Of a stretch of 64,000 nt of DNA, positions 1-64,000 are shown piece by piece. The position numbers and the translations under genes were made by a program. How positions within the stretch are numbered: position 1 is the first letter of the stretch; each line of letters begins with the position of its first letter. The notes beneath the pieces were generated by a model. It saw only the letters and a list, made by a program, of their open reading frames with translations, did not search any database and was not told where the DNA came from. The DNA is from Methanolobus sp. WCC4 (GTDB taxonomy: Archaea; Halobacteriota; Methanosarcinia; Methanosarcinales; Methanosarcinaceae). The stretch spans positions 1,036,480 to 1,100,479 of the forward strand of contig NZ_CP150629.1 of assembly GCF_038022665.1 (NCBI RefSeq), read 5' to 3'.

Positions 1-1
1 T

Positions 2-1477
2 AAAAGTGTCTATGATGTTGCAGGGATATTCTATGTGGTTGAATATGTCTCAGAGGACGGTACGATAGTTTCGGGCTATCCTGAAGAGAACGTTCCTATC
101 GGTCTGAATCTCTATGATTCGAATCAGTATGGCGCCTTTGAAATGGTAAAGGAGTCCGGAGAGGTATATGTTACGGATCCTTTGAAGCTGATAGAGGGTA
201 ACTATGGTTCTTTTATATGGGTGCCTGTTTATGAGGGTGGTGAGTTCAGGGGTGCTTTCATTGCGATAGTCCAGGAATCAGACCTTAAAAGCAGGTATGT
301 GGTGGAATCTAATTCGTCCAGTTACGCATATCTCCTTGACAACAGAGGAAGAGTGCTTTATTCCGATCAGGGTGACTATCCAAGACGTACAAGCTATGCA
401 GAGATCATGGCTTCTACTTCTTCGGGACTTAGCAATATCATTGCAGAACAGGTGAATGGTACGGAAGGGAACGGTAAGTACCTGATCCTTGAAAATGGAT
501 CTCTGGTCGAGGAAAGACTTGTCTCATATTCGCCTATTGAGTGGTACAATCAGAAATGGTCACTGGCAATAACAAGTCCTTCTTCTGAGGTTGACAGGCT
601 TATCGTATCTGTTTACCTGAAACTTTTCATTGTAGCCGTGGTTTCGGTACTCTTCATAGTATTCGTTAGTTCGTTCCTGGTCATAATCCTCTTCAACTGG
701 AGCAAGAGCCTTGAAAAGGAGGTTGATGAGAAGACCCAGGAACTCAAGGAATCCAATGAATCATTGAAGGCAGCAAATAGTAAGCTCAAGGAACTTGACA
801 GGCTGAAGACCGAATTCCTTTCGGTGGTCTCCCATGAGCTGAAAACACCGCTGACTGCCATGAAAACCTCAAGTGAGTTCCTCCGGGAGAATGATAGTTG
901 TGATATTCCTCTGAAGAATCAGATGCTTGATATCGTCATCAGGAACATAGACCGGCAGTCAAGGATGGTCGATGACCTTCTTGATATATCCAGGATCGAA
1001 TCCGAGCGCATGAAGTTCCATCAGGAGCCTGTGGACATAGGGGAAACCATCAGGATGTCCCTTGAGATCCTTGACAGCTTCATAAAGGAAAAGGATATGG
1101 CGGTACTGGTGAACCTGCCTGATAACCTTCCGGTGGTCAATACGGACAGGGACAAACTGGTTCAGGTTTTCGTGAATCTTCTCAACAATGCTGTCAAGTT
1201 CAGTAAGAAGGGTGGAAGGATCGATATCAATGTGGTGGATGAGGATGACTATCTAAGGGTAAGTGTAGTTGATGATGGTATTGGCATGGGGACTGAAGAA
1301 ATAGAGAGGATATTCGATAAGTTCTACCAGATAGACAGTACCTCTACCCGCAAGGTTGGAGGAAGCGGTCTTGGACTTTCAATTGTCAAAGGTATCATTG
1401 AAGGTCAGGGTGGGACCATAACTGCCAGCAGCGAAGAAGGAAAAGGCAGTACTTTCACATTTACATTAAAAAAATAA
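2..1477 (+). CDS. Membrane sensor histidine kinase, 5' truncated
   Basis: The reading frame is open to the left edge, so the true start lies outside the window; the GTG at 35 is only the first internal candidate. The visible part begins with an extracytoplasmic sensor region that looks Cache/PAS-like (about 190 residues), then one strong membrane segment (nt ~610-690) and a charged coiled-coil linker. A HisKA domain follows, with the phospho-acceptor His in SHELKTPLTAMK, then a HATPase domain with N box (NLLNNAVKF), G1 (DDGIGMG) and G2 (GGSGLGLSIV). It should autophosphorylate in response to an external signal. No response regulator is adjacent. It ends 12 bp from the convergent kinase gene next to it. 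Kinase assignment is secure; the ligand is unknown. Confidence 0.93.
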   Translation, partial: KSVYDVAGIFYVVEYVSEDGTIVSGYPEENVPIGLNLYDSNQYGAFEMVKESGEVYVTDPLKLIEGNYGSFIWVPVYEGGEFRGAFIAIVQESDLKSRYVVESNSSSYAYLLDNRGRVLYSDQGDYPRRTSYAEIMASTSSGLSNIIAEQVNGTEGNGKYLILENGSLVEERLVSYSPIEWYNQKWSLAITSPSSEVDRLIVSVYLKLFIVAVVSVLFIVFVSSFLVIILFNWSKSLEKEVDEKTQELKESNESLKAANSKLKELDRLKTEFLSVVSHELKTPLTAMKTSSEFLRENDSCDIPLKNQMLDIVIRNIDRQSRMVDDLLDISRIESERMKFHQEPVDIGETIRMSLEILDSFIKEKDMAVLVNLPDNLPVVNTDRDKLVQVFVNLLNNAVKFSKKGGRIDINVVDEDDYLRVSVVDDGIGMGTEEIERIFDKFYQIDSTSTRKVGGSGLGLSIVKGIIEGQGGTITASSEEGKGSTFTFTLKK

Positions 1478-1489
1478 CCACCAAGTGTT

Positions 1490-3097
1490 TCATATCTCAT
1501 AGTTCTCAGGTATGGTGAAGGTAAAATCACTGCCTTTGTCAGGTTCACTGCTCACCTGAATGTTCCCGCCATGCATCTCAACGAATCTCTTCACGATCAT
1601 AAGTCCCAGACCTACGCCTTCATATCTGCGTGTGAGTGCCGGGTCTATCTGCAGGAAAGGCTGGAATAATTTATCAAGGTCCTTTTCATCTATTCCGATT
1701 CCCGTATCCTTTACCGAGAACTTCAACATATCCTTCTCCCTGGAAATAGTCACCTTTATCTCTCCCATCTCGGGTGTGAACTTGATGGCATTGTTTATCA
1801 GGTTGTAAAGGATGGTCTTCAGCTTGTTCTTATCGATGTGTATGACAGTGATGTCATTTTCAAGCTCAAAATCAAGTTTTATATGTTTCTTCTTTGCCAT
1901 TGGAAGAGTGGAGTTCTTTATGTCCTTGACGATAGCTGGTGCAGAGACCTCTTTAATGTTGAGTTCCAGTTTTCCTTCCTCTGCAGCTGATAGTTCGATC
2001 ATCGAGTTGATAAGAAGAAGCAAACGATTCCCACTTTTCTTGATGACATCAAGATATTTTTTCTGTTCATCATTGGTCTGTCCCAGGTAATCCTCATATA
2101 AGAGATCGGAATAGCCCATTATTAGATTAAGTGGTGTCCTCAGTTCATGACTTACGTTGGAAAGGAACTGTTTTTTAGTACGGTTGACATTCTCAGATAG
2201 AAGTTTGGCAAAAACAAGTGCTTCTTCAGCTTTTTTCTTGTCGGTTATGTCCTCTCCTGATGAGATTACCTCTGTTATGTTCCCTTCTTCATCTCTCATC
2301 ATAATATTATGCCATGCGAATATCCTTGTCTCTTCCTGTACTCTGATGGGGGCTTCAAAATATGGCATTGGTTCGATCTCTTTTCTGATGAGTTTTGCAT
2401 AACCTTTCTTTGCCACCTCTTTAAGATCATCAGGCATTGCAAGTTCGAACCAGTTCTTTGAGATGATGTCAGATTCCTTGCAATTGAATATCTGGGCTCC
2501 TTTTTTGTTGATAAGTTTGATGTTTCCTTCCCTATCCAGAACAAGGATTATCACGCCTACTATGTCAAGATACTTCTGGGCCCTGTCCCTTTCTTCCATT
2601 AGCTTGAACTCGACATGTTTCAGTCTGGCGATGTCCACCATAAGTCCGTTGATACCCTTATATTCCCCATCTTCAATGATGGGTCGGGATGTGGTATGAA
2701 CATAACTGATATCTCCCTTTTTCTTGACTATCCTGAACATGTATGGTTTATGTTCACCTGCTACGGTCTTTTCAATGTCCTGAAGAAGTCCGGGTATATC
2801 ATCAGGATGAACATGTTTTGTAAAATGTGTGCCAAGAACCTCTTCGATCTCATACCCGGTTATATTCCTGATAGCAGAATTGAGGTATGTGAAATATCCA
2901 TTCTCATCTACGGTAAAGAGGACATCATTGAGGTTGTTGAGCCTGCCTGAGTAGAACTCCTCTGTTTCCTGTAGTTTTGTCCTCGATGCATCTAATTGAA
3001 CTTCCAGTTCCCTTATCCGGTCCAGAAGTTCTTTTTCAGTAAGATGTATATCAGCATTATCTGTGCATTTTGTGCCTTTATGCTTGTCCATTGTCAT
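1490..3097 (-). CDS. Cytoplasmic PAS-PAS sensor histidine kinase
   Basis: This 535-aa protein has no membrane segment or signal peptide. An N-terminal coiled coil (about 20-45) is followed by two PAS domains (about 50-165 and 170-290), a HisKA domain with acceptor His in NVSHELRTPLNLIMG (about 315-330), and a HATPase domain with NLINNAIKF, DTGIGI and GVGLGLMIV. PAS domains in methanogen kinases often bind haem or small ligands and sense redox, but no diagnostic residue is visible here. No receiver domain or response-regulator gene is adjacent, so it is an orphan kinase. A long AT-rich region lies upstream and contains an inverted repeat at 3287-3316. The first ATG codes for MTMDKH; the second, two codons on, is equally possible. 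Confidence 0.93.
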   Translation of the reverse strand: MTMDKHKGTKCTDNADIHLTEKELLDRIRELEVQLDASRTKLQETEEFYSGRLNNLNDVLFTVDENGYFTYLNSAIRNITGYEIEEVLGTHFTKHVHPDDIPGLLQDIEKTVAGEHKPYMFRIVKKKGDISYVHTTSRPIIEDGEYKGINGLMVDIARLKHVEFKLMEERDRAQKYLDIVGVIILVLDREGNIKLINKKGAQIFNCKESDIISKNWFELAMPDDLKEVAKKGYAKLIRKEIEPMPYFEAPIRVQEETRIFAWHNIMMRDEEGNITEVISSGEDITDKKKAEEALVFAKLLSENVNRTKKQFLSNVSHELRTPLNLIMGYSDLLYEDYLGQTNDEQKKYLDVIKKSGNRLLLLINSMIELSAAEEGKLELNIKEVSAPAIVKDIKNSTLPMAKKKHIKLDFELENDITVIHIDKNKLKTILYNLINNAIKFTPEMGEIKVTISREKDMLKFSVKDTGIGIDEKDLDKLFQPFLQIDPALTRRYEGVGLGLMIVKRFVEMHGGNIQVSSEPDKGSDFTFTIPENYEI

Positions 3098-3649
3098 TTT
3101 CCGGTAATCGGTAGCTAGTTTGTTATAATAGCTTTACGGCTGGATCAGGTATTCTGTCCTGCTGTGTCTTATGAACCTGAATAGGTTATTTTGCACCAGC
3201 ATCTGCACGGTAAATGCTGTGCATATTTCCAGATCCTGTATTCTGCTGTCCCAACTAACGGTAATTATCCTTTAGACAATTCTATTTGTGATCCATGTGG
3301 TATTTCACAGATCACACTATTGCCAGATATCATATTTACTTTCTATATAATGTTATATTAATGTATTTGTGTTCTAAGGGCTATATGTGCAAACTTCCAA
3401 TAGTATTTATTCGTATCTTGCGGACTGATCATACAGGTTACGCAGGATATATAGTAGAAGGAAATAAATGAACGACTCTGAAGCCTATATAGATCCTATC
3501 GCTTACAACTAAATTAGGGTCGTACAATTGTGCGCGGGGTAACACTTCCCGCAAATACCTTCAGCCACTCTTTTTAAAAATGAGTTGGTGTACGAAAAAG
3601 GCGCCTTCTCTTCTTTTCCGTAATTGAAACCACTGGAACAGTAAATAAA
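3098..3649. other. 550-bp intergenic region upstream of the PAS kinase
   Basis: AT-rich DNA between the kinase start and the tRNA 3' end. I see no convincing protein gene. It holds a perfect 7-bp inverted repeat (3287-3316), a 14-codon mini-ORF with a good ribosome site (3468-3512, plus strand), and a short GC-rich hairpin near 3532-3554 (GCGGGG / CCCGC). The kinase promoter on the minus strand presumably lies here. Confidence 0.6.
3287..3316. promoter_or_regulatory. Perfect inverted repeat, candidate operator
   Basis: TGTGATC at 3287-3293 is mirrored by GATCACA at 3310-3316, with a 16-nt AT-rich spacer. It lies about 190 bp upstream of the PAS kinase start. Half-site size and spacing would suit a dimeric winged-helix or helix-turn-helix regulator. 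No functional evidence exists in the sequence itself. Confidence 0.3.
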
Positions 3650-3766
3650 CGCCGAGGTTGGGATTCGAACCCAAGCACTCCTCCCGGAGAAACCGGTCTC
3701 GAGCCGGTCGCGTTTGGACTCCGGGGCTTAAGCAGCCGCCGGATTAGTCCGCTCTGCCACCTCGGC
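3650..3766 (-). tRNA. tRNA-Ser(CGA), probably containing a D-arm intron
   Basis: On the minus strand a 7-bp acceptor stem (GCCGAGG / CCTCGGC) closes a gene with discriminator G. The anticodon arm is ACCGG / CCGGT (3708-3692) around the loop CTCGAGA, so the anticodon is CGA (serine, UCG codons). A long variable arm (CTCC / GGAG) and a T arm with TTCGAAT fit a serine tRNA. The gene is 117 nt, about 30 nt longer than expected. The excess lies between the D loop and the anticodon stem. It folds as a hairpin: GACT (3749-3746) pairs with AGTC (3720-3717), then a 3-nt bulge AAT, then CCGG/CCGG and GGC/GCC around a 7-nt loop. This resembles a bulge-helix-bulge splice site. Cutting in the bulges would remove about 29 nt and leave an 88-nt tRNA. 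The 3' CCA is not encoded. Confidence 0.85.
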
Positions 3767-3790
3767 ACATTGGATTTGAAGGACTTGCTA

Positions 3791-3800
3791 TCTTAAAAAG
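3791..3800 (-). promoter_or_regulatory. TATA box of the tRNA-Ser gene
   Basis: On the minus strand CTTTTTAAGA lies with its centre about 30 nt upstream of the tRNA 5' end, the usual archaeal TATA-to-start distance. Confidence 0.55.
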
Positions 3801-3815
3801 GTATCGAGGGAATCT

Positions 3816-5045
3816 TTAGAAGTCGAAAAGTGAACTCTGGTTGTTTTCCTGGGGCCTGGTTTTAACATCCTGTTCTCCCTTCTCATTTTCCGGGATCTCG
3901 ATGCTTCCGTACTGGCCTCCACCACCGGGGCGAATGATGAGTTTCTCTTCCCTGAAGGCGATTATCGCATTAACAATGCGGCTGTCAAGATGCTTCATGT
4001 CGTCGGTCTCAGCATTGAGCAGTACGTTCAGTTCATTTCCGTATCTTTTCATAAGGTCATTCCATGGGGTCTGCACACCTTTGGTGTTTATACTGGCATG
4101 GCCTATGGCCGTCATGATGATCTCAGAGAGTGGCATCAGGTGAATGTAAGGAGGTCTGTGGTCCGGGTGTTTCGGTTCATCGAAGTCGGCAAGCTCGTTC
4201 ACCCTGTCCTTTACTCCCTTCTTGATGACCCCTCCACAGTTGCTGCATTTCCAGTTCTTTGAAAGGCATTGTTCAAGAGTGTAGTGTGTAAAACATTTGA
4301 TACATGCGGACTCGTTGTATTTTCCTTCCTGCGGATAGAATCCTGCATTGTATTTCACTCCGTATCCGCTCTCCCTGAGGATGGCTTTTTTGAGTCCTTC
4401 AAAGGTCACTTCAGGGACATTGATCTGATTGAACTCCCTTGCCAGTTTGTTTGCCCATGGTGAGTGTGCGTCGGAGTTTGAGAGGAATGTAAGCCTGTGA
4501 AGTTCCTCTATCCTATCTGCATAGTTGCTGTCTGCACTAAGCCCCAGTTCAAGAAATGAAATATAGTCCGTCATATCTCCATAGCAACTCTCAAGTGAAT
4601 CGTGGTATGCATAGAGTGCTGTCCAGGGGGTGAAGGCATGACATGGTCCGATAAGGGCTTCCACATCCTTTGCTATCTCCGCGATCTCACATCCGTTCAG
4701 TCTGACAGTAGGCCTGCCATCAACTTTGAGATCCCCGAACTTCGACAGTCTTTCCGCAAGCTCTTCAGCTTTGGATATGGATGGTAAGAGCAGCAGGTGA
4801 TGTACGCGGCTGCTATCCTCTACTTCAGTCGTAATTAAAAAATCAGTTTTCCCGATGGCGATGGTCTCATCATCGACCGCTGCTGCTTTGATAGCTTTGA
4901 GCCATTCGGGATGGGTACAGTCTCCGGTAGCAACCAGGTCTATACCTTTTTTTGCCGCTTCCTCTGCCATTACTGGCAGTTCCATCTTATTCGAACAGGC
5001 CATCGAATATCTGGAATGCAGGTGTAGGTCGGCATTGATCAGCAT
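3816..5045 (-). CDS. Endonuclease Q (PHP-domain DNA repair nuclease)
   Basis: This 409-aa protein starts with a PHP metal-binding domain (ADLHLHSRYS, then GDCTH, and SNSDAHSPW near residue 195). A four-Cys zinc site follows (CIKCF, then CSNCGG, about 247-271), then a C-terminal domain. Order and length match the EndoQ family, which nicks DNA 5' of deoxyuracil, hypoxanthine and abasic sites. The last seven residues, QSSLFDF, form a PCNA-interacting (PIP-box) motif, in keeping with PCNA-stimulated EndoQ in Thermococcales. It lies 6 bp downstream of the PAC2-family gene on the same strand, so it is probably the last gene of that cluster. Older annotation calls this family a conserved hypothetical or phosphotransferase-like PHP protein. 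Confidence 0.85.
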   Translation of the reverse strand: MLINADLHLHSRYSMACSNKMELPVMAEEAAKKGIDLVATGDCTHPEWLKAIKAAAVDDETIAIGKTDFLITTEVEDSSRVHHLLLLPSISKAEELAERLSKFGDLKVDGRPTVRLNGCEIAEIAKDVEALIGPCHAFTPWTALYAYHDSLESCYGDMTDYISFLELGLSADSNYADRIEELHRLTFLSNSDAHSPWANKLAREFNQINVPEVTFEGLKKAILRESGYGVKYNAGFYPQEGKYNESACIKCFTHYTLEQCLSKNWKCSNCGGVIKKGVKDRVNELADFDEPKHPDHRPPYIHLMPLSEIIMTAIGHASINTKGVQTPWNDLMKRYGNELNVLLNAETDDMKHLDSRIVNAIIAFREEKLIIRPGGGGQYGSIEIPENEKGEQDVKTRPQENNQSSLFDF

Positions 5046-5051
5046 TTTATC

Positions 5052-5828
5052 TTAGCCAATATATCTCAGGTCTTCGTCCTTTGTAGCAGCCATGTCCGGC
5101 ATGCCCTGCTGTTGCTGCTCAACTTCCTTGAGCCTTGCAACGATCTTCTCCATTTCCTTTGCACGCTCTTCAAGAGGTCCGACGTCAATATCGATATTGA
5201 ATATCTTGCAAATGACCTTGAGCAATGATTGTGCACTCTTTGGATCTACGAGGTATCCTGAGGTAAGTCCCATAAGGCATGCAGAATCTATGTTCCTGAA
5301 CTTGCTGAGTCCAAGCAGAAGTCCTGATGCACCTACAATACCTCCTCCGGGTTCGTTCTCCTTGAAATCGACCCCGTACTCCTTAAGCTCCTCAATAAGT
5401 TCCGTGTTATTGACAGCTCCGAGTACCTCGTCGGAATGTGTAAGTTGTCCTGTGGGGAATCCTCCAAGAGTATATATTCTCTTGACTCCGAATTCAATGG
5501 CAAGGTCCAGATAGACCGTGCATAGTTTGTAGTGTCCCTCTGTGGAAGAGCTCTGGTGGTCTCCGATAAGGGCAATTATATCATGTTCCTCTGTGTGGCA
5601 GACGAACATCTCATTATTGACCAGCTGAATCTCACTGTTCTCGTCTACAAGAACCTGAGGTGGGAAAAAGTGGGAATATATCTCAAGTATCTTTTCTGCA
5701 TCAAGCTCTTCGACGAGGTGCTCAGCGACAAGCTTCCCAACGTGTCCGACGCCTGGAAGTCCTACTATCAGTATGGGGTCATTAAGCTGAACATCTTCTT
5801 TTACACGAATTACTTCTATCTCTTGCAT
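5052..5828 (-). CDS. PAC2-family protein (proteasome assembly chaperone-like)
   Basis: 258 aa. The N-terminal half has the PAC2 fold signature: a hydrophobic strand followed by GLPGVGHVGKLVAEHLVEEL at about 24-43, then YTLGGFPTGQ near 140. A coiled-coil tail rich in Glu and Gln ends the protein. Archaeal members (COG2047) are often called proteasome assembly chaperone or ATP-grasp-like proteins, but their biochemical role is not settled. The start codon overlaps the end of nop10 by 13 bp, which argues for translational coupling. In many Euryarchaea this gene follows nop10 and aif2a, as here. Confidence 0.8.
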   Translation of the reverse strand: MQEIEVIRVKEDVQLNDPILIVGLPGVGHVGKLVAEHLVEELDAEKILEIYSHFFPPQVLVDENSEIQLVNNEMFVCHTEEHDIIALIGDHQSSSTEGHYKLCTVYLDLAIEFGVKRIYTLGGFPTGQLTHSDEVLGAVNNTELIEELKEYGVDFKENEPGGGIVGASGLLLGLSKFRNIDSACLMGLTSGYLVDPKSAQSLLKVICKIFNIDIDVGPLEERAKEMEKIVARLKEVEQQQQGMPDMAATKDEDLRYIG

Positions 5829-5989
5829 AGAATACCTTCCCTTCTTGCTGCTCTTCTATATTTCCCATAAGGGTCCTTTGGGGAAAATCTTGCAGGCTGT
5901 GGCCTAAATGTATCCGAACCACATTGTTTGCAGACAGTTTCCAGAGTATATCTGTCGCATTTCCTGCACTTGTAGATCTTCTGTCCCAA
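5816..5989 (-). CDS. nop10: Ribosome biogenesis protein Nop10 (H/ACA RNP)
   Basis: A 57-aa protein too short for many gene finders. It begins with TTG (5989) and reads LGQKIYKCRKCDRYTLETVC, followed by a second cysteine pair CKQCGSDT and the basic segment PRFSPKDPYGKYRR-type typical of Nop10. The two cysteine pairs bind zinc. Nop10 stabilises Cbf5 in the H/ACA guide RNP that makes pseudouridine in rRNA. It starts 7 bp after the aif2a stop; the TTG start is preceded by a GTGAG ribosome-site-like stretch that overlaps that stop. The 3' end overlaps the next gene by 13 bp. The neighbour order aif2a-nop10-PAC2 is conserved in Euryarchaea, which supports the call. Confidence 0.92.
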   Translation of the reverse strand: MGQKIYKCRKCDRYTLETVCKQCGSDTFRPQPARFSPKDPYGKYRRAARREGILCKR

Positions 5990-5996
5990 TAGGATC

Positions 5997-6797
5997 TCAC
6001 ACCTTTACGGTATCATTATGTCTGTGGAACTCGCCCTTTCCACCAAGATGTTCAATGGTATCGATAGCCGCTTTTGCAGATCTCTTCAAAACAGCTTCTG
6101 CTAGCTTATAGTCAGGAGCTATCACTTTGATACGATATCTTGGGGCACCGGTGTAACTGATGTCCACTCTGACGCCTTCTTCCTTATCAACATTATTTCC
6201 AGCTTCAAGGGCCAGCTTGATGATGTCAATACCATCAGGAAGATAACAGTTGAGGTCTACATAACCTGCGATGTCCACGTAAGGCAGTTTGATGTTGCTC
6301 TGAGCGACCGTGACAATGCTTGATGCCAGCTTCTTCTTCATCTTAAGATCGCCGAAGGCAGCTTCAGCATTTATGACTGCTTCTTCGAACGCAGAATAGA
6401 GACTGCCGAAATTCTCGAATAATTTGAGCTTCAGTTTGCTCATCTCTTCTTCGCTGGTTCCGGTCTCCTCAGCAACGAACTGGAGCCACTTTGCAGCTTT
6501 CTGTTCGTTCTTCCAGTCCTGTATCTTTGCACGTTTCTGGTGCTCGTTGACATCCTTAAGGGACAGGTCTATGTGGCGGCGTGAGGTGTCTACATTGAGT
6601 ACCTTGCAGACTACCTTCTGGCCTTCACGTATATGGTCTCTGACATACTTGACCCATCCGGCCTTGATCTCCGATATGTGGATAAAACCTTCCTTTCCAT
6701 CGAATTCCTCAAGTGTCACGTAAGCACCGAAGTCTGTAACGTTCTTCACGGTACAGACGACGAAATCCCCGCTTTCGGGCCAAATGTTCTCATCCAT
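5997..6797 (-). CDS. Translation initiation factor aIF2, alpha subunit
   Basis: 266 aa, the usual length for aIF2-alpha. An N-terminal S1 OB-fold (about 9-80) carries CTVKNVTDFGAYVTL and GFIHISEI. A helical middle domain follows (about 85-170), then a C-terminal alpha/beta domain (about 175-266) that binds the gamma subunit. aIF2 delivers initiator Met-tRNA to the small ribosomal subunit and the alpha subunit strengthens tRNA binding. The gene sits 16 bp downstream of rps27e and just before nop10 in a minus-strand translation cluster. Confidence 0.95.
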   Translation of the reverse strand: MDENIWPESGDFVVCTVKNVTDFGAYVTLEEFDGKEGFIHISEIKAGWVKYVRDHIREGQKVVCKVLNVDTSRRHIDLSLKDVNEHQKRAKIQDWKNEQKAAKWLQFVAEETGTSEEEMSKLKLKLFENFGSLYSAFEEAVINAEAAFGDLKMKKKLASSIVTVAQSNIKLPYVDIAGYVDLNCYLPDGIDIIKLALEAGNNVDKEEGVRVDISYTGAPRYRIKVIAPDYKLAEAVLKRSAKAAIDTIEHLGGKGEFHRHNDTVKV

Positions 6798-6813
6798 TTT
6801 GGATCACTTTCAT

Positions 6814-6990
<177 letters not shown>

Positions 6991-6995
6991 TTACA

Positions 6996-7274
6996 TCACT
7001 CCGCGAAGTCGAATTTCTTTGCTCTGAAGCATGGTCTCTGGTGTGCCTTGTTACATTCTGAGCACCTGTATCTGAGCCATATTCTCTTTGTTGGCTTGTC
7101 TCCACCTGGCACCTTTGAGAACTTTCCGCTGTTTCCGATACCGGTCTGGCGTTTCTTCTGTCTCTCGATGTGTGTGAGTGACGATGCCTTACCCTTCTTC
7201 ACTCTCTCAACAACATGCTCTGTGTGTTTTTTGCATGAAGGGCAGTGTGTTCTGAATCTCTTTGGAATCTTCAT
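6996..7274 (-). CDS. rpl44e: Large ribosomal subunit protein eL42 (L44e)
   Basis: 92 aa from ATG at 7274 ([18 protein letters not shown]). A GTG three codons upstream would add MKI, but AAGGTG, which includes that GTG, is a good ribosome site for the ATG. Zinc-binding Cys pairs are CPSC (about 11-14) and CSEC (about 72-75), with the GGDKPTKR segment near 59-66. The protein binds at the ribosomal E site. It heads the run rpl44e-rps27e-aif2a-nop10, with the GINS gene 29 bp upstream on the same strand. Confidence 0.95.
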
Positions 7275-7303
7275 TATCTTCACCTTGATAATTTGAGTTA
7301 TCT

Positions 7304-8014
7304 TTATAGTATCATTTGTGCCACGTTACGTTTGATCAGTCCCTTTGCATTCAGGGTCGGTAAAACAGCAACGTCTTCGGCATATAATGTGTAATTGCGA
7401 TTATCCATAGCCTTGAAAGTAGGCAGGTCCTCCAGTATTCGCACAACAACGAATTCTTTATTTATATTACTTTTGGCTATTTCAGCTCCGTTGGTGCTGT
7501 CATCATCACTTTCTGAAACCTTTTCCTGCTGTCCATCCGGCTGCTCATATCCTGCTCCTCTCTCCTGTTCCTCAGCAGGTATTTCTTTGCTCTCTCTTCT
7601 CTCAGGTCCCTTGCCTGTTTTCTTTGTTGTTGCCTGCGGGTCCAGTATGGGTACCAGCAGTTCCCCACGGGCTGAATTAATAGCTGAAAGTACTGCATCG
7701 TATACTTCCTTTTCCTCAGGCAGCAGTTTGCTCATATCCTGGGAAGGCGGCATGCTGGAAAAAGCGTTGTTTGTTGCATAGCTTATTATCTTCTTGATCC
7801 TGCGCAGGAATATTACCTCGATATCCGTGATAGCGCTCTGAAGCTCGTCCTCCAGCATCTTTGATTCCACTGAACGCGGACTGTTTATACTCTGGATCTC
7901 ATCCTCAAGCTCCTTGACATATCCTTCTACCTCATGGTAAAAGTCAGGATGCAGTGACTTCAATGTTGAGCTGCTCTCTTCACGGAGTGCATTCTTCAGT
8001 TCAGTGCGATCCAT
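7304..8014 (-). CDS. GINS complex subunit (Gins51/Gins15 type)
   Basis: About 236 aa. A helical A domain occupies roughly the first 120 residues, then an acidic low-complexity linker (about 150-185), then a small beta B domain at the C-terminus ([15 protein letters not shown] ... [10 protein letters not shown]). The A-then-B order and the adjacent primase gene identify the Gins51 (Sld5/Psf1-like) subunit. GINS joins MCM and RecJ/Cdc45 in the replicative helicase. ATG at 8014 was chosen because GAGGTG lies 9 nt upstream; the GTG at 8026 is inside that ribosome site. The start overlaps the priS stop by 14 bp, so the two are translationally coupled. Confidence 0.85.
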
Positions 8015-9176
8015 ATTCTGCCACACCTCTGCACATTAGATATATTGCGGCATACTCCGGTACTTCCTGTATGCCTTCCTCCACAAAGAGGTCCTTTCCT
8101 TTCATTTGAACTGCAAACGGTTTTATCACTTTTATTTTTACCGACTTGTCACCAAAGACCACCGCATCGTTAAGCGGTTCGAAGTTCTCAAGTTCATCTA
8201 TTGACAGGGCTGTGACCTTCATCCCGGATTTACCATGGAGGGAACCCGGCAGACGTATGAGACGCTTGATATCGGCAGTTACGGGTTCATCGACACATGC
8301 AGCCATCTGTTCCACGCCCTGTTTGACGATGGTCTCCAGTATGTCCTTCTTTATGCCGCCAAGTGCATCCATCCTGCCTTTTTTAAGGCTGTTGACCCTG
8401 GATTCATCTTTGAATGTCTCTACAAGTTTCTCAGCAGTGGTCTTGCCTATTCCTTTGAATCCTGTCAGTATCTTCACAGCATCATCATCTGTGGCGAGTT
8501 TTGTCAGGTATGATATAAGATAGCGGTTTATCCTGCCTCCCCATCCACCGTCATCCTCGGACGGGAACACTGCCATCTTTGCATTCTCTGCTCCGGCATC
8601 TCCTGATATCTCCCTTTTGGAGAATAGCTTTTCCAGATTCAGACCCTTGGAGCTTACGTAGTCAACGATCTCCCTTCTCTCAGCACTTCCAAGTGAGAGC
8701 ACGGATTCCTCACTGATATGGAAGTGGTATCCTCTTCCGCCTGAGAATACCGCATGGACCTGACTTTCATTGAATCCGAAATCATCTATCAGGAACTCAA
8801 GGAGTTTCAATGTCTCTCTCTTACCTTTCTCAAGCATGTCTGCATAGGAGTTGATATCTCCCGGCAGGTGGTCGGAGTCAATGTCGAATATGAGGTCAGC
8901 TTTCTGCCAGTTCTTCTCTTTCATCTTGGGAGCACCGGGATACTCGTAATATGCCACAGAATAATATGCATGTGCCGGACCTATGCCGCTCAGGTAATCA
9001 TGGAGCTCACCTTCGGAACCGAAGGCACGGTGTCTTTTCATGAAAGTATCCTGACCGCTGGTAAACTCGATGAATCCCCATTCCCTTGATGTGAATTCCG
9101 GTGGGAGCCTTATGTCTGCTGTGGCATAGTATTTCTGGAATGCCGATACCACGTATCGTCGCGTACTCTCGTTCAT
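8001..9176 (-). CDS. priS: DNA primase, small catalytic subunit PriS
   Basis: 391 aa from ATG at 9176 (MNESTRRYVVSAFQKYYATA), the usual N-terminus and length for archaeal PriS. A longer frame reaches 9317 but would run into the divergent rqcH promoter and start. The metal-binding DID motif is in IFDIDSDHLP (about 100), with the primase SGGRGYHFHI motif near 150 and a conserved basic segment RLIRLPGSLHGK near 325. PriS makes RNA/DNA primers with PriL, which is not in this window. Its 3' end overlaps the GINS gene, a pairing common in Euryarchaea. Confidence 0.93.
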   Translation of the reverse strand: MNESTRRYVVSAFQKYYATADIRLPPEFTSREWGFIEFTSGQDTFMKRHRAFGSEGELHDYLSGIGPAHAYYSVAYYEYPGAPKMKEKNWQKADLIFDIDSDHLPGDINSYADMLEKGKRETLKLLEFLIDDFGFNESQVHAVFSGGRGYHFHISEESVLSLGSAERREIVDYVSSKGLNLEKLFSKREISGDAGAENAKMAVFPSEDDGGWGGRINRYLISYLTKLATDDDAVKILTGFKGIGKTTAEKLVETFKDESRVNSLKKGRMDALGGIKKDILETIVKQGVEQMAACVDEPVTADIKRLIRLPGSLHGKSGMKVTALSIDELENFEPLNDAVVFGDKSVKIKVIKPFAVQMKGKDLFVEEGIQEVPEYAAIYLMCRGVAEYGSH

Positions 9177-9274
9177 CTGCTGCCTGTATCTCCTGTATGG
9201 ATCAAGATATCTGCTACTAGATCGGCCTGATCCGTCATAAACCTTATAGTCACCATCTGCATTATAATCCCCGC

Positions 9275-11269
9275 ATGAAGAAAGAAATGACAAGTGCTGA
9301 TGTAGCTGCCCTTGCATTTGAGCTCAGCTCCGGCGATACATCTATAATAGATGCCAAGATCGCAAAGATATACCAGCCTGCAGATGACGAGATCAGGATA
9401 AACCTCTTCGTTTACAACAAAGGAAGGGATAATCTGGTCATCGAGGCAGGGAAGCGAGCCCACATGAGCCAGCACCTGCGTCCAAGTCCTAAACTCCCTC
9501 AGTCGTTCCCTATGATGCTGAGGAAGCACATAATGGCAGGACGCATCACATTTGTCAAACAGTATGATTTTGACAGGATCCTTGAGATCGGTATTGTCCG
9601 TGGTGGTGTGGATACGGTCCTTGTGATCGAACTGTTCTCGCCTGGCAATATAGTTCTCCTGGATTCCGAGAGGAAAATAATACTCCCTATGAAACCAGTC
9701 ACCTTCAAGGGCAGAAGGGTACGCAGTGGTGAGGTATACCAGTATCCTGAGGCACAGATAAGTCCTGTGGATGCAGGTGTTGAGGACCTTCAGGAAGTGT
9801 TCTCCGGCTCAGATGCTGACGTTGTCAGGACCATCGCTACAAGGTTCAATCTCGGTGGTGTGCTTGCAGAAGAGGTATGCGCAAGGTCCGGTGTAAATAA
9901 AGCGGAACCTACAAAGGATGTTGGTCCGGAAGCCATTGGATCTATAATTACATCTTTGAAGGATGTATTCACACCTCTTCTTTCAGGTGACCTGAAACCC
10001 TGTGTTGTCAAAAAGGATGTCAAAGGTGAGATGCAACCGTTCGATGTGCAACCCTTTGAGCTTGCTATCTATAAGGACAATGAGAAAAGCCCATTCCCAA
10101 CATTCAATGCCGCTCTGGACGAGTTCTTCGGAAAGAAGGCAGCAGAGTCTGTTCAGGAACAGGTGACAGCTGTCAAGAAAGAAAAAGTGAACGTATTTGA
10201 ACGTCGTCTTCAGAAACAGGAAGATGCGATAAAGAAGTTCACAAAGGATGCTGAGAAGCATACCCTTGTTGCTGAAAGTATCTATGCGAACTATGTTGAG
10301 ATAGAGCAGATAGTAGGTGTCCTGCTTCAGGCTCGTGATAAAGGCTATTCATGGGATGAGATCCGTTCCATTATCAAAAAGGCGAAGGAATCGGTCCCCG
10401 CTGCAAAGTGGATAGTCAGTATAGATTCAGCAGCAGGTAATATCGTTCTTGACCTTGATGGAACGAAGGCCACGGTTGATATCAAACTCACCGTTCCGCA
10501 GAATGCCCAGATATATTATGATAAGGCCAAGAAGCTCACAAAGAAGAAGGACGGAGCACTCAAGGCTATCGAGGACACGAAACTTGCCATGCAGAAGAAG
10601 GAGAAGAAGGCATCTGGCAGGAGAAAGGTCAGTACCAAGAAGTACTGGTATGAGCGTTTCAGATGGTTCACATCCTCGGATGGTTTCCTTGTGGTGGCAG
10701 GAAGGGATGCGGATACCAACGAGGAGATCGTTAAGAAATACATGGAAAAGCGCGATATAGTGTTCCATACCCAGGTTCCCGGAGCTCCTATCACGGTTAT
10801 CAAGACCATGGGTAAGGAAGTGCCGGAGCAGACATTACAGGAAACAGCGCAGTTCGTGGTCTCGTATTCAAGTGTCTGGAAATCCGGGCAGTTCAGCGGT
10901 GACTGTTACTGGATAAAGCCGGAACAGGTATCAAAGACCCCTGAATCCGGTGAGTTCCTCAAAAAAGGTTCCTTTGTTATCCGTGGCGAACGTACTTATT
11001 TCAGGGATGTAGAGGTCGGTGCGGCAGTGGCTCTTGAGCTTGAAGGCAATACTCGTGTCATAGGTGGTCCGCTGTCGGCGGTAAGCAAATCCGGGCAACA
11101 TGTTGTAGAGGTTGTTCCGGGTAAGTTCAACCAGAACGACATAGCGAAAAAGATATACAAAATATACGTCGATAAGTTAGGGGAGCCAAATTTCGTAAAG
11201 CAGATAGCTTCTCCTGATAAGATCGCTATGATGCTTCCACCGGGTGAATCCGATATAAAGGTTCAGTGA
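9275..11269 (+). CDS. rqcH: Ribosome-rescue factor RqcH / NEMF (Rqc2 homologue)
   Basis: 664 aa, the normal size for the family. It has an NFACT-N domain (about 1-200), a helix-hairpin-helix region, a long coiled coil (about 300-440), and the NFACT-R (DUF814) domain at about 445-560, recognised by KYWYERFRWFTSSDGFLVVAGRDA-type sequence. The family binds the large ribosomal subunit that still carries peptidyl-tRNA and, in bacteria and yeast, directs C-terminal tailing. The older name is fibronectin-binding protein-like. Start is the ATG at 9275, 98 bp from the divergent priS start. The next gene, 53 bp downstream, is pelota, another factor for stalled ribosomes. Confidence 0.93.
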   Translation: MKKEMTSADVAALAFELSSGDTSIIDAKIAKIYQPADDEIRINLFVYNKGRDNLVIEAGKRAHMSQHLRPSPKLPQSFPMMLRKHIMAGRITFVKQYDFDRILEIGIVRGGVDTVLVIELFSPGNIVLLDSERKIILPMKPVTFKGRRVRSGEVYQYPEAQISPVDAGVEDLQEVFSGSDADVVRTIATRFNLGGVLAEEVCARSGVNKAEPTKDVGPEAIGSIITSLKDVFTPLLSGDLKPCVVKKDVKGEMQPFDVQPFELAIYKDNEKSPFPTFNAALDEFFGKKAAESVQEQVTAVKKEKVNVFERRLQKQEDAIKKFTKDAEKHTLVAESIYANYVEIEQIVGVLLQARDKGYSWDEIRSIIKKAKESVPAAKWIVSIDSAAGNIVLDLDGTKATVDIKLTVPQNAQIYYDKAKKLTKKKDGALKAIEDTKLAMQKKEKKASGRRKVSTKKYWYERFRWFTSSDGFLVVAGRDADTNEEIVKKYMEKRDIVFHTQVPGAPITVIKTMGKEVPEQTLQETAQFVVSYSSVWKSGQFSGDCYWIKPEQVSKTPESGEFLKKGSFVIRGERTYFRDVEVGAAVALELEGNTRVIGGPLSAVSKSGQHVVEVVPGKFNQNDIAKKIYKIYVDKLGEPNFVKQIASPDKIAMMLPPGESDIKVQ

Positions 11270-11322
11270 ACTGGCAGGAATGTATTGCAGTATCTACTAT
11301 TATAGCGTTATATGGTGTTACA

Positions 11323-12363
11323 ATGAGGGTCACAAAAAGGAATCTGAGAGGCAGAGAAGGTGAGATCACATTAGTGCCGGAAACACTTGATGACCTGTGG
11401 CACCTGAAATATATCATAGAGAAGGGTGACCTTGTATTCGCCCTGACAAAAAGAAAGGCGGATTCTGCGTCAGATAAGCTCCGTCCTGAGAAGGCCGAGA
11501 AGAAGACCGTGAGGCTCGGTGTCAGGATAGAGGAGATGGAATTCCATAAATTCTCCAATCGTCTGAGATTGCATGGGCTCATAGAACAGGGAATGGATGT
11601 CGGTCATTATCATACCTTCAACGTAGAGGAAGGACTTGACATCTCTATAATCAAGACCTGGAAGAAGGACCAGCTTGAGCGTATCGACGAGGCTGAGAAA
11701 AGTTCTAAGCGTCCGAAGGTAGTTATAGTTGCCATAGAAGAAGGGGATGCGGATATAGGTCTTGTGCGTCATTATGGTATTGAGACATATTCCCATATCA
11801 ACCAGTCCTCAGGAAAAGGTGAGGGCACACTCAGGGAGACATTCTTCGAGGAGATACTGGGACAGCTCATTCATGCAGCATCCGAATCAGAATCAATTGT
11901 TATTGCAGGTCCGGGATTCACAAAGGATGACTTTGTTAAGTATCTCCGATCAAAAGAGCCTGACCTTGCCTCAAGGATGATCACTGAGGACACATCCTCT
12001 GTTGGCATGTCCGGTTTTCAGGAAGTTCTCAGACGCGGGGCAGTCGACCGCATCATGGAAGAGTCACGCATAGCCCGTGAATCCCGTTTGATGGACGACC
12101 TGCTCAAAGAGATATCTACGGATGGAAAGGTGGCTTATGGGCTGGAAGAGGTAAAGATCGCTCTGGATTATGGCTCGATAGACACTCTCCTTGTGGCGGA
12201 CGAGTTGCTGAGGGTAGAACGAGAAAAGGGCAGCATCGACTCATTTTTACGAAATGTTGAGAACAATCAGGGAAAGATAGTTGTGTTCAGTACGATATTC
12301 GAGCCGGGACAGAAACTTCTTGCGCTGGGTGGCATTGCTGCACTTCTACGCTTCAAGATATGA
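11323..12363 (+). CDS. pelA: mRNA surveillance protein Pelota (Dom34)
   Basis: 346 aa from ATG at 11323 (MRVTKRNLRGREGEITLVPE), which matches the normal Pelota N-terminus; an upstream GTG in frame at 11266 would add 19 atypical residues. The N-terminal Sm-like domain (about 1-125) holds LVPETLDDLWHLKYII. The central domain (about 130-260) resembles eRF1 domain 2 but lacks GGQ, as expected. The C-terminal domain runs about 260-346. Pelota with aABCE1 splits stalled ribosomes. It follows rqcH directly, so rescue and quality control appear to be co-expressed. Confidence 0.95.
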   Translation: MRVTKRNLRGREGEITLVPETLDDLWHLKYIIEKGDLVFALTKRKADSASDKLRPEKAEKKTVRLGVRIEEMEFHKFSNRLRLHGLIEQGMDVGHYHTFNVEEGLDISIIKTWKKDQLERIDEAEKSSKRPKVVIVAIEEGDADIGLVRHYGIETYSHINQSSGKGEGTLRETFFEEILGQLIHAASESESIVIAGPGFTKDDFVKYLRSKEPDLASRMITEDTSSVGMSGFQEVLRRGAVDRIMEESRIARESRLMDDLLKEISTDGKVAYGLEEVKIALDYGSIDTLLVADELLRVEREKGSIDSFLRNVENNQGKIVVFSTIFEPGQKLLALGGIAALLRFKI

Positions 12364-12866
12364 TCCTTCTTTATTTTGCTTCTGTTCCATATGCATTATA
12401 TCTATTAATAAAACCTTAATTAATCCTCTACCTCATATAAAAACATTATGGTGCGGTTGTGTGTGATTTGTGGCACTAGTACAAAACACCTTCGATTCTG
12501 CTATATATATTTTTACAGTCATGATTAATTAACATCTAATAGGTTCTTTTTAGTGTTTTAACAGAAAATAATACTTTAGATTACTTTATATTGGCTTTAA
12601 ACCTCTAAAAAAGGAGTATTTCCACATATTATCTAATTTTTCCCTTATTCTATTTTATCATAAACAAAAATGATATATACTTCTACTTTAAAGTCCTTAT
12701 CTGGAGGTGAAATAGGTAACTCTTGGAGGTATACAAGCAGTTACATATTTACAAGAATTGATGGAAAATATTTACTGACGTTTTTTTTAAGTCAGATATA
12801 AACAATTATGACTATGTAAATTGTTTAATAATTATACTATGATTTATCTTAGGGAAGTGATAAACT
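12364..12866. other. 500-bp AT-rich intergenic region
   Basis: No protein gene is visible. It carries the pelota 3' region with T-rich runs, several TATA-like stretches, a CTGAC / GTCAG hairpin with a T8 loop (12775-12795) and an 8-bp inverted repeat next to a TATA-like element just before the acetate-transporter gene. A GGAGGTGA sequence near 12702 is followed by a stop after two codons, so it is not a gene start. Confidence 0.5.
12800..12826. promoter_or_regulatory. 8-bp inverted repeat overlapping a TATA-like box
   Basis: AAACAATT (12800-12807) is mirrored by AATTGTTT (12819-12826) with an 11-nt spacer. The left arm overlaps ATATAAAC, a plausible TATA box 65-70 bp before the transporter ATG at 12867. 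A regulator bound here would block TBP, so it is a candidate operator. Confidence 0.35.
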
Positions 12867-13439
12867 ATGGAAGGAGAACTCGTACTTAAAGACATGTCAG
12901 CAGCAAGCCCAGCAGCAGTAGGTTTCTATGGTCTTGGTTTTGCAGCTACATTTGCAGGACTTTTAAACATGGGCATGTTCTCAGATGCCCTTATGGTAAT
13001 CGCAATGGCAATAACACTTGGTGGAATTGCAGAAATAATTGCAGGTTTGCAGCTCTGGTCCAAAGGTGACACATTCGGTGCAAGCGCATTCACAATATTT
13101 GGTCTCTGGTGGATAGCATTCGCATACATCAACCTTGCTCCAGCAGGAATCTTCAGTGCACCAATGGAGGCAGCAAGCGCAACATCAATGGGATTCTTCA
13201 CACTTGTATGGGGTCTCATCGCAACAACACTTACAATTGCTACACTCAAGATCGGTCTGAAGATGCTTACAGTCGTCTTCGTAGTGCTCGACCTCACATT
13301 CTTCAGTCTCGCACTGGTATTCTTCGGAATGTTCCCACTTGCAATTGCAGGAGCAATAACCCTGATCACAGGTCTTGTAGCACTGTACATTGCAACTGCA
13401 CTGGTCTACGATTCAGTTGGCCTTAAATTGCCACTCTGA
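12867..13439 (+). CDS. Acetate uptake transporter family protein (GPR1/FUN34/YaaH)
   Basis: 190 aa with six hydrophobic segments and very few charged residues. The N-terminal SPAAVGFYGLGFAA (about 14-27) corresponds to the family signature NPAPLGL, and an internal FGLWWIAFAYIN segment (about 80-91) is also family-like. Family members move acetate or succinate with protons. A ribosome site (GGGAAGTGATAAACT) precedes the ATG. The gene is alone, with a long leader and a hairpin terminator, so it is probably strongly and separately regulated. Codon use is biased to a few codons, as in highly expressed genes. Whether it imports or exports acetate cannot be read from sequence. Confidence 0.85.
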   Translation: MEGELVLKDMSAASPAAVGFYGLGFAATFAGLLNMGMFSDALMVIAMAITLGGIAEIIAGLQLWSKGDTFGASAFTIFGLWWIAFAYINLAPAGIFSAPMEAASATSMGFFTLVWGLIATTLTIATLKIGLKMLTVVFVVLDLTFFSLALVFFGMFPLAIAGAITLITGLVALYIATALVYDSVGLKLPL

Positions 13440-13477
13440 GTTCAGGTAGCTAAAAACACACATAATAAATACAAAAT

Positions 13478-13519
13478 GGTCGGTAGTCTCTACCGATCTC
13501 ACCTCTATTTTTTATTTTT
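13478..13519 (+). terminator. Hairpin plus T-run after the acetate transporter
   Basis: A 9-bp stem (13478-13486 with 13490-13498, one G-T pair) and 3-nt loop are followed by T-rich DNA at 13508-13518. It lies about 40 bp after the transporter stop. Confidence 0.7.
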
Positions 13520-13652
13520 GATCTCTCTCAAATATCAGTTGATTTCTGTTTTACTGATATGAAAAGTATTGATATGATCAAATGCTGTCTGGAATCAAAA
13601 GGGTTTTGTGGATCGATCATGAAGTAGCCCTGAATGATACACTCTTTTGAAA

Positions 13653-14525
13653 TTAGTTAATACGAACTGCCCTTTCCGCAGATCCGATATACAGCAGTTC
13701 TTTTCCATCCATGTAGATGTGCATCACTCCGCCGGATTCTGAGACTGTTATTGCAATAGATACTGTATCTCTGGTGATCGCTGCTGCTGACACATGACGT
13801 CCGCCAAGTCCCTTGTCCACTTCAATGTCCCTTGCATCCACATCAAGATATCTGCCGGCAGCCTCTACCATTCCTTCTTCAGAGATGACGAAGACTCCGT
13901 CGAGTTGTGCGAATTCTTTGATGGATTCCCAGTTCTTCCTGTCAAGTATGTTCCTGTCATCATCCTGCTGACCTTTATAGGGATTGAGTATCATCTGGTG
14001 TGAGCGCATCATGACCTCTTCAACGTCACCAACTATGAACGCAGTTCCGATCTGTTTTCCTTCACGCCCTGTGCTGGATATGTCAAAAGCTACCTTCATG
14101 ACAGCTCTTAATAGCTCAACAGATATCCTTTCTTCACATTCCTTCAGCATTCTTACCATGTGATTCTCAGCAAGGTCATGGATCACAATGGCGTATGAGT
14201 CCTTGCTCTCTATTATCCCGACAATAGTGCCTTCTTCGACTTCGTTCATCATGAACTCGATGGCTGAGGCGTTCTCAACATGTTCTATCTTTCCGGCAGC
14301 CTGCTGGTTGAGCTTGTCAAGGGCTTCTTTTGATCTTTCTTCTTTTGTTTTGCTGCTTGCTACCAGATGGTCGATAAGATTCTTTTGTTTACGGCCCGCA
14401 AAATAGACAGGGATAGATGTATCTAGCTGGTCCTGATCAACATCCCCTGAGATTATTATAGCTTTCGATCGCAGTTCTTCTGCAATCCTTATAGCAGCGC
14501 TGACAACTACTTTTGAACTGTCCAG
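13653..14525 (-). CDS. dacZ: Diadenylate cyclase (DacZ type), probably non-AUG start
   Basis: The C-terminal half carries a DisA-N-like cyclase domain, with LDGVFVISEEG and the catalytic-loop segment GLGGRHVSAAAIT, so the protein should make c-di-AMP from two ATP. The first in-frame ATG (14252) would give 199 aa and cut off a well-formed N-terminal domain (VVVSAAIRIAEELRSKAIII ...), a pyruvate-kinase-C-like domain found in archaeal DacZ. The frame stays open to a TGA at 14535 but contains no ATG, GTG or TTG upstream of 14252. A CTG at 14525 sits just after GAGGGG, a good ribosome site, giving 290 aa. The start is inference: CTG initiation, or a sequence error near 14530. c-di-AMP in archaea is tied to osmotic control. 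Confidence 0.82.
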   Translation of the reverse strand: MDSSKVVVSAAIRIAEELRSKAIIISGDVDQDQLDTSIPVYFAGRKQKNLIDHLVASSKTKEERSKEALDKLNQQAAGKIEHVENASAIEFMMNEVEEGTIVGIIESKDSYAIVIHDLAENHMVRMLKECEERISVELLRAVMKVAFDISSTGREGKQIGTAFIVGDVEEVMMRSHQMILNPYKGQQDDDRNILDRKNWESIKEFAQLDGVFVISEEGMVEAAGRYLDVDARDIEVDKGLGGRHVSAAAITRDTVSIAITVSESGGVMHIYMDGKELLYIGSAERAVRIN

Positions 14526-14661
14526 ATTATCCCCTCATTTCCATCGCAGCGATCAAACTACCTGATCATACTTATTATATACGTGTATTTTATAAATAAA
14601 CTTGCTCGGTAGCGATATTAATTTATGCCTCTAATATAAATGATAATTGGTGATAGGTTTG

Positions 14662-15204
14662 GTGAGAGCTTTTATTGCGGTGGATCTCCCTCAGGAGTTC
14701 AATGATAAGGTTGCCGATGTACAGTCAAAGTTCAATGATTTCAAATTCAAATTCGTAGATCCCGGTATAGTTCATATTACTGTGAGATTCCTGGGAGATG
14801 TCCCGGATGATAAGATACCTGATATATCCAGAGCCCTTGATTCTGTGAAGTGTGAACCTTTCGAGGCTCATGTCAAAGGAGTCGGTGTTTTTCCAAAACC
14901 TAAATTCACAAAGGTCATATGGCTGGGATGTGAAGGGAATTTCGATAAACTTTATGAGTCTGTGACAGATTCCCTGTCTTCTTTTGAGTTCGAGCCGAAC
15001 CTTCACAGGTTCAGCGCGCATGCAACCCTTGCAAGGGTAAAATATCTCCCCCGGAAGAAAAAAACAGAGTTCCTTGAGATTCTTGATGAATTGAAGGATG
15101 TCGATATAGGGGTGATGCAGGTAGATGCTGTTAAACTTAAAAAAAGTGTTCTGACCCCACAGGGTCCTCTATATGAGACCCTTCACGAGGTCAGTTTGAA
15201 ATAG
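14662..15204 (+). CDS. thpR: RNA 2',3'-cyclic phosphodiesterase (LigT/ThpR)
   Basis: 180 aa from GTG at 14662 (MRAFIAVDLPQEF), the family N-terminus, with GGTGAT just upstream. The two catalytic HxT motifs are HITV (about 38) and HATL (about 121), as in the 2H phosphoesterase fold. The enzyme hydrolyses 2',3'-cyclic phosphate on RNA to a 2'-phosphate, and family members can also ligate tRNA halves. The gene stands between the divergent dacZ and the convergent apbE. In some archaea it adjoins tRNA-processing genes such as the CCA enzyme; that is not the case here. Confidence 0.92.
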   Translation: MRAFIAVDLPQEFNDKVADVQSKFNDFKFKFVDPGIVHITVRFLGDVPDDKIPDISRALDSVKCEPFEAHVKGVGVFPKPKFTKVIWLGCEGNFDKLYESVTDSLSSFEFEPNLHRFSAHATLARVKYLPRKKKTEFLEILDELKDVDIGVMQVDAVKLKKSVLTPQGPLYETLHEVSLK

Positions 15205-15231
15205 GCCATGACCGGCCTGTTTCATTGGTCC

Positions 15232-16257
15232 CTATTGAGCATGATTCTCATAATTCGAATATCCGCTTGAACGCAGGATCCTTTTGTCTGTGGTTATCAG
15301 CAGACACTCTACTCCATCAAGCTCTTCTATCATCTCCATGCCCTCGTCCTCTCCAAGAACGAATACAGCGGTCGCAAGGGCATCTGCATCCATTGCAGTA
15401 TCTGCTATCACGGTTGCGCTGATGAGGTTCTGCGAGGAGTATCCGTTCCTTGGGTCAGCAATGTGCGAGACCTTTGCAGCATCACTGAAGTATCTCTCAT
15501 AGTTTCCGCTTGTGGCAACAGCCATGTCCCCGATATCCATGATGGATATGGCATCTTCATTTTTATCCGGGTTCTGTAGTCCTACTCTCCACAGGCTGCC
15601 ATCAGGTTTGGTACCTATGTATCTTCCATCTCCTCCGGCATTCACAAACCCGGAGCTTATGCCATCATCCATGATCGATCCGATCGCAAGGTCAACTGCA
15701 AATCCTTTGGCAACACCGCCCAGTGTGATCCTCATGCCCTCGCCAAGGCTTATACTATTGCCTTCTACAACGATGGCAGAGTGGTTCACCAGTTCGAGTG
15801 TTTCATTGATCTCTTCCGGGGTAGGATCCTGGTATGTCCCGCCGGGGCTGTACTTGCTTGCCCAGAGATCAAGTATCGGCTGTATGGATATGTCAAAGGC
15901 GCCATCGCTGACCTCTGAGTAATATTTGGAGCGGCTCACCACATAGACAAGTTCCGGGTCGGCATCGTGGATGGTACTCCGTTCATTGAGTAGGGCTATC
16001 TCACTTTCATTGTCATAATTGTTCATGACCTGGTCAACATAATGTATTTTTTCAAAGGCACGATCAATAACCTCTGAGGCATAGGTTTCATTGGGACTGG
16101 TCACTGATACAGTGACAGTTGTGTCCATCAGGCTTCTGGTTTGTGAGTAACTTTCGCCTTCTATGGGGCTGTCAGCGACAGGGTCTGAAACATGATCTAT
16201 CATGAATAATACTGTGAAAAACGCTATCAGTACAATGGCAACAGTTTTATACCTCAT
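15232..16257 (-). CDS. apbE: FAD:protein FMN transferase (ApbE)
   Basis: 341 aa with an N-terminal hydrophobic anchor or signal (about 5-22), so the catalytic part lies outside the membrane. ApbE motifs are present: LMDTTVTVSV (about 43), GGVAKGFAVDLA (about 178), NAGGDGRYIGTKPDG (about 202), and the metal-binding DADALATAVFVLG (about 292). It transfers FMN from FAD to a Thr in target proteins. The gene is divergent from the mmcA-rnf operon 111 bp away, and RnfG there has the acceptor motif, so RnfG is the likely substrate. Confidence 0.93.
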   Translation of the reverse strand: MRYKTVAIVLIAFFTVLFMIDHVSDPVADSPIEGESYSQTRSLMDTTVTVSVTSPNETYASEVIDRAFEKIHYVDQVMNNYDNESEIALLNERSTIHDADPELVYVVSRSKYYSEVSDGAFDISIQPILDLWASKYSPGGTYQDPTPEEINETLELVNHSAIVVEGNSISLGEGMRITLGGVAKGFAVDLAIGSIMDDGISSGFVNAGGDGRYIGTKPDGSLWRVGLQNPDKNEDAISIMDIGDMAVATSGNYERYFSDAAKVSHIADPRNGYSSQNLISATVIADTAMDADALATAVFVLGEDEGMEMIEELDGVECLLITTDKRILRSSGYSNYENHAQ

Positions 16258-16272
16258 GTTGTATGAAAAGAT

Positions 16273-16293
16273 ATAACTAAATATTAAAGTTAT
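16273..16293. promoter_or_regulatory. Inverted repeat between apbE and the rnf operon
   Basis: ATAACT (16273-16278) and AGTTAT (16288-16293) flank a 9-nt AT-only spacer resembling a TATA element. It is 16 bp from the apbE start and about 75 bp before the first gene of the rnf operon. It may be a shared operator or simply two back-to-back TATA boxes. Confidence 0.3.
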
Positions 16294-16368
16294 GTACCAT
16301 GGATGAGACGGAAGGTAATTTCCTTCTGTTTTCGTTATTATTTGTATTTATCTGAAGGAAGTAGTAGA

Positions 16369-16773
16369 ATGAGCAATCCCAGCACAGGTTCAGGTACGGG
16401 AACAAGTTCAAGCAAGGATAAGTACCTTGTAGTCGCCCTTCATCAACTAATGGAAGAGTACGGTTGGAGAGGTATAGAGAAACACTTTGGTTTTGTGAAA
16501 CATCATATCATTTACGTAAAACCGGGTTCATCTCTTGACAAGATCGAGCTTAAAGCGAATGTACTTGGCAATCATATGGATGTTGACTTTTTCGGGATCA
16601 CTCCGCAAAAGGGGCTCCTTGATAAGGTCTTTGATTTTAATGTACGTGTAGTGCGCAAGTCTTTCGAGATCGACAAATATGTTTCGAAGGATATGAAGAT
16701 AACAAATGAGCAGGACCTGAGGAACAATATCATCGTTGTTGTCAGACAGCTTGAAGAAGTCGTGGAGAAGTGA
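16369..16773 (+). CDS. Uncharacterised 134-aa protein at the head of the rnf operon
   Basis: I do not recognise a domain. ATG at 16369 is preceded by GAAGGA. The first 15 residues are a Ser/Gly/Thr-rich tail; the rest reads as a compact soluble alpha/beta protein (KYLVVALHQLMEEYGWRGIE; later FDFNVRVVRKSFEIDKYV; C-terminal helix VVVRQLEEVVEK). There is no signal peptide, membrane segment or cysteine, so it probably is not a redox carrier and stays in the cytoplasm. It ends 9 bp before mmcA, in the same operon as Rnf. A role in assembly or regulation of that complex is possible but unproven. Confidence 0.75.
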   Translation: MSNPSTGSGTGTSSSKDKYLVVALHQLMEEYGWRGIEKHFGFVKHHIIYVKPGSSLDKIELKANVLGNHMDVDFFGITPQKGLLDKVFDFNVRVVRKSFEIDKYVSKDMKITNEQDLRNNIIVVVRQLEEVVEK

Positions 16774-16782
16774 GGAGATAGC

Positions 16783-18345
16783 ATGGCTAAGATCAATAAT
16801 ACTCTTCTCATCGGCATCCTCATAGTAATGTTCGCAGCAGCAGGTGTATATGCCTATCTTGGTTACAGTGGCAATGCAGCTATGTCAACCCATTACATGA
16901 CCGAACAGAAATGGTCCGACAGTTCATGCAGCGGATGTCATGCAGGTGTTTATGATGAAGTCTCCGTTTCGTCTCATGTGGAACAGGACCTGAAGCAGTG
17001 GTCATCTATCATGGATTACGGTGTTGATGTTGACAGCATCGATACAGATGCCATGGCAGTAACCTATGGGCAGGTCCACCCAGGTGGTGGCTACATGGCA
17101 GACTACGGTGTGGATATCGACTGTATGATATGTCATGAGCAGGTTGGAGGATATGACTTTGAAGCACGTGCGGAAAGCATAGCAACAGGTGATTTCGAGA
17201 ATGCCAACGAAGCTGCGATCGAGGAATCAAGGGAAGAATTGCAGAAAGAACCATTGTATGTGGTAAGCTATGTGCTTGATGTCCTGGCTCCACTCCCACT
17301 TGTGACCGAAATTCACGATGAGGTCAACGGTGCACCGGATAAGGCTCTCTGTGGAAGCAACTGTCATACAGGTGACATTGCAACAACAGCTGTTTCATGG
17401 ACACTCGAAGATTCAGCTTCATATGACGTTCACGATGATGTGGACTGTCAGGAATGCCATGAGACAGAAGAGCACGATATAGGTACCCGTGAATATCTCT
17501 TTGCTTCCGAATCGGTTCATATGGAGATAGAAGCCGGTGTAAAGGACTGTGATTCCTCCGGATGCCATGAAGGTATATCACATGGCGGAATGGTTGATGC
17601 TCACCTTGAGTTCATCAGTTGTGAATCATGTCACATCCCGGCACTGCCTGGCACTGATGTGACCGGTACGCCTGTAATAAAGGAATTCAGCTGGGAGAAC
17701 GGTGTCCGTGAGGATACGGTATATGAGTCTGAATTCACACCAACACTTGGATGGTCATCAGGTGTCTACTATGACCTTCTGCCAGTAGCCCAGGAACGTA
17801 GCGAGGGATCAGTTCTCAAACCATTCAATATAATTACCGGTATCTGGTGGGATGAAGGCGTCAATGCGGAAGTACTTGCAGATCCTAACACAAGTGCTGT
17901 GATCGGTAACCCGATCGCTCCTGATGAGGTACTCGATGCAGATGCAGACGGTGATGGTATTGTTACTGAAGACGAGATGCGTTCATATGATGGCAATGCT
18001 GACGGTACTCCGGATTATCCGAATGCTGTTCTCAGGCATGTGGAAATGTACTATCAGGTGAGCCACAACATCGCAGGTTCAGAGACAGGTATTGCAGATC
18101 CTCTTGAATGTGCTGACTGTCATGGAGCATCAGCTTCAGAGACCCTCCAGAATATCCACTTTGGAACTGAAACTCAGGATTGTGCCGTATGTCATGATGT
18201 TATACCTGTGATCAACTGGAACTTACTGGGCTATGATGCCGATCCGGCAGAGACCGATCCACCAACGGATTTCTCCGCAATGACGATAGATGTGACCATA
18301 CCTGGCGCAAAGCCTGATGAAGTAGAAAGGGAACCTGCGTTCTAA
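16783..18345 (+). CDS. mmcA: Multihaem c-type cytochrome MmcA of the Rnf complex
   Basis: 520 aa with an N-terminal signal anchor (about 6-26). Six standard CXXCH haem sites start near residues 49 (CSGCH), 114 (CMICH), 222 (CQECH), 280 (CESCH), 443 (CADCH) and 467 (CAVCH). Two variant sites are CGSNCH (CX3CH, about 190) and CDSSGCH (CX4CH, about 256), so up to eight haems. A perfect EF-hand loop (DADGDGIVTEDE, about 387-398) and a second Asp/Asn-rich turn lie in a long haem-free insertion. In Methanosarcina acetivorans the homologue takes electrons from Rnf to methanophenazine or external acceptors. It is the second gene of the operon, 13 bp before rnfC. Confidence 0.93.
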   Translation: MAKINNTLLIGILIVMFAAAGVYAYLGYSGNAAMSTHYMTEQKWSDSSCSGCHAGVYDEVSVSSHVEQDLKQWSSIMDYGVDVDSIDTDAMAVTYGQVHPGGGYMADYGVDIDCMICHEQVGGYDFEARAESIATGDFENANEAAIEESREELQKEPLYVVSYVLDVLAPLPLVTEIHDEVNGAPDKALCGSNCHTGDIATTAVSWTLEDSASYDVHDDVDCQECHETEEHDIGTREYLFASESVHMEIEAGVKDCDSSGCHEGISHGGMVDAHLEFISCESCHIPALPGTDVTGTPVIKEFSWENGVREDTVYESEFTPTLGWSSGVYYDLLPVAQERSEGSVLKPFNIITGIWWDEGVNAEVLADPNTSAVIGNPIAPDEVLDADADGDGIVTEDEMRSYDGNADGTPDYPNAVLRHVEMYYQVSHNIAGSETGIADPLECADCHGASASETLQNIHFGTETQDCAVCHDVIPVINWNLLGYDADPAETDPPTDFSAMTIDVTIPGAKPDEVEREPAF

Positions 18346-18358
18346 GGAGTTGTTAATT

Positions 18359-19705
18359 GTGGAAATAAGAACATTGGATAAATTACCTGAAAAGATCATC
18401 ATTCCACTCAGGCAGCACAGGGGTGCTGTCTGTGAACCCCTTGTGAAAAAGGGTGACAGGGTCCTTGTGGGGCAGAAGATAGGTGAGTGCGAGGACTACA
18501 ACTCATCTTCGGTTCACTCAAGTGTCTGCGGTGAGGTAATTGGAATTGAAGAATCAGCTCATCCTGATGGTAACAAGGTAAAGAGCGTTATCATCCAGCC
18601 GGAAGAGAGCAATGAGGCGGTCGCGTTCTCACCATGCAAGGACCTTTCACCTGAAAAGCTTGCAGCTCTCATAAAGGAGTCCGGGATAGTGGAACACTAT
18701 GGAATGCCTACTCATGCTGTTCTCAGACCAAAGGGTAAGAAGATAGACACCGTACTCATCAATGCGACATCTTCCGAGTGGATAGGTGGGAACTTCAAGA
18801 CGCCAAAGGAATATGCATCCCAGGTCATGGATGCCCTTAAACTGCTTATGAAAGCAGCAGGTGCCAGTAAAGGAGCTATTGTGCTCAGGACCGATGATAA
18901 AGCGTCTATCGATGCCTTTGAAGGTATCGAGGTAGGTAACAAGAAACTGAAGGTTGCTCCTCTTGTAGGTGGCCGCAGGATCGGTTATTATTTCAAGGAG
19001 CAGAACTCGGACATAGTCGTCCTTTCACAGGAACGGATCTTTGGTAAGAAGATCCTTAACTTCTTCACCTATAGTGTAACAGGAAGGAAGGTCAAGATCG
19101 ACCGTGATCCTACGGATGTAGGGGTTGCTGTCTGTGGCGTTAAATCCGCAAAAGCCCTTTACGATGCTGTTCACGAAGGAAAGCCATTCTACGATACTGT
19201 TGTTTCTGTGGAAGGCGTTTCAGGTAAGATGGAATATGTCCTCGTGAAGATCGGTACTCCTTTCAAGGACGTGATCGATTCATTCGGATACACAGGTGAG
19301 ATCGGTAAGATCATAGCTAATGGTGTAAGGACCGGTGTGGCACAGTACACTGACCAGGTCCCTGTCACAAAAGGAACTACAAGGATATCCCTGCAGAAAC
19401 CTGAAGAGATTATCAGGGATGAATCTATTGCATGTATCCATTGTGCACGCTGTGTGGATGTCTGTCCCGTTTCCCTTATCCCAAGTCGTCTTGCTGTAAT
19501 GGCAGATCAGGGTCGTTTTGATGAATGCAGACAGATCCATATTCAGAACTGTATAGAATGTGGTGACTGTGCAGCAGTCTGTCCTTCAAAGATACATATA
19601 TTGCAACTTATCAGGTATGCAAAGGATGCTATTGATATGGCATACAATGACATGCCTGAAAAGCAGTCATCCAATCTGAAGGTCGGATGCTGTGGAGGTG
19701 AGTGA
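18359..19705 (+). CDS. rnfC: Rnf complex subunit RnfC
   Basis: 448 aa from GTG at 18359, which has AAGGAG 9 nt upstream; the TTG at 18350 is too close to that ribosome site. The N-terminal region (HRGAVCEPLVKKGDRVLVGQ) is the RnfC biotinyl-like fold, followed by a Nqo1-type fold and SLBB-like segment. Two [4Fe-4S] ferredoxin sites lie near the C-terminus: CIHCARCVDVCP (about 360) and CIECGDCAAVCP (about 400). RnfC is peripheral. In bacteria it meets NADH; in methanogens ferredoxin enters through RnfB and NAD binding is not needed. Overlap and spacing place it in the mmcA-rnf operon. Confidence 0.95.
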   Translation: MEIRTLDKLPEKIIIPLRQHRGAVCEPLVKKGDRVLVGQKIGECEDYNSSSVHSSVCGEVIGIEESAHPDGNKVKSVIIQPEESNEAVAFSPCKDLSPEKLAALIKESGIVEHYGMPTHAVLRPKGKKIDTVLINATSSEWIGGNFKTPKEYASQVMDALKLLMKAAGASKGAIVLRTDDKASIDAFEGIEVGNKKLKVAPLVGGRRIGYYFKEQNSDIVVLSQERIFGKKILNFFTYSVTGRKVKIDRDPTDVGVAVCGVKSAKALYDAVHEGKPFYDTVVSVEGVSGKMEYVLVKIGTPFKDVIDSFGYTGEIGKIIANGVRTGVAQYTDQVPVTKGTTRISLQKPEEIIRDESIACIHCARCVDVCPVSLIPSRLAVMADQGRFDECRQIHIQNCIECGDCAAVCPSKIHILQLIRYAKDAIDMAYNDMPEKQSSNLKVGCCGGE

Positions 19706-19706
19706 T

Positions 19707-20723
19707 ATGACGTATACTATTTCAGCTCCCCCTCATAAGAAAACAAGATTAGATTTCAAGACATTGAATATAAGCAAGATAATTGCTCTGCTTCCTTTAT
19801 GTCTGGCGTCGATATACTTCTTCGGTGTTCCAGCCCTAGGTATCATTATCGCATCCGTATTATCTGCTGTTGCAACTGAATTTGTGATACAGACATCACT
19901 CAAGCAGAAAGTAACGATATCAGATGGGAATGCAGCTCTGGTGGGTCTGCTCCTTGCATTGCTGATACCACCTGAAGCTCCTATATGGATACCTGTTGTT
20001 GGCGGTTTCTTTGCGATCACCGTTGGAATACATGTGTTTGGAGGCATTGGGTCCTATATTTTCAATCCGGTGCTGGTCTCATGGATCTTTATAAAAAGTG
20101 CATGGCCACAATACATGACAGCTTTATCCATACCACATGTAGGCCAGTTCTCCGACCTTTTCCTTGAGCATGGTGCCGGCCTTATGGCAGGTGTTTCTCC
20201 CATACTGCTTATCGGAGGCGTGTATCTTATATACAAGAGATATGTGGACTGGAGAGTTCCTCTTTCATTCTTTGTGACTTTGGTGGCATTACCTCAGATA
20301 ATGTTGTTCATTTCCAGTGTAATGGCCCTTATTCATGAAGGTGTACTGAACCCACTAATGTACATGTCACAGCTTTTCGTTTTCCTTGACATGAGTCCTG
20401 AACTGCCATATGCGATGATAGGCGCTGTTTTCTTCGGTATCCTTTTCCTTGCGACCGATGCACCGACCTCGCCTGTGACTAAAAATGGTCGTATTGTCTA
20501 TGGTATCGTATGTGGTGTACTTGTCTTCATCTACGGCTACTTTGCCAACTATGTGGACGGGGTATTGTACGGTATCTTCCTTGCGAACTGTGTCGGTTCT
20601 TACATAGAGCTCAATACAATGCCGGCATCATTCGGAACAGAATCCCTTCCGGAAAGGATCTACAGGAAAGTGATGGACAGGGTTCCTTCCTCCCTGAAGT
20701 TCGAGGTGATGAACAATGAGTGA
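19707..20723 (+). CDS. rnfD: Rnf complex membrane subunit RnfD
   Basis: 338 aa from ATG at 19707, with GGAGGTGA ideally spaced upstream. It has about nine or ten membrane segments and the conserved DGNAALVGLLLALLIPP and ATDAPTSPVTKNGRI (about 252-266) segments. Bacterial RnfD and NqrB bind FMN covalently at a Thr in an S(T)GAT motif; I find no such motif here, while RnfG keeps one. The subunit forms part of the sodium-conducting core with RnfA and RnfE. Its stop overlaps the rnfG start by 8 bp. Confidence 0.94.
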   Translation: MTYTISAPPHKKTRLDFKTLNISKIIALLPLCLASIYFFGVPALGIIIASVLSAVATEFVIQTSLKQKVTISDGNAALVGLLLALLIPPEAPIWIPVVGGFFAITVGIHVFGGIGSYIFNPVLVSWIFIKSAWPQYMTALSIPHVGQFSDLFLEHGAGLMAGVSPILLIGGVYLIYKRYVDWRVPLSFFVTLVALPQIMLFISSVMALIHEGVLNPLMYMSQLFVFLDMSPELPYAMIGAVFFGILFLATDAPTSPVTKNGRIVYGIVCGVLVFIYGYFANYVDGVLYGIFLANCVGSYIELNTMPASFGTESLPERIYRKVMDRVPSSLKFEVMNNE

Positions 20724-21288
20724 ATCCAATAAGGATACAGCCGTAGTTATAGGAAAACTTGTCCTCATATCTGTTGTAGCAGCTCTTATGTTAGGTATTA
20801 CTTATGTTCCTACAAGTGAACAGCTCAAGATAAATGAAGCAAACTCTAAAAAAGAGATATTAGGTGAATTGATCCCTGAAGCAGGTGGCAATTTTGAAGA
20901 GGTCTATAGTGATGTCGTCGATGATGATGGCAATCAGATAGTTCTCTATTATCGTGCAATGGACTCCTCAGGTAACATTATAGGTTATGCGTTCTTCCAG
21001 CAACATGCAGGTGCCCAGGCTCCTCTTGTTGTTGCAGGAGGTGTGGATTCAACGTTCTCAACAGTTCGTGGAATGGATGTCCTGAGCCATGAAGAGACTC
21101 CGGGACTGGGTGCAAAGATCGTTGATGATCCATTCAGAAGTCAATTTGTAGATATTCCAACATCCTCACTGGCTCTTTCCAGTTCAGGTGGATCAATAGA
21201 CTCTATTACAGGCGCGACGATCTCTTCACAGGCTGTAATTGATGCCCTTAATGTGAAAATAAGTGAAATTAAAGAGGCAGAGGAGTGA
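20716..21288 (+). CDS. rnfG: Rnf complex flavoprotein subunit RnfG
   Basis: 190 aa with one N-terminal membrane segment (about 10-30) and an extracytoplasmic FMN-binding domain. The flavinylation motif is SITGATISSQ (about 159-168), where the second Thr would carry FMN added by ApbE. ETPGLGAKI (about 118) is also typical of RnfG/NqrC. It passes electrons between the membrane core and the cytochrome MmcA. The apbE gene is divergent from this operon, which fits. Confidence 0.95.
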   Translation: MSESNKDTAVVIGKLVLISVVAALMLGITYVPTSEQLKINEANSKKEILGELIPEAGGNFEEVYSDVVDDDGNQIVLYYRAMDSSGNIIGYAFFQQHAGAQAPLVVAGGVDSTFSTVRGMDVLSHEETPGLGAKIVDDPFRSQFVDIPTSSLALSSSGGSIDSITGATISSQAVIDALNVKISEIKEAEE

Positions 21289-21292
21289 TATT

Positions 21293-21907
21293 ATGGACCC
21301 ATTAAGTGAATATATTCGTGGTATTACAAGAGATAACCCGATCTTCGGACTCGTTCTGGGCCTCTGTCCAACACTGGCAGTGACTACATCAGTCGAGAAC
21401 GCCATCGGTATGTCCGCAGGTACGGCATTCGTACTTGTATGTTCGAACATTTTCGTTTCAGCCTTAAGGAAGCAGATCCCTGCGGCTGTAAGATTGCCTA
21501 TATTCATCATCATCATAGCGACCTTCGTGTCGATCGTGAAGATGATAATGCAGGCTTATTTCCCGCCCATGTATGCGGCGTTAGGTGTGTTCATCCCGCT
21601 TATTGTGGTGAACTGTATCATCATCGGCCGTGCAGAGGCATATGCTAACAAGAACAATGTGTTCTATTCTTTCATAGATGGTCTTGGTATATCCACAGGT
21701 TTCCTGCTGGTACTGATGCTCATCGGTGGTATCAGGGAGATCCTTGGAACGGGACAGATAGTGACATTCGACTACACTCTCATTACCCTTCCGATCAATC
21801 CTTCCGTGACCACAATGATATTGCCACCAGGCGCTTTCCTTACAATAGGGGCACTGATGGGAATTGTTAACTATCAGAGAGCAAAGAAGAGAGCAAAGGG
21901 TGGTTAA
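21293..21907 (+). CDS. rnfE: Rnf complex membrane subunit RnfE
   Basis: 204 aa from ATG at 21293, with GAGGAGTGAT upstream. Six membrane segments and family motifs NPIFGLVLGLCPTLAVTTS (about 12-30) and IVVNCIIIGRAEAYA (about 101-115) are seen. RnfE and RnfA are homologous with inverted topology and together hold a membrane-embedded iron-sulfur centre, using cysteines such as C24 and C105 here. It is 4 bp from rnfG and 1 bp from rnfA. Confidence 0.95.
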   Translation: MDPLSEYIRGITRDNPIFGLVLGLCPTLAVTTSVENAIGMSAGTAFVLVCSNIFVSALRKQIPAAVRLPIFIIIIATFVSIVKMIMQAYFPPMYAALGVFIPLIVVNCIIIGRAEAYANKNNVFYSFIDGLGISTGFLLVLMLIGGIREILGTGQIVTFDYTLITLPINPSVTTMILPPGAFLTIGALMGIVNYQRAKKRAKGG

Positions 21908-21908
21908 A

Positions 21909-22496
21909 ATGGTAGAAAAGGCATTATTCGCCATCCTGATGGATGGTATATTCATTAAGAACTTCCTGCTTATCCAGTTCCTTGGACTGTGCTCCTTTGT
22001 GGGAGTTACCAAGGATGTCAAAAGTGCGGCAGGAATGTCAGGAGCTGTTGTCTTCGTTATGGCAATGGCAGCCAGTGTATCGTATCTGATCTACACCTAC
22101 GTTCTGGTGCCTACAAAGATGGAATTCCTTGACCTGATAAGTTTCATCGTGGTCATTGCAGCACTTGTGCAGCTTGTAGAGTTCGTTGTCAGGAAGAACA
22201 TCCCTTCACTTTATCGTTCACTGGGTATCTACCTGCCACTTATCACGACCAATTGTGCTGTACTTGGTGTGGTATTGCTCAACGTAAGTTCCGAGTACAA
22301 CTTCATCCAGAGCGTTGTCTTCGGTATTGCAGCAGGTCTTGGATATACCATAGTAATGTTGATGATGGCAGGTATCAGGGAGCGTTCGACCTTTGTGAAC
22401 ATCCCGTCTTCCGTCAGGGGACTGCCACAGGCATTCTTCATCGCGACCATGCTGTCAATGGCCTTTGTTAATTACTTCTGGGTGATTCCAATATGA
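21909..22496 (+). CDS. rnfA: Rnf complex membrane subunit RnfA
   Basis: 195 aa from ATG at 21909 (MVEKALFAILMDGIFIKNFL). Six membrane segments; conserved motifs are NFLLIQFLGLCSFVGV (about 18-33) and LPLITTNCAVLGVVL (about 105-119), with the cysteines that share the membrane iron-sulfur centre with RnfE. A frame extending upstream to 21864 would overlap rnfE and is unlikely. The stop overlaps the rnfB start by 4 bp (ATGA). Confidence 0.95.
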   Translation: MVEKALFAILMDGIFIKNFLLIQFLGLCSFVGVTKDVKSAAGMSGAVVFVMAMAASVSYLIYTYVLVPTKMEFLDLISFIVVIAALVQLVEFVVRKNIPSLYRSLGIYLPLITTNCAVLGVVLLNVSSEYNFIQSVVFGIAAGLGYTIVMLMMAGIRERSTFVNIPSSVRGLPQAFFIATMLSMAFVNYFWVIPI

Positions 22497-23293
22497 CCGA
22501 ACTGGTAACTTTCCTGGTACAGGCAGCAGCAATCCTTGGAGGTCTTGGACTGGCTGTTGGTGTTATGCTCATTGTGGCATCCAAGAAGTTCAAGGTAGAG
22601 ACAAATCCTCTCGTGGATGAGATCGTTGAGATACTCCCCGGAGCGAACTGTGGTGCCTGTGGTTACGCAGGCTGTGCCGACTTCGCAGAGCGTGTGGTCA
22701 ACGAAGGTGCACCTATCAATGGTTGTCCTGTCGGTGGTTTTGATGTTGCCAAGGAGATCGGTGGCATTCTGGGACAGGAAGTCTCAGAAGGCGAGGAGCA
22801 GTATCCTTTCGTCATATGTAACGGTGGTCTTAATTGCGTTGACCGCTTTGATTATGTAGGCTTTGAGGACTGTAAGGCTGTAATGCTTCTCTCCGATGGT
22901 GAGAAAGGCTGTAACTATGGCTGTATGGGCAGGGGAACCTGTGTCCGTGCATGTCCGTTCGATGCGCTTACCATAGGCGAGGACCGTTTGCCTCATGTGA
23001 ACAAGAACCTCTGTACAAGCTGTGGTCTCTGTATCTCATCATGTCCGAACGACATACTGGTCTTTGCAAAGGAATCTGAACAGGTACATGTGCTTTGTAC
23101 TTCACACGATAAAGGTAAGGCTGTAAAGGAGTCCTGTACAGTAGGTTGTATCGGCTGTAAGATATGCGAGAAGAACTGTCCTGAGGAAGCCATAACCGTC
23201 ACGAAGTTCCTTGCTAAGATCGATCAGGATAAATGTACAGCATGTGGAATATGTGTGGAGAAATGTCCACAGAATACAATTGCTATCAGGTGA
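22493..23293 (+). CDS. rnfB: Rnf complex ferredoxin-oxidising subunit RnfB
   Basis: 266 aa. An N-terminal membrane anchor (about 7-27) precedes a 4Fe-4S domain (GANCGACGYAGCADFAE ... GC, about 50-80). Then come four ferredoxin-type sites: CNYGCMGRGTCVRACP (about 142), CTSCGLCISSCP (about 174), CTVGCIGCKICEKNCP (about 216) and CTACGICVEKCP (about 248). RnfB is the entry point for electrons from reduced ferredoxin. It closes the rnfCDGEAB order known from Methanosarcina. Confidence 0.95.
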   Translation: MTELVTFLVQAAAILGGLGLAVGVMLIVASKKFKVETNPLVDEIVEILPGANCGACGYAGCADFAERVVNEGAPINGCPVGGFDVAKEIGGILGQEVSEGEEQYPFVICNGGLNCVDRFDYVGFEDCKAVMLLSDGEKGCNYGCMGRGTCVRACPFDALTIGEDRLPHVNKNLCTSCGLCISSCPNDILVFAKESEQVHVLCTSHDKGKAVKESCTVGCIGCKICEKNCPEEAITVTKFLAKIDQDKCTACGICVEKCPQNTIAIR

Positions 23294-23297
23294 TCAT

Positions 23298-23630
23298 ATG
23301 ACATATAAGACAAAGATAGGCCTGAACGAGAACATCGTAGCAGCACTCAGCTACTTAGGCTTCTGGATAACAGGGATAATCTTCCTGCTCATAGAACCGG
23401 ACAACAAGTTTGTCAGGTTCCATGCAATGCAGTCACTGCTGATATTCCTCCCACTCTCATTACTTATCTTCATAGTGGGATGGGTTCCTTATGTTGGCTG
23501 GATAATAGCTGATTTCCTTGGATTCGGTGCATTGTTCTTCATACTGGTACTTGTCATTATAGCATACAGGGGTATACTTCTCAAGATCCCTGTTGTTGGC
23601 TCTTATGCTTACAAGATGACCTACCAGTGA
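23298..23630 (+). CDS. Small membrane protein at the end of the rnf operon (DUF4870-like)
   Basis: 110 aa from ATG at 23298, 4 bp after rnfB. It has three or four hydrophobic segments and the DUF4870-type motif FLLIEPDNKFVRFHAMQSL (about 33-51). A small membrane protein also follows rnfB in Methanosarcina acetivorans. Its function is unknown; the stable position suggests a part in assembly or lipid environment of the complex. A hairpin terminator follows. Confidence 0.85.
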   Translation: MTYKTKIGLNENIVAALSYLGFWITGIIFLLIEPDNKFVRFHAMQSLLIFLPLSLLIFIVGWVPYVGWIIADFLGFGALFFILVLVIIAYRGILLKIPVVGSYAYKMTYQ

Positions 23631-23643
23631 AAACACAGAATAT

Positions 23644-23687
23644 GCAGGAAAGCCTCAGGGCATTAAATTCCTGCTGACTTTTTTTTA
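23644..23687 (+). terminator. Terminator of the mmcA-rnf operon
   Basis: GCAGGAA (23644-23650) pairs with TTCCTGC (23668-23674); inside, GCC / GGC can pair as well. A run of about eight T follows at 23680-23687. It lies 14 bp after the last operon gene. Confidence 0.7.
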
Positions 23688-23722
23688 TCTACGAAAACTT
23701 AAAAAACTACATCTTCCTATTA

Positions 23723-24721
23723 ATGCAGGTATGCATACTTCTATGCGGAGGGTTTGAAATTAAAGAAGAGATATGGATCGAAAAGTATAGGCCCTTTAAA
23801 CTCGATGACGTGGTGGGCCAGAAAGAGGCTGTAGAAAGGCTGAAGTCGTACATAAAGACAAGGAACCTTCCACATCTTCTGTTCTCAGGTCCTCCAGGGG
23901 TGGGAAAGACGGCCACTTCCGTTTCGATCGCACGTGAACTTTTCGAGGATTCATGGCGTGAGAACTTCACGGAGCTCAATGCTTCCGATGAACGTGGTAT
24001 TGATGTTGTAAGGACCAAGATCAAGAACTTCGCTAAGACCACTCCTATCGGTGGTGCGGATTTTAAGATAATCTTCCTTGATGAGGCGGATGCTCTGACC
24101 TCAGATGCCCAGTCTGCCCTCAGGCGTACCATGGAACGTTACACCAATAATTGTCGTTTCATACTTTCATGTAATTATTCATCCAAGATCATCGAGCCTA
24201 TACAGTCCAGATGTGCTGTTTACAGGTTCCGCCCTCTTTCAGATGATGCAGTAGCCGAACGTGTCCGTTTTGTGGCAGAGAACGAAGGTCTTGACATTGC
24301 AGATGATGGTGTGGATGCCATCAAGTATGTTGCACAGGGTGATATGAGAAAGGCCATAAATGCCCTTCAGGCTGCAGCACTCATTGCAGACACCATTCAC
24401 AAGGATGCAATATACAAGATAACCGCAACGGCCCGTCCGGAGCAGGTGAAGGAACTCATTGAAACAGCTCTTTCAGGCAATTTCAGTGCATCCAGAAAGC
24501 ATCTTGATAGTCTTCTGCTTGAGCAGGGTCTTTCAGGTGAGGACGTTGTCGGACAGATATACAGGGCAATGTTCGATGTTGATATCCCTGAAAGGAAAAT
24601 GGTGGAGTTGATCGATGTTATTGGTGAGATCGATTTCAGACTTACCGAAGGTGCCAATGAAAGGATACAGCTTGAATGTCTCCTGGCACACTTTGCTTTA
24701 TCAGGCAAGGGATCTGATTGA
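23723..24721 (+). CDS. rfcS: Replication factor C small subunit (clamp loader)
   Basis: 332 aa, AAA+ ATPase. Walker A is GPPGVGKT (about 56), Walker B is FLDEAD (about 117), sensor 1 near LSCNYSSK, and the SRC arginine finger near 162. It loads the PCNA sliding clamp with RfcL, which is not in this window. ATG at 23723 is the only conventional start, but it has no ribosome site and sits close to the likely transcription start (TATA-like CTTAAAAAA at about 23698). GGAGGG lies 6 nt before an ATT codon at 23759, and from there the protein reads IKEEIWIEKYRP, the typical family N-terminus. Leaderless ATG or ATT start are both open. Confidence 0.93.
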   Translation: MQVCILLCGGFEIKEEIWIEKYRPFKLDDVVGQKEAVERLKSYIKTRNLPHLLFSGPPGVGKTATSVSIARELFEDSWRENFTELNASDERGIDVVRTKIKNFAKTTPIGGADFKIIFLDEADALTSDAQSALRRTMERYTNNCRFILSCNYSSKIIEPIQSRCAVYRFRPLSDDAVAERVRFVAENEGLDIADDGVDAIKYVAQGDMRKAINALQAAALIADTIHKDAIYKITATARPEQVKELIETALSGNFSASRKHLDSLLLEQGLSGEDVVGQIYRAMFDVDIPERKMVELIDVIGEIDFRLTEGANERIQLECLLAHFALSGKGSD

Positions 24722-25221
24722 GCCTTGAAGTACAGGTAATTGAATTACTTTCCTCTTTTCCTCACTGGCTTGCCACTATGATCATAGGGGCAATGCCGAT
24801 ATTCGAGCTAAGGGGTGCTATTCCCATTGCACTGGGTGTGTATGAGATGTCTCCTGCATCTGCATTCACCTTTGCCGTACTGGGTAATATGTTGCCTGTT
24901 GTTCCGTTACTTCTGTTCCTCGGTCCGGTGTCGGAATATCTCCGAAGATATACTATATTTGACAGGTTCTTCTCCTGGCTCTTTGGCAGGACCCATCGTA
25001 ATCATTCGGAAAGATTTGAACGATACGGTACCCTTGCTTTAACTCTGTTCGTAGCTGTTCCGTTGCCTGTCACAGGTGCCTGGACCGGATGTGCAGCAGC
25101 TTTTGTATTTGGGATAAAGTTCCGTCATTCGTTGCCTGCCATATTTGCAGGTGTGCTCATAGCCGGAATGGTTGTCAGCGTTGTCACTCTTACCGGCATG
25201 GGTCTGTTGGCTACTATGTGA
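24718..25221 (+). CDS. Small multidrug-export family membrane protein (COG2426)
   Basis: 167 aa from TTG at 24718, overlapping the rfcS stop by 4 bp, so translationally coupled. It has about five hydrophobic segments and the family motif ELRGAIPIALG (about 28-38), with PLPVTGAWTG (about 117-126). The family is named small multidrug export protein on weak evidence; the real substrate is not known. Confidence 0.8.
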   Translation: MSLEVQVIELLSSFPHWLATMIIGAMPIFELRGAIPIALGVYEMSPASAFTFAVLGNMLPVVPLLLFLGPVSEYLRRYTIFDRFFSWLFGRTHRNHSERFERYGTLALTLFVAVPLPVTGAWTGCAAAFVFGIKFRHSLPAIFAGVLIAGMVVSVVTLTGMGLLATM

Positions 25222-25294
25222 TCAATGAGTGGTACTAAAAGGGAATTGAAAGAGAACGAAGGAAAACCAAATTAAAAAATGAGATGTTAAGAGA

Positions 25295-25507
25295 TCACTT
25301 GTTCAGCATCTCTTTTGCAAGGTCGATATCCTCGGCCTTCACAGTCTTTCTTCCTGCATGTTCTGCAAGCTTGATGGCTTCCCTTGATATCTCGAGTCCG
25401 TATTCTTCCAGTATCTCCGTAAGGGCCACACCAGCGGTCTCACTAACTCTCTGTGCTCCTGCATTCCTTATTACTCTCTCTATGGGTGCAAATGGTATGA
25501 TCGTCAT
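25295..25507 (-). CDS. Archaeal histone
   Basis: 70 aa, a single histone fold of the HMfB type. It starts MTIIPFAPIERVIRNAGAQR, has the ETAGVALTEILEEYGLEI central helix, and the HAGRKTVKAEDIDLA loop that contacts DNA. Dimers wrap DNA into nucleosome-like particles. It is a single gene with its own AT-rich upstream region. A GAGATG / CATCTC hairpin overlapping the stop and followed by T residues (25274-25279 as read on plus) could end transcription. Confidence 0.97.
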   Translation of the reverse strand: MTIIPFAPIERVIRNAGAQRVSETAGVALTEILEEYGLEISREAIKLAEHAGRKTVKAEDIDLAKEMLNK

Positions 25508-25674
25508 AAATATCCTCTTATATATCCTGTAATTTTAATTGAATTGAATCTCAACCATTGATTAGTTAAATAATACAATAAATAGTTTTGTAATCACTTT
25601 TTAACATCGAATGAGTACATTTTGTAGTATCAGGGATGTTCTGACTTATATTTCAGGATTGTACGTTATAACTA

Positions 25675-26109
25675 TCAATGCTTCTTCATTTTAACTGCGA
25701 TGTCCTTTCCAAGTCTTATGCACTCCGCAAGATCCTTCTCGTTAGGGATGTATTGTATCCTGAGCACAGGGTCTATGACCTCAACTCCTGCCCCTCTGAG
25801 CTTCTCAGCTATCTGCACAGGTGCCTCTCCGCTCCATCCATATGATCCAAAGGCAGCCCCTATCTTTCCTTCTATGCCTATATCTATGAGCTTGTCCAGG
25901 AATTTGGATATTGGCTCGAGCATGGTGTAGTAGAATGTAGATGAGCCGATACAGATCGCATCATATTTAGCAACATCTGCAGGATCCCACTCATAGAAGT
26001 TGTCGATGTCAACATCTATATGTTTTTCACGTGCACCCTGTGCTATGGCCTCTGCCATCATTTTTGTACTTCCCTGTGTGCTTAGATATACTATTGCAAG
26101 TTTTGGCAT
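25675..26109 (-). CDS. Flavodoxin-like protein
   Basis: 144 aa flavodoxin fold. The FMN phosphate loop is STQGSTKMMA (about 10-19). GSSTFYYTML (about 55) and AAFGSYGWSGEA (about 85) match the FMN-stacking loops of the flavodoxin domain of type A flavoproteins, but no diiron domain is fused. It is probably a soluble one- or two-electron carrier. It stands alone between the histone gene and the RPA operon. Confidence 0.9.
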   Translation of the reverse strand: MPKLAIVYLSTQGSTKMMAEAIAQGAREKHIDVDIDNFYEWDPADVAKYDAICIGSSTFYYTMLEPISKFLDKLIDIGIEGKIGAAFGSYGWSGEAPVQIAEKLRGAGVEVIDPVLRIQYIPNEKDLAECIRLGKDIAVKMKKH

Positions 26110-26350
26110 ATTCTATCTCCCCTGTTTTGAACTTTGAGTTCGGACTGGCATCTTTTAACTTTCATTGAACCACTATACCGTCAGCTGGTTCTAAATTCCA
26201 TTCCCACTCTAGTGATCTGTTAAGAATATGCATACTGCCTGTTCATAAACATTTCCAGCTATTGGTGGTGGAAGTATGTATCAGGACAAGGTTATCTTTA
26301 TTGCCGATCAGGAGCTACAATATTAGCACTTCAAATAATGGAGAACCTAT

Positions 26351-27658
26351 ATGGACGAGAGGATCGCGCCACATATCGATGAACTAACCATGGCGCTTGG
26401 AAACATCAGCAAGGAAGAGATCAGAGAGGAACTGGAAAAACTCCTTAGATACCGTGTTCCCCTTGACGAAGCAAAAAGGATCCTGAGGTCAAAGTACTCT
26501 TCAGCATCTTCGAACAGTGTGAAGGTCAAGGAGCTTTCTCCCGGACTGAACGGTATTGAGATATCAGGTCGTATCATTGATATCATTGAAAAGACCGTGT
26601 CTATACAGGGAGAGCAGAAGACCATCTTTTCAGGAACACTTGGTGACGGGACCGGGATATGTTCCTTTACATGCTGGGATGATATGTCCCTTAAGCCGGG
26701 GGATGCTATCAGGATAAAGAATGCATATACACGTCTCTGGAACAATCGTCCGGAACTCTATTTTGGAAAACGCTCCACTCTTACTTATCTGAAGGACGAG
26801 GAACTTCCCGGGATAGAGGAGATGTCACATTCAACTCTTAAGAAACTGGGTGACATCGTTCCTGCAGATGTCCTTGCAAGTTCTGTTGTACTTATAGTTG
26901 AGATGTATCATAGGGAGATCATGCTGAAAGGCGAGGAGGTCACTGTTGTTGAAGGTGTGATCGCGGACGAGACCGCAAAACTCCCATTCACATCATGGGT
27001 ACCACTTGGAAAGTTCGACATTGGCAACTATGTTCGTTTCGAGGGTGCTGCTGTACGGATATTCCGTGGTCTTCCATCTATCAATTTCAATGATGCGACA
27101 TCGTTAAAAGAAGTGGCATCCACTGATAACCTTCCTTTCACAATGGAATCCGTTAGGCGTTCAGTTTCCCCAGTAGCTATAGAAAAGGTACTCGAGAAGG
27201 AAGGTATGTTCGATGTCACTGTAAAGGGTAATATCATCTCTGTCAGGTCCGGGTCAGGTCTCATACAAAGATGCCCGGTATGCAATCGTGTAACTCAAAA
27301 GTCATCCTGCCGGTCACATGGTGAAGTGGACTGCCTGATGGATATGCGGATAAAGGCAATACTTGATGACGGTACCGGTGCGGTCCATCTCATGCTGAAT
27401 CGTGAACTATCCGAGGCTGTGTATGGGAAAAGCATGGATGATGCCGAGAAGATGACACAGGGTTCAATATCCGGTGATGTAGTACTGGAGGATATGAAGA
27501 AGGTCCTTACCGGCAAGTACCTTGGAGCTCGTGGTAACTCCTCTAAGAACGAATTCGGCGTGTCACTGGTGGCAAGGTCAGTGTGGACCCCGGAGGATGA
27601 TATCCAGGAGCGTATAGATATTCTTCTTGAGAGAATGGGTGAAGGATGTGATAATTGA
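26351..27658 (+). CDS. Single-stranded DNA-binding protein RPA (two OB folds plus zinc finger)
   Basis: 435 aa. A helical N-terminal segment (about 1-50) precedes OB folds at about 65-150 and 165-255, then a zinc-finger OB region with CPVCN ... SCRSHG (C-x2-C-x8-C-x2-H, about 308-324). This is the layout of Methanosarcinales and haloarchaeal RPA. It coats ssDNA in replication and repair. Its stop overlaps the RPA-associated protein gene by 1 bp, the operon order seen with Haloferax rpa/rpap genes. A paralogous pair lies at 35942-37442. Confidence 0.9.
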   Translation: MDERIAPHIDELTMALGNISKEEIREELEKLLRYRVPLDEAKRILRSKYSSASSNSVKVKELSPGLNGIEISGRIIDIIEKTVSIQGEQKTIFSGTLGDGTGICSFTCWDDMSLKPGDAIRIKNAYTRLWNNRPELYFGKRSTLTYLKDEELPGIEEMSHSTLKKLGDIVPADVLASSVVLIVEMYHREIMLKGEEVTVVEGVIADETAKLPFTSWVPLGKFDIGNYVRFEGAAVRIFRGLPSINFNDATSLKEVASTDNLPFTMESVRRSVSPVAIEKVLEKEGMFDVTVKGNIISVRSGSGLIQRCPVCNRVTQKSSCRSHGEVDCLMDMRIKAILDDGTGAVHLMLNRELSEAVYGKSMDDAEKMTQGSISGDVVLEDMKKVLTGKYLGARGNSSKNEFGVSLVARSVWTPEDDIQERIDILLERMGEGCDN

Positions 27659-28536
27659 TGGTGGAAAGGGAAGTAGCATACAGGCTGTTCGCAAGTGAGT
27701 TCAATGACTCCAGGTTCAATCTCCATTCAAATACGTCTTCATCAGACGACCAGGAAATATATTCTCCTAATTTTCTCATAACGCCTACAGGCCTTAAGGC
27801 CAACAGGGTCCTTGTGGTAGGTGTGGTCACCGAGGTTGAACGTCTCTCTGACCAGGCAGGAAGTGAAAAGGAACTATGGAGGGCACGTATCTCCGATCCC
27901 ACCGGAGCCTTTACAGTATATTCGGGAAGCTATCAGCCTGATGCATCCGTCTTCCTTTCAAACGTGCAGGTGCCCTCTTATGTGATGGTCCTCGGCAAGG
28001 TTCGTTCATATGAGCCAGGGGATGGTTCTGTCTATGTATCGCTGCGACCGGAAGAGATCAACTATGTCGATGAGTTGATACGTGACCGCTGGATAGTCGA
28101 TACTGCGGAGATGACCCTTGATCGCCTGGAACTGTTCGAACGTTTCTTCTCATCGCGTAACGAGGCAGATAGCCCCATGGAATGGTTATTGTCCTGTGAT
28201 ATCCCGGAATCGCTGGCAAGCGGAATATGTCTCTCACTGGATCATTATCACAAGGATAAAGGGTACTATAATTCATTGATGTCCGATGTGAAGAAGGCTC
28301 TTTGTTCTATCAGGGAAGTATCCGATGCTCCTGAAGAAGAGGATGATACTGATTCTGTGATCAAGTCGGTCCTTGAGGGTATTGATGATGGCAGTGGTTT
28401 TGAGTATCATGATTTCATTAAGGCCACAGGTTCCCGGAACATACCTGAAAAGGTGGCTGAGAATGCACTGAAGTACCTGCTTTCAAAAGGGGATATATAT
28501 GAGCCAAGAGCAGGTTTTTTCAAAGTGATACACTAA
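27658..28536 (+). CDS. RPA-associated protein (RPAP, COG3390)
   Basis: 292 aa from ATG at 27658, overlapping the RPA stop. The central part is an OB fold with ITPTGLKANRVLVVGVV (about 41-57), RISDPTGAFTVYSGSYQP (about 78-95) and VSLRPEEINYVD. A C-terminal region of about 100 residues ends in a winged-helix-like segment (YHDFIKATGSRNIPEKVAENALKYLL). RPAP proteins pair with their cognate RPA in haloarchaea. The paralogue at 36876 lacks the C-terminal region. Confidence 0.85.
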   Translation: MVEREVAYRLFASEFNDSRFNLHSNTSSSDDQEIYSPNFLITPTGLKANRVLVVGVVTEVERLSDQAGSEKELWRARISDPTGAFTVYSGSYQPDASVFLSNVQVPSYVMVLGKVRSYEPGDGSVYVSLRPEEINYVDELIRDRWIVDTAEMTLDRLELFERFFSSRNEADSPMEWLLSCDIPESLASGICLSLDHYHKDKGYYNSLMSDVKKALCSIREVSDAPEEEDDTDSVIKSVLEGIDDGSGFEYHDFIKATGSRNIPEKVAENALKYLLSKGDIYEPRAGFFKVIH

Positions 28537-28651
28537 GTATATTAGTTATATAGGTAATAACTTTTTGCATGCGACATACTTAAATATGGATGGATATTAC
28601 TCCTCAAGAGTATTCAACTAGAGCAAATCATCAATTAAAGAAGGGCTACTC

Positions 28652-29239
28652 ATGGATAATGATGCGATCATAGAGAATGTAAAAAACGCCATTATGGAAA
28701 TGAAGGGTGTAGGAAATACACTCTTGCTTAATGAAGAGGACAGGGAGATCATCAGGGAGCTTGAGAAAAAAGCTGATGAGATGACTCTTATGGGCCTTGG
28801 CAGAGGCGATAATAAAGGTGTGAAGGCGGTACTGAAGAACGATGTGATCTTTGCCTTTACCACAGACATGGATTTCTGCTGGCCTGAAGGTCCCAATGTG
28901 ATCCTCATGCATGATGATTGTGTTGTTGGCCAGGATCTTGATGACGAGGCAAAACTGGAAGAGGTAAAAGCATGCAAGGACAAACTTGTGATCGGTAATA
29001 TTGTGATATACGATACAAGTGTTCTCAAGAAGATGGATGTCAAGAACAATCCTCTTATCGTAGTTCTTCCTCCTAAGCCATGCAAGGATGTTGAGGAAGT
29101 TGATAAGGTCTGCAATGTCATACTTGCATCTCCTTCCCCTCCAAGTGATGAGTATCTCAAGGAGAAGATGGGACTTGAGAATCTTCATGGGACGGGCACA
29201 TTCCTTCTTGGATTCGATTTTGAATGTGGCTGTGAGTAA
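28652..29239 (+). CDS. Uncharacterised soluble protein with Cys-rich C-terminus
   Basis: 195 aa; I do not recognise the family. It is acidic, has no signal peptide or membrane segment, and alternates helices with hydrophobic strands (NDVIFAFTTDMDFCWPEGPNV; later NPLIVVLPPKPCK). Seven cysteines are present, two in the final FECGCE, which might bind metal. It stands alone with its own upstream region and downstream convergent kinase. Composition matches its neighbours, so recent transfer is unlikely. Confidence 0.75.
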   Translation: MDNDAIIENVKNAIMEMKGVGNTLLLNEEDREIIRELEKKADEMTLMGLGRGDNKGVKAVLKNDVIFAFTTDMDFCWPEGPNVILMHDDCVVGQDLDDEAKLEEVKACKDKLVIGNIVIYDTSVLKKMDVKNNPLIVVLPPKPCKDVEEVDKVCNVILASPSPPSDEYLKEKMGLENLHGTGTFLLGFDFECGCE

Positions 29240-29277
29240 ACCTTATCTGGTATTCGCTTTTGCGAGTACCTGATCAG

Positions 29278-30255
29278 TTATTTTTTCTTTCCGTATTCAG
29301 GAACTGGCAATCTTATATGGACGTTTGTCCCTTTTTCCAGAGTGCTTTCTATCCAGATGTTCCCTTTATGCGCTTCAACGATCGTCTTTGCAATATGAAG
29401 GCCAAGTCCGTTGCCACCATATCGCCTTGTCTTTGATCCGTCTACCTGATAGAATCTCTGGAATATATTGTCTATCTCATCTTCGGGTATGCCTATACCG
29501 TTATCTATTATCTTTATATGGAGGTTCTTATAACCTTCATGTGCAACTATCAGGATCGTTGTATCCGGAGGGCTGAACTTGCTGGCATTCTCCAGTACCT
29601 GCAAAATCACTTCTTTGAGATATTTCCTGTCACCTTCTATAAAGGGCAATCCATGTCGGATATCGGTGTCCAGCCTCTGTCCTTTCTGTTCAAGTTGTCC
29701 TGATATTTCGGAACTGGCACCCATTATCAGATCCTCTATCCTGAGGCTCGTGAATGTGTAGTCGGTCTCTCCATACTTTGCAGCACTGATGAAAATAAGA
29801 GAATCAATGATCCTTTCCAGTTTCTCCGATGAGGCATTGATCTTCTTTAATGCATCTTTCTGCTTTTGGGTCGTATCCCCAAGGGTGCCGTCACAGATGA
29901 GTTCGGAATATCCTTTGATGGGTACAAGTGGGGTTTTGAGTTCATGTCTGAGATTTGATATGAAATCCTCTTTCATAGCATCAATGGAGCTGAATTCTTC
30001 CAGTGCATATATTGTATCCCTGTACCTTCTGAATGAGAATATCCATGATGATATCATCAGAAGTATGATGATGATCGATAGTCCGGAAAGTATCCATTCT
30101 TTGAATGGGATCCTGATGCTATCCAGGATGCCTGTGTTTCCTCCGAGGAATAACAAAAACGAAACAAAGGCCATTCCTGTAAGTATCAACACTGCATCAA
30201 AGGTTATTCTTTTATTGATGGTCTCTTTTCTGGAATTAAGCTGTTTCAGGTCCAT
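29278..30255 (-). CDS. Membrane histidine kinase with two TM segments
   Basis: 325 aa from ATG at 30255; a GTG two codons upstream is possible. Two membrane segments (about 20-45 and 52-72) have almost no loop between them, so no external sensor is present and the signal may be membrane-borne. HisKA has NLRHELKTPLVPIKGY (about 108-123); HATPase has VLENASKF, DNGIGI and GGNGLGLHIAK. No response regulator is adjacent. It is convergent with the hypothetical gene upstream. Confidence 0.92.
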   Translation of the reverse strand: MDLKQLNSRKETINKRITFDAVLILTGMAFVSFLLFLGGNTGILDSIRIPFKEWILSGLSIIIILLMISSWIFSFRRYRDTIYALEEFSSIDAMKEDFISNLRHELKTPLVPIKGYSELICDGTLGDTTQKQKDALKKINASSEKLERIIDSLIFISAAKYGETDYTFTSLRIEDLIMGASSEISGQLEQKGQRLDTDIRHGLPFIEGDRKYLKEVILQVLENASKFSPPDTTILIVAHEGYKNLHIKIIDNGIGIPEDEIDNIFQRFYQVDGSKTRRYGGNGLGLHIAKTIVEAHKGNIWIESTLEKGTNVHIRLPVPEYGKKK

Positions 30256-30409
30256 GTTCACACTTTATATTTAGCAGGAAACTCTATTCCGCTCTATCTA
30301 TTTATACTTTTTTTGTTTATCTGCAGTATTTTATATTTTGTATATTATACAAATTTCAATTATCTCCGTGTGCCAGCAGCCTTTCAGGTATGCTCACATA
30401 TCATGATAA

Positions 30410-30456
30410 AAAAAGTGAAATTAAAAGAAAAAAGGGTACATGGTCAGACATGTACC
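30410..30456 (-). terminator. Terminator of the aldolase gene
   Basis: A perfect 8-bp stem GGTACATG / CATGTACC (30435-30442 with 30449-30456) closes a 6-nt loop. On the minus strand it is followed by T-rich DNA (30410-30433). It starts 9 bp after the aldolase stop. Confidence 0.75.
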
Positions 30457-30464
30457 TGATGTGA

Positions 30465-31388
30465 TCATTCGTTGTTGTATATCTTCAGAGCATCTTCAAC
30501 GGATGCATCTTCAACAGTTATGGCATTGATGGCATTGCACATCCTGACCGCTTCGTCAAGTGTTTTCTGGTGGATGTTCCTTCCGGTTGCATTACCCTCT
30601 GCGCCGCTCACATGGATCTGTGCGTATAGCTTCCTGAGGAATGCTTCAGGATTATCACTTGAACCTCCGGCACATACGACCTTCGTCCTTCCGGCTGCAA
30701 GCACAGCTTCCTTGAATGCCTCTTCATCAGGGATACCGTCACCTTTTGGATAGTTGACCTTCACAAAGTCTGCGTTCAGGCATGCTCCGACTCCAGTAGC
30801 ACCTGCAATGAGGTGTGGGTCCTTCTCATTCTCTACGGCTCCTCCTCTTGGGTAGATCCAGAGCACTGTGAGCAGACCATACTGGTGGGCTTCATAGATG
30901 AGCTGTGCAGCCTGATAGAGCATCTCGGCTTCATATTTGCTTCCAAGGTATATCGTATAGCCGATACCAAGTATCTTAAGGCCACTGTTGTCACGTAACT
31001 GTGCAACCTGCTGGATATCATACCACTGGTTACTGAATGGGTCATCATCCTTTGTCTTTACAAGATGTGATTTGGAATTGACCTTCACAAGGTAAGGAAC
31101 ATCGGGGTAATCCATTCCGTATCTTGCAATGAGTCCGAGCTGTGTTGCAAAGACGCCTATCTTTGAGTTTGCAGCTATCCTGAAAAGGTGTTCAGGGTCG
31201 TTGTCATCAGAAGGTATGCCTTCTCCAAAGAAATCATCATTCAGATGTTCGACCTTCTGGTCACCGGCATAGAGCATCAACCTGCCTGTGTTCTGGGTGA
31301 TCTCCATGTAATTCTTAATGTATGTTTCACGCGCTTCCTGCGGAATATCTAATGGAACTTTAATGTCTTCTTCTTTTATTGAGACCAT
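30465..31388 (-). CDS. Archaeal class I fructose-bisphosphate aldolase (DhnA/FbaA type)
   Basis: 307 aa from ATG at 31388, which has GAGTGAT upstream; a GTG three codons earlier overlaps that site. The Schiff-base Lys is in ADFVKVNYP (about 216). Phosphate-binding loops CAGGSSDNPE (about 251) and SGAEGNATGRN (about 273) are present. The enzyme condenses dihydroxyacetone phosphate and glyceraldehyde 3-phosphate in gluconeogenesis. A GlpX-type phosphatase for the next step is at 48009. It has its own promoter region and terminator. Confidence 0.9.
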   Translation of the reverse strand: MVSIKEEDIKVPLDIPQEARETYIKNYMEITQNTGRLMLYAGDQKVEHLNDDFFGEGIPSDDNDPEHLFRIAANSKIGVFATQLGLIARYGMDYPDVPYLVKVNSKSHLVKTKDDDPFSNQWYDIQQVAQLRDNSGLKILGIGYTIYLGSKYEAEMLYQAAQLIYEAHQYGLLTVLWIYPRGGAVENEKDPHLIAGATGVGACLNADFVKVNYPKGDGIPDEEAFKEAVLAAGRTKVVCAGGSSDNPEAFLRKLYAQIHVSGAEGNATGRNIHQKTLDEAVRMCNAINAITVEDASVEDALKIYNNE

Positions 31389-31674
31389 CTTTATCACTCT
31401 GTGATCCGTTCGATGAACGTTTTGTTTCCTACCTACCCTTAATCATGTTTTTCTATTTTAACTATTGTGTGAAGGGCATGTATGCAATATCTGCCAGGTG
31501 TTATTTCTGGCGGTGAAGCAGCTTTTATCTCTGATCTGCATTTTCTTTTTGAATAGGGTTCGACTGCATTTTTTGCATTACAGTTTTATATTTACAGCTC
31601 TATCAGATAACTAAAAAGACATACTGCATATATTAAGGTCGTATTTCATCATTTTGCATACATGGAGATTGTTT

Positions 31675-33510
31675 GTGGATTCGATATATTTTCTGGAACT
31701 GGTTGTCTCTGTGCTCTTTCTGAGCATGCTGGCCCAGACCCTCAGTAAGCATTTCAAAGTACCTATCATCATGTTCCTTCTTCTGGAAGGGATAATTGTG
31801 GGGCCTGAGGTCCTGAATCTAATTGATCCGGGACTTTTCGGTGACGGACTTACAGCCATTGTATCCCTGTCTGTTGCCATCATAGTATTTGATGGTGCTC
31901 TTCATATCGATGTCAAGAGTATCAGGCCGATACAGAAGACTGCTTTGAAACTGACGACAATCGGTGTTCTTATCACATTTGCAGGTGCCACACTGATAAC
32001 TTATACTCTATTGGATGTGCCACTGAAACTTGCAGCTCTCTTCGGAGCTCTGGTGGCTGCAACCGGACCTACTGTCATAACTCCTCTTGTCAGGAATATA
32101 CACGTAAACCACAAGGTGAGCAAGATCCTTGAGATCGAGGGTGTCTTCAATGATGCTGCCAGTGTGATACTTGCTGCTTTTATGTTCGAATGGATCATTT
32201 CCCAGCTGAATGGTTTCAGTGCGGTCGCTTTCATATTGCAGAGGCTTGTGATAGGTATCGCCATTGGAATGCTTAGCGGTAGCCTGTTGAAAAGGTTCCT
32301 TTCAAGTGGTTCACTTGTAACTGACCAGACAGCCAGGCTCTTCACTCTGACACTGGTGGTGGCAACATATGTTGCATCTGAATTACTTGGCAATGAATCA
32401 GGTATACTTGCTGTAGCCGTGTTCGGTATAGTTACCGGGACTTCAAATGTCCCTCATAAGCAGGCATTGAAGGAATTCAAGTCCGATCTTGTATTGTTGA
32501 TGTTATCCCTTATCTTCATACTTCTTGCAGCCTTGCTGAAGTTCGAGGATATCATAGGTATCGGCCTGAACGGTATCATAGTGGTCCTTCTGATCATTGT
32601 TCTGGTACGCCCTCTGGCCGTATTCGGTTCCACTACACGTTCCCATCTGAGGACCAAAGAAAAACTGTTCATATCGTTCATAGGTCCGAGGGGCGTCGTA
32701 CCGGCATCCATTGCGACCTACTTTGCAATCAAGCTTGATGCTTTCAATATCTATGGCGGCCAGATGCTTGTAGGACTTGTGTTTCTGACAGTCATAATAA
32801 CGGTGATCACCACCGGTACTTTAGCAAGGAGAGTAGCTAATCTTTTAGGAGTTATACCCATGGAGATACTTATTATCGGAGGCGGAGAGGTCGGAAAGAT
32901 CCTGGCTGAGAGATTTGAGAAACGAGGAGAGAATGTCGTAGTAGTCGACAATTCCGAGGAGAGATGCCAGCGCCTGTTGAAACAGGGCATACGTGCGGTA
33001 CACGGTGACGCAGAGGATATCAATGTCCTTAAGGCTGCAGGCATCGAAAAAGCCAAATATGTGGTCGCAACAACTGATCAGGACAACACCAACCTGCTGG
33101 TATCTCAGATCGCAAAGAGCAAATTCAACATGAATGAGGAGCAGATAGTTGCAAGGGTGAACAATGTGGAGAACCTGCATGCTTTCTGGGATCTGTCCAT
33201 CCGGTCAATGAGTCCTCAGATGACAACTGCTCTTGTGCTTGATAATATGGTAGGGAAACCATCCATGTTCTCTATGTGCGAGGTCGGTGAGGAAGGTGAG
33301 ATCCTTGAGGCAAGGGTCACGAATCCGAAGGTCGCAGGTAAAGCTATAAAGGAACTGAAACTTCCTGAGAACAGCCTGCTCCTGATGGTCAGAAGGGGTG
33401 AACATTCTTTCATTGCCAATGGTAATCTTGTCCTTGAATATGATGATCTCGTAACGGTCATTGGTGAGGATGATGCTGCAAGGGAAGTTGTGGATCTTCT
33501 TTACAGATAA
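31675..33510 (+). CDS. Cation/proton antiporter with TrkA-N and TrkA-C domains
   Basis: 611 aa from GTG at 31675, 7 nt after GGAG; a TTG at 31654 is less likely. The first ~390 residues form about 12 membrane segments of the CPA family (GATLITYTLLD; ALVAATGPTVITPLV, about 120; ESGILAVAVFGI; GPRGVVPASIA, about 336). A Rossmann TrkA-N domain (ILIIGGGEVGKILAERF, about 398) and TrkA-C domain follow, which bind nucleotides and gate transport. The TGPT rather than ND pair at the ion site suits Na+ or K+ / H+ exchange. An APC permease gene follows 58 bp later. Confidence 0.9.
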   Translation: MDSIYFLELVVSVLFLSMLAQTLSKHFKVPIIMFLLLEGIIVGPEVLNLIDPGLFGDGLTAIVSLSVAIIVFDGALHIDVKSIRPIQKTALKLTTIGVLITFAGATLITYTLLDVPLKLAALFGALVAATGPTVITPLVRNIHVNHKVSKILEIEGVFNDAASVILAAFMFEWIISQLNGFSAVAFILQRLVIGIAIGMLSGSLLKRFLSSGSLVTDQTARLFTLTLVVATYVASELLGNESGILAVAVFGIVTGTSNVPHKQALKEFKSDLVLLMLSLIFILLAALLKFEDIIGIGLNGIIVVLLIIVLVRPLAVFGSTTRSHLRTKEKLFISFIGPRGVVPASIATYFAIKLDAFNIYGGQMLVGLVFLTVIITVITTGTLARRVANLLGVIPMEILIIGGGEVGKILAERFEKRGENVVVVDNSEERCQRLLKQGIRAVHGDAEDINVLKAAGIEKAKYVVATTDQDNTNLLVSQIAKSKFNMNEEQIVARVNNVENLHAFWDLSIRSMSPQMTTALVLDNMVGKPSMFSMCEVGEEGEILEARVTNPKVAGKAIKELKLPENSLLLMVRRGEHSFIANGNLVLEYDDLVTVIGEDDAAREVVDLLYR

Positions 33511-33568
33511 ATATAATAGAACTGACAGCAATAGAATTTACAGCAACTTCATTACATAAAGGCTGAAT

Positions 33569-35803
33569 ATGGGCGTGATCAGGACCAAGGAGAGCCTTGG
33601 ACGAAGTCTGGGCTTCTTCCAGACATTTGCTATTGGCACCGGCACAATGATCGGTGCAGGTATTTTCATCCTTCCGGGAATAGCGATATCTTCAGCAGGT
33701 TCGGCAGCTATTCTCTCTTTTTTACTGGGGGGTGTCATATCCATGGCAACAGCTCTCAGTATGGCTGAGCTGGCCACTGGTATGCCCAAGGCGGGAGGTA
33801 GTTATTATTTCATAAGCCGGGCAATGGGTGCAGCATTTGGTGCTGTTATCGGGCTTGGAGCGTGGCTTGCACTTGTGTTCAAAGGTTCCTTTGCCCTTAT
33901 AGGCCTGGCTGATTATCTTTTCGTTCTGATACCCATACCTGTTATTATCACTGCCAGTGGTGTAGGCTTATTACTCCTCTTTATAAATTATCGTGGAGCA
34001 AAGAGTAGTGGGTCATTACAGAACATCATTGTCATTTTCCTTCTCCTGATCCTTGCGTTGTTCATCATAAAGGGCACAATGATGTTCGATACTGACAAAT
34101 TCTATCCTTTCATGCCTTATGGATATGGTTCTGTGTTTGCGACAACCGGTCTTATCTTCATATCATATCTGGGAATTACACAGCTTGCAGCTATATCTGA
34201 GGAAGTGAAGGATCCGTCAAAGAACCTGCCACGTGCTCTTATTGCATCTGTGGGTGTTGTCACTCTTATCTATGTTGGAGTGATGGTGGTCGTTAGCGGC
34301 AGTCTGACGCATGACCAATCATTGAACACTTTGACACCACTAGTTGACGTTTCTGAGATGATGGCAGGGGATATTGGTAAGATCCTGATAATCATTGGTG
34401 GTCTGCTGGCAACGTTGTCCACTGCCAATGCTGCAATTATGTCTTCTTCCAGATTTCCTTTTGCCATGGGCAGGGACGAACTGATACCTGCCTGGTTTGT
34501 CAGTATACATAGAAAGCACGACACTCCTCATAATGCCATTCTGATCACGGGTGTTGTGATGATAATATTGTTGCTGCTTTTCAATGTTGAGCAATTAGCA
34601 AAGCTTGGCAGCACGTTCAATATCTTTATTTTTGTACTGATCAACCTGTCAGTTCTGATACTTAGAAAAAGGTCTCTTGAGGAATATAAGCCAAAGTTCA
34701 GGGATCCATTCTATCCTTATACTCAGATCATAGGTATTACTTTCAGTCTTTTACTGCTGCCTGCAATGGGATTACTTCCTATGGTATTTGCATTGGTTGT
34801 TATTGTCTTTGGTTTACTCTGGTATGAGCACTATGGTAAAGGCAAGGCTTTTCCAAGGTATGATATCTTTGATGTCCTTGAAGACAACATCTATCCAACT
34901 CCCCTGGAGGACAGTTCTGCTATAAGGATATTGGTTCCAATAGCAAATCCGAACCATGAAAATGATCTGTTACATCTTGCAGACCATCTTGGCGATGAGA
35001 TCATAGGTCTTAATGTGATCAAAGTTCCTCAGCAGATCGGACTGGCAGAAGCAAGAGATGCATTCCATGCAAACAGGATCGCTGTGGATGGTGCATTAAG
35101 GGAGAAGTTCGATGAGTTTCCTGCAATTCTGGGGCATGAACGGAAGTATATAGTGGCTTTTGATCATGATGTTACTAATTCTATAGTTGAACAGGCTGAG
35201 TTGGAAGATGTTGATTTTATCGTTATAGGATGGCACGAGGTTGATCATTTCCATCCTTCTGTCAGAAATATCTCGCACAGGGTATTATCATCTGCAAGCA
35301 AGAACCTTGTTGCATTGAATGGTCATCTTCCGGATAAGATAAGGCGCATAGTTGTCGCTTATAATGGAAAAGATAACTCTGATCATGGATTGTATCTTGC
35401 TAAACGACTGGCAAAGAGTACCGGTTCGGAATTACATGTATTAAGGGTTATTCATCCGGACCATGATGAGACTTCATACAGGTCTGTCCGGGACGGACTT
35501 GAGAAAATTTCAGAGGACAGATCTATTGTTGATATATCAACTCATCTGATCGAAAACAGCTCTACTGAAAATGCGATAATGGATTATCTTGAAAAAGATG
35601 ATGTACTGGTAATAGGTGATTCCGGTAGACGGTTCAGTTTCTCCCTGATAGGTGATCTGCCATCTGTCCTGGCTAAAGGGCACGAAGGTCCGGTTTTGAT
35701 CATTAAGAAACACAGGCCTCTTTCTTCAGGTGGTATCAGGTATTTTATCATGAAAAGAATCAGAATGATAAGTTCCTATGTGGTCCGTTCCGGCAGGAAA
35801 TAG
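33569..35803 (+). CDS. APC-family permease fused to universal-stress-type domains
   Basis: 744 aa. Residues about 1-420 form 12 membrane segments of the amino acid/polyamine/organocation family (GTGTMIGAGIFILPG, about 23; SYLGITQLAAISEEVKDP, about 199). A soluble C-terminal tail from about 455 to 725 has two universal-stress-protein-like repeats (IRILVPIANPNHENDLLHLA; IRRIVVAYNGKDNSDHGLYLA) and ends with DVLVIGDSGRR. The substrate is not evident; the USP tail probably senses nucleotides. With the antiporter upstream it may serve ion or osmotic balance. Confidence 0.9.
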   Translation: MGVIRTKESLGRSLGFFQTFAIGTGTMIGAGIFILPGIAISSAGSAAILSFLLGGVISMATALSMAELATGMPKAGGSYYFISRAMGAAFGAVIGLGAWLALVFKGSFALIGLADYLFVLIPIPVIITASGVGLLLLFINYRGAKSSGSLQNIIVIFLLLILALFIIKGTMMFDTDKFYPFMPYGYGSVFATTGLIFISYLGITQLAAISEEVKDPSKNLPRALIASVGVVTLIYVGVMVVVSGSLTHDQSLNTLTPLVDVSEMMAGDIGKILIIIGGLLATLSTANAAIMSSSRFPFAMGRDELIPAWFVSIHRKHDTPHNAILITGVVMIILLLLFNVEQLAKLGSTFNIFIFVLINLSVLILRKRSLEEYKPKFRDPFYPYTQIIGITFSLLLLPAMGLLPMVFALVVIVFGLLWYEHYGKGKAFPRYDIFDVLEDNIYPTPLEDSSAIRILVPIANPNHENDLLHLADHLGDEIIGLNVIKVPQQIGLAEARDAFHANRIAVDGALREKFDEFPAILGHERKYIVAFDHDVTNSIVEQAELEDVDFIVIGWHEVDHFHPSVRNISHRVLSSASKNLVALNGHLPDKIRRIVVAYNGKDNSDHGLYLAKRLAKSTGSELHVLRVIHPDHDETSYRSVRDGLEKISEDRSIVDISTHLIENSSTENAIMDYLEKDDVLVIGDSGRRFSFSLIGDLPSVLAKGHEGPVLIIKKHRPLSSGGIRYFIMKRIRMISSYVVRSGRK

Positions 35804-35941
35804 TTCGATTTTCGGTATGGGTAATTGGATATTTCTTTAAACATTACTTTCACCATGCTTCCATCGTAGTTATATAGTGCAGGAACATACAGAATAATTG
35901 CCTCTCCAGAAGATACAAACAAGAGGCTTGAGGATTTGAAT

Positions 35942-36874
35942 ATGAAAGAATTAGCACAGGAGATCAGTGCCAGGTTCAGTGAACTTGGAGTGGAGATCCC
36001 TATAGGGGAGATCGAAGAGCGCCTTGATAAGATGATAAACAAGTTCAAGGTACCCAAAGATGAAGCACGAAGAAGTGTTGTAAACTACTTTTTAAAATCA
36101 CACAATATCAAAAGGAACGAGTATTATGTTGGTGGCCAGTCCGAGTCGCCCATGATCAATATATCTGACATCACAGAAGATGGGAAGTGGGTCAATGTCA
36201 GGGGGAAGATCGTTCAGTTATGGGATAATACCCATGAGTCGATATCACAGGTGGGTCTTATCGGAGATGAGACCGGAACCATCAAGTTCACGATGTGGGA
36301 AAGTGCCGGAGCACCGCTGGTAGAGGAGAGCGGAAGTTACCTTTTCAAGAATGTCGTCGTCAATGAATGGAACGGGAAGTTCCAGTTGAACGTCAACAAG
36401 AGCAGCACGATCGAATCCATCGAGGATGATATAGAGGTAGGGACCGCAACGGTGGAGTTCACAGGTGCAATGGTGGACATCCAGTCCGGCTCAGGTCTGA
36501 TAAAGCGCTGTCCTGAATGTAACAGGGCACTTACAAAGGGTGCCTGCATGGAACACGGCAAGGTGGATGGTGTCTATGATCTTCGTATCAAGGCTGTTAT
36601 GGACGATGGCATATCCGTACAGGATGCGATCCTGAAAAGGGACCAGGTCGAAGAGATAACCGGTATCACTCTTGAGAATGCAGTAGCAATGGCTGCTGAT
36701 GCCCTTGATCAGGGAGTTGTCCTTGAAAAGATGAAAAGTTCACTAGTGGGGAAATATTACAGATTAAGTGGTCCCAGGGTGGACAGGTATCTGATAGTTG
36801 AGTCCATAAGTCCTGTATTCGCATATGATCCAGCCGAACTGGACAGGCTTATAGTTGAAGCAGAGGTGGTCTGA
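35942..36874 (+). CDS. Single-stranded DNA-binding protein RPA (short paralogue with zinc finger)
   Basis: 310 aa from ATG at 35942, with GAGG upstream. A helical N-terminus (about 1-55) is followed by one OB fold (about 70-155: NVRGKIVQLWDNTHESISQ) and a zinc-finger OB region with CPECN ... ACMEHG (about 190-206). It has one OB fold fewer than the paralogue at 26351 but the same C-x2-C-x8-C-x2-H finger. It is followed one base later by its own RPAP gene. Confidence 0.9.
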   Translation: MKELAQEISARFSELGVEIPIGEIEERLDKMINKFKVPKDEARRSVVNYFLKSHNIKRNEYYVGGQSESPMINISDITEDGKWVNVRGKIVQLWDNTHESISQVGLIGDETGTIKFTMWESAGAPLVEESGSYLFKNVVVNEWNGKFQLNVNKSSTIESIEDDIEVGTATVEFTGAMVDIQSGSGLIKRCPECNRALTKGACMEHGKVDGVYDLRIKAVMDDGISVQDAILKRDQVEEITGITLENAVAMAADALDQGVVLEKMKSSLVGKYYRLSGPRVDRYLIVESISPVFAYDPAELDRLIVEAEVV

Positions 36875-36875
36875 A

Positions 36876-37442
36876 ATGGCCGGATACACAAGGGAAGTCT
36901 CAAGAAGGGTATTTGCCCAGGAGTTCAGGGAATCGAACCTGAGTTTCAAGGATGGCGATGACCAGTATGCTCCTCAGTATCTCCTTACACCGACAGGTGC
37001 AAAGATCAACCGTGTCTTTATTGTAGGAACACTGATCGAGAAAGAGGATATTGGTACTGATTCAGAGTACTGGCGTGGTCGTGTGACCGATCCAACAGGT
37101 TCTTTCCTGATATATGCAGGTCAGTATCAGCCGGAAGCAGCTCAGGTGCTTGCAGAATGTGAGACCCCTGCATTTGTTGCTGTGGTGGGCAAACCCAGTA
37201 CGTACACAACTGGTGAGGGTGATGTCCTGACATCGGTACGTCCTGAATCCCTCTATGTTGTCGATGGCGAGACAAGGGATATGTGGGTTCTTGAAACTGC
37301 AAAATGTACTCTTGAAAGACTAAAGAGCCTGGACGGACCATCTGAGAATGCTCTAAAGGCAAAGGAATATTATGATCCTGATGTCCATCATTATTCTTCA
37401 ATGGTGGCACAGGCATTGAAGTCATTAAAAGAGACATATTGA
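36876..37442 (+). CDS. RPA-associated protein (RPAP), short paralogue
   Basis: 188 aa from ATG at 36876. The OB region matches the RPAP at 27658: LTPTGAKINRVFIVGTL (about 35-51), RVTDPTGSFLIYAGQYQP (about 70-87), and TSVRPESLYVVD. It stops after a short helical tail and lacks the winged-helix-like C-terminus of the longer copy. It is coupled to the RPA gene in front and is probably its dedicated partner. Confidence 0.85.
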   Translation: MAGYTREVSRRVFAQEFRESNLSFKDGDDQYAPQYLLTPTGAKINRVFIVGTLIEKEDIGTDSEYWRGRVTDPTGSFLIYAGQYQPEAAQVLAECETPAFVAVVGKPSTYTTGEGDVLTSVRPESLYVVDGETRDMWVLETAKCTLERLKSLDGPSENALKAKEYYDPDVHHYSSMVAQALKSLKETY

Positions 37443-37558
37443 CTCATAAGGGTCCATATTTCAGGGCATATTGCCCTTCCATTCTTTTTTGTTTTTCATC
37501 CTCAATGTAAACCAAAAGTTGAATAAATAACGCCATCGTTATTTATATTGTGGGTTTT

Positions 37559-37792
37559 ATGAAAACTTATCTTGTTCTCTGGTTCAGTAGTGAAGGTGCA
37601 ACGCCTTCTGAAGTGGGCAGAAGTCTGCTTTCCCTCGGATTCCAGCCGGTACAGGGAAACTATGATTATGTCTATGAATGGAATGACAACGTGGATCTGG
37701 ATGAGATACTTCGTTTTTCCGATAAGATCCAGATGACGCTAAAAGGGACAGATGTGATGTTCAAAACAGAAACCGTGGATGGCCAGAACTAG
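37559..37792 (+). CDS. Small uncharacterised protein (77 aa)
   Basis: ATG at 37559 gives MKTYLVLWFSSEGATPSEVG; a GTG three codons upstream is possible. A beta-alpha-beta pattern with GFQPVQGNYDYVYEW and a final strand suggests a small ferredoxin-like or ACT-like fold. No cysteines, no membrane segment. AT-rich TATA-like sequence lies 15-40 bp upstream, so the transcript has a short or no leader. It meets the convergent phosphoesterase gene end to end with no gap. Function unknown. Confidence 0.7.
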   Translation: MKTYLVLWFSSEGATPSEVGRSLLSLGFQPVQGNYDYVYEWNDNVDLDEILRFSDKIQMTLKGTDVMFKTETVDGQN

Positions 37793-38329
37793 TTACTCAC
37801 TGTCACTTTTTCCAAGTTTGCGGGAATAATCGATGTATCCGCAGGATTGGCCGGTTATGGGGATGATATCTGTCGTAACGGAGCCATTATCTATTACAAG
37901 CTCCACAGCGCACGGGTCTGACATTCTTGCCTTTGTGGGGGAGCCGGGACAGATCAGGAGTACATCGCTCTTTTCGATTATCGGTCTGTGAAGGTGACCA
38001 TACACGAGAATATCCACTCCCATTTCAAGTGCCATATATCTTGTTGCGGTACTATCTACAATGGAAAGTGAGGCTTCGTGGACAACTCCTATCTTCACAC
38101 CTTCTACCTCAAAGACCAGTTTCTCAGGAAGCAACTCCCTGACAGCTGGGTCGTCTGAGTTTCCATGTACTGCCTTCAGTTTCCCTGTGGCTTCAAGTGC
38201 CTTATAGAATGAAAGTGAATCAAAATCGCCTGCATGTACTATCATGTCATACTGGTCAAATACATCAGAAAGAAAAGCTGGAATACTGTCAGTTTGCAGA
38301 TGTGTATCAGACACCAGTATGAGTTTCAT
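37793..38329 (-). CDS. YfcE/MJ0936-type metallophosphoesterase
   Basis: 178 aa with all calcineurin-like metal motifs: VSDTHLQ (about 6), HAGDFDS (about 32), GNSDD (about 55) and YGHLHRP (about 110). Archaeal homologues hydrolyse phosphodiesters with Mn or Ni. The physiological substrate is unknown. It is a single gene, 35 bp downstream of the regulator pair on the same strand. Confidence 0.9.
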   Translation of the reverse strand: MKLILVSDTHLQTDSIPAFLSDVFDQYDMIVHAGDFDSLSFYKALEATGKLKAVHGNSDDPAVRELLPEKLVFEVEGVKIGVVHEASLSIVDSTATRYMALEMGVDILVYGHLHRPIIEKSDVLLICPGSPTKARMSDPCAVELVIDNGSVTTDIIPITGQSCGYIDYSRKLGKSDSE

Positions 38330-38364
38330 AGTATCATCTTCAGGATCATATTACTTATTAATAT

Positions 38365-39153
38365 TTATTGTATACTCAGGTCCACAAGTTCATATTCGAG
38401 GTCTTCAGCCTCAAGCCTGCTCAGGATCGTGGGGACTTCCTCATCAATGGCGAGCACCAGTGAGGAAACTCCGTGATATGCTGCCTCGATCACTGATTCC
38501 TTTGCACCGAACATCACGTCCGGTTCACGTCCTATCCTTCTCAGGGCAATGAGGGATTCAACACCTACTATTGCAACATAGTTCTTTGAACTTGCAAGGG
38601 CTCTCAAACGCTCAACGTCAATATTGTGTGAACCACCGCGTTCGACCCTTGGTATCTTGCAGATAGTTATACTTGCGTTCTCAAGGTCTATAAGTCCCAT
38701 GAGATCAGTAACACCTACATCTTCGCCTTCCTTTGCACTTGATATTGTCGTTCCGGTGGCGTTCGTAACGTCTGTGGTGCTGACGTAAAGAAGGCCATTA
38801 TCCATTTTCAGGTAGACCTCTTTACCTTCCTCAAGATCTTCTCTTGCAATTGCAGTCCAGGTAGAGACATGGCTGATGATATCGCTCATCACATAGCGTG
38901 CATATCTCTTCATATCTGCTGCATTCTCAAGTACCCATTCAACACCTTGTTTTGTAATTCTGTAGCGAACCCTTCCTTCTGAATATATATGTCCTTCTGA
39001 GACAAGCTCCTTTATGTATTCAGAAACAGCTTGTGGTGTAACACCGATCTTCTCTGCAATTTCCTTCTGCCTTACATTAGGCTGGTGTGCAGCTACTTCT
39101 ATAAGGATCTGGAACTTGGTGATGCCACTTTTGCTGTGGAGGAGCTCTATCAT
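38365..39153 (-). CDS. Winged-helix transcriptional regulator (COG1497 type)
   Basis: 262 aa. An N-terminal winged helix (about 12-70: RQKEIAEKIGVTPQAVSEYIKEL) is followed by a helical linker and a large C-terminal domain (about 105-262) that may bind a ligand. Its start overlaps the stop of the ArsR-like gene by 4 bp (ATGA), so the two are coupled and may act on the same targets. The phosphoesterase gene follows. Target genes cannot be read from the sequence. Confidence 0.82.
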   Translation of the reverse strand: MIELLHSKSGITKFQILIEVAAHQPNVRQKEIAEKIGVTPQAVSEYIKELVSEGHIYSEGRVRYRITKQGVEWVLENAADMKRYARYVMSDIISHVSTWTAIAREDLEEGKEVYLKMDNGLLYVSTTDVTNATGTTISSAKEGEDVGVTDLMGLIDLENASITICKIPRVERGGSHNIDVERLRALASSKNYVAIVGVESLIALRRIGREPDVMFGAKESVIEAAYHGVSSLVLAIDEEVPTILSRLEAEDLEYELVDLSIQ

Positions 39154-39665
39154 TCTGTTTCGCCTTCCTTGAGTACTTTAAGTCTCTGTCCCATGACCGA
39201 AAGTTTATCGGACCTGCGGGCAACTGCACGAATGTATAATGCGCTCTTGTTCAATGCTCTTGTCAGACTGCTCATTGAATCATTACCCTGCTCGACCAGT
39301 CTTTCAAGTTCCTCTATGGCATCCTTCACTTCTTCGTAAGGCATGAAAGTAAGCATGATAATGTCACTCATATCCTCAAAAGAGCACTGGAAATTCGTCT
39401 GGACTTTAGAATAGGATGTACGGTATTCTTTTTCAGGTGTCTTGCCAGGTTCCGGCATATGCCACTGGCTCTCGATCAAACCGCTCTTCTTGAGTATGTT
39501 TATGCTTTTGGTGACATCAGTACCTAAAAGATCCTCAAGGTCTTCCTTTGTCATCCATAGGTTCAGAAGTGAATCGAATACTTTTTTGTGCCTGTTTGAT
39601 CCAAAAACCTGTAACAGAGGTACGAGTTCGGAGGGGTCATTGATAATTCTTGTTCGTTTACTCAT
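39150..39665 (-). CDS. ArsR-like winged-helix regulator
   Basis: 171 aa. The N-terminal domain (about 15-95) looks like a winged helix: VFDSLLNLWMTKEDLEDLLG then VTKSINILKKSGLIES. A helical C-terminal half (about 115-165) may mediate dimerisation. No metal-binding Cys cluster is seen, so it is probably not a metal sensor. Methanosarcinales have global regulators of this class such as MreA; I cannot tell whether this is one. A 560-bp region without genes lies upstream. Confidence 0.75.
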   Translation of the reverse strand: MSKRTRIINDPSELVPLLQVFGSNRHKKVFDSLLNLWMTKEDLEDLLGTDVTKSINILKKSGLIESQWHMPEPGKTPEKEYRTSYSKVQTNFQCSFEDMSDIIMLTFMPYEEVKDAIEELERLVEQGNDSMSSLTRALNKSALYIRAVARRSDKLSVMGQRLKVLKEGETE

Positions 39666-40229
39666 CTAATTACCTCATCTGTGTCAACGGACCTGGTACA
39701 AATAGCCACATTTGAACTTCTCATTTTGTCCAAGAGGCAATAATTGCCTGTATGTTGCCTATTTTAGTACCTATCATATGGAGGTTAATCTTAATAAATG
39801 TGTTGTGATCTCATGCTGCTTTGAAATGGCTACCGTTACCTCCTTCTTAATAATCGATAGAAGGGGTCGCAAGGTGCTGTTTTCTGTAGCTCACATTCAT
39901 TGTCTTTGTAGTATTCCCATATACTATATGATATTCGTAATATTAATGGTTTTCAGATGTTCCTGATACAGGGTATGTTGGTCATGATGGGTTCAACGAC
40001 CTGAATTATTGGAATGGGAATCATTCCTTTCATGGTTACAGGGGACAAATTTTTATTTACCTTGTCAATATTGTAAGATATCACTGCTTATGCAGTTTTA
40101 ACCGGTATATGAGGGACTCTTATAACGTCATTATTGCTTTTAAATCTACCGTAGATCAGATATCCTTGATTTTCTTTAAAGAGTACCGCTAGGTATATCA
40201 TGTTTGTTACCAATTGTGGTGCAGATAAC
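39666..40229. other. 560-bp intergenic region between divergent genes
   Basis: AT-rich DNA between the ArsR-like gene and a hypothetical gene. An 84-codon frame (39712-39966, plus) has no ribosome site and an unnatural composition, so I do not call it. A GGAATG / CATTCC hairpin with a 5-nt loop lies at 40011-40027. TATA-like sequences near 40065 and 40140 could serve the plus-strand gene. Confidence 0.5.
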
Positions 40230-40838
40230 ATGTCTGACAATATCTATCTACTCATCAATGATATCCTCAAAGGCAGACAACTTTCCATCAGCGGCGTCAC
40301 GCGTGAGCTTAAAGACAAAGGGATCGATGAGCATCGCCTTGTGATGACCGGCTATCTTCGGGCTTTGAAAGACCTGAGGAAACTGAATGAGGTGGAGATT
40401 CCTCCTTCCAAGGTGTATAGCATTGTAGAGGCTGAGCAGACGGAGACTGATGACCTGTACTCTTTGATATCTGAACATCTGAGGTCCATAGACCCGGACC
40501 TGATGATACCAGTTGCAGCTTATGTGTTGTCAAGAACCCTTGACAGACCTGTGTTCAAAGAGGAGTTCACAAAGGTGGGCCTCAGTGCCAAAAGCCTTAC
40601 CGATCATCTTTCATCAACTGATTGTACTCTTCGCCTTACGGATAAGAATCCAAAGGAATACACCACAGGCATCACGAAGATCAAGGTTGCTGCCGGAGAG
40701 CCTGCATATGAGCTCAATGATGTGAACGCTGATATCCTTAAGCATTCCAATTGCCTTCTCCTGAGGATCGTAAGAAGTTCTGTGGATCTGGTCGGTCTTG
40801 TACCAAAAACAAAACCAACTTCCCTTGAAGATTTCTAG
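40230..40838 (+). CDS. Uncharacterised archaeal protein, possibly with winged helix
   Basis: 202 aa from ATG at 40230; a frame extending to 40200 is less likely. The N-terminal 60 residues (LLINDILKGRQLSISGVTRELKD) look like a helix-turn-helix. The remainder is soluble alpha/beta with a GITKIKVAAGEPAYELND segment. No cysteine cluster or membrane segment. It is 26 bp before trmO on the same strand and may be co-transcribed with trmO and the nitrilase-family gene. Function unknown. Confidence 0.75.
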   Translation: MSDNIYLLINDILKGRQLSISGVTRELKDKGIDEHRLVMTGYLRALKDLRKLNEVEIPPSKVYSIVEAEQTETDDLYSLISEHLRSIDPDLMIPVAAYVLSRTLDRPVFKEEFTKVGLSAKSLTDHLSSTDCTLRLTDKNPKEYTTGITKIKVAAGEPAYELNDVNADILKHSNCLLLRIVRSSVDLVGLVPKTKPTSLEDF

Positions 40839-40864
40839 GTACTTTTCCTTTCCTGAGGGCTGAT

Positions 40865-41275
40865 ATGTCTGAAAAGTCTAAAAACTCTAATAATAGTGAC
40901 AATATCACTATGTATCCGATCGGCTATGTGCAGAACGATGTAGTTGAGCGTGCTTCTGCAAGGAATATGAAGGACAGGGAATCCCGTATCGTCCTGAAAG
41001 AAGAATATGCAGAAGGACTATATCGTCTGGATGGACTCGAAAGGATACAGGTGTTGTTCCACTTCCATCTCTCAAAGGGATTCGATATGATACAGACGCG
41101 CCGCTACGATGGTGAGAATGTCGGTGTGTTCGCATCAAGGAGTCCTGACAGGCCCAATGGTATTGGAGTCACCATTGTGGATCTTGTAAAGGTGGAAGGT
41201 AATGTAATTTATGTTACAGGTCTTGATGCCGTCAATAATACTCCGGTGCTTGATATAAAGCCGCAACTGGACTGA
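40865..41275 (+). CDS. trmO: tRNA m6t6A37 methyltransferase (TrmO/TsaA family)
   Basis: 136 aa. The family signatures FASRSPDRPNGIGVT (about 93-107) and GLDAVNNTPVLDIKP (about 119-133) are intact. The family transfers a methyl group from SAM to N6 of t6A at position 37 of tRNA-Thr in E. coli; archaeal substrate is inferred. ATG at 40865 has GAGGGCTGAT upstream. Two other t6A37 genes are in this window: cgi121 (47362) and the mtaB-like gene (49136). Confidence 0.85.
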   Translation: MSEKSKNSNNSDNITMYPIGYVQNDVVERASARNMKDRESRIVLKEEYAEGLYRLDGLERIQVLFHFHLSKGFDMIQTRRYDGENVGVFASRSPDRPNGIGVTIVDLVKVEGNVIYVTGLDAVNNTPVLDIKPQLD

Positions 41276-41298
41276 TCTGACATAACAGGTGTATTCTT

Positions 41299-42090
41299 AT
41301 GAGTTCTATAGATGTAGCATGTATCCAGATGGATATTACTGATTGCAACAAGCAGAAAAACATCTTAAAGGCCATTGATATGGCTCGGGAAGCCGTGAAG
41401 ACAGGTGTCGAGATCATTGTATTTCCTGAGGTTTTCTCAACAGGTTTCTGTTATAGGGATATGGAAGGTTCCAGCGAGTATGATGATGGCGAAACTGTAA
41501 AGCAGATGTGTGCCTTCTCAAAGGAACATGAATGCGTGCTCATCTTTTCCATAATTGAAAAAGAGCGGTCTGAAAATGGTGTGGAGTATTTCAATCTTGG
41601 TGTCTGTATCGAGGATGGGGAAGTGGTGGGTACATATCGTAAAACCCATCCTTTCAAGCGAGAGCAACAGTATTTCACACCTGGAAATGGCATCCATCCG
41701 ATCAGGCTGAAAAAGAGGGATCTGACAATTGGTCTTCAGATCTGCTATGAGATACGTTTTCCAGAGGTTGCCCGTAAACTTGTCCTTGAAGGCTCGGATA
41801 TCCTTGTTACGATAGCTGAATTCCCCTCGCCTCGCGGAAATATATGGAGGTCCCTTGCAGTTGCCCGCGCGATTGAGAATCAGACCCCGCATGTTGCATG
41901 CAATCGTGTGGGTGAAGGTCCGGATTCCTCTTTCTTTGGAGGTTCGCTGGTCGTTGATGCACTGGGTGAGATAAAAGCAGAAGCAAGTGATGAGGAAACT
42001 GTGGTTTCAGGCAGGATCTGTCTTGAAGATACCCGGAAGGTAAGGGGTGCGATCCCTGTGCTGGATGACAGACGGCCTGATCTCTACTAG
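41299..42090 (+). CDS. Carbon-nitrogen hydrolase (nitrilase superfamily)
   Basis: 263 aa with the Glu-Lys-Cys triad: VFPEVFSTG (about 41), YRKTHPF (about 113) and LQICYEIRFPE (about 147-157). The family hydrolyses amides, such as omega-amides or deaminated glutathione-like metabolites, and the exact substrate is open. It follows trmO by 23 bp. The C-terminus is convergent with a histidine kinase gene. Confidence 0.9.
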   Translation: MSSIDVACIQMDITDCNKQKNILKAIDMAREAVKTGVEIIVFPEVFSTGFCYRDMEGSSEYDDGETVKQMCAFSKEHECVLIFSIIEKERSENGVEYFNLGVCIEDGEVVGTYRKTHPFKREQQYFTPGNGIHPIRLKKRDLTIGLQICYEIRFPEVARKLVLEGSDILVTIAEFPSPRGNIWRSLAVARAIENQTPHVACNRVGEGPDSSFFGGSLVVDALGEIKAEASDEETVVSGRICLEDTRKVRGAIPVLDDRRPDLY

Positions 42091-42111
42091 AGAAGCCATA
42101 TCGATCATCTT

Positions 42112-43701
42112 TCATTCAATTACCTTTGCCTTTTGAAGGGTGACCTTGAAGCTTGTTCCTTTCCCGTCAGGTCCGTCCCTTACTTCAACATTTCCTTCAT
42201 GAAGCTCCATAATACGCTTTACAATGGCAAGTCCGAGTCCCGACCCTTTTACATTTACCTTATGCACTCTCTTGAACCTGTCAAAGATGAATGGTTTATC
42301 CTTATCAGGGATTCCCTCTCCCTGGTCAGTGATGGATACTTCCCATGCATCCTCAAGGTCGTCGACGTCTATTATGATAGTTGTTCCGGCAGGGCTGTAT
42401 TTTATTGAGTTGCCAATGAGATTTAAAAAGACATCCTCTATAGTTGCATTCACATCAGCAGGATATTGTTCTTCAGGATGGAATTCCACCCTGATCTGTT
42501 TCTCATCCAGTTTTTGTTCCAGGTTGTCGATAACTTCTTCCAGTATCGATGTAAGGTCCATTGTCTCAAATTCAAGTTCATCCATGTTCTCGAATCTGGC
42601 AAGGTTTGCTGCATTCTCTATAAGGCTGATGAGTTTGGTATTATTCCTTTCAATTGCCTTGAGGGCTTCCTTCTTTTGTCCCTCTCCCTCCACTTCCATA
42701 AGATACTCTACATATCCCTTGATGACGGTTGCAGGATTGATAAGGTCGTGGCGAAGTATGTCTGTGAAGAGGTCCTTGAGTTCGTTGGAATGTTTCAGAT
42801 CAAGTGAATACTGTTTCAGTTTCTCCTCTGCGATCTTCCTTTCCCTGATCTCAACTTCCAGCTCCCTGTTCTTTGAGTTGAGCTCGTAGGTCTTTTCATC
42901 GACCTTGTTACGGAGGGTCAGACTCAGTATGACGAACAGTAGCAAAAGACCACCGCCAATACCTACTGAGAATTTCAGCCAGCCCGGACTTTCCCATGTG
43001 GTAAGTTCCGGTTCTTCCGGCTCCGACGACATATTACGGATATTCTCATCAATGAGCAAGGACAGATCGGTATCTGCGTTCTCAGGCAGTGCGAATACCA
43101 TGTCAGTAGGGGATATCACAAAGGATATCCTTTTAACATCATACTGGTCTTCATGCATCTCTCCATAGGACCTTGCAATTATACCTGCATCGGCTTCCCT
43201 GTTCTGTACCAGTTCAAAGACTTCCTGATAGTCCCTGGCCTCAAGGAAGGTATAGTTGATGTTAGAACTTCCGGGACTTGAATCGAAATTCTCAAAAAAG
43301 ATGTCATCGTGGTAAGCTATCCTTTTTCCACCAAGGTCGCTCATTGAACTTATGCCTGAACCCTTGTATGTGTAGACGACACCCCAATCTGTGAATGCAG
43401 CTTCTGTTGTGAGGATGAATTTCTCATCCATCTCCGGCACAAATGGTACTGCAGGCAGGATATCTATACTGCCGTTCTCAAGTCTTTTAAGTGACTGGTC
43501 CATTGTTCCGGGTACGAATTCCAGTTCCCATCCTTCTCTGGAAGCGATGTTCTGCAGTATCTCTATGTACAGGCCTTCGGCTGTTCCGTCCTCATTCAAT
43601 GAAATGAGCGGCTCGTTCTGGTAAACTCCTACCTTGATCACCTGTGAATGGCTATCTCCATATGCACTTGAGATGAGCAGAGAGCTTATTGTTATTAGCA
43701 A
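42112..43701 (-). CDS. Histidine kinase with periplasmic-binding-protein sensor domain
   Basis: 529 aa from TTG at 43701. An extracytoplasmic SBP_bac_3 domain (about 20-235: VIKVGVYQNEPLISLNEDG; ADAGIIARSYGE) senses a small solute. One membrane segment (about 245-268), a coiled coil, HisKA with ILRHDLINPATVIKGY, and HATPase with LIGNSIKYSP, DQGEGI and GSGLGLAIVK follow. The TTG start leaves a poor signal peptide. The frame continues upstream through basic residues (RIKKAKSAGK) to a TGA but offers no usual start codon; an ATG in the next frame (43774) would connect after a one-base slip in the T6/A6 run at 43739-43744. Confidence 0.9.
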   Translation of the reverse strand: MLITISSLLISSAYGDSHSQVIKVGVYQNEPLISLNEDGTAEGLYIEILQNIASREGWELEFVPGTMDQSLKRLENGSIDILPAVPFVPEMDEKFILTTEAAFTDWGVVYTYKGSGISSMSDLGGKRIAYHDDIFFENFDSSPGSSNINYTFLEARDYQEVFELVQNREADAGIIARSYGEMHEDQYDVKRISFVISPTDMVFALPENADTDLSLLIDENIRNMSSEPEEPELTTWESPGWLKFSVGIGGGLLLLFVILSLTLRNKVDEKTYELNSKNRELEVEIRERKIAEEKLKQYSLDLKHSNELKDLFTDILRHDLINPATVIKGYVEYLMEVEGEGQKKEALKAIERNNTKLISLIENAANLARFENMDELEFETMDLTSILEEVIDNLEQKLDEKQIRVEFHPEEQYPADVNATIEDVFLNLIGNSIKYSPAGTTIIIDVDDLEDAWEVSITDQGEGIPDKDKPFIFDRFKRVHKVNVKGSGLGLAIVKRIMELHEGNVEVRDGPDGKGTSFKVTLQKAKVIE

Positions 43702-43897
43702 AATGGCAGCAATAAGGACTTTACCTGCACTTTTTGCCTTTTTTATCCTGCTTTGTTCCCGAATTACAATTCATCCGTTATTTTCAATGTGTATTTATCC
43801 ACTCCTATTTTATTCGCTACAAATATATATTTACCGCAGAAAATTATAGGTTGCCAGGATATGGTGGATTCAAAATGAAGCTAAGAACAAAATAGGT

Positions 43898-43935
43898 AAA
43901 AATGAAAAGAAAAGAAAGCTGGCATCATGGCCAGC
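43898..43935 (-). terminator. Terminator of the leucyl-tRNA synthetase gene
   Basis: A perfect 6-bp stem GCTGGC / GCCAGC (43918-43923 with 43930-43935) closes a 6-nt loop. On the minus strand it is followed by a T/C tract rich in T (43898-43917). It lies 16 bp after the leuS stop. Confidence 0.75.
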
Positions 43936-43951
43936 AAAATATGTTGTGATA

Positions 43952-46843
43952 TTATTCGAGATATATGGCAGGCCTGAGTGGAGCAGCGAACCTTGATTTC
44001 TTCTCAGGGTCGTATTCCGGTTCATCTGCACTGTATACCTGTATCGGACAGCCTAACTCATTAGTAAGGCATCCTATGTTCTCCTTGAGAATGTTCATCT
44101 CATCAAGGGTCATTCCAAGCATCATCTCGAACCTTTCTGTCTTCATGCTTGAGATATCAGGCACAAGCTTCTGGACATACTTTGGTATCTCCTTGCCGAA
44201 TTTACGGTTCTCAGGGTCTGACATCAGTGTCTTGATCAGCTTGCCGGGATTGAGCTCATCGTTGTTTTTCATCTCAAGTGCCATCTTAAAAGCATTGATC
44301 TTCCACTGCGGTGCTGTGTAAAGAGCTACCATCTTCGGAGTTATCTTTGTGACCTTGATGATCTCCTCTATGTCAGAGAGTGTGCTGCACATCAACTCTT
44401 CTGCCAGTTCTGCATCATTATCGATGTGGCCTGGGCAGAATATCGGATATGCTGCATTGGATACGAAGTCTCCGTCTCCATGTCCCATCTCGGTCCAAAT
44501 CTCTTCACAGATGTGCGGGGTGAACGGTGCCATCAGGCGTACCCATGTGTCAAGCACGTCGTAGAGGACCGCACTTCCGCCTCTTCTCTGGTACCATTTC
44601 ACATCATTGTAGAGCAGGAAGAACGCGTTCTGGAGTGCACTCCTTGTCCTGATGGATGTCATATCGTTGTTCGTTTCCCTGATGCACTGCTGGAGTCTGC
44701 TGAGCATCCAGCGGTCAATAAGGTTAAGATTCCCGTCAATACCTGATGTAGCGCCGGAATCGATAATCTCCTTTGCAAGCTTGTAGAATCTTTCCACCTG
44801 TTTTCTTGCACTTTCAACACCAATGTTCTTCCAGTCTGCATCCTGCGTCTGTTCTGCACTGGAAAGGATGTACATACGTGAAACATCGGCACCATATGTG
44901 TCCACTGCTTCCTTTAGAGTGAGTATGGGTCCCTTGGACTTGCTCATCTTCTGTCCTTCAAGTGAAACGAATCCATTCACTGCAAGGGCACGTGGCCATT
45001 TGTCCTCTTCGAATATGGCAACGTGGTGGAACAGGAAGAACAACAGGTGATTCGGCACAAGATCCTTTCCTGATGACCTCAGGTCAACAGGGTACCAGTA
45101 GTCGAAATCAGACTTGATGTCCGCGATAAGTGTCTCCGGGATCCCTGTATCGATAGCTGTCTGCTGAACGGAACCTTTTCCAAGGAGCACATAATCGAAT
45201 AGTGAGGGTTTCAGCTGGTCTACACTGATATCCTCATGGGCAAAGAACTTGTTAGTGATATAATATGACATGTAGATGGTGGAATCACCAAGTGATTCGA
45301 TAAGCCAGTTGGTGTCGAAAGGCAGCAGTGTACCAAGTCCTTTTTTCCTTGCACATGCCTTATCTTTCAGCCAGTCTACCTTGTTGTTGAACTCGACCCT
45401 GATCTCTTCAGGGATGATCTCCATATTCTCTATGCATCTGTAGACCTTGTCCTTCCATTCAGGGTTTGAATAGTTGAGGAACCACTGTCCTTTGACCATG
45501 TTAACTACACATTTGGTTCCGCAGCGACATACAACAGGTTCACTGAACTCATAGAATACCTCTCCGATGCCTTCTTCAAGGAGGTCACGGGTGAGAATAT
45601 CCTTGATCTTTGAGACCGCGACACCTGCATACTTTCCTGTGTTCTCCTTCAGGACACCACCATGGAACTCACGGCGATATACCATCTTTGTGGCCTCTTC
45701 GGCCTTAGGGTCTTTCTGGTCCTTCACTCCAAGCTGTTCCACAGCTTCTACTGCCGGATATTCTCCGAATTCCTTAGCCTTTATGAGTGAGATAAGCTCG
45801 ATATCCCTGAGGTTCTCAGTGATGCCGTATTCTGACAGGTCACTATCATAGAGGTCCTTGAGTGCCAGATAGTCATAAGGTGCATGGGCCGGTACACTCA
45901 TGACGATACCACTGCCGTTCCCTGGTTTTACAAAGGACGCAGGCAGTGTGATAACCTCGTTCCCTGAGAGCGGGTTCTTTACCTTGATACCCACAAGGTC
46001 CTTTCCGGGGACATTCTCAATGAACTCAACGGTCCTGTCAGTGAAAGTGAGTTTGTAGTATGCTTCCTGGCTTACCAGCCAAATTTCCTCACGTCCGTCC
46101 TTGCTGACCTTTATCTTTGCGTGTTCGATCTCAGGGTTGACCCAGAGGTTGGTGACACCGAAGATGGTCTCAGGTCTGAGAGTGGCACATGGAAGTATCA
46201 TTCCATCATACTGGAACTTGATTAAAGTGAAATCAACAATGGTTGCTTCCTCTCCGTGGAGGATATCGTGGTCTTCCACAGGATTGTTGTCGTTTGGGCA
46301 CCATTTGACGGGGTGTGCGCCTTTCACGATGAGCCCTTTGTCATGGAGAAGGTTGAACTGCCATTCGATGAACTTCTTATATGTGTCATCGGTCGTTGTG
46401 AACTTGCGCCTCCAATCAATGGAATATCCTATGGAGCGCATGGCTTTCTCGGCTTCCACACTGAAGTAGTCAACTATCTTCTCAGGTTCATCGAGTGTAA
46501 CAAGGATATCATCAGGTATCCCATGCAGACGGGAGTATACATCCATTGTCTGGGGGTCCTGGTTTGCAATAAGCTCTGCAAGTCCTACGATAGGTGTTCC
46601 TGTAACATGGAAACCCATAGGGTAGAGTACGTTGTATCCAAGCATTCTCTTGTGCCTGGCAATGACATCCCCTATTGTAAAGGTCCTGGTGTGCCCGGCA
46701 TGTAAATTGCCGTTCAGGTATGGGTATGGGATGGTTATGAAGTATTTTTCCCTTTCATCAGGCTCAGGCTCGAATATCCTGCTCTCATTCCAACGGCTTT
46801 GCCATTTGTTCTCTATTGTCTGTGCATCGTAATCCTGTTCCAT
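43952..46843 (-). CDS. leuS: Leucyl-tRNA synthetase
   Basis: 963 aa, archaeal/eukaryotic type, from ATG at 46843 with GAGGTG upstream. The class I motifs are HAGH (in NGNLHAGHTR, about 48, the HIGH equivalent) and KMSKS (in QKMSKSKGP, about 634). A CP1 editing domain lies between (about 180-420), with a second insertion holding CRCGTKC. The enzyme charges tRNA-Leu and edits mischarged Ile or norvaline. It has a 275-bp upstream region with no other gene and its own terminator. Confidence 0.97.
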   Translation of the reverse strand: MEQDYDAQTIENKWQSRWNESRIFEPEPDEREKYFITIPYPYLNGNLHAGHTRTFTIGDVIARHKRMLGYNVLYPMGFHVTGTPIVGLAELIANQDPQTMDVYSRLHGIPDDILVTLDEPEKIVDYFSVEAEKAMRSIGYSIDWRRKFTTTDDTYKKFIEWQFNLLHDKGLIVKGAHPVKWCPNDNNPVEDHDILHGEEATIVDFTLIKFQYDGMILPCATLRPETIFGVTNLWVNPEIEHAKIKVSKDGREEIWLVSQEAYYKLTFTDRTVEFIENVPGKDLVGIKVKNPLSGNEVITLPASFVKPGNGSGIVMSVPAHAPYDYLALKDLYDSDLSEYGITENLRDIELISLIKAKEFGEYPAVEAVEQLGVKDQKDPKAEEATKMVYRREFHGGVLKENTGKYAGVAVSKIKDILTRDLLEEGIGEVFYEFSEPVVCRCGTKCVVNMVKGQWFLNYSNPEWKDKVYRCIENMEIIPEEIRVEFNNKVDWLKDKACARKKGLGTLLPFDTNWLIESLGDSTIYMSYYITNKFFAHEDISVDQLKPSLFDYVLLGKGSVQQTAIDTGIPETLIADIKSDFDYWYPVDLRSSGKDLVPNHLLFFLFHHVAIFEEDKWPRALAVNGFVSLEGQKMSKSKGPILTLKEAVDTYGADVSRMYILSSAEQTQDADWKNIGVESARKQVERFYKLAKEIIDSGATSGIDGNLNLIDRWMLSRLQQCIRETNNDMTSIRTRSALQNAFFLLYNDVKWYQRRGGSAVLYDVLDTWVRLMAPFTPHICEEIWTEMGHGDGDFVSNAAYPIFCPGHIDNDAELAEELMCSTLSDIEEIIKVTKITPKMVALYTAPQWKINAFKMALEMKNNDELNPGKLIKTLMSDPENRKFGKEIPKYVQKLVPDISSMKTERFEMMLGMTLDEMNILKENIGCLTNELGCPIQVYSADEPEYDPEKKSRFAAPLRPAIYLE

Positions 46844-47118
46844 TGTTAGCACCTCACACCGGACCTAAATAACCTCAAGAGTTCATTACATAAACTCATT
46901 CATGTATAATATTAAGTTTCTGTATTCATCCCGACAGCAATTATCCCATATCCGCAAGTCCGGATCATTCAGGATAACTGGTAAGAACTCTCAGGCGATA
47001 CATCGATTGTTTATTCAGTAGTGTTTCAAGTGGTAATAAGTAACAACCTACATAAAACACACGGAAAACCAATACGTGTCCGCTGGCAAGGATGCTTATG
47101 CACAGGTCGTGTGTCAGT

Positions 47119-47283
47119 TCATTCGTTGTATGATTCCCACAGCCTGGTCATCTGCTCTCCACAGAAAGGGCAACAGATATTCTGGTCGCCACAGCTATTG
47201 CATGGGATCACCACTTCCCTGAAGTAGCCACAGTTATGGCATTTGTAGCTTTTTCCTTTAGGATTTTCAGTTAATACGGCCAT
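47119..47283 (-). CDS. Small zinc-ribbon protein
   Basis: 54 aa from ATG at 47283, which follows AGGAG by 8 nt; a frame reaching 47343 is not needed. Three Cys pairs are seen: CHNCG (about 15-19), CNSCG (about 28-32) and CCPFCG (about 37-42). This gives one or two zinc sites of the rubredoxin-like or DNA/RNA-binding ribbon kind. It is divergent from cgi121, 78 bp away. Function unknown. Confidence 0.75.
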   Translation of the reverse strand: MAVLTENPKGKSYKCHNCGYFREVVIPCNSCGDQNICCPFCGEQMTRLWESYNE

Positions 47284-47361
47284 TTCTTCTATCTCCTGTT
47301 TAACATTGACCGTAACACGAAATAAAGTTAACCAATTGCACAATAATATATTTAATTTAAT

Positions 47362-47916
47362 ATGGACCGTTATACTTATTCTCGATCATCCTGTAATCCT
47401 TGCTACATGGAATCTATGATCATAGGTGGCTCTCTATATGTTGAGAATGTACCTGACCTCCTGAGCAGGCTGAGGACTATCTCTTCAACTCATAATACTA
47501 CCATACAGGCAATGGATGCCAATAGGATAGCCGGTGAGGAACATGTCATGTTTGCTATTCATAAGGCATTACGTGCAATAGAGAACAACTCTAACATGGC
47601 ACATGATATTGGTGTTGAGGTAATGAGGTATGCTTCAGGAAAGAGGCAGATCGGGGAAGCATTCTCAATGGGGATCCATGAAGGTGAGATGAATGTGGTA
47701 CTCGTTGTGCTTGGTGGAGAGGATGAAGTTCATGCTTCTGTTCAGGCTTTGACGGATATCATACATGAAGCACCTGTGATCGAATACTCTGCTTCTAAAA
47801 GGGATATCATTCTCGGGCAATTCTCCATAACCGAGCAGGAAATAAGTGCTGCTGGTGAAGACATGATCCCTTCACTTGTTCTGGAAAGGGTTGCTTTAGT
47901 CGATGTCCTGAAATAG
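47362..47916 (+). CDS. cgi121: KEOPS complex subunit Cgi121
   Basis: 184 aa. The family segment is IQAMDANRIAGEEHVMFAIHKALRA-like (about 49-73), followed by HDIGVEVMRYASGKRQIGEAF and a C-terminal LERVALVDVL helix that in KEOPS contacts Bud32 or tRNA. KEOPS adds threonylcarbamoyl to A37 of ANN-decoding tRNAs. ATG at 47362 lies only 10-18 bp after a TATA-like stretch, so translation may begin at an internal ATG (47407 or 47416) or the upstream TATA may not be the one used. Confidence 0.9.
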   Translation: MDRYTYSRSSCNPCYMESMIIGGSLYVENVPDLLSRLRTISSTHNTTIQAMDANRIAGEEHVMFAIHKALRAIENNSNMAHDIGVEVMRYASGKRQIGEAFSMGIHEGEMNVVLVVLGGEDEVHASVQALTDIIHEAPVIEYSASKRDIILGQFSITEQEISAAGEDMIPSLVLERVALVDVLK

Positions 47917-48008
47917 ATGCATATTCGTACATCCCTCGTAACTCTAATATAGAAACCGTTAATACATGTGCAACTAAATCCTTTATATCCAAATAACAGA
48001 TCTCGGAA

Positions 48009-49109
48009 ATGATAATTATGCCTCATCCTAAAACAGCTGAAGATATGATCAAATGTGCCGGACCTATCGAATGTGCCCTTCTGCCAAGATTATTACAGGT
48101 TACAGAAGCAGCAGCCATTGCCGCTTCCCATCAGATGGGTCGTGGTGACAAGAACTATTCTGACCAGGTTTCTGTGGAGGCCATGCGCAGGACACTGAAC
48201 GATCTTGATATGAAAGGTATCATAAAGATCGGTGAGGGAGAGCGTGATGAAGCTCCAATGCTTTTCATAGGTGAGGAAGTAGGTACAGGAAAAGGCGATC
48301 TTGAGGTCGATATCGCTGTGGACCCGCTTGAAGGTACCAATCTGGCAGCCAACGGAACACCAGGTGCCATTTCCGTGATGGCCATGGCAGAAAGGGACGG
48401 TTTGTTCCATGGTCCCGACATATACATGGACAAGATCGTTGTGGGTCCTGAGGTAGTGAAGTATGAAAAGGAACATCCAGGTGAGAAGATAGACCTTGAT
48501 GCCCCAGTCATTCAGAATCTTGAGATAGTTGCAAAAGCTCTCAACAGGTCCGTTGATGAGCTGGTGGTTGTCATCCTTGAAAGGAAAAGACACGAGGAAA
48601 AGATAAAGGAGATAAGGTCAACCGGTGCCAGGGTCAATGTGATCAGTGATGGTGACCTTATGCCGGGAGTTGCAACAGCTATACGTGGTTCCGGTATCCA
48701 CATGGTACTTGGTGCAGGTGGATCAGGTGAGGCAGTGCTTACTGCAGCAGCTATCAAGATACTTGGAGGTAAGATCCTTGCGAGACTCGTTCTGCCTACT
48801 GTTGCAAATGGCGGTACTCCTGAGGAGATCGCTGAGGAGAAGGCAGAGAAGATGCCAAGACTTGAGAAGATGGGTATCACTGAGGATAACATCAATGATA
48901 TACTTGACACTGAAAGACTGGCTCCCGGAAAGGACATCATCTTCTCCGCAACAGGTGTTACCACTGGTTTCCTTTTGAAGGGTGTGAATCTTTTCGGTGA
49001 AGGTGATGCCAGGGCTAACAGTCTTACCATGGGAAGTTCAGGTGTTGTCAAGTTCACAGATACCATCTATATCAACGACAAGGAAAATACTCCCCTGAGA
49101 TTCGTCTGA
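48009..49109 (+). CDS. glpX: Fructose-1,6-bisphosphatase class II (GlpX)
   Basis: 366 aa; an ATG at 48018 (MPHPKTAEDM) is an alternative start. Metal and substrate motifs: KIGEGERDEAPML (about 72-84), VDPLEGTNLAA (about 103), ISDGDLMPGVATA (about 211) and GAGGSGEAVLTAAA (about 233). This lithium-sensitive phosphatase makes fructose 6-phosphate in gluconeogenesis. Many archaea use a bifunctional aldolase/phosphatase; here a class I aldolase (30465) and GlpX are both present. A TATA-like box at about 47980 implies a very short leader. Confidence 0.92.
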   Translation: MIIMPHPKTAEDMIKCAGPIECALLPRLLQVTEAAAIAASHQMGRGDKNYSDQVSVEAMRRTLNDLDMKGIIKIGEGERDEAPMLFIGEEVGTGKGDLEVDIAVDPLEGTNLAANGTPGAISVMAMAERDGLFHGPDIYMDKIVVGPEVVKYEKEHPGEKIDLDAPVIQNLEIVAKALNRSVDELVVVILERKRHEEKIKEIRSTGARVNVISDGDLMPGVATAIRGSGIHMVLGAGGSGEAVLTAAAIKILGGKILARLVLPTVANGGTPEEIAEEKAEKMPRLEKMGITEDNINDILDTERLAPGKDIIFSATGVTTGFLLKGVNLFGEGDARANSLTMGSSGVVKFTDTIYINDKENTPLRFV

Positions 49110-49135
49110 TCCCTGTGTGATCCTTATCATTTGAA

Positions 49136-50416
49136 ATGAAAGTACATATATCAACTTACGGCTGCTCTGCAAGTCAGGCATCAGCCGAGATAATGAAGGC
49201 AAGTGTCAGGGACAGCGGGCATGAGCTTGTCCCTGAGAAAGATGCCGATGTAGTTGTGATCAATACCTGTACTGTGAAGTATACAACCGAGCAGAAGATC
49301 CTTCATAAGATAAGATCTCTTGGCGAGAAGGGCATTCAGGTAATTGTCTCTGGTTGCATGCCTGAGGTGCAGCTTGAGGACATAATGCACCAGAACCCCA
49401 ATGCTCACATACTTGGTGTGAATTCGATATCAAGACTTGGAGAGATGCTTGATTCCCTGTCATCGGCAGAAGGGAGTGTTAAAGTGTTCCTGCCGGAACC
49501 GGAAGGCTTCCAGATGGTCCCAAGGATCCGTTACAATTCCAATATCCATATCTGCCAGTTGTCACAGGGCTGCAATTATGCCTGCGCATATTGTATAGTT
49601 ACTGTTGCACGCGGAAGCCTGCTCTCTTTCGAGCCGGGTGAGATAGTTGAGGATGTCAGGAGGGCTGTTGAGGATGGATGTCGTGAGATCTGGCTCACTT
49701 CACAGGACAATGGGCAGTATGGGACAGATAAAGATGTTCTTCTGTCGGAATTACTCAGGATGATATGTCAGATCCCGGGTCAGTTCAAGATAAGGGTGGG
49801 AATGATGAATCCGTTCTCAGTGATGCCGATACTGGATGACCTGCTCGACGCCTTTGAGGATGGGAAGATATACAGGTTCCTGCATCTTCCAATACAGACT
49901 GCTTCCGATAATGTTCTGGAGAACATGAACAGGTACCATTCGATATCCGAGGCCAATACTATCGTTGAGAGGTTCAGGGAAAGGTTCCCTGACATGACTC
50001 TTTTTACGGACCTGATAGTTGGTTATCCCGGTGAAACGGATGAGGATGCGAAAAAGACCATTGAGTGGGTAAAGGAGTACAGGCCTGAGAAGGTGAATAT
50101 CTCCCGCTTCACTCCAAGGCCTCATACAAAGGCATGGGATATGCGCAAGATCGATTCACGCATAATAGTGAACAGGTCCAATGAATTGCATGAGGTATGT
50201 GAATCTGTCAAGCTGGGATCAAGGGAGAGTATGGTCGGCAGGGAGGTTGATGTTTTCCTGTCAAAGCCTGCAAAACAGAAAGGTATGATGGCACGTACTG
50301 ATTCCTACAAGCCTGTGGTGATACCGGAATGTGACCTTGAGCCAGGTATCACATGCAGGGTTCACATATATGATGCGACTCCGGGCTATTTCCTAGGAAA
50401 GATAGTGGAACCGTGA
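49136..50416 (+). CDS. tRNA t6A37 methylthiotransferase (e-MtaB / CDKAL1 type)
   Basis: 426 aa. The UPF0004 domain has its three cluster Cys in YGCSASQAS (about 10), NTCTVK (about 44) and SGCMPE (about 79). The radical SAM motif is CNYACAYC (about 146-153). A TRAM domain ends the protein (about 365-425). It adds methylthio to C2 of t6A37 to give ms2t6A. The archaeal/eukaryotic subtype is likely because of the short CSASQAS spacing. It lies 26 bp after glpX on the same strand. KEOPS Cgi121, which acts one step earlier, is two genes upstream. Confidence 0.92.
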   Translation: MKVHISTYGCSASQASAEIMKASVRDSGHELVPEKDADVVVINTCTVKYTTEQKILHKIRSLGEKGIQVIVSGCMPEVQLEDIMHQNPNAHILGVNSISRLGEMLDSLSSAEGSVKVFLPEPEGFQMVPRIRYNSNIHICQLSQGCNYACAYCIVTVARGSLLSFEPGEIVEDVRRAVEDGCREIWLTSQDNGQYGTDKDVLLSELLRMICQIPGQFKIRVGMMNPFSVMPILDDLLDAFEDGKIYRFLHLPIQTASDNVLENMNRYHSISEANTIVERFRERFPDMTLFTDLIVGYPGETDEDAKKTIEWVKEYRPEKVNISRFTPRPHTKAWDMRKIDSRIIVNRSNELHEVCESVKLGSRESMVGREVDVFLSKPAKQKGMMARTDSYKPVVIPECDLEPGITCRVHIYDATPGYFLGKIVEP

Positions 50417-50447
50417 ACTGCAATTTTTTGTTAGTGAACGATTGCTT

Positions 50448-52214
50448 TCAGAGCAGTTCGTTCTGTTCTTTTGTCTGTTCTCTCTGAAGTCTCTGGACCT
50501 TATCCAGTATCTTCTTGTCATATAGTTTGACTATATCACTGCGGGTTATTATGCCCAGCAGTTTAGTGCTGTCACTTCTGGCTACTACCGGTAGTCTTCC
50601 TATATCCTTTGCAGCAAGACGTTTCAGAACTGTGTTGAGATTTTCGTCGGGGTAGGCGACCTCTACATCCTTGCTGGCGATCTCATTGATATTCTTCTCA
50701 AGTTCATCATGTCCGACCTTGTCCCTGACATCCTTTAGGGTTACTATTCCGCAGAGCCTGCCGTTCGGGTCAAGTACGGGGAATCCCGCATGTCTGCTGG
50801 ATTGCATCAGAGCAACAAGCGCTCCAACGTTCTTGTTCTCGGAAACTGTCTGAACGTTGTGTTTCATGGCGTCTCTTACAAGGAGTGATTCCATTATGTC
50901 TACCTCTCTTCCTTTCCTGATGGTGAAGCCGCGGCGGTGGAGTCCTTCGGTGAAAATGGATTCGCTGTTCAGGGAACTTGACACAACATTGCTGATCACA
51001 CATGCCAGCATTATTGGAAGTATCATATTGTAGTCCCTTGTAAGCTCGAAGAGGATCAGTATGGATGCAAGGGGAGCCCTGCTAGTTCCTGCAAAGACTG
51101 CCCCCATGCCTACCAGTGCATATGCACCGGACTCTGCTGTGACCGCGGGGAAGATCCCATGGACTATAGAGCCGTATGTTCCTCCAAGCATTGCGCCGAC
51201 AAAGAGTGAGGGTACGATCGATCCTCCAGAACCACCGGAACCCATTGTAAATGAGAACGCAACTATCTTCAGGAAGATAAGTGTCAGCATCAGCTTTAAC
51301 GCAAGTCCGCTATTGAGGGCATCTGTGATAACATCGTATCCTACTCCGAACACCTGTGGGTAGAAATAACCGATGAAACCAACGAACAGGCCACCGATAG
51401 CAGGTTTGACTGCAGGGTGTATCGTCATGGAGTCGAATATCCTGTGTGCTCCGAAAAGTGATCGCAATAGTGCAGCGGATGCAACACCTGAGAGGATGCC
51501 AAGGAAAATATACAGGAATGATTCGTAAAAGGGATTGACGAAATGGTATGATGCAACTTCGATGGTCTGCACACCAAATAACATGCTTGATACCATTGTT
51601 GCAAAAACAGCAGAAATGACTATCGGAATGAATGAACTTGCCTCGAGTTCGCCAAGTATCACTTCCACAGCGAACACCACACCTGCAAGAGGTGCATTGT
51701 AGGCTGCAGCGATACCTCCTGAAGCCCCGCATCCTATGAGCACTTTAACACGATTTCCGTGTATCTTCAACGTTCTGGAGAGCAGTGAACCTATTCCGGA
51801 ACCTGCCAGGACCACTGGTGCTTCTTTGCCTACCGAACCGCCGGAACCAATGGATACCACGGATGCCAGCACTTCAAGGAATGCATTCCGTGGTGAGATA
51901 TTACCACCTCGAAGTGCTGTAGCTTCGATGACCTCTTCAATATCATAGCGTCTTGTATGTATCATTGTATGGGCTATGATACCTACAATAAGTCCTCCAA
52001 AGGCAGGAAGGAATATTACAAGGATGCCAGGCGAGTCAGGCAGTGAACCGAAAAATGAACCATGGCTGATCTCAAGTAGCCAGTCATAGAACACAATAGC
52101 AAAACCAGTAAGAACACCTACAATAAGTGCCAGGGAATTTGATATGAGTGACTCTGTCTGTAAAAACTGTGAAAATTTATTACCCGGAGTTTCATTCGCT
52201 TGTTCTTTGCCCAA
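50448..52214 (-). CDS. ClC-family chloride channel/antiporter with two CBS domains
   Basis: 588 aa. The membrane part (about 25-440) has the ClC filters GSGGSVGKEAPVV (about 122; Glu is the gating residue), GCGASGGIAAAYNAPLAG (about 161) and GSGGSGGSIVPSLFVGAMLG (about 324). Two CBS domains follow (about 455-575) that bind adenine nucleotides. The gating Glu suggests a chloride/proton antiporter, though channels also keep it. A coiled-coil tail ends it. Single gene, convergent with the methylthiotransferase gene. Confidence 0.93.
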   Translation of the reverse strand: MGKEQANETPGNKFSQFLQTESLISNSLALIVGVLTGFAIVFYDWLLEISHGSFFGSLPDSPGILVIFLPAFGGLIVGIIAHTMIHTRRYDIEEVIEATALRGGNISPRNAFLEVLASVVSIGSGGSVGKEAPVVLAGSGIGSLLSRTLKIHGNRVKVLIGCGASGGIAAAYNAPLAGVVFAVEVILGELEASSFIPIVISAVFATMVSSMLFGVQTIEVASYHFVNPFYESFLYIFLGILSGVASAALLRSLFGAHRIFDSMTIHPAVKPAIGGLFVGFIGYFYPQVFGVGYDVITDALNSGLALKLMLTLIFLKIVAFSFTMGSGGSGGSIVPSLFVGAMLGGTYGSIVHGIFPAVTAESGAYALVGMGAVFAGTSRAPLASILILFELTRDYNMILPIMLACVISNVVSSSLNSESIFTEGLHRRGFTIRKGREVDIMESLLVRDAMKHNVQTVSENKNVGALVALMQSSRHAGFPVLDPNGRLCGIVTLKDVRDKVGHDELEKNINEIASKDVEVAYPDENLNTVLKRLAAKDIGRLPVVARSDSTKLLGIITRSDIVKLYDKKILDKVQRLQREQTKEQNELL

Positions 52215-52571
52215 GTTTTTTCATCTCAATAAATAGATGGCAGGTTTAACATAAGCATAATAGATATATTTTTTGAACTTCTATTATGGCTCTATAATGT
52301 CATCTGGATCAATATGTTTGAATTACACTGAATCTATATATTATATTTGTAAGCAATATATTAATAGGCTCAAATTTATAATAACTGTGTAATTGAATAC
52401 TTTTATAATCCATTATGATGTATAATTGAACGTGGAGTAATGTGGGGGCATCAGTGAATGCACTGAATGTCCGCAATAGTTAGCAGTAGCTGTGTACAGT
52501 AAGTATTCGGCTTGTGTGTGTACCGATAGTGAACGGAATAGGAGCACACAATAGTGCAAGGGTGGAGAGTT
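52215..52571 (+). promoter_or_regulatory. Promoter and long leader of the giant surface-protein gene
   Basis: The first 180 bp are very AT-rich and include the ClC gene promoter on the other strand. A TATA-like ACTTTTATAATCC at about 52398 predicts a transcript start near 52427, hence a leader of about 145 nt. That leader is less AT-rich than its surroundings and can form CAGTG / CACTG and GTGTAC-containing hairpins. The final GGTGGAG is the ribosome site 4 nt before ATG 52572. Confidence 0.5.
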
Positions 52572-55500
52572 ATGCATCCCTTAGTTAAAAACAGCGAACA
52601 AAACGGAATATTGAATTATATACGGATACTTCTGTCGATATCAATTGTTCTTTCGACATTCAATCCATTGATCATAGCAAGTGCGGCACCTAATGAACCT
52701 ATAGAGGTAGTTAATACTACAGGGAACTTCTGGGTTCTTCATGATTGGGAACCTGCTAATACTGGTAACATAACAGATGGTTACAATATCAGTTATAATG
52801 GCACATGGGCTAATATAACTGAACCAAGTGAGTCGAAATTCAATCACAGTATCGGCCTGGGTCCACATAACTGGTCCAATATCACAATCTATGCTTACAA
52901 TGCCACTAGTTCCACCCTTTCACAGGGAGTTGACAGTAATGTTCAGATCCCTAACAATCCAATGAACATCACCGATATCAACTCTTCAGTCTCTGTCACT
53001 GTGGGTGACATCGTTCCTGTTGATGCTAACTTCACCGATGCAGACTATACTGATGTTGCTACATTTGATTGCAACCGTACTGATCTCTTCACTGATTTCA
53101 ACCATACCAATGGTACTGGCTCCTGGATTCCCGCTACTGCTGGTACTTACTATGTCGAGTTCAACGTAACTGACGGTTATGGTCTTCCTAATTCCACTAC
53201 AATGGAGGTTGTTGTCACCGATGTCAACAGAGCACCTGTCCTTAGTGCAATAGGTGACAAGAGCGCAATCGAAGGTCAGTCTCTTAACTTCAGCATCTTT
53301 GGCAATGATCCTGATGGAACTACTGTGACCTATTCCGCAGAGTCTCTTCCTTCTGGAGCTTCTCTTGATGAAACAACAGGTTACTTTGAGTGGACTCCTG
53401 ATTTCGATTCAGAAACAAGTTACAATGTCAATTTCATAGCTACTTCCAATGGTCTTGAGGACAATGAGACAATCACAATAACTGTAACAGATGTAGATCA
53501 GGCTCCTGTCCTTAGTGCAATAGGTGACAAGAGCGCAATCGAAGGTCAGTCTCTTAACTTCAGCATCTTTGGCAATGATCCTGATGGAACTACTGTGACC
53601 TATTCCGCAGAGTCTCTTCCTTCTGGAGCTTCTCTTGATGAAACAACAGGTTACTTTGAGTGGACTCCTGATTTCGATTCAGAAACTAGTTACAATGTCA
53701 ATTTCATAGCTACTTCCAATGGTCTTGAGGACAATGAGACAATCACAATAACTGTAACAGATGTAGATCAGGCTCCTGTCCTTAGTGCAATAGGTGACAA
53801 GAGCGCAATCGAAGGTCAGTCTCTTAACTTCAGCATCTTTGGCAATGATCCTGATGGAACTACTGTGACCTATTCCGCAGAGTCTCTTCCTTCTGGAGCT
53901 TCTCTTGATGAAACAACAGGTTACTTTGAGTGGACTCCTGATTTCGATTCAGAAACAAGTTACAATGTCAATTTCATAGCTACTTCCAATGGTCTTGAGG
54001 ACAATGAGACAATCACAATAACTGTAACAGATGTAGATCAGGCTCCTGTCCTTAGTGCAATAGGTGACAAGAGCGCAATCGAAGGTCAGTCTCTTAACTT
54101 CAGCATCTTTGGCAATGATCCTGATGGAACTACTGTGACCTATTCCGCAGAGTCTCTTCCTTCTGGAGCTTCTCTTGATGAAACAACAGGTTACTTTGAG
54201 TGGACTCCTGATTTCGATTCAGAAACAAGTTACAATGTCAATTTCATAGCTACTTCCAATGGTCTTGAGGACAATGAGACAATCACAATAACTGTAACAG
54301 ATGTAGATCAGGCTCCTGTCCTTAGTGCAATAGGTGACAAGAGCGCAATCGAAGGTCAGTCTCTTAACTTCAGCATCTTTGGCAATGATCCTGATGGAAC
54401 TACTGTGACCTATTCCGCAGAGTCTCTTCCTTCTGGAGCTTCTCTTGATGAAACAACAGGTTACTTTGAGTGGACTCCTGATTTCGATTCAGAAACAAGT
54501 TACAATGTCAATTTCATAGCTACTTCCAATGGTCTTGAGGACAATGAGACAATCACAATAACTGTAACAGATGTAGATCAGGCTCCTGTCCTTAGTGCAA
54601 TAGGTGACAAGAGCGCAATCGAAGGTCAGTCTCTTAACTTCAGCATCTTTGGCAATGATCCTGATGGAACTACTGTGACCTATTCCGCAGAGTCTCTTCC
54701 TTCTGGAGCTTCTCTTGATGAAACAACAGGTTACTTTGAGTGGACTCCTGATTTCGATTCAGAAACTAGTTACAATGTCAATTTCATAGCTACTTCCAAT
54801 GGTCTTGAGGACAATGAGACAATCACAATAACTGTAACAGATGTAGATCAGGCTCCTGTCCTTAGTGCAATAGGTGACAAGAGCGCAATCGAAGGTCAGT
54901 CTCTTAACTTCAGCATCTTTGGCAATGATCCTGATGGAACTACTGTGACCTATTCCGCAGAGTCTCTTCCTTCTGGAGCTTCTCTTGATGAAACAACAGG
55001 TTACTTTGAGTGGACTCCTGATTTCGATTCAGAAACAAGTTACAATGTCAATTTCATAGCTACTTCCAATGGTCTTGAGGACAATGAGACAATCACAATA
55101 ACTGTAACAGATGTAGATCAGGCTCCTGTCCTTAGTGCAATAGGTGACAAGAGCGCAATCGAAGGTCAGTCTCTTAACTTCAGCATCTTTGGCAATGATC
55201 CTGATGGAACTACTGTGACCTATTCCGCAGAGTCTCTTCCTTCTGGAGCTTCTCTTGATGAAACAACAGGTTACTTTGAGTGGACTCCTGATTTCGATTC
55301 AGAAACAAGTTACAATGTCAATTTCATAGCTACTTCCAATGGTCTTGAGGACAATGAGACAATCACAATAACTGTAACAGATGTAGATCAGGCTCCTGTC
55401 CTTAGTGCAATAGGTGACAAGAGCGCAATCGAAGGTCAGTCTCTTAACTTCAGCATCTTTGGCAATGATCCTGATGGAACTACTGTGACCTATTCCGCAG

Positions 55501-58500
55501 AGTCTCTTCCTTCTGGAGCTTCTCTTGATGAAACAACAGGTTACTTTGAGTGGACTCCTGATTTCGATTCAGAAACTAGTTACAATGTCAATTTCATAGC
55601 TACTTCCAATGGTCTTGAGGACAATGAGACAATCACAATAACTGTAACAGATGTAGATCAGGCTCCTGTCCTTAGTGCAATAGGTGACAAGAGCGCAATC
55701 GAAGGTCAGTCTCTTAACTTCAGCATCTTTGGCAATGATCCTGATGGAACTACTGTGACCTATTCCGCAGAGTCTCTTCCTTCTGGAGCTTCTCTTGATG
55801 AAACAACAGGTTACTTTGAGTGGACTCCTGATTTCGATTCAGAAACAAGTTACAATGTCAATTTCATAGCTACTTCCAATGGTCTTGAGGACAATGAGAC
55901 AATCACAATAACTGTAACAGATGTAGATCAGGCTCCTGTCCTTAGTGCAATAGGTGACAAGAGCGCAATCGAAGGTCAGTCTCTTAACTTCAGCATCTTT
56001 GGCAATGATCCTGATGGAACTACTGTGACCTATTCCGCAGAGTCTCTTCCTTCTGGAGCTTCTCTTGATGAAACAACAGGTTACTTTGAGTGGACTCCTG
56101 ATTTCGATTCAGAAACAAGTTACAATGTCAATTTCATAGCTACTTCCAATGGTCTTGAGGACAATGAGACAATCACAATAACTGTAACAGATGTAGATCA
56201 GGCTCCTGTCCTTAGTGCAATAGGTGACAAGAGCGCAATCGAAGGTCAGTCTCTTAACTTCAGCATCTTTGGCAATGATCCTGATGGAACTACTGTGACC
56301 TATTCCGCAGAGTCTCTTCCTTCTGGAGCTTCTCTTGATGAAACAACAGGTTACTTTGAGTGGACTCCTGATTTCGATTCAGAAACTAGTTACAATGTCA
56401 ATTTCATAGCTACTTCCAATGGTCTTGAGGACAATGAGACAATCACAATAACTGTAACAGATGTAGATCAGGCTCCTGTCCTTAGTGCAATAGGTGACAA
56501 GAGCGCAATCGAAGGTCAGTCTCTTAACTTCAGCATCTTTGGCAATGATCCTGATGGAACTACTGTGACCTATTCCGCAGAGTCTCTTCCTTCTGGAGCT
56601 TCTCTTGATGAAACAACAGGTTACTTTGAGTGGACTCCTGATTTCGATTCAGAAACTAGTTACAATGTCAATTTCATAGCTACTTCCAATGGTCTTGAGG
56701 ACAATGAGACAATCACAATAACTGTAACAGATGTAGATCAGGCTCCTGTCCTTAGTGCAATAGGTGACAAGAGCGCAATCGAAGGTCAGTCTCTTAACTT
56801 CAGCATCTTTGGCAATGATCCTGATGGAACTACTGTGACCTATTCCGCAGAGTCTCTTCCTTCTGGAGCTTCTCTTGATGAAACAACAGGTTACTTTGAG
56901 TGGACTCCTGATTTCGATTCAGAAACTAGTTACAATGTCAATTTCATAGCTACTTCCAATGGTCTTGAGGACAATGAGACAATCACAATAACTGTAACAG
57001 ATGTAGATCAGGCTCCTGTCCTTAGTGCAATAGGTGACAAGAGCGCAATCGAAGGTCAGTCTCTTAACTTCAGCATCTTTGGCAATGATCCTGATGGAAC
57101 TACTGTGACCTATTCCGCAGAGTCTCTTCCTTCTGGAGCTTCTCTTGATGAAACAACAGGTTACTTTGAGTGGACTCCTGATTTCGATTCAGAAACAAGT
57201 TACAATGTCAATTTCATAGCTACTTCCAATGGTCTTGAGGACAATGAGACAATCACAATAACTGTAACAGATGTAGATCAGGCTCCTGTCCTTAGTGCAA
57301 TAGGTGACAAGAGCGCAATCGAAGGTCAGTCTCTTAACTTCAGCATCTTTGGCAATGATCCTGATGGAACTACTGTGACCTATTCCGCAGAGTCTCTTCC
57401 TTCTGGAGCTTCTCTTGATGAAACAACAGGTTACTTTGAGTGGACTCCTGATTTCGATTCAGAAACAAGTTACAATGTCAATTTCATAGCTACTTCCAAT
57501 GGTCTTGAGGACAATGAGACAATCACAATAACTGTAACAGATGTAGATCAGGCTCCTGTCCTTAGTGCAATAGGTGACAAGAGCGCAATCGAAGGTCAGT
57601 CTCTTAACTTCAGCATCTTTGGCAATGATCCTGATGGAACTACTGTGACCTATTCCGCAGAGTCTCTTCCTTCTGGAGCTTCTCTTGATGAAACAACAGG
57701 TTACTTTGAGTGGACTCCTGATTTCGATTCAGAAACAAGTTACAATGTCAATTTCATAGCTACTTCCAATGGTCTTGAGGACAATGAGACAATCACAATA
57801 ACTGTAACAGATGTAGATCAGGCTCCTGTCCTTAGTGCAATAGGTGACAAGAGCGCAATCGAAGGTCAGTCTCTTAACTTCAGCATCTTTGGCAATGATC
57901 CTGATGGAACTACTGTGACCTATTCCGCAGAGTCTCTTCCTTCTGGAGCTTCTCTTGATGAAACAACAGGTTACTTTGAGTGGACTCCTGATTTCGATTC
58001 AGAAACTAGTTACAATGTCAATTTCATAGCTACTTCCAATGGTCTTGAGGACAATGAGACAATCACAATAACTGTAATAAACACCAATCAGGTTCCTGTA
58101 TTTAGAGCACTTGATGATCAGATTATAAGTGAAGGCGATACTCTTTCCTTCACCGTCAATGCAACAGATGCTGATGGTAATCCTGTTGTGTACGATTTCG
58201 TCTCCTTGCCTTCCGAAGCACTTTTTAATACTTCCACAGGTATTTTCTCCTGGACTCCTGAATATGACATGAGTGGTAGTTACACTGCTAATTTCAGTGC
58301 ATCTGATGCCGATACAACAGTGTATCAGGAAGTTGGTATTACAGTTTACAACACTAACAGAAAACCAGTTCTTGATTATATACCCAGTGTATCCGTGAAT
58401 GAAACAGAACCGTTTACTATCGTTCTCAGTGCAACTGATCCGGATGACCCCGATGGAAACTATCCGCTATACTATTCCACTAATTCAAGCCTAGGTAATC

Positions 58501-60269
58501 TCTCAGATAATGTATTTACCTGGACTCCTAATTATAGTCATCAGGGTATCCATCATCTCTATTTTACCGTAGATGATGGTGATCTTAATGATACAAAGAT
58601 GGCAGTTATTGGTGTAAATAATACCAATGTTGCCCCTGAATTTGACAATGTAGGACAACAGAATGTAAGTGAAGGTGGTAGTATTTCATTTGAAGTAACA
58701 GCAACTGACATTGATAATGATGCATTGAGCTACATTGTTTCAGGTGATCCTTCGACCTCTTATATTACATATAGTTCTACAGGACTCACATTTACTTGGG
58801 ATCCTGATTACGATGATGCTGGTACTTACAATGTAACTTTCATAGTGGAGGACGAACTAAAATATTCAGACGTTATGGTAGTACCTATCGTTGTCACTAA
58901 TGTCAATCGTGCTCCAACTTTTGATTCATTGCAATCAAGCTACACAATAAATGAAAGTGACAAACTAGAGATAGCTCTTGGTGCAAATGATTTGGACAAA
59001 GAGGATTCAATCATATTCTGGGTGAACAATACAGGTAATGCATCTGGAAATCTCATTGGAGATGTATATACATGGGAAACTGATTATCATGACAACGGTA
59101 CTTACAGTATAGAATTTGTAGTTTCAGATGGTACTGTCAATACATCGAATACAACTACAGTAATTGTAAACGATATAAATGCTCCTCCAGAATTGGTAGA
59201 AATCGGCTCAAAGGAAGTTGAAGAAGGAGATACACTCTCTTTCACAATTAGTGCGACTGATGAAGATGAGGATGACAATGATAATTTGATTTACTCTACC
59301 TCGACCCCACTTCCTGGTAATGCGACTTTTAGCAACGAAAGCCGTGTATTCAGCTGGACTCCTGTAACAGGTGAAGCAGGAGAATATGATGTGACATTCT
59401 ATGTAAGTGATGGTGAAGATACAGTCTCTGAAAAAGTAGTTATCACCGTAACTGAGACATCATCCACCACCAGTACTACCTCCTCCAGTTCCGGTGGTGG
59501 CGGAGGAGGTGGAGGTGGAGCTCTGACCTCCGGTGAAGAATTCGATAACATAGATTTCAAGGATTATACTTTGAAGTCTGTTGCGAGAGATGTTGAAACG
59601 ACATTCTCCTTCTACAGGGAGAATAACAGTATAGTTTCCCTGAGCTTTACCTCAGACCTCAATGGTGGACAGGTCAAAGCAGTTATCGAAGTCCTGAAGG
59701 ATACCTCCTCTCAGGTAAAGTCTGATGCACCCGGTGATGTTTACCAGAACATGAATATCTACATCGATTCGAACCTCGGAGATGATGTTATAGGTGACCG
59801 TGTGATCAATTTCAAGGTGGACAAGATATGGATAGAAGAGAACAATATCGATGTATCTTTCATCACACTTTGCAGATACAACAGTGGTAAATGGGATACA
59901 CTTTCAACGGAAGCAACGGGAGAAGATGAGAAGTACTATTACTTCACTGCTGTGACCCCCGGATTCTCTTCATTTGCAATATCAAGTGTGGTCCCATCTA
60001 CAGTTACCAAAGAGGTCACTGCCGAGGAAATAGTAGCTACACCTGTGGATATAGAACCATTGAAATCCACAGAAGAAGATGTACCACTGGAATCAGGAGC
60101 AAATCTTCCACAGAAGGAGAGTTCATCATTCCCATACATGATGGTCATTGGACTTATCGGTGTAATGGCGATTGGAGTAGTTGGTTACAGGAATAGGGAT
60201 TACTACGAAAAGGTGAAGCTCCAGATTGGAAATCCGGATGGTAAGCGCTACAGGCGTATGAAGAAATAA
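52572..60269 (+). CDS. Giant cell-surface protein with 18 Ig-like repeats and PGF-pre-PGF region
   Basis: 2565 aa from ATG at 52572. A signal peptide (about 18-39) ends at ASAAPNEP. After a unique Asn/Thr-rich domain (about 40-220) come 18 tandem 90-residue He_PIG/cadherin-like domains, nearly identical, then about five divergent ones. Each identical unit has two N-glycosylation sequons (NFS, NET). A Ser/Thr-rich and Gly9 linker leads to a PGF-pre-PGF domain with TPGFSSFAI, a short acidic spacer, one membrane segment (near MMVIGLIGVMAIGVVGY), and a basic tail NPDGKRYRRMKK. It is likely a membrane-anchored, glycosylated surface filament or adhesin. A smaller relative follows at 60549. Copy number may be variable between cells. 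Confidence 0.93.
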   Translation: MHPLVKNSEQNGILNYIRILLSISIVLSTFNPLIIASAAPNEPIEVVNTTGNFWVLHDWEPANTGNITDGYNISYNGTWANITEPSESKFNHSIGLGPHNWSNITIYAYNATSSTLSQGVDSNVQIPNNPMNITDINSSVSVTVGDIVPVDANFTDADYTDVATFDCNRTDLFTDFNHTNGTGSWIPATAGTYYVEFNVTDGYGLPNSTTMEVVVTDVNRAPVLSAIGDKSAIEGQSLNFSIFGNDPDGTTVTYSAESLPSGASLDETTGYFEWTPDFDSETSYNVNFIATSNGLEDNETITITVTDVDQAPVLSAIGDKSAIEGQSLNFSIFGNDPDGTTVTYSAESLPSGASLDETTGYFEWTPDFDSETSYNVNFIATSNGLEDNETITITVTDVDQAPVLSAIGDKSAIEGQSLNFSIFGNDPDGTTVTYSAESLPSGASLDETTGYFEWTPDFDSETSYNVNFIATSNGLEDNETITITVTDVDQAPVLSAIGDKSAIEGQSLNFSIFGNDPDGTTVTYSAESLPSGASLDETTGYFEWTPDFDSETSYNVNFIATSNGLEDNETITITVTDVDQAPVLSAIGDKSAIEGQSLNFSIFGNDPDGTTVTYSAESLPSGASLDETTGYFEWTPDFDSETSYNVNFIATSNGLEDNETITITVTDVDQAPVLSAIGDKSAIEGQSLNFSIFGNDPDGTTVTYSAESLPSGASLDETTGYFEWTPDFDSETSYNVNFIATSNGLEDNETITITVTDVDQAPVLSAIGDKSAIEGQSLNFSIFGNDPDGTTVTYSAESLPSGASLDETTGYFEWTPDFDSETSYNVNFIATSNGLEDNETITITVTDVDQAPVLSAIGDKSAIEGQSLNFSIFGNDPDGTTVTYSAESLPSGASLDETTGYFEWTPDFDSETSYNVNFIATSNGLEDNETITITVTDVDQAPVLSAIGDKSAIEGQSLNFSIFGNDPDGTTVTYSAESLPSGASLDETTGYFEWTPDFDSETSYNVNFIATSNGLEDNETITITVTDVDQAPVLSAIGDKSAIEGQSLNFSIFGNDPDGTTVTYSAESLPSGASLDETTGYFEWTPDFDSETSYNVNFIATSNGLEDNETITITVTDVDQAPVLSAIGDKSAIEGQSLNFSIFGNDPDGTTVTYSAESLPSGASLDETTGYFEWTPDFDSETSYNVNFIATSNGLEDNETITITVTDVDQAPVLSAIGDKSAIEGQSLNFSIFGNDPDGTTVTYSAESLPSGASLDETTGYFEWTPDFDSETSYNVNFIATSNGLEDNETITITVTDVDQAPVLSAIGDKSAIEGQSLNFSIFGNDPDGTTVTYSAESLPSGASLDETTGYFEWTPDFDSETSYNVNFIATSNGLEDNETITITVTDVDQAPVLSAIGDKSAIEGQSLNFSIFGNDPDGTTVTYSAESLPSGASLDETTGYFEWTPDFDSETSYNVNFIATSNGLEDNETITITVTDVDQAPVLSAIGDKSAIEGQSLNFSIFGNDPDGTTVTYSAESLPSGASLDETTGYFEWTPDFDSETSYNVNFIATSNGLEDNETITITVTDVDQAPVLSAIGDKSAIEGQSLNFSIFGNDPDGTTVTYSAESLPSGASLDETTGYFEWTPDFDSETSYNVNFIATSNGLEDNETITITVTDVDQAPVLSAIGDKSAIEGQSLNFSIFGNDPDGTTVTYSAESLPSGASLDETTGYFEWTPDFDSETSYNVNFIATSNGLEDNETITITVTDVDQAPVLSAIGDKSAIEGQSLNFSIFGNDPDGTTVTYSAESLPSGASLDETTGYFEWTPDFDSETSYNVNFIATSNGLEDNETITITVINTNQVPVFRALDDQIISEGDTLSFTVNATDADGNPVVYDFVSLPSEALFNTSTGIFSWTPEYDMSGSYTANFSASDADTTVYQEVGITVYNTNRKPVLDYIPSVSVNETEPFTIVLSATDPDDPDGNYPLYYSTNSSLGNLSDNVFTWTPNYSHQGIHHLYFTVDDGDLNDTKMAVIGVNNTNVAPEFDNVGQQNVSEGGSISFEVTATDIDNDALSYIVSGDPSTSYITYSSTGLTFTWDPDYDDAGTYNVTFIVEDELKYSDVMVVPIVVTNVNRAPTFDSLQSSYTINESDKLEIALGANDLDKEDSIIFWVNNTGNASGNLIGDVYTWETDYHDNGTYSIEFVVSDGTVNTSNTTTVIVNDINAPPELVEIGSKEVEEGDTLSFTISATDEDEDDNDNLIYSTSTPLPGNATFSNESRVFSWTPVTGEAGEYDVTFYVSDGEDTVSEKVVITVTETSSTTSTTSSSSGGGGGGGGGALTSGEEFDNIDFKDYTLKSVARDVETTFSFYRENNSIVSLSFTSDLNGGQVKAVIEVLKDTSSQVKSDAPGDVYQNMNIYIDSNLGDDVIGDRVINFKVDKIWIEENNIDVSFITLCRYNSGKWDTLSTEATGEDEKYYYFTAVTPGFSSFAISSVVPSTVTKEVTAEEIVATPVDIEPLKSTEEDVPLESGANLPQKESSSFPYMMVIGLIGVMAIGVVGYRNRDYYEKVKLQIGNPDGKRYRRMKK
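53232..58091 (+). repeat. Tandem array of 18 x 270-bp near-identical repeats
   Basis: Eighteen head-to-tail 270-bp units, in frame with the giant gene. By eye the units are identical except for one synonymous site (GAAACAAGT or GAAACTAGT, both Glu-Thr-Ser) and the outer edges of units 1 and 18. Order of that site, A or T, in units 1 to 18: A T A A A T A A T A A T T T A A A T. Period was checked from fixed landmarks at 53502, 53772 and 57822. Confidence 0.98.
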
Positions 60270-60548
60270 TAGCTATTTATTGATGGCAGCGGACCTGGGA
60301 AATGTCTGCTGCCAGATCAATTTGCACATCACCATTATTTATTATCAATGTTCTATATGTTTATTAGTATATTCAAATAGCTTTATCTTGATCAAGGCTA
60401 AATTAGAATCGACTATGGAGGAGATTCTATCTTTGATAGCATACGAAATACGTCTTCCCATTCAAATGGCAACGGGAAAGTAGATGGTACATCAAAAATT
60501 GGGCATTTCTCACTAAGAGTTCTGCTTATTCTCATTCTTTTCATATTC

Positions 60549-62990
60549 TTGCAATCAACGGCATTCGCGGCAGTAGCTGATTATCCAGTTCTGGATGTGA
60601 TAGGTGACCGCTTTGTCGATGAGAATAGTTTACTCAGCTTCACATTATCTGCAGATGATTCTGAGAATGATACTCTTACATTCACCTGTCCTGATATTGA
60701 TTCAATTGCGGGTGCAACACTCGATCCTTCTTCCGGTCTTTTTGAATGGACTCCCACTTATGAACAGGCTGATGAATATCTTGTTCAGTTCGTGGTTTCC
60801 GATGGTTCTAACATTGATTCTGAATACATAACGATTACAGTGAAAAACACAAATCGTGCACCTGTTTTTTCAGTCATTCCAGATTCATCAACAAATGAGA
60901 ATGAAGAGATTCAATTAACACTTGATACAACTGACGAGGATTCGGACATTCTCGCCTTTTCAAAGGATGTTTCATTTGGAACCCTTGATGGCAATGTTTT
61001 CACATGGACACCTGATTATGATGATCAGGGAGAGCATGAGATTGTTTTCAGTGTGACTGACGGTTCATCTACAGTGACCCAGAGTGCTTTGATCAATGTT
61101 TCCAATGTGAACAGGGGTACGATACTGTATTCCATAAGTGATGTTTCAGTTCCTGAAAATACACCTGTTACAATTCAGTTGAATGGTTTTGATGCTGATG
61201 GAGACGAGCTTGGCTATTCTTCAAGTAGTTTACCTTCTGGATCAACATTTGATTCGGATACTGGTTTGTTCCAATGGTCAAATCCAACTTCTGGAACTTA
61301 TGATTTGACTTTTCGCGTTACAGATAGTTATGCTTCAGATACAAAATATCCACAAATCGTAGTTGGTGCTACTTCTGAACATCCTCCAAACCTGAATTCT
61401 ATAGATTCTAAATCAATCAATGAGGGTTCAGAAGTATCATTTGATATTACAGCATTAGATGATGATAATGACAAGATTGATATTTCACTTGTATCTCCAC
61501 CTTCAGGTTCATATTTAATAGGTAGTGGTTCTTCAGTTTCATTTGTATGGATTCCTGGTTATGAGCAGGCTGGCAGCTATAAAGTAGAATTCAAGGTTTC
61601 AGAAACCAACACAAAATACAGATTTGCTACATATCAGGTAGTTGACATCATAGTTAATGATGTGAACCGTGCTCCTGTAATCAATACTGTGGCAGATTAC
61701 ATCGTTGCTGAAAATGATATTCTTTATGTTGATCTGAGTGCAACTGATCTTGATGGTGACACACTCACTTATTCAACAGATAGCAGCCTTGGCATTGTAC
61801 GCGGTAACACTTTCATATGTACACCGGATTACAATGATGAAGGTGTGTACGATGTGCTGTACACTGTATCAGATGGAAGTCTGAAAAATAGTGCCACAGC
61901 AACTATCACAGTTACTGATTCGAATATGCCTCCAAAGATCAATTCCATAAGTCCTATGGAGGTTGCAATAAACAATACACTGGATTTCTCTCTTTCAGTA
62001 TCCGATGAGGATGTAAGTGATACATTCTCTTATAAGGCACTGGACCTGCCTTCGAATGCATCATTTGACGAGTCATCAGGTTCATTTGAATGGACTCCCT
62101 CCAGTGATGACATCGGTGATTATTCAGTTAGTTTCTATGTAAGCGACAGTTCTCATGAGGACTATGAGACCGTTTCAATAACTGTCACTGAGACTTCATC
62201 TTCCTCATCCAGCACGACTTCCAGCTCAAGCAGTGGTGGTGGAGGGGGCGGTGGTTCCATGACTACTGGTGAACCTTACAAGAACGTTGCCTTCAAGGAC
62301 TATGTATTGAGACCGGTCATCAGGGATACTGAAACAGTGTTCTCATTCAATAAGGATGAGAATAGTATAACTTCGATAAGTTTCACATCCATGCGCAATG
62401 CAGGTCAGATAAAAGCAATGGTAGAGATGTTAAAAGGAACCTCATCTCTGGTTGATGGTGAGGCACCAGGGACGGTTTACAGGAACCTTAACATATGGGT
62501 TGGGGACTCGAAGTTCTCTTCCGACACTCTTTCTGACATTATCATCAAATTCAAGATCGAAAGCTCCTGGTTCGATCCTGATGACCACGACCCGGAACTG
62601 ATAGAGTTGTACAGGTATCATGATGGTTCATGGAACCCATTGGAAACCTCTCTTACAGGCGAGGATGATGAATACTTCTATTATGAAGCAGAAACATCAG
62701 GATTCTCATCATTTGCTATCCTCGTTCCTCCCGAGATCAAGGAGATATCGATGGCAGAAGAGGATTCAACTATCGACGGGACAATGATGTCTCTGGATGA
62801 TGAGATGCCTGAGGGTGAAAGCGTTCAGCCTGCTTCACAGGATAGTAAAAGGTCCATTTTACTGCTCTTTGTGATAGCTATCATCGGCTCATTCGTATTT
62901 CTGGGATATAGATACAGATTCTACTATGATGAGCTATACAAGCAGATCGCCAATCCGGACGGTAAGCGTTACAGACGCATTAAAAGGTAA
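60549..62990 (+). CDS. Cell-surface protein with Ig-like domains, PGF-pre-PGF relative
   Basis: 813 aa counted from TTG at 60549. About six divergent He_PIG/cadherin-like domains (each with a FEWTP- or FTWTP-type strand) are followed by a Ser/Thr plus Gly6 linker, a PGF-pre-PGF domain (here TSGFSSFAI), a membrane segment (LLLFVIAIIGSFVFLGY) and tail NPDGKRYRRIKR, parallel to the giant neighbour. The TTG lies inside the signal peptide: in frame upstream are LRVLLILILFIF and a basic/polar stretch, but no ATG, GTG or TTG as far back as 60411. The real start is therefore non-standard or the sequence has an indel. No array of identical repeats is present. Confidence 0.88.
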   Translation: MQSTAFAAVADYPVLDVIGDRFVDENSLLSFTLSADDSENDTLTFTCPDIDSIAGATLDPSSGLFEWTPTYEQADEYLVQFVVSDGSNIDSEYITITVKNTNRAPVFSVIPDSSTNENEEIQLTLDTTDEDSDILAFSKDVSFGTLDGNVFTWTPDYDDQGEHEIVFSVTDGSSTVTQSALINVSNVNRGTILYSISDVSVPENTPVTIQLNGFDADGDELGYSSSSLPSGSTFDSDTGLFQWSNPTSGTYDLTFRVTDSYASDTKYPQIVVGATSEHPPNLNSIDSKSINEGSEVSFDITALDDDNDKIDISLVSPPSGSYLIGSGSSVSFVWIPGYEQAGSYKVEFKVSETNTKYRFATYQVVDIIVNDVNRAPVINTVADYIVAENDILYVDLSATDLDGDTLTYSTDSSLGIVRGNTFICTPDYNDEGVYDVLYTVSDGSLKNSATATITVTDSNMPPKINSISPMEVAINNTLDFSLSVSDEDVSDTFSYKALDLPSNASFDESSGSFEWTPSSDDIGDYSVSFYVSDSSHEDYETVSITVTETSSSSSSTTSSSSSGGGGGGGSMTTGEPYKNVAFKDYVLRPVIRDTETVFSFNKDENSITSISFTSMRNAGQIKAMVEMLKGTSSLVDGEAPGTVYRNLNIWVGDSKFSSDTLSDIIIKFKIESSWFDPDDHDPELIELYRYHDGSWNPLETSLTGEDDEYFYYEAETSGFSSFAILVPPEIKEISMAEEDSTIDGTMMSLDDEMPEGESVQPASQDSKRSILLLFVIAIIGSFVFLGYRYRFYYDELYKQIANPDGKRYRRIKR

Positions 62991-63118
62991 CATGCTATAG
63001 TTTATACGTGATATCTTTTTTACGATAGGATAATTTTCATATTTGGGCTCAACATCCCTTACTTTTATCTATCATCGAACTGTATTGATAATAAGGGAAA
63101 ATTTACAGGGAGAAATAC

Positions 63119-64000
63119 ATGCTGGAAAGAATGTTCAGTCCTAATTCAGTAGCGGTTATCGGTGCTTCCAGAAAAGAGGGTAAAGTAGGAAGGGCCGTAC
63201 TTGAGAATCTCATGCAGAACAGTGAGCTCATCATTATACCAATAAATCCGGGTGCAGATGAGATACTGGGTCTGCCTTGCTATCACAACATAATGGATGT
63301 TCCGGATGATAAAAAGCCTGAAATGGCAGTTATCGTGGTTCCGGCAAAGTTCGTACCTCAGGCTATAGATGAATGCGGGCAGGCAGGTGTGAGCAATGTG
63401 ATAGTGATCTCCGCCGGCTTCAAAGAGGCTGGCGTGGAGGGTGCACGTCTTGAACGTGAATGTATCTCCCTTTGTGAACAGTACGGCATCGATATGATCG
63501 GTCCTAACTGTCTTGGTATCATTGACACCGCATCAGGTATCAATGCATCATTTGCAGCCAACATGGCCTACGAGGGCAATATAGCAATGATGTCACAGTC
63601 CGGTGCAATATGCACGGTAACACTTGACTGGGCAGAGAGGATCGGTGTGGGTTTCTCGAAGTTCATAAGTCTGGGTAACAAAGCCGTCCTTGCGGAGAAC
63701 GATTTCCTGAGAATGTTCGAAGAGGATGATACAACTGCTGTCATAGCAGCCTATCTTGAAGGGGTCAAGGACGGGCCTGAGTTCATAAAGATAGCACAAC
63801 GTGTTTCCCGGTCAAAACCTATCATAATCGTAAAATCGGGGCGTACTTCCGTTGGTTCCAGGGCGGTATCATCTCATACCGGTACACTTGCAGGTTCGGA
63901 TGCTGCCTACAACGCAGGTTTTAAGCAGGGAGGTGTCATCAGAGCTGATTCCCTTGAGGAAATGCTCGACTACAGCCGTGCTTTCTCTGTCTGTCCTTTG
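63119..64000 (+). CDS. ADP-forming acetyl/acyl-CoA synthetase, alpha region (3' truncated)
   Basis: The frame runs from ATG at 63119, with GGGAG 6 nt upstream, to the window edge (294 codons, no stop). The N-terminal CoA-binding domain reads NSVAVIGASRKEGKVGRAVL (about 8-27). The succinyl-CoA-ligase-like domain has MSQSGAICT (about 158) and the phospho-His loop SHTGTLAGSDAAY (about 250). The enzyme converts acyl-CoA, ADP and Pi to the acid, CoA and ATP, or the reverse. Whether a beta domain is fused cannot be seen. It follows the surface protein gene by 128 bp. Confidence 0.92.
   Translation, partial: MLERMFSPNSVAVIGASRKEGKVGRAVLENLMQNSELIIIPINPGADEILGLPCYHNIMDVPDDKKPEMAVIVVPAKFVPQAIDECGQAGVSNVIVISAGFKEAGVEGARLERECISLCEQYGIDMIGPNCLGIIDTASGINASFAANMAYEGNIAMMSQSGAICTVTLDWAERIGVGFSKFISLGNKAVLAENDFLRMFEEDDTTAVIAAYLEGVKDGPEFIKIAQRVSRSKPIIIVKSGRTSVGSRAVSSHTGTLAGSDAAYNAGFKQGGVIRADSLEEMLDYSRAFSVCPL

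Follow-up and report, generated by a model that had tools for sequence, protein, structure and literature searches.

Periscope proteins, among them SasG/Aap, Rib/alpha C, Sgo_0707 and CdrA, are the closest described systems to the surface protein considered here (PMC8201768, PMC9704523), and archaea are unmentioned in these two papers. The class comprises proteins attached to the cell surface with repeats of more than 50 residues and at least 80% identity, and its further traits are a copy number that differs between closely related strains and repeats that fold as separate domains of an elongated rod (Whelan et al. 2021). A cluster of related genes for tandem-repeat surface antigens is also on record from a related methanogen, Methanosarcina mazei S-6 (Mayerhofer et al. 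1995, cited in PMC2447325), and is likened to the present case by description only. A third point of comparison is staphylococcal SraP (PDB 4m00/4m03), whose cadherin-like domains lie within a solved ligand-binding region.

The locus analysed here lies in a 64,000-nucleotide stretch (the window) of the genome of Methanolobus sp. WCC4 and encodes an archaeal example of this known kind; the array is unusually clean, and the pattern extends over the locus. Its repeats are 90-aa units, identical in protein sequence in 17 of the 18 and ~100% identical in DNA. The protein resembles Periscope proteins in having tandem beta-sandwich repeats that are near-identical in DNA, short Pro-containing linkers, an N-terminal head and a C-terminal anchor, and differs from them in that it is archaeal and its anchor consists of a PGF-pre-PGF domain followed by a transmembrane helix and basic tail, where Periscope proteins have a bacterial cell-wall anchor. 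Further, Periscope copy number varies within species, whereas the stalk is known here from one genome per species; by analogy the stalk would work like a Periscope protein, to which it is likened without being assigned to the class. Our preferred reading, which we regard as probable, is that the array forms the stalk of an archaeal surface protein which is anchored in the membrane and whose repeats turn over by recombination in a Periscope-like manner.

The stalk protein gene occupies positions 52572..60269 of the forward strand (2565 aa from ATG 52572, stop included). This start is conserved (MHP..KNS..NG.L.YIR), and orthologues have KGESMHPxxKNS in common, i.e. a GGAGAG ribosome-binding site ahead of ATG 52572, with the GTG start of the ORF tool (52554) six codons upstream. 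A putative N-terminal signal peptide region that is conserved in congeners (52572..52691) precedes a head (52692..53231) assigned from profile matches as an FN3-like domain followed by a diverged PKD/He_PIG-like domain (dom0); both head matches are weak and below curated cut-offs (fn3, E 0.018; PKD_4, E 0.013). The array (53232..58091) is followed by five diverged He_PIG/Big_9-type domains (dom19-23, 58092..59519) and an anchor (59520..60266) comprising the end of a Gly-rich linker, a PGF-pre-PGF domain (TIGR04213), a transmembrane helix and a basic tail (GNPDGKRYRRMKK), all on the forward strand. The linker ahead of the PGF-pre-PGF domain is Ser/Gly-rich, and both the signal peptide and the C-terminal transmembrane helix were read from sequence. 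The TIGR04213 match scores 153.5 bits against an NCBIfam cut-off of 28 (E 4e-45), and the same domain was detected in the control genomes Methanosarcina acetivorans and Haloferax volcanii. Matches to TgpA_N, PriL, DmpG_comm and myxo_dep_M36 from Pfam/NCBIfam were rejected as spurious, their totals being inflated by the repeats; single stretches were fragmentary or sub-threshold, and several totals fell under the curated cut-off. On the left the locus is bounded by a ClC-type channel gene with CBS domains (50448..52214, reverse strand) and on the right by an acyl-CoA synthetase (ADP-forming)-like gene (63119..64000, forward strand), both conserved boundaries named from their sequence. A second PGF-pre-PGF surface gene with six diverged domains and no array lies between the stalk gene and the right boundary (60402..62990, forward strand). 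Most congeners examined carry a third large stalk gene ahead of the acyl-CoA synthetase gene, which is absent here (60402-63118); the amplified domain resembles domains of the third stalk genes in three congeners (G004, G020 and G007).

A single unit matches He_PIG (PF05345) at 53.9 bits, against a Pfam gathering cut-off of 24, with unit residues 1-86 of 90 aligned to profile positions 1-96 of 96. The AlphaFold2 model of two units is all-beta (pLDDT 96.6, pTM 0.76), and its top matches in the PDB are cadherin-like domains, those of SraP and of cadherin-23; the SraP domains are the closest fold with a weak sequence match, and differ from the stalk in forming part of a ligand-binding region where the stalk protein has a long identical array. 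Across an alignment of 96 domain pairs, E14, D26 and their second-domain equivalents are invariant or nearly so. The calcium sites of cadherin-like domains are conserved in this manner, and the stalk domains may accordingly bind calcium. Cadherin-like domains measure about 4-4.5 nm in length, from which the stalk is predicted to be a rod of ~70-80 nm. Its length would change in steps of 90 aa, one domain each and without frameshift, and by analogy with Periscope proteins stalk length may set the distance of the head from the cell.

The initial annotation had reported 18 repeats of 270 bp at 53232-58091, and autocorrelation, TRF (17.9 copies, score 9637, far above chance expectation) and unit-by-unit comparison all returned this period, with the 18 units in register and the reading frame uninterrupted across them. 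Its claim that the units are identical save for one A/T site stands for the interior and needs slight amendment at the outer edges, where unit 1 begins with codon GCA in place of GCT, and unit 18 carries seven substitutions within its last 14 bases, altering four residues (TDVDQ to INTNQ). The single interior variable site is unit position 186, A or T (ACA/ACT, both Thr), and the order along the array, ATAAATAATAATTTAAAT (11 A units, 7 T units), is exactly that given in the annotation. The array ends abruptly, with identity falling at once from ~100% to 32% on the upstream side (dom0) and to 53% on the downstream side (dom19). The T variant was also expected to permit mapping of the order through an ACTAGT site; every T unit does contain ACTAGT, with one more in the same gene at 52905, but the predicted complete digest of the array (1080/810/810/270/270/1080) gives fragment sizes and not order, so that partial digests or long reads would be needed.

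Each unit contains 62.3 synonymous sites, one of which is variable, and the mean pairwise difference between units is 0.50 per unit, or ~0.8% of synonymous sites, compared with a dS of ~0.75 between the anchor and its closest counterpart among the congeners. This comparison bears out the proposal in the initial annotation that such uniformity reflects very recent expansion or continuing homogenisation. One of these two processes is required, protein-level selection alone being insufficient, because identity at synonymous sites matches that of the remainder of the unit. The possibility that purifying selection on the domain sequence holds 18 old copies identical could draw on the shared protein sequence of 17 units; however, protein constraint cannot fix ~62 synonymous sites per unit, and most residues do differ between homologous domains within this gene, so that this explanation is refuted by the synonymous identity and retains a negligible probability. 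Under the preferred reading of a recombining stalk, the repeats would recombine with one another by unequal exchange, slippage or gene conversion between chromosome copies, such that gain, loss and homogenisation of copies may outpace mutation, and the two-state site would represent a single mutation caught mid-spread across the array. Very efficient gene conversion is reported for polyploid haloarchaea and methanogens (PMC8223754). In a simulated exchanging array, one mid-frequency variant arose readily at ~0.001-0.002 mutations per unit per exchange event, a crude simulation that indicates order of magnitude only.

The blocks AAT and AAAT recur along the array and had been taken as a hint of multi-unit duplication. 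This interpretation was not upheld, as the A/T order is indistinguishable from a random one: in tests that covered longest repeats, LZ complexity, runs, tandem squares and shift autocorrelation, six statistics and all shifts lay where those of random permutations lie, and the minimum number of tandem duplication steps, 7, equalled the random median, in tests that are low in power for an 18-letter two-state string. The scattered T units nevertheless argue against single-step amplification. Their distribution is also relevant to a single recent burst, in which one unit was amplified in few steps, the array was otherwise inert and its identity simply reflects youth. Edge units 1 and 18 are identical like those of the interior, as a burst would predict, while older exchanging arrays such as that of congener G004 have diverged edges; against this, the T variant occurs in five separate runs, for which tandem duplication alone needs at least seven steps. 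The internal junction (GATGTAGATCAG|GCTCCT) likewise matches neither the upstream edge (AACAGA|GCA) nor the downstream edge (AATCAG|GTT). The first duplication would accordingly not have been a simple joining of the present flanks, a point that is suggestive without being decisive. On balance a burst seems unlikely, and turnover of the repeats by recombination remains the preferred reading. An archaeal array of 18 copies with a built-in two-state marker offers a natural test of the rate of array turnover in archaea.

Fifteen congeners have the locus, with the ClC-type gene as its border and, on the right, the acyl-CoA synthetase gene in most of those whose contig extends to it. Across these congeners the protein is conserved at both ends, in the N terminus (MHP..KNS..NG.L) and in the anchor, with anchor amino acid identity of 80-86% in G008, G001, G005 and G025, and the stalk differs. 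Near-identical arrays of their own, or assembly breaks within one, were found in seven of the 15 and consist of other units, in some cases unrelated domains; the remaining eight have diverged repeats only, or incomplete sequence. The congener with the most similar anchor (G008, 86%) carries three 339-bp repeats that are 100% identical (L101:9827-10846), each unit being an unrelated domain of 113 aa with no Pfam family above cut-off. G020 has four identical 270-bp units followed by diverged units, and G004 has three 261-bp Big_3-type units that are 96% identical, with a neighbouring gene containing 8.9 copies of a 276-bp unit at 99% identity (L105:5257-7711). Within this 276-bp array, the same variants occur in mosaic combinations among units and private changes are more frequent at the ends, a pattern left by units exchanging sequence. 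Highly identical tandem-domain stalks are described as a class in bacteria; at the archaeal locus considered here, congeners amplify unrelated domains. The initial annotation had suggested that copy number would change surface filament length; the gene encodes a predicted surface stalk, stalk length and composition differ between congeners at this locus, and the 'filament' is better taken for a stalk made of a single chain.

Sequence at the same locus in other assemblies is frequently interrupted. Contigs of G007 end within arrays of 97-98% identity, and in G005, G013 and G017 the repeats on either side of an assembly gap are 98.5% (68 nt, a short and weak case), 93-100% and 97% identical, respectively. 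All three gaps found in the syntenic loci analysed thus fall within near-identical repeats (L103:15548-16563, L113:8998-9097 and L114:5112-5208). Identical arrays of 4.86 kb defeat short reads, and this, together with the breaks and N gaps in congener assemblies, raises the question of whether the array really has 18 units in the A/T order assembled. However, the host assembly is a single contig of 2.85 Mb (2,851,899 bp) in which the array was found unchanged, an ordered, non-periodic A/T pattern is resolved within it, and the frame is open through all units, such that an assembly artefact is considered quite improbable. These observations carry a warning that draft assemblies under-report such arrays.

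The unit itself has no close DNA match in the 111 other genomes of the family, the best being 69% over 210 bp, and its nearest protein relatives within the genus are 57-59% identical. Against named genomes, the only match was a distant bacterial one, in Pragia fontium (37% identity over part of the unit). Since the family genomes contain no close copy, the idea that the array came directly from one of the relatives sampled was rejected. A donor elsewhere in the same genome was rejected too, all 30 matching domains there lying in the stalk gene and its neighbour. The 18 units make up a single clade in the domain tree (0.95), which joins domains of G013 and G007 weakly, and dom19 clusters (0.89) with domains that this gene encodes in G022-G024; dom19 and dom23 both fall with domains from the congeners' copies of this gene or of its sister genes. 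Inheritance thus accounts for the flanks, and the interior is species-specific: congeners keep the ends and differ in the stalk, and the unit is without close DNA relatives. A broader possibility, which we hold tentatively and judge somewhat short of likely, is that the interval from the ClC-type gene to the acyl-CoA synthetase gene serves the genus as a stalk-exchange cassette, in which the N terminus and anchor stay fixed and the interior is replaced time and again by another domain that is then amplified into near-identical arrays. If so, length variation of the Periscope type would exist in archaea in a form of their own, and assembly breaks would often conceal it in draft genomes. The same genome also contains, in a second PGF-pre-PGF region, an array of 6.1 copies of a 261-bp unit at 88% identity (L121:8996-10578), a diverged contrast to the array described here.
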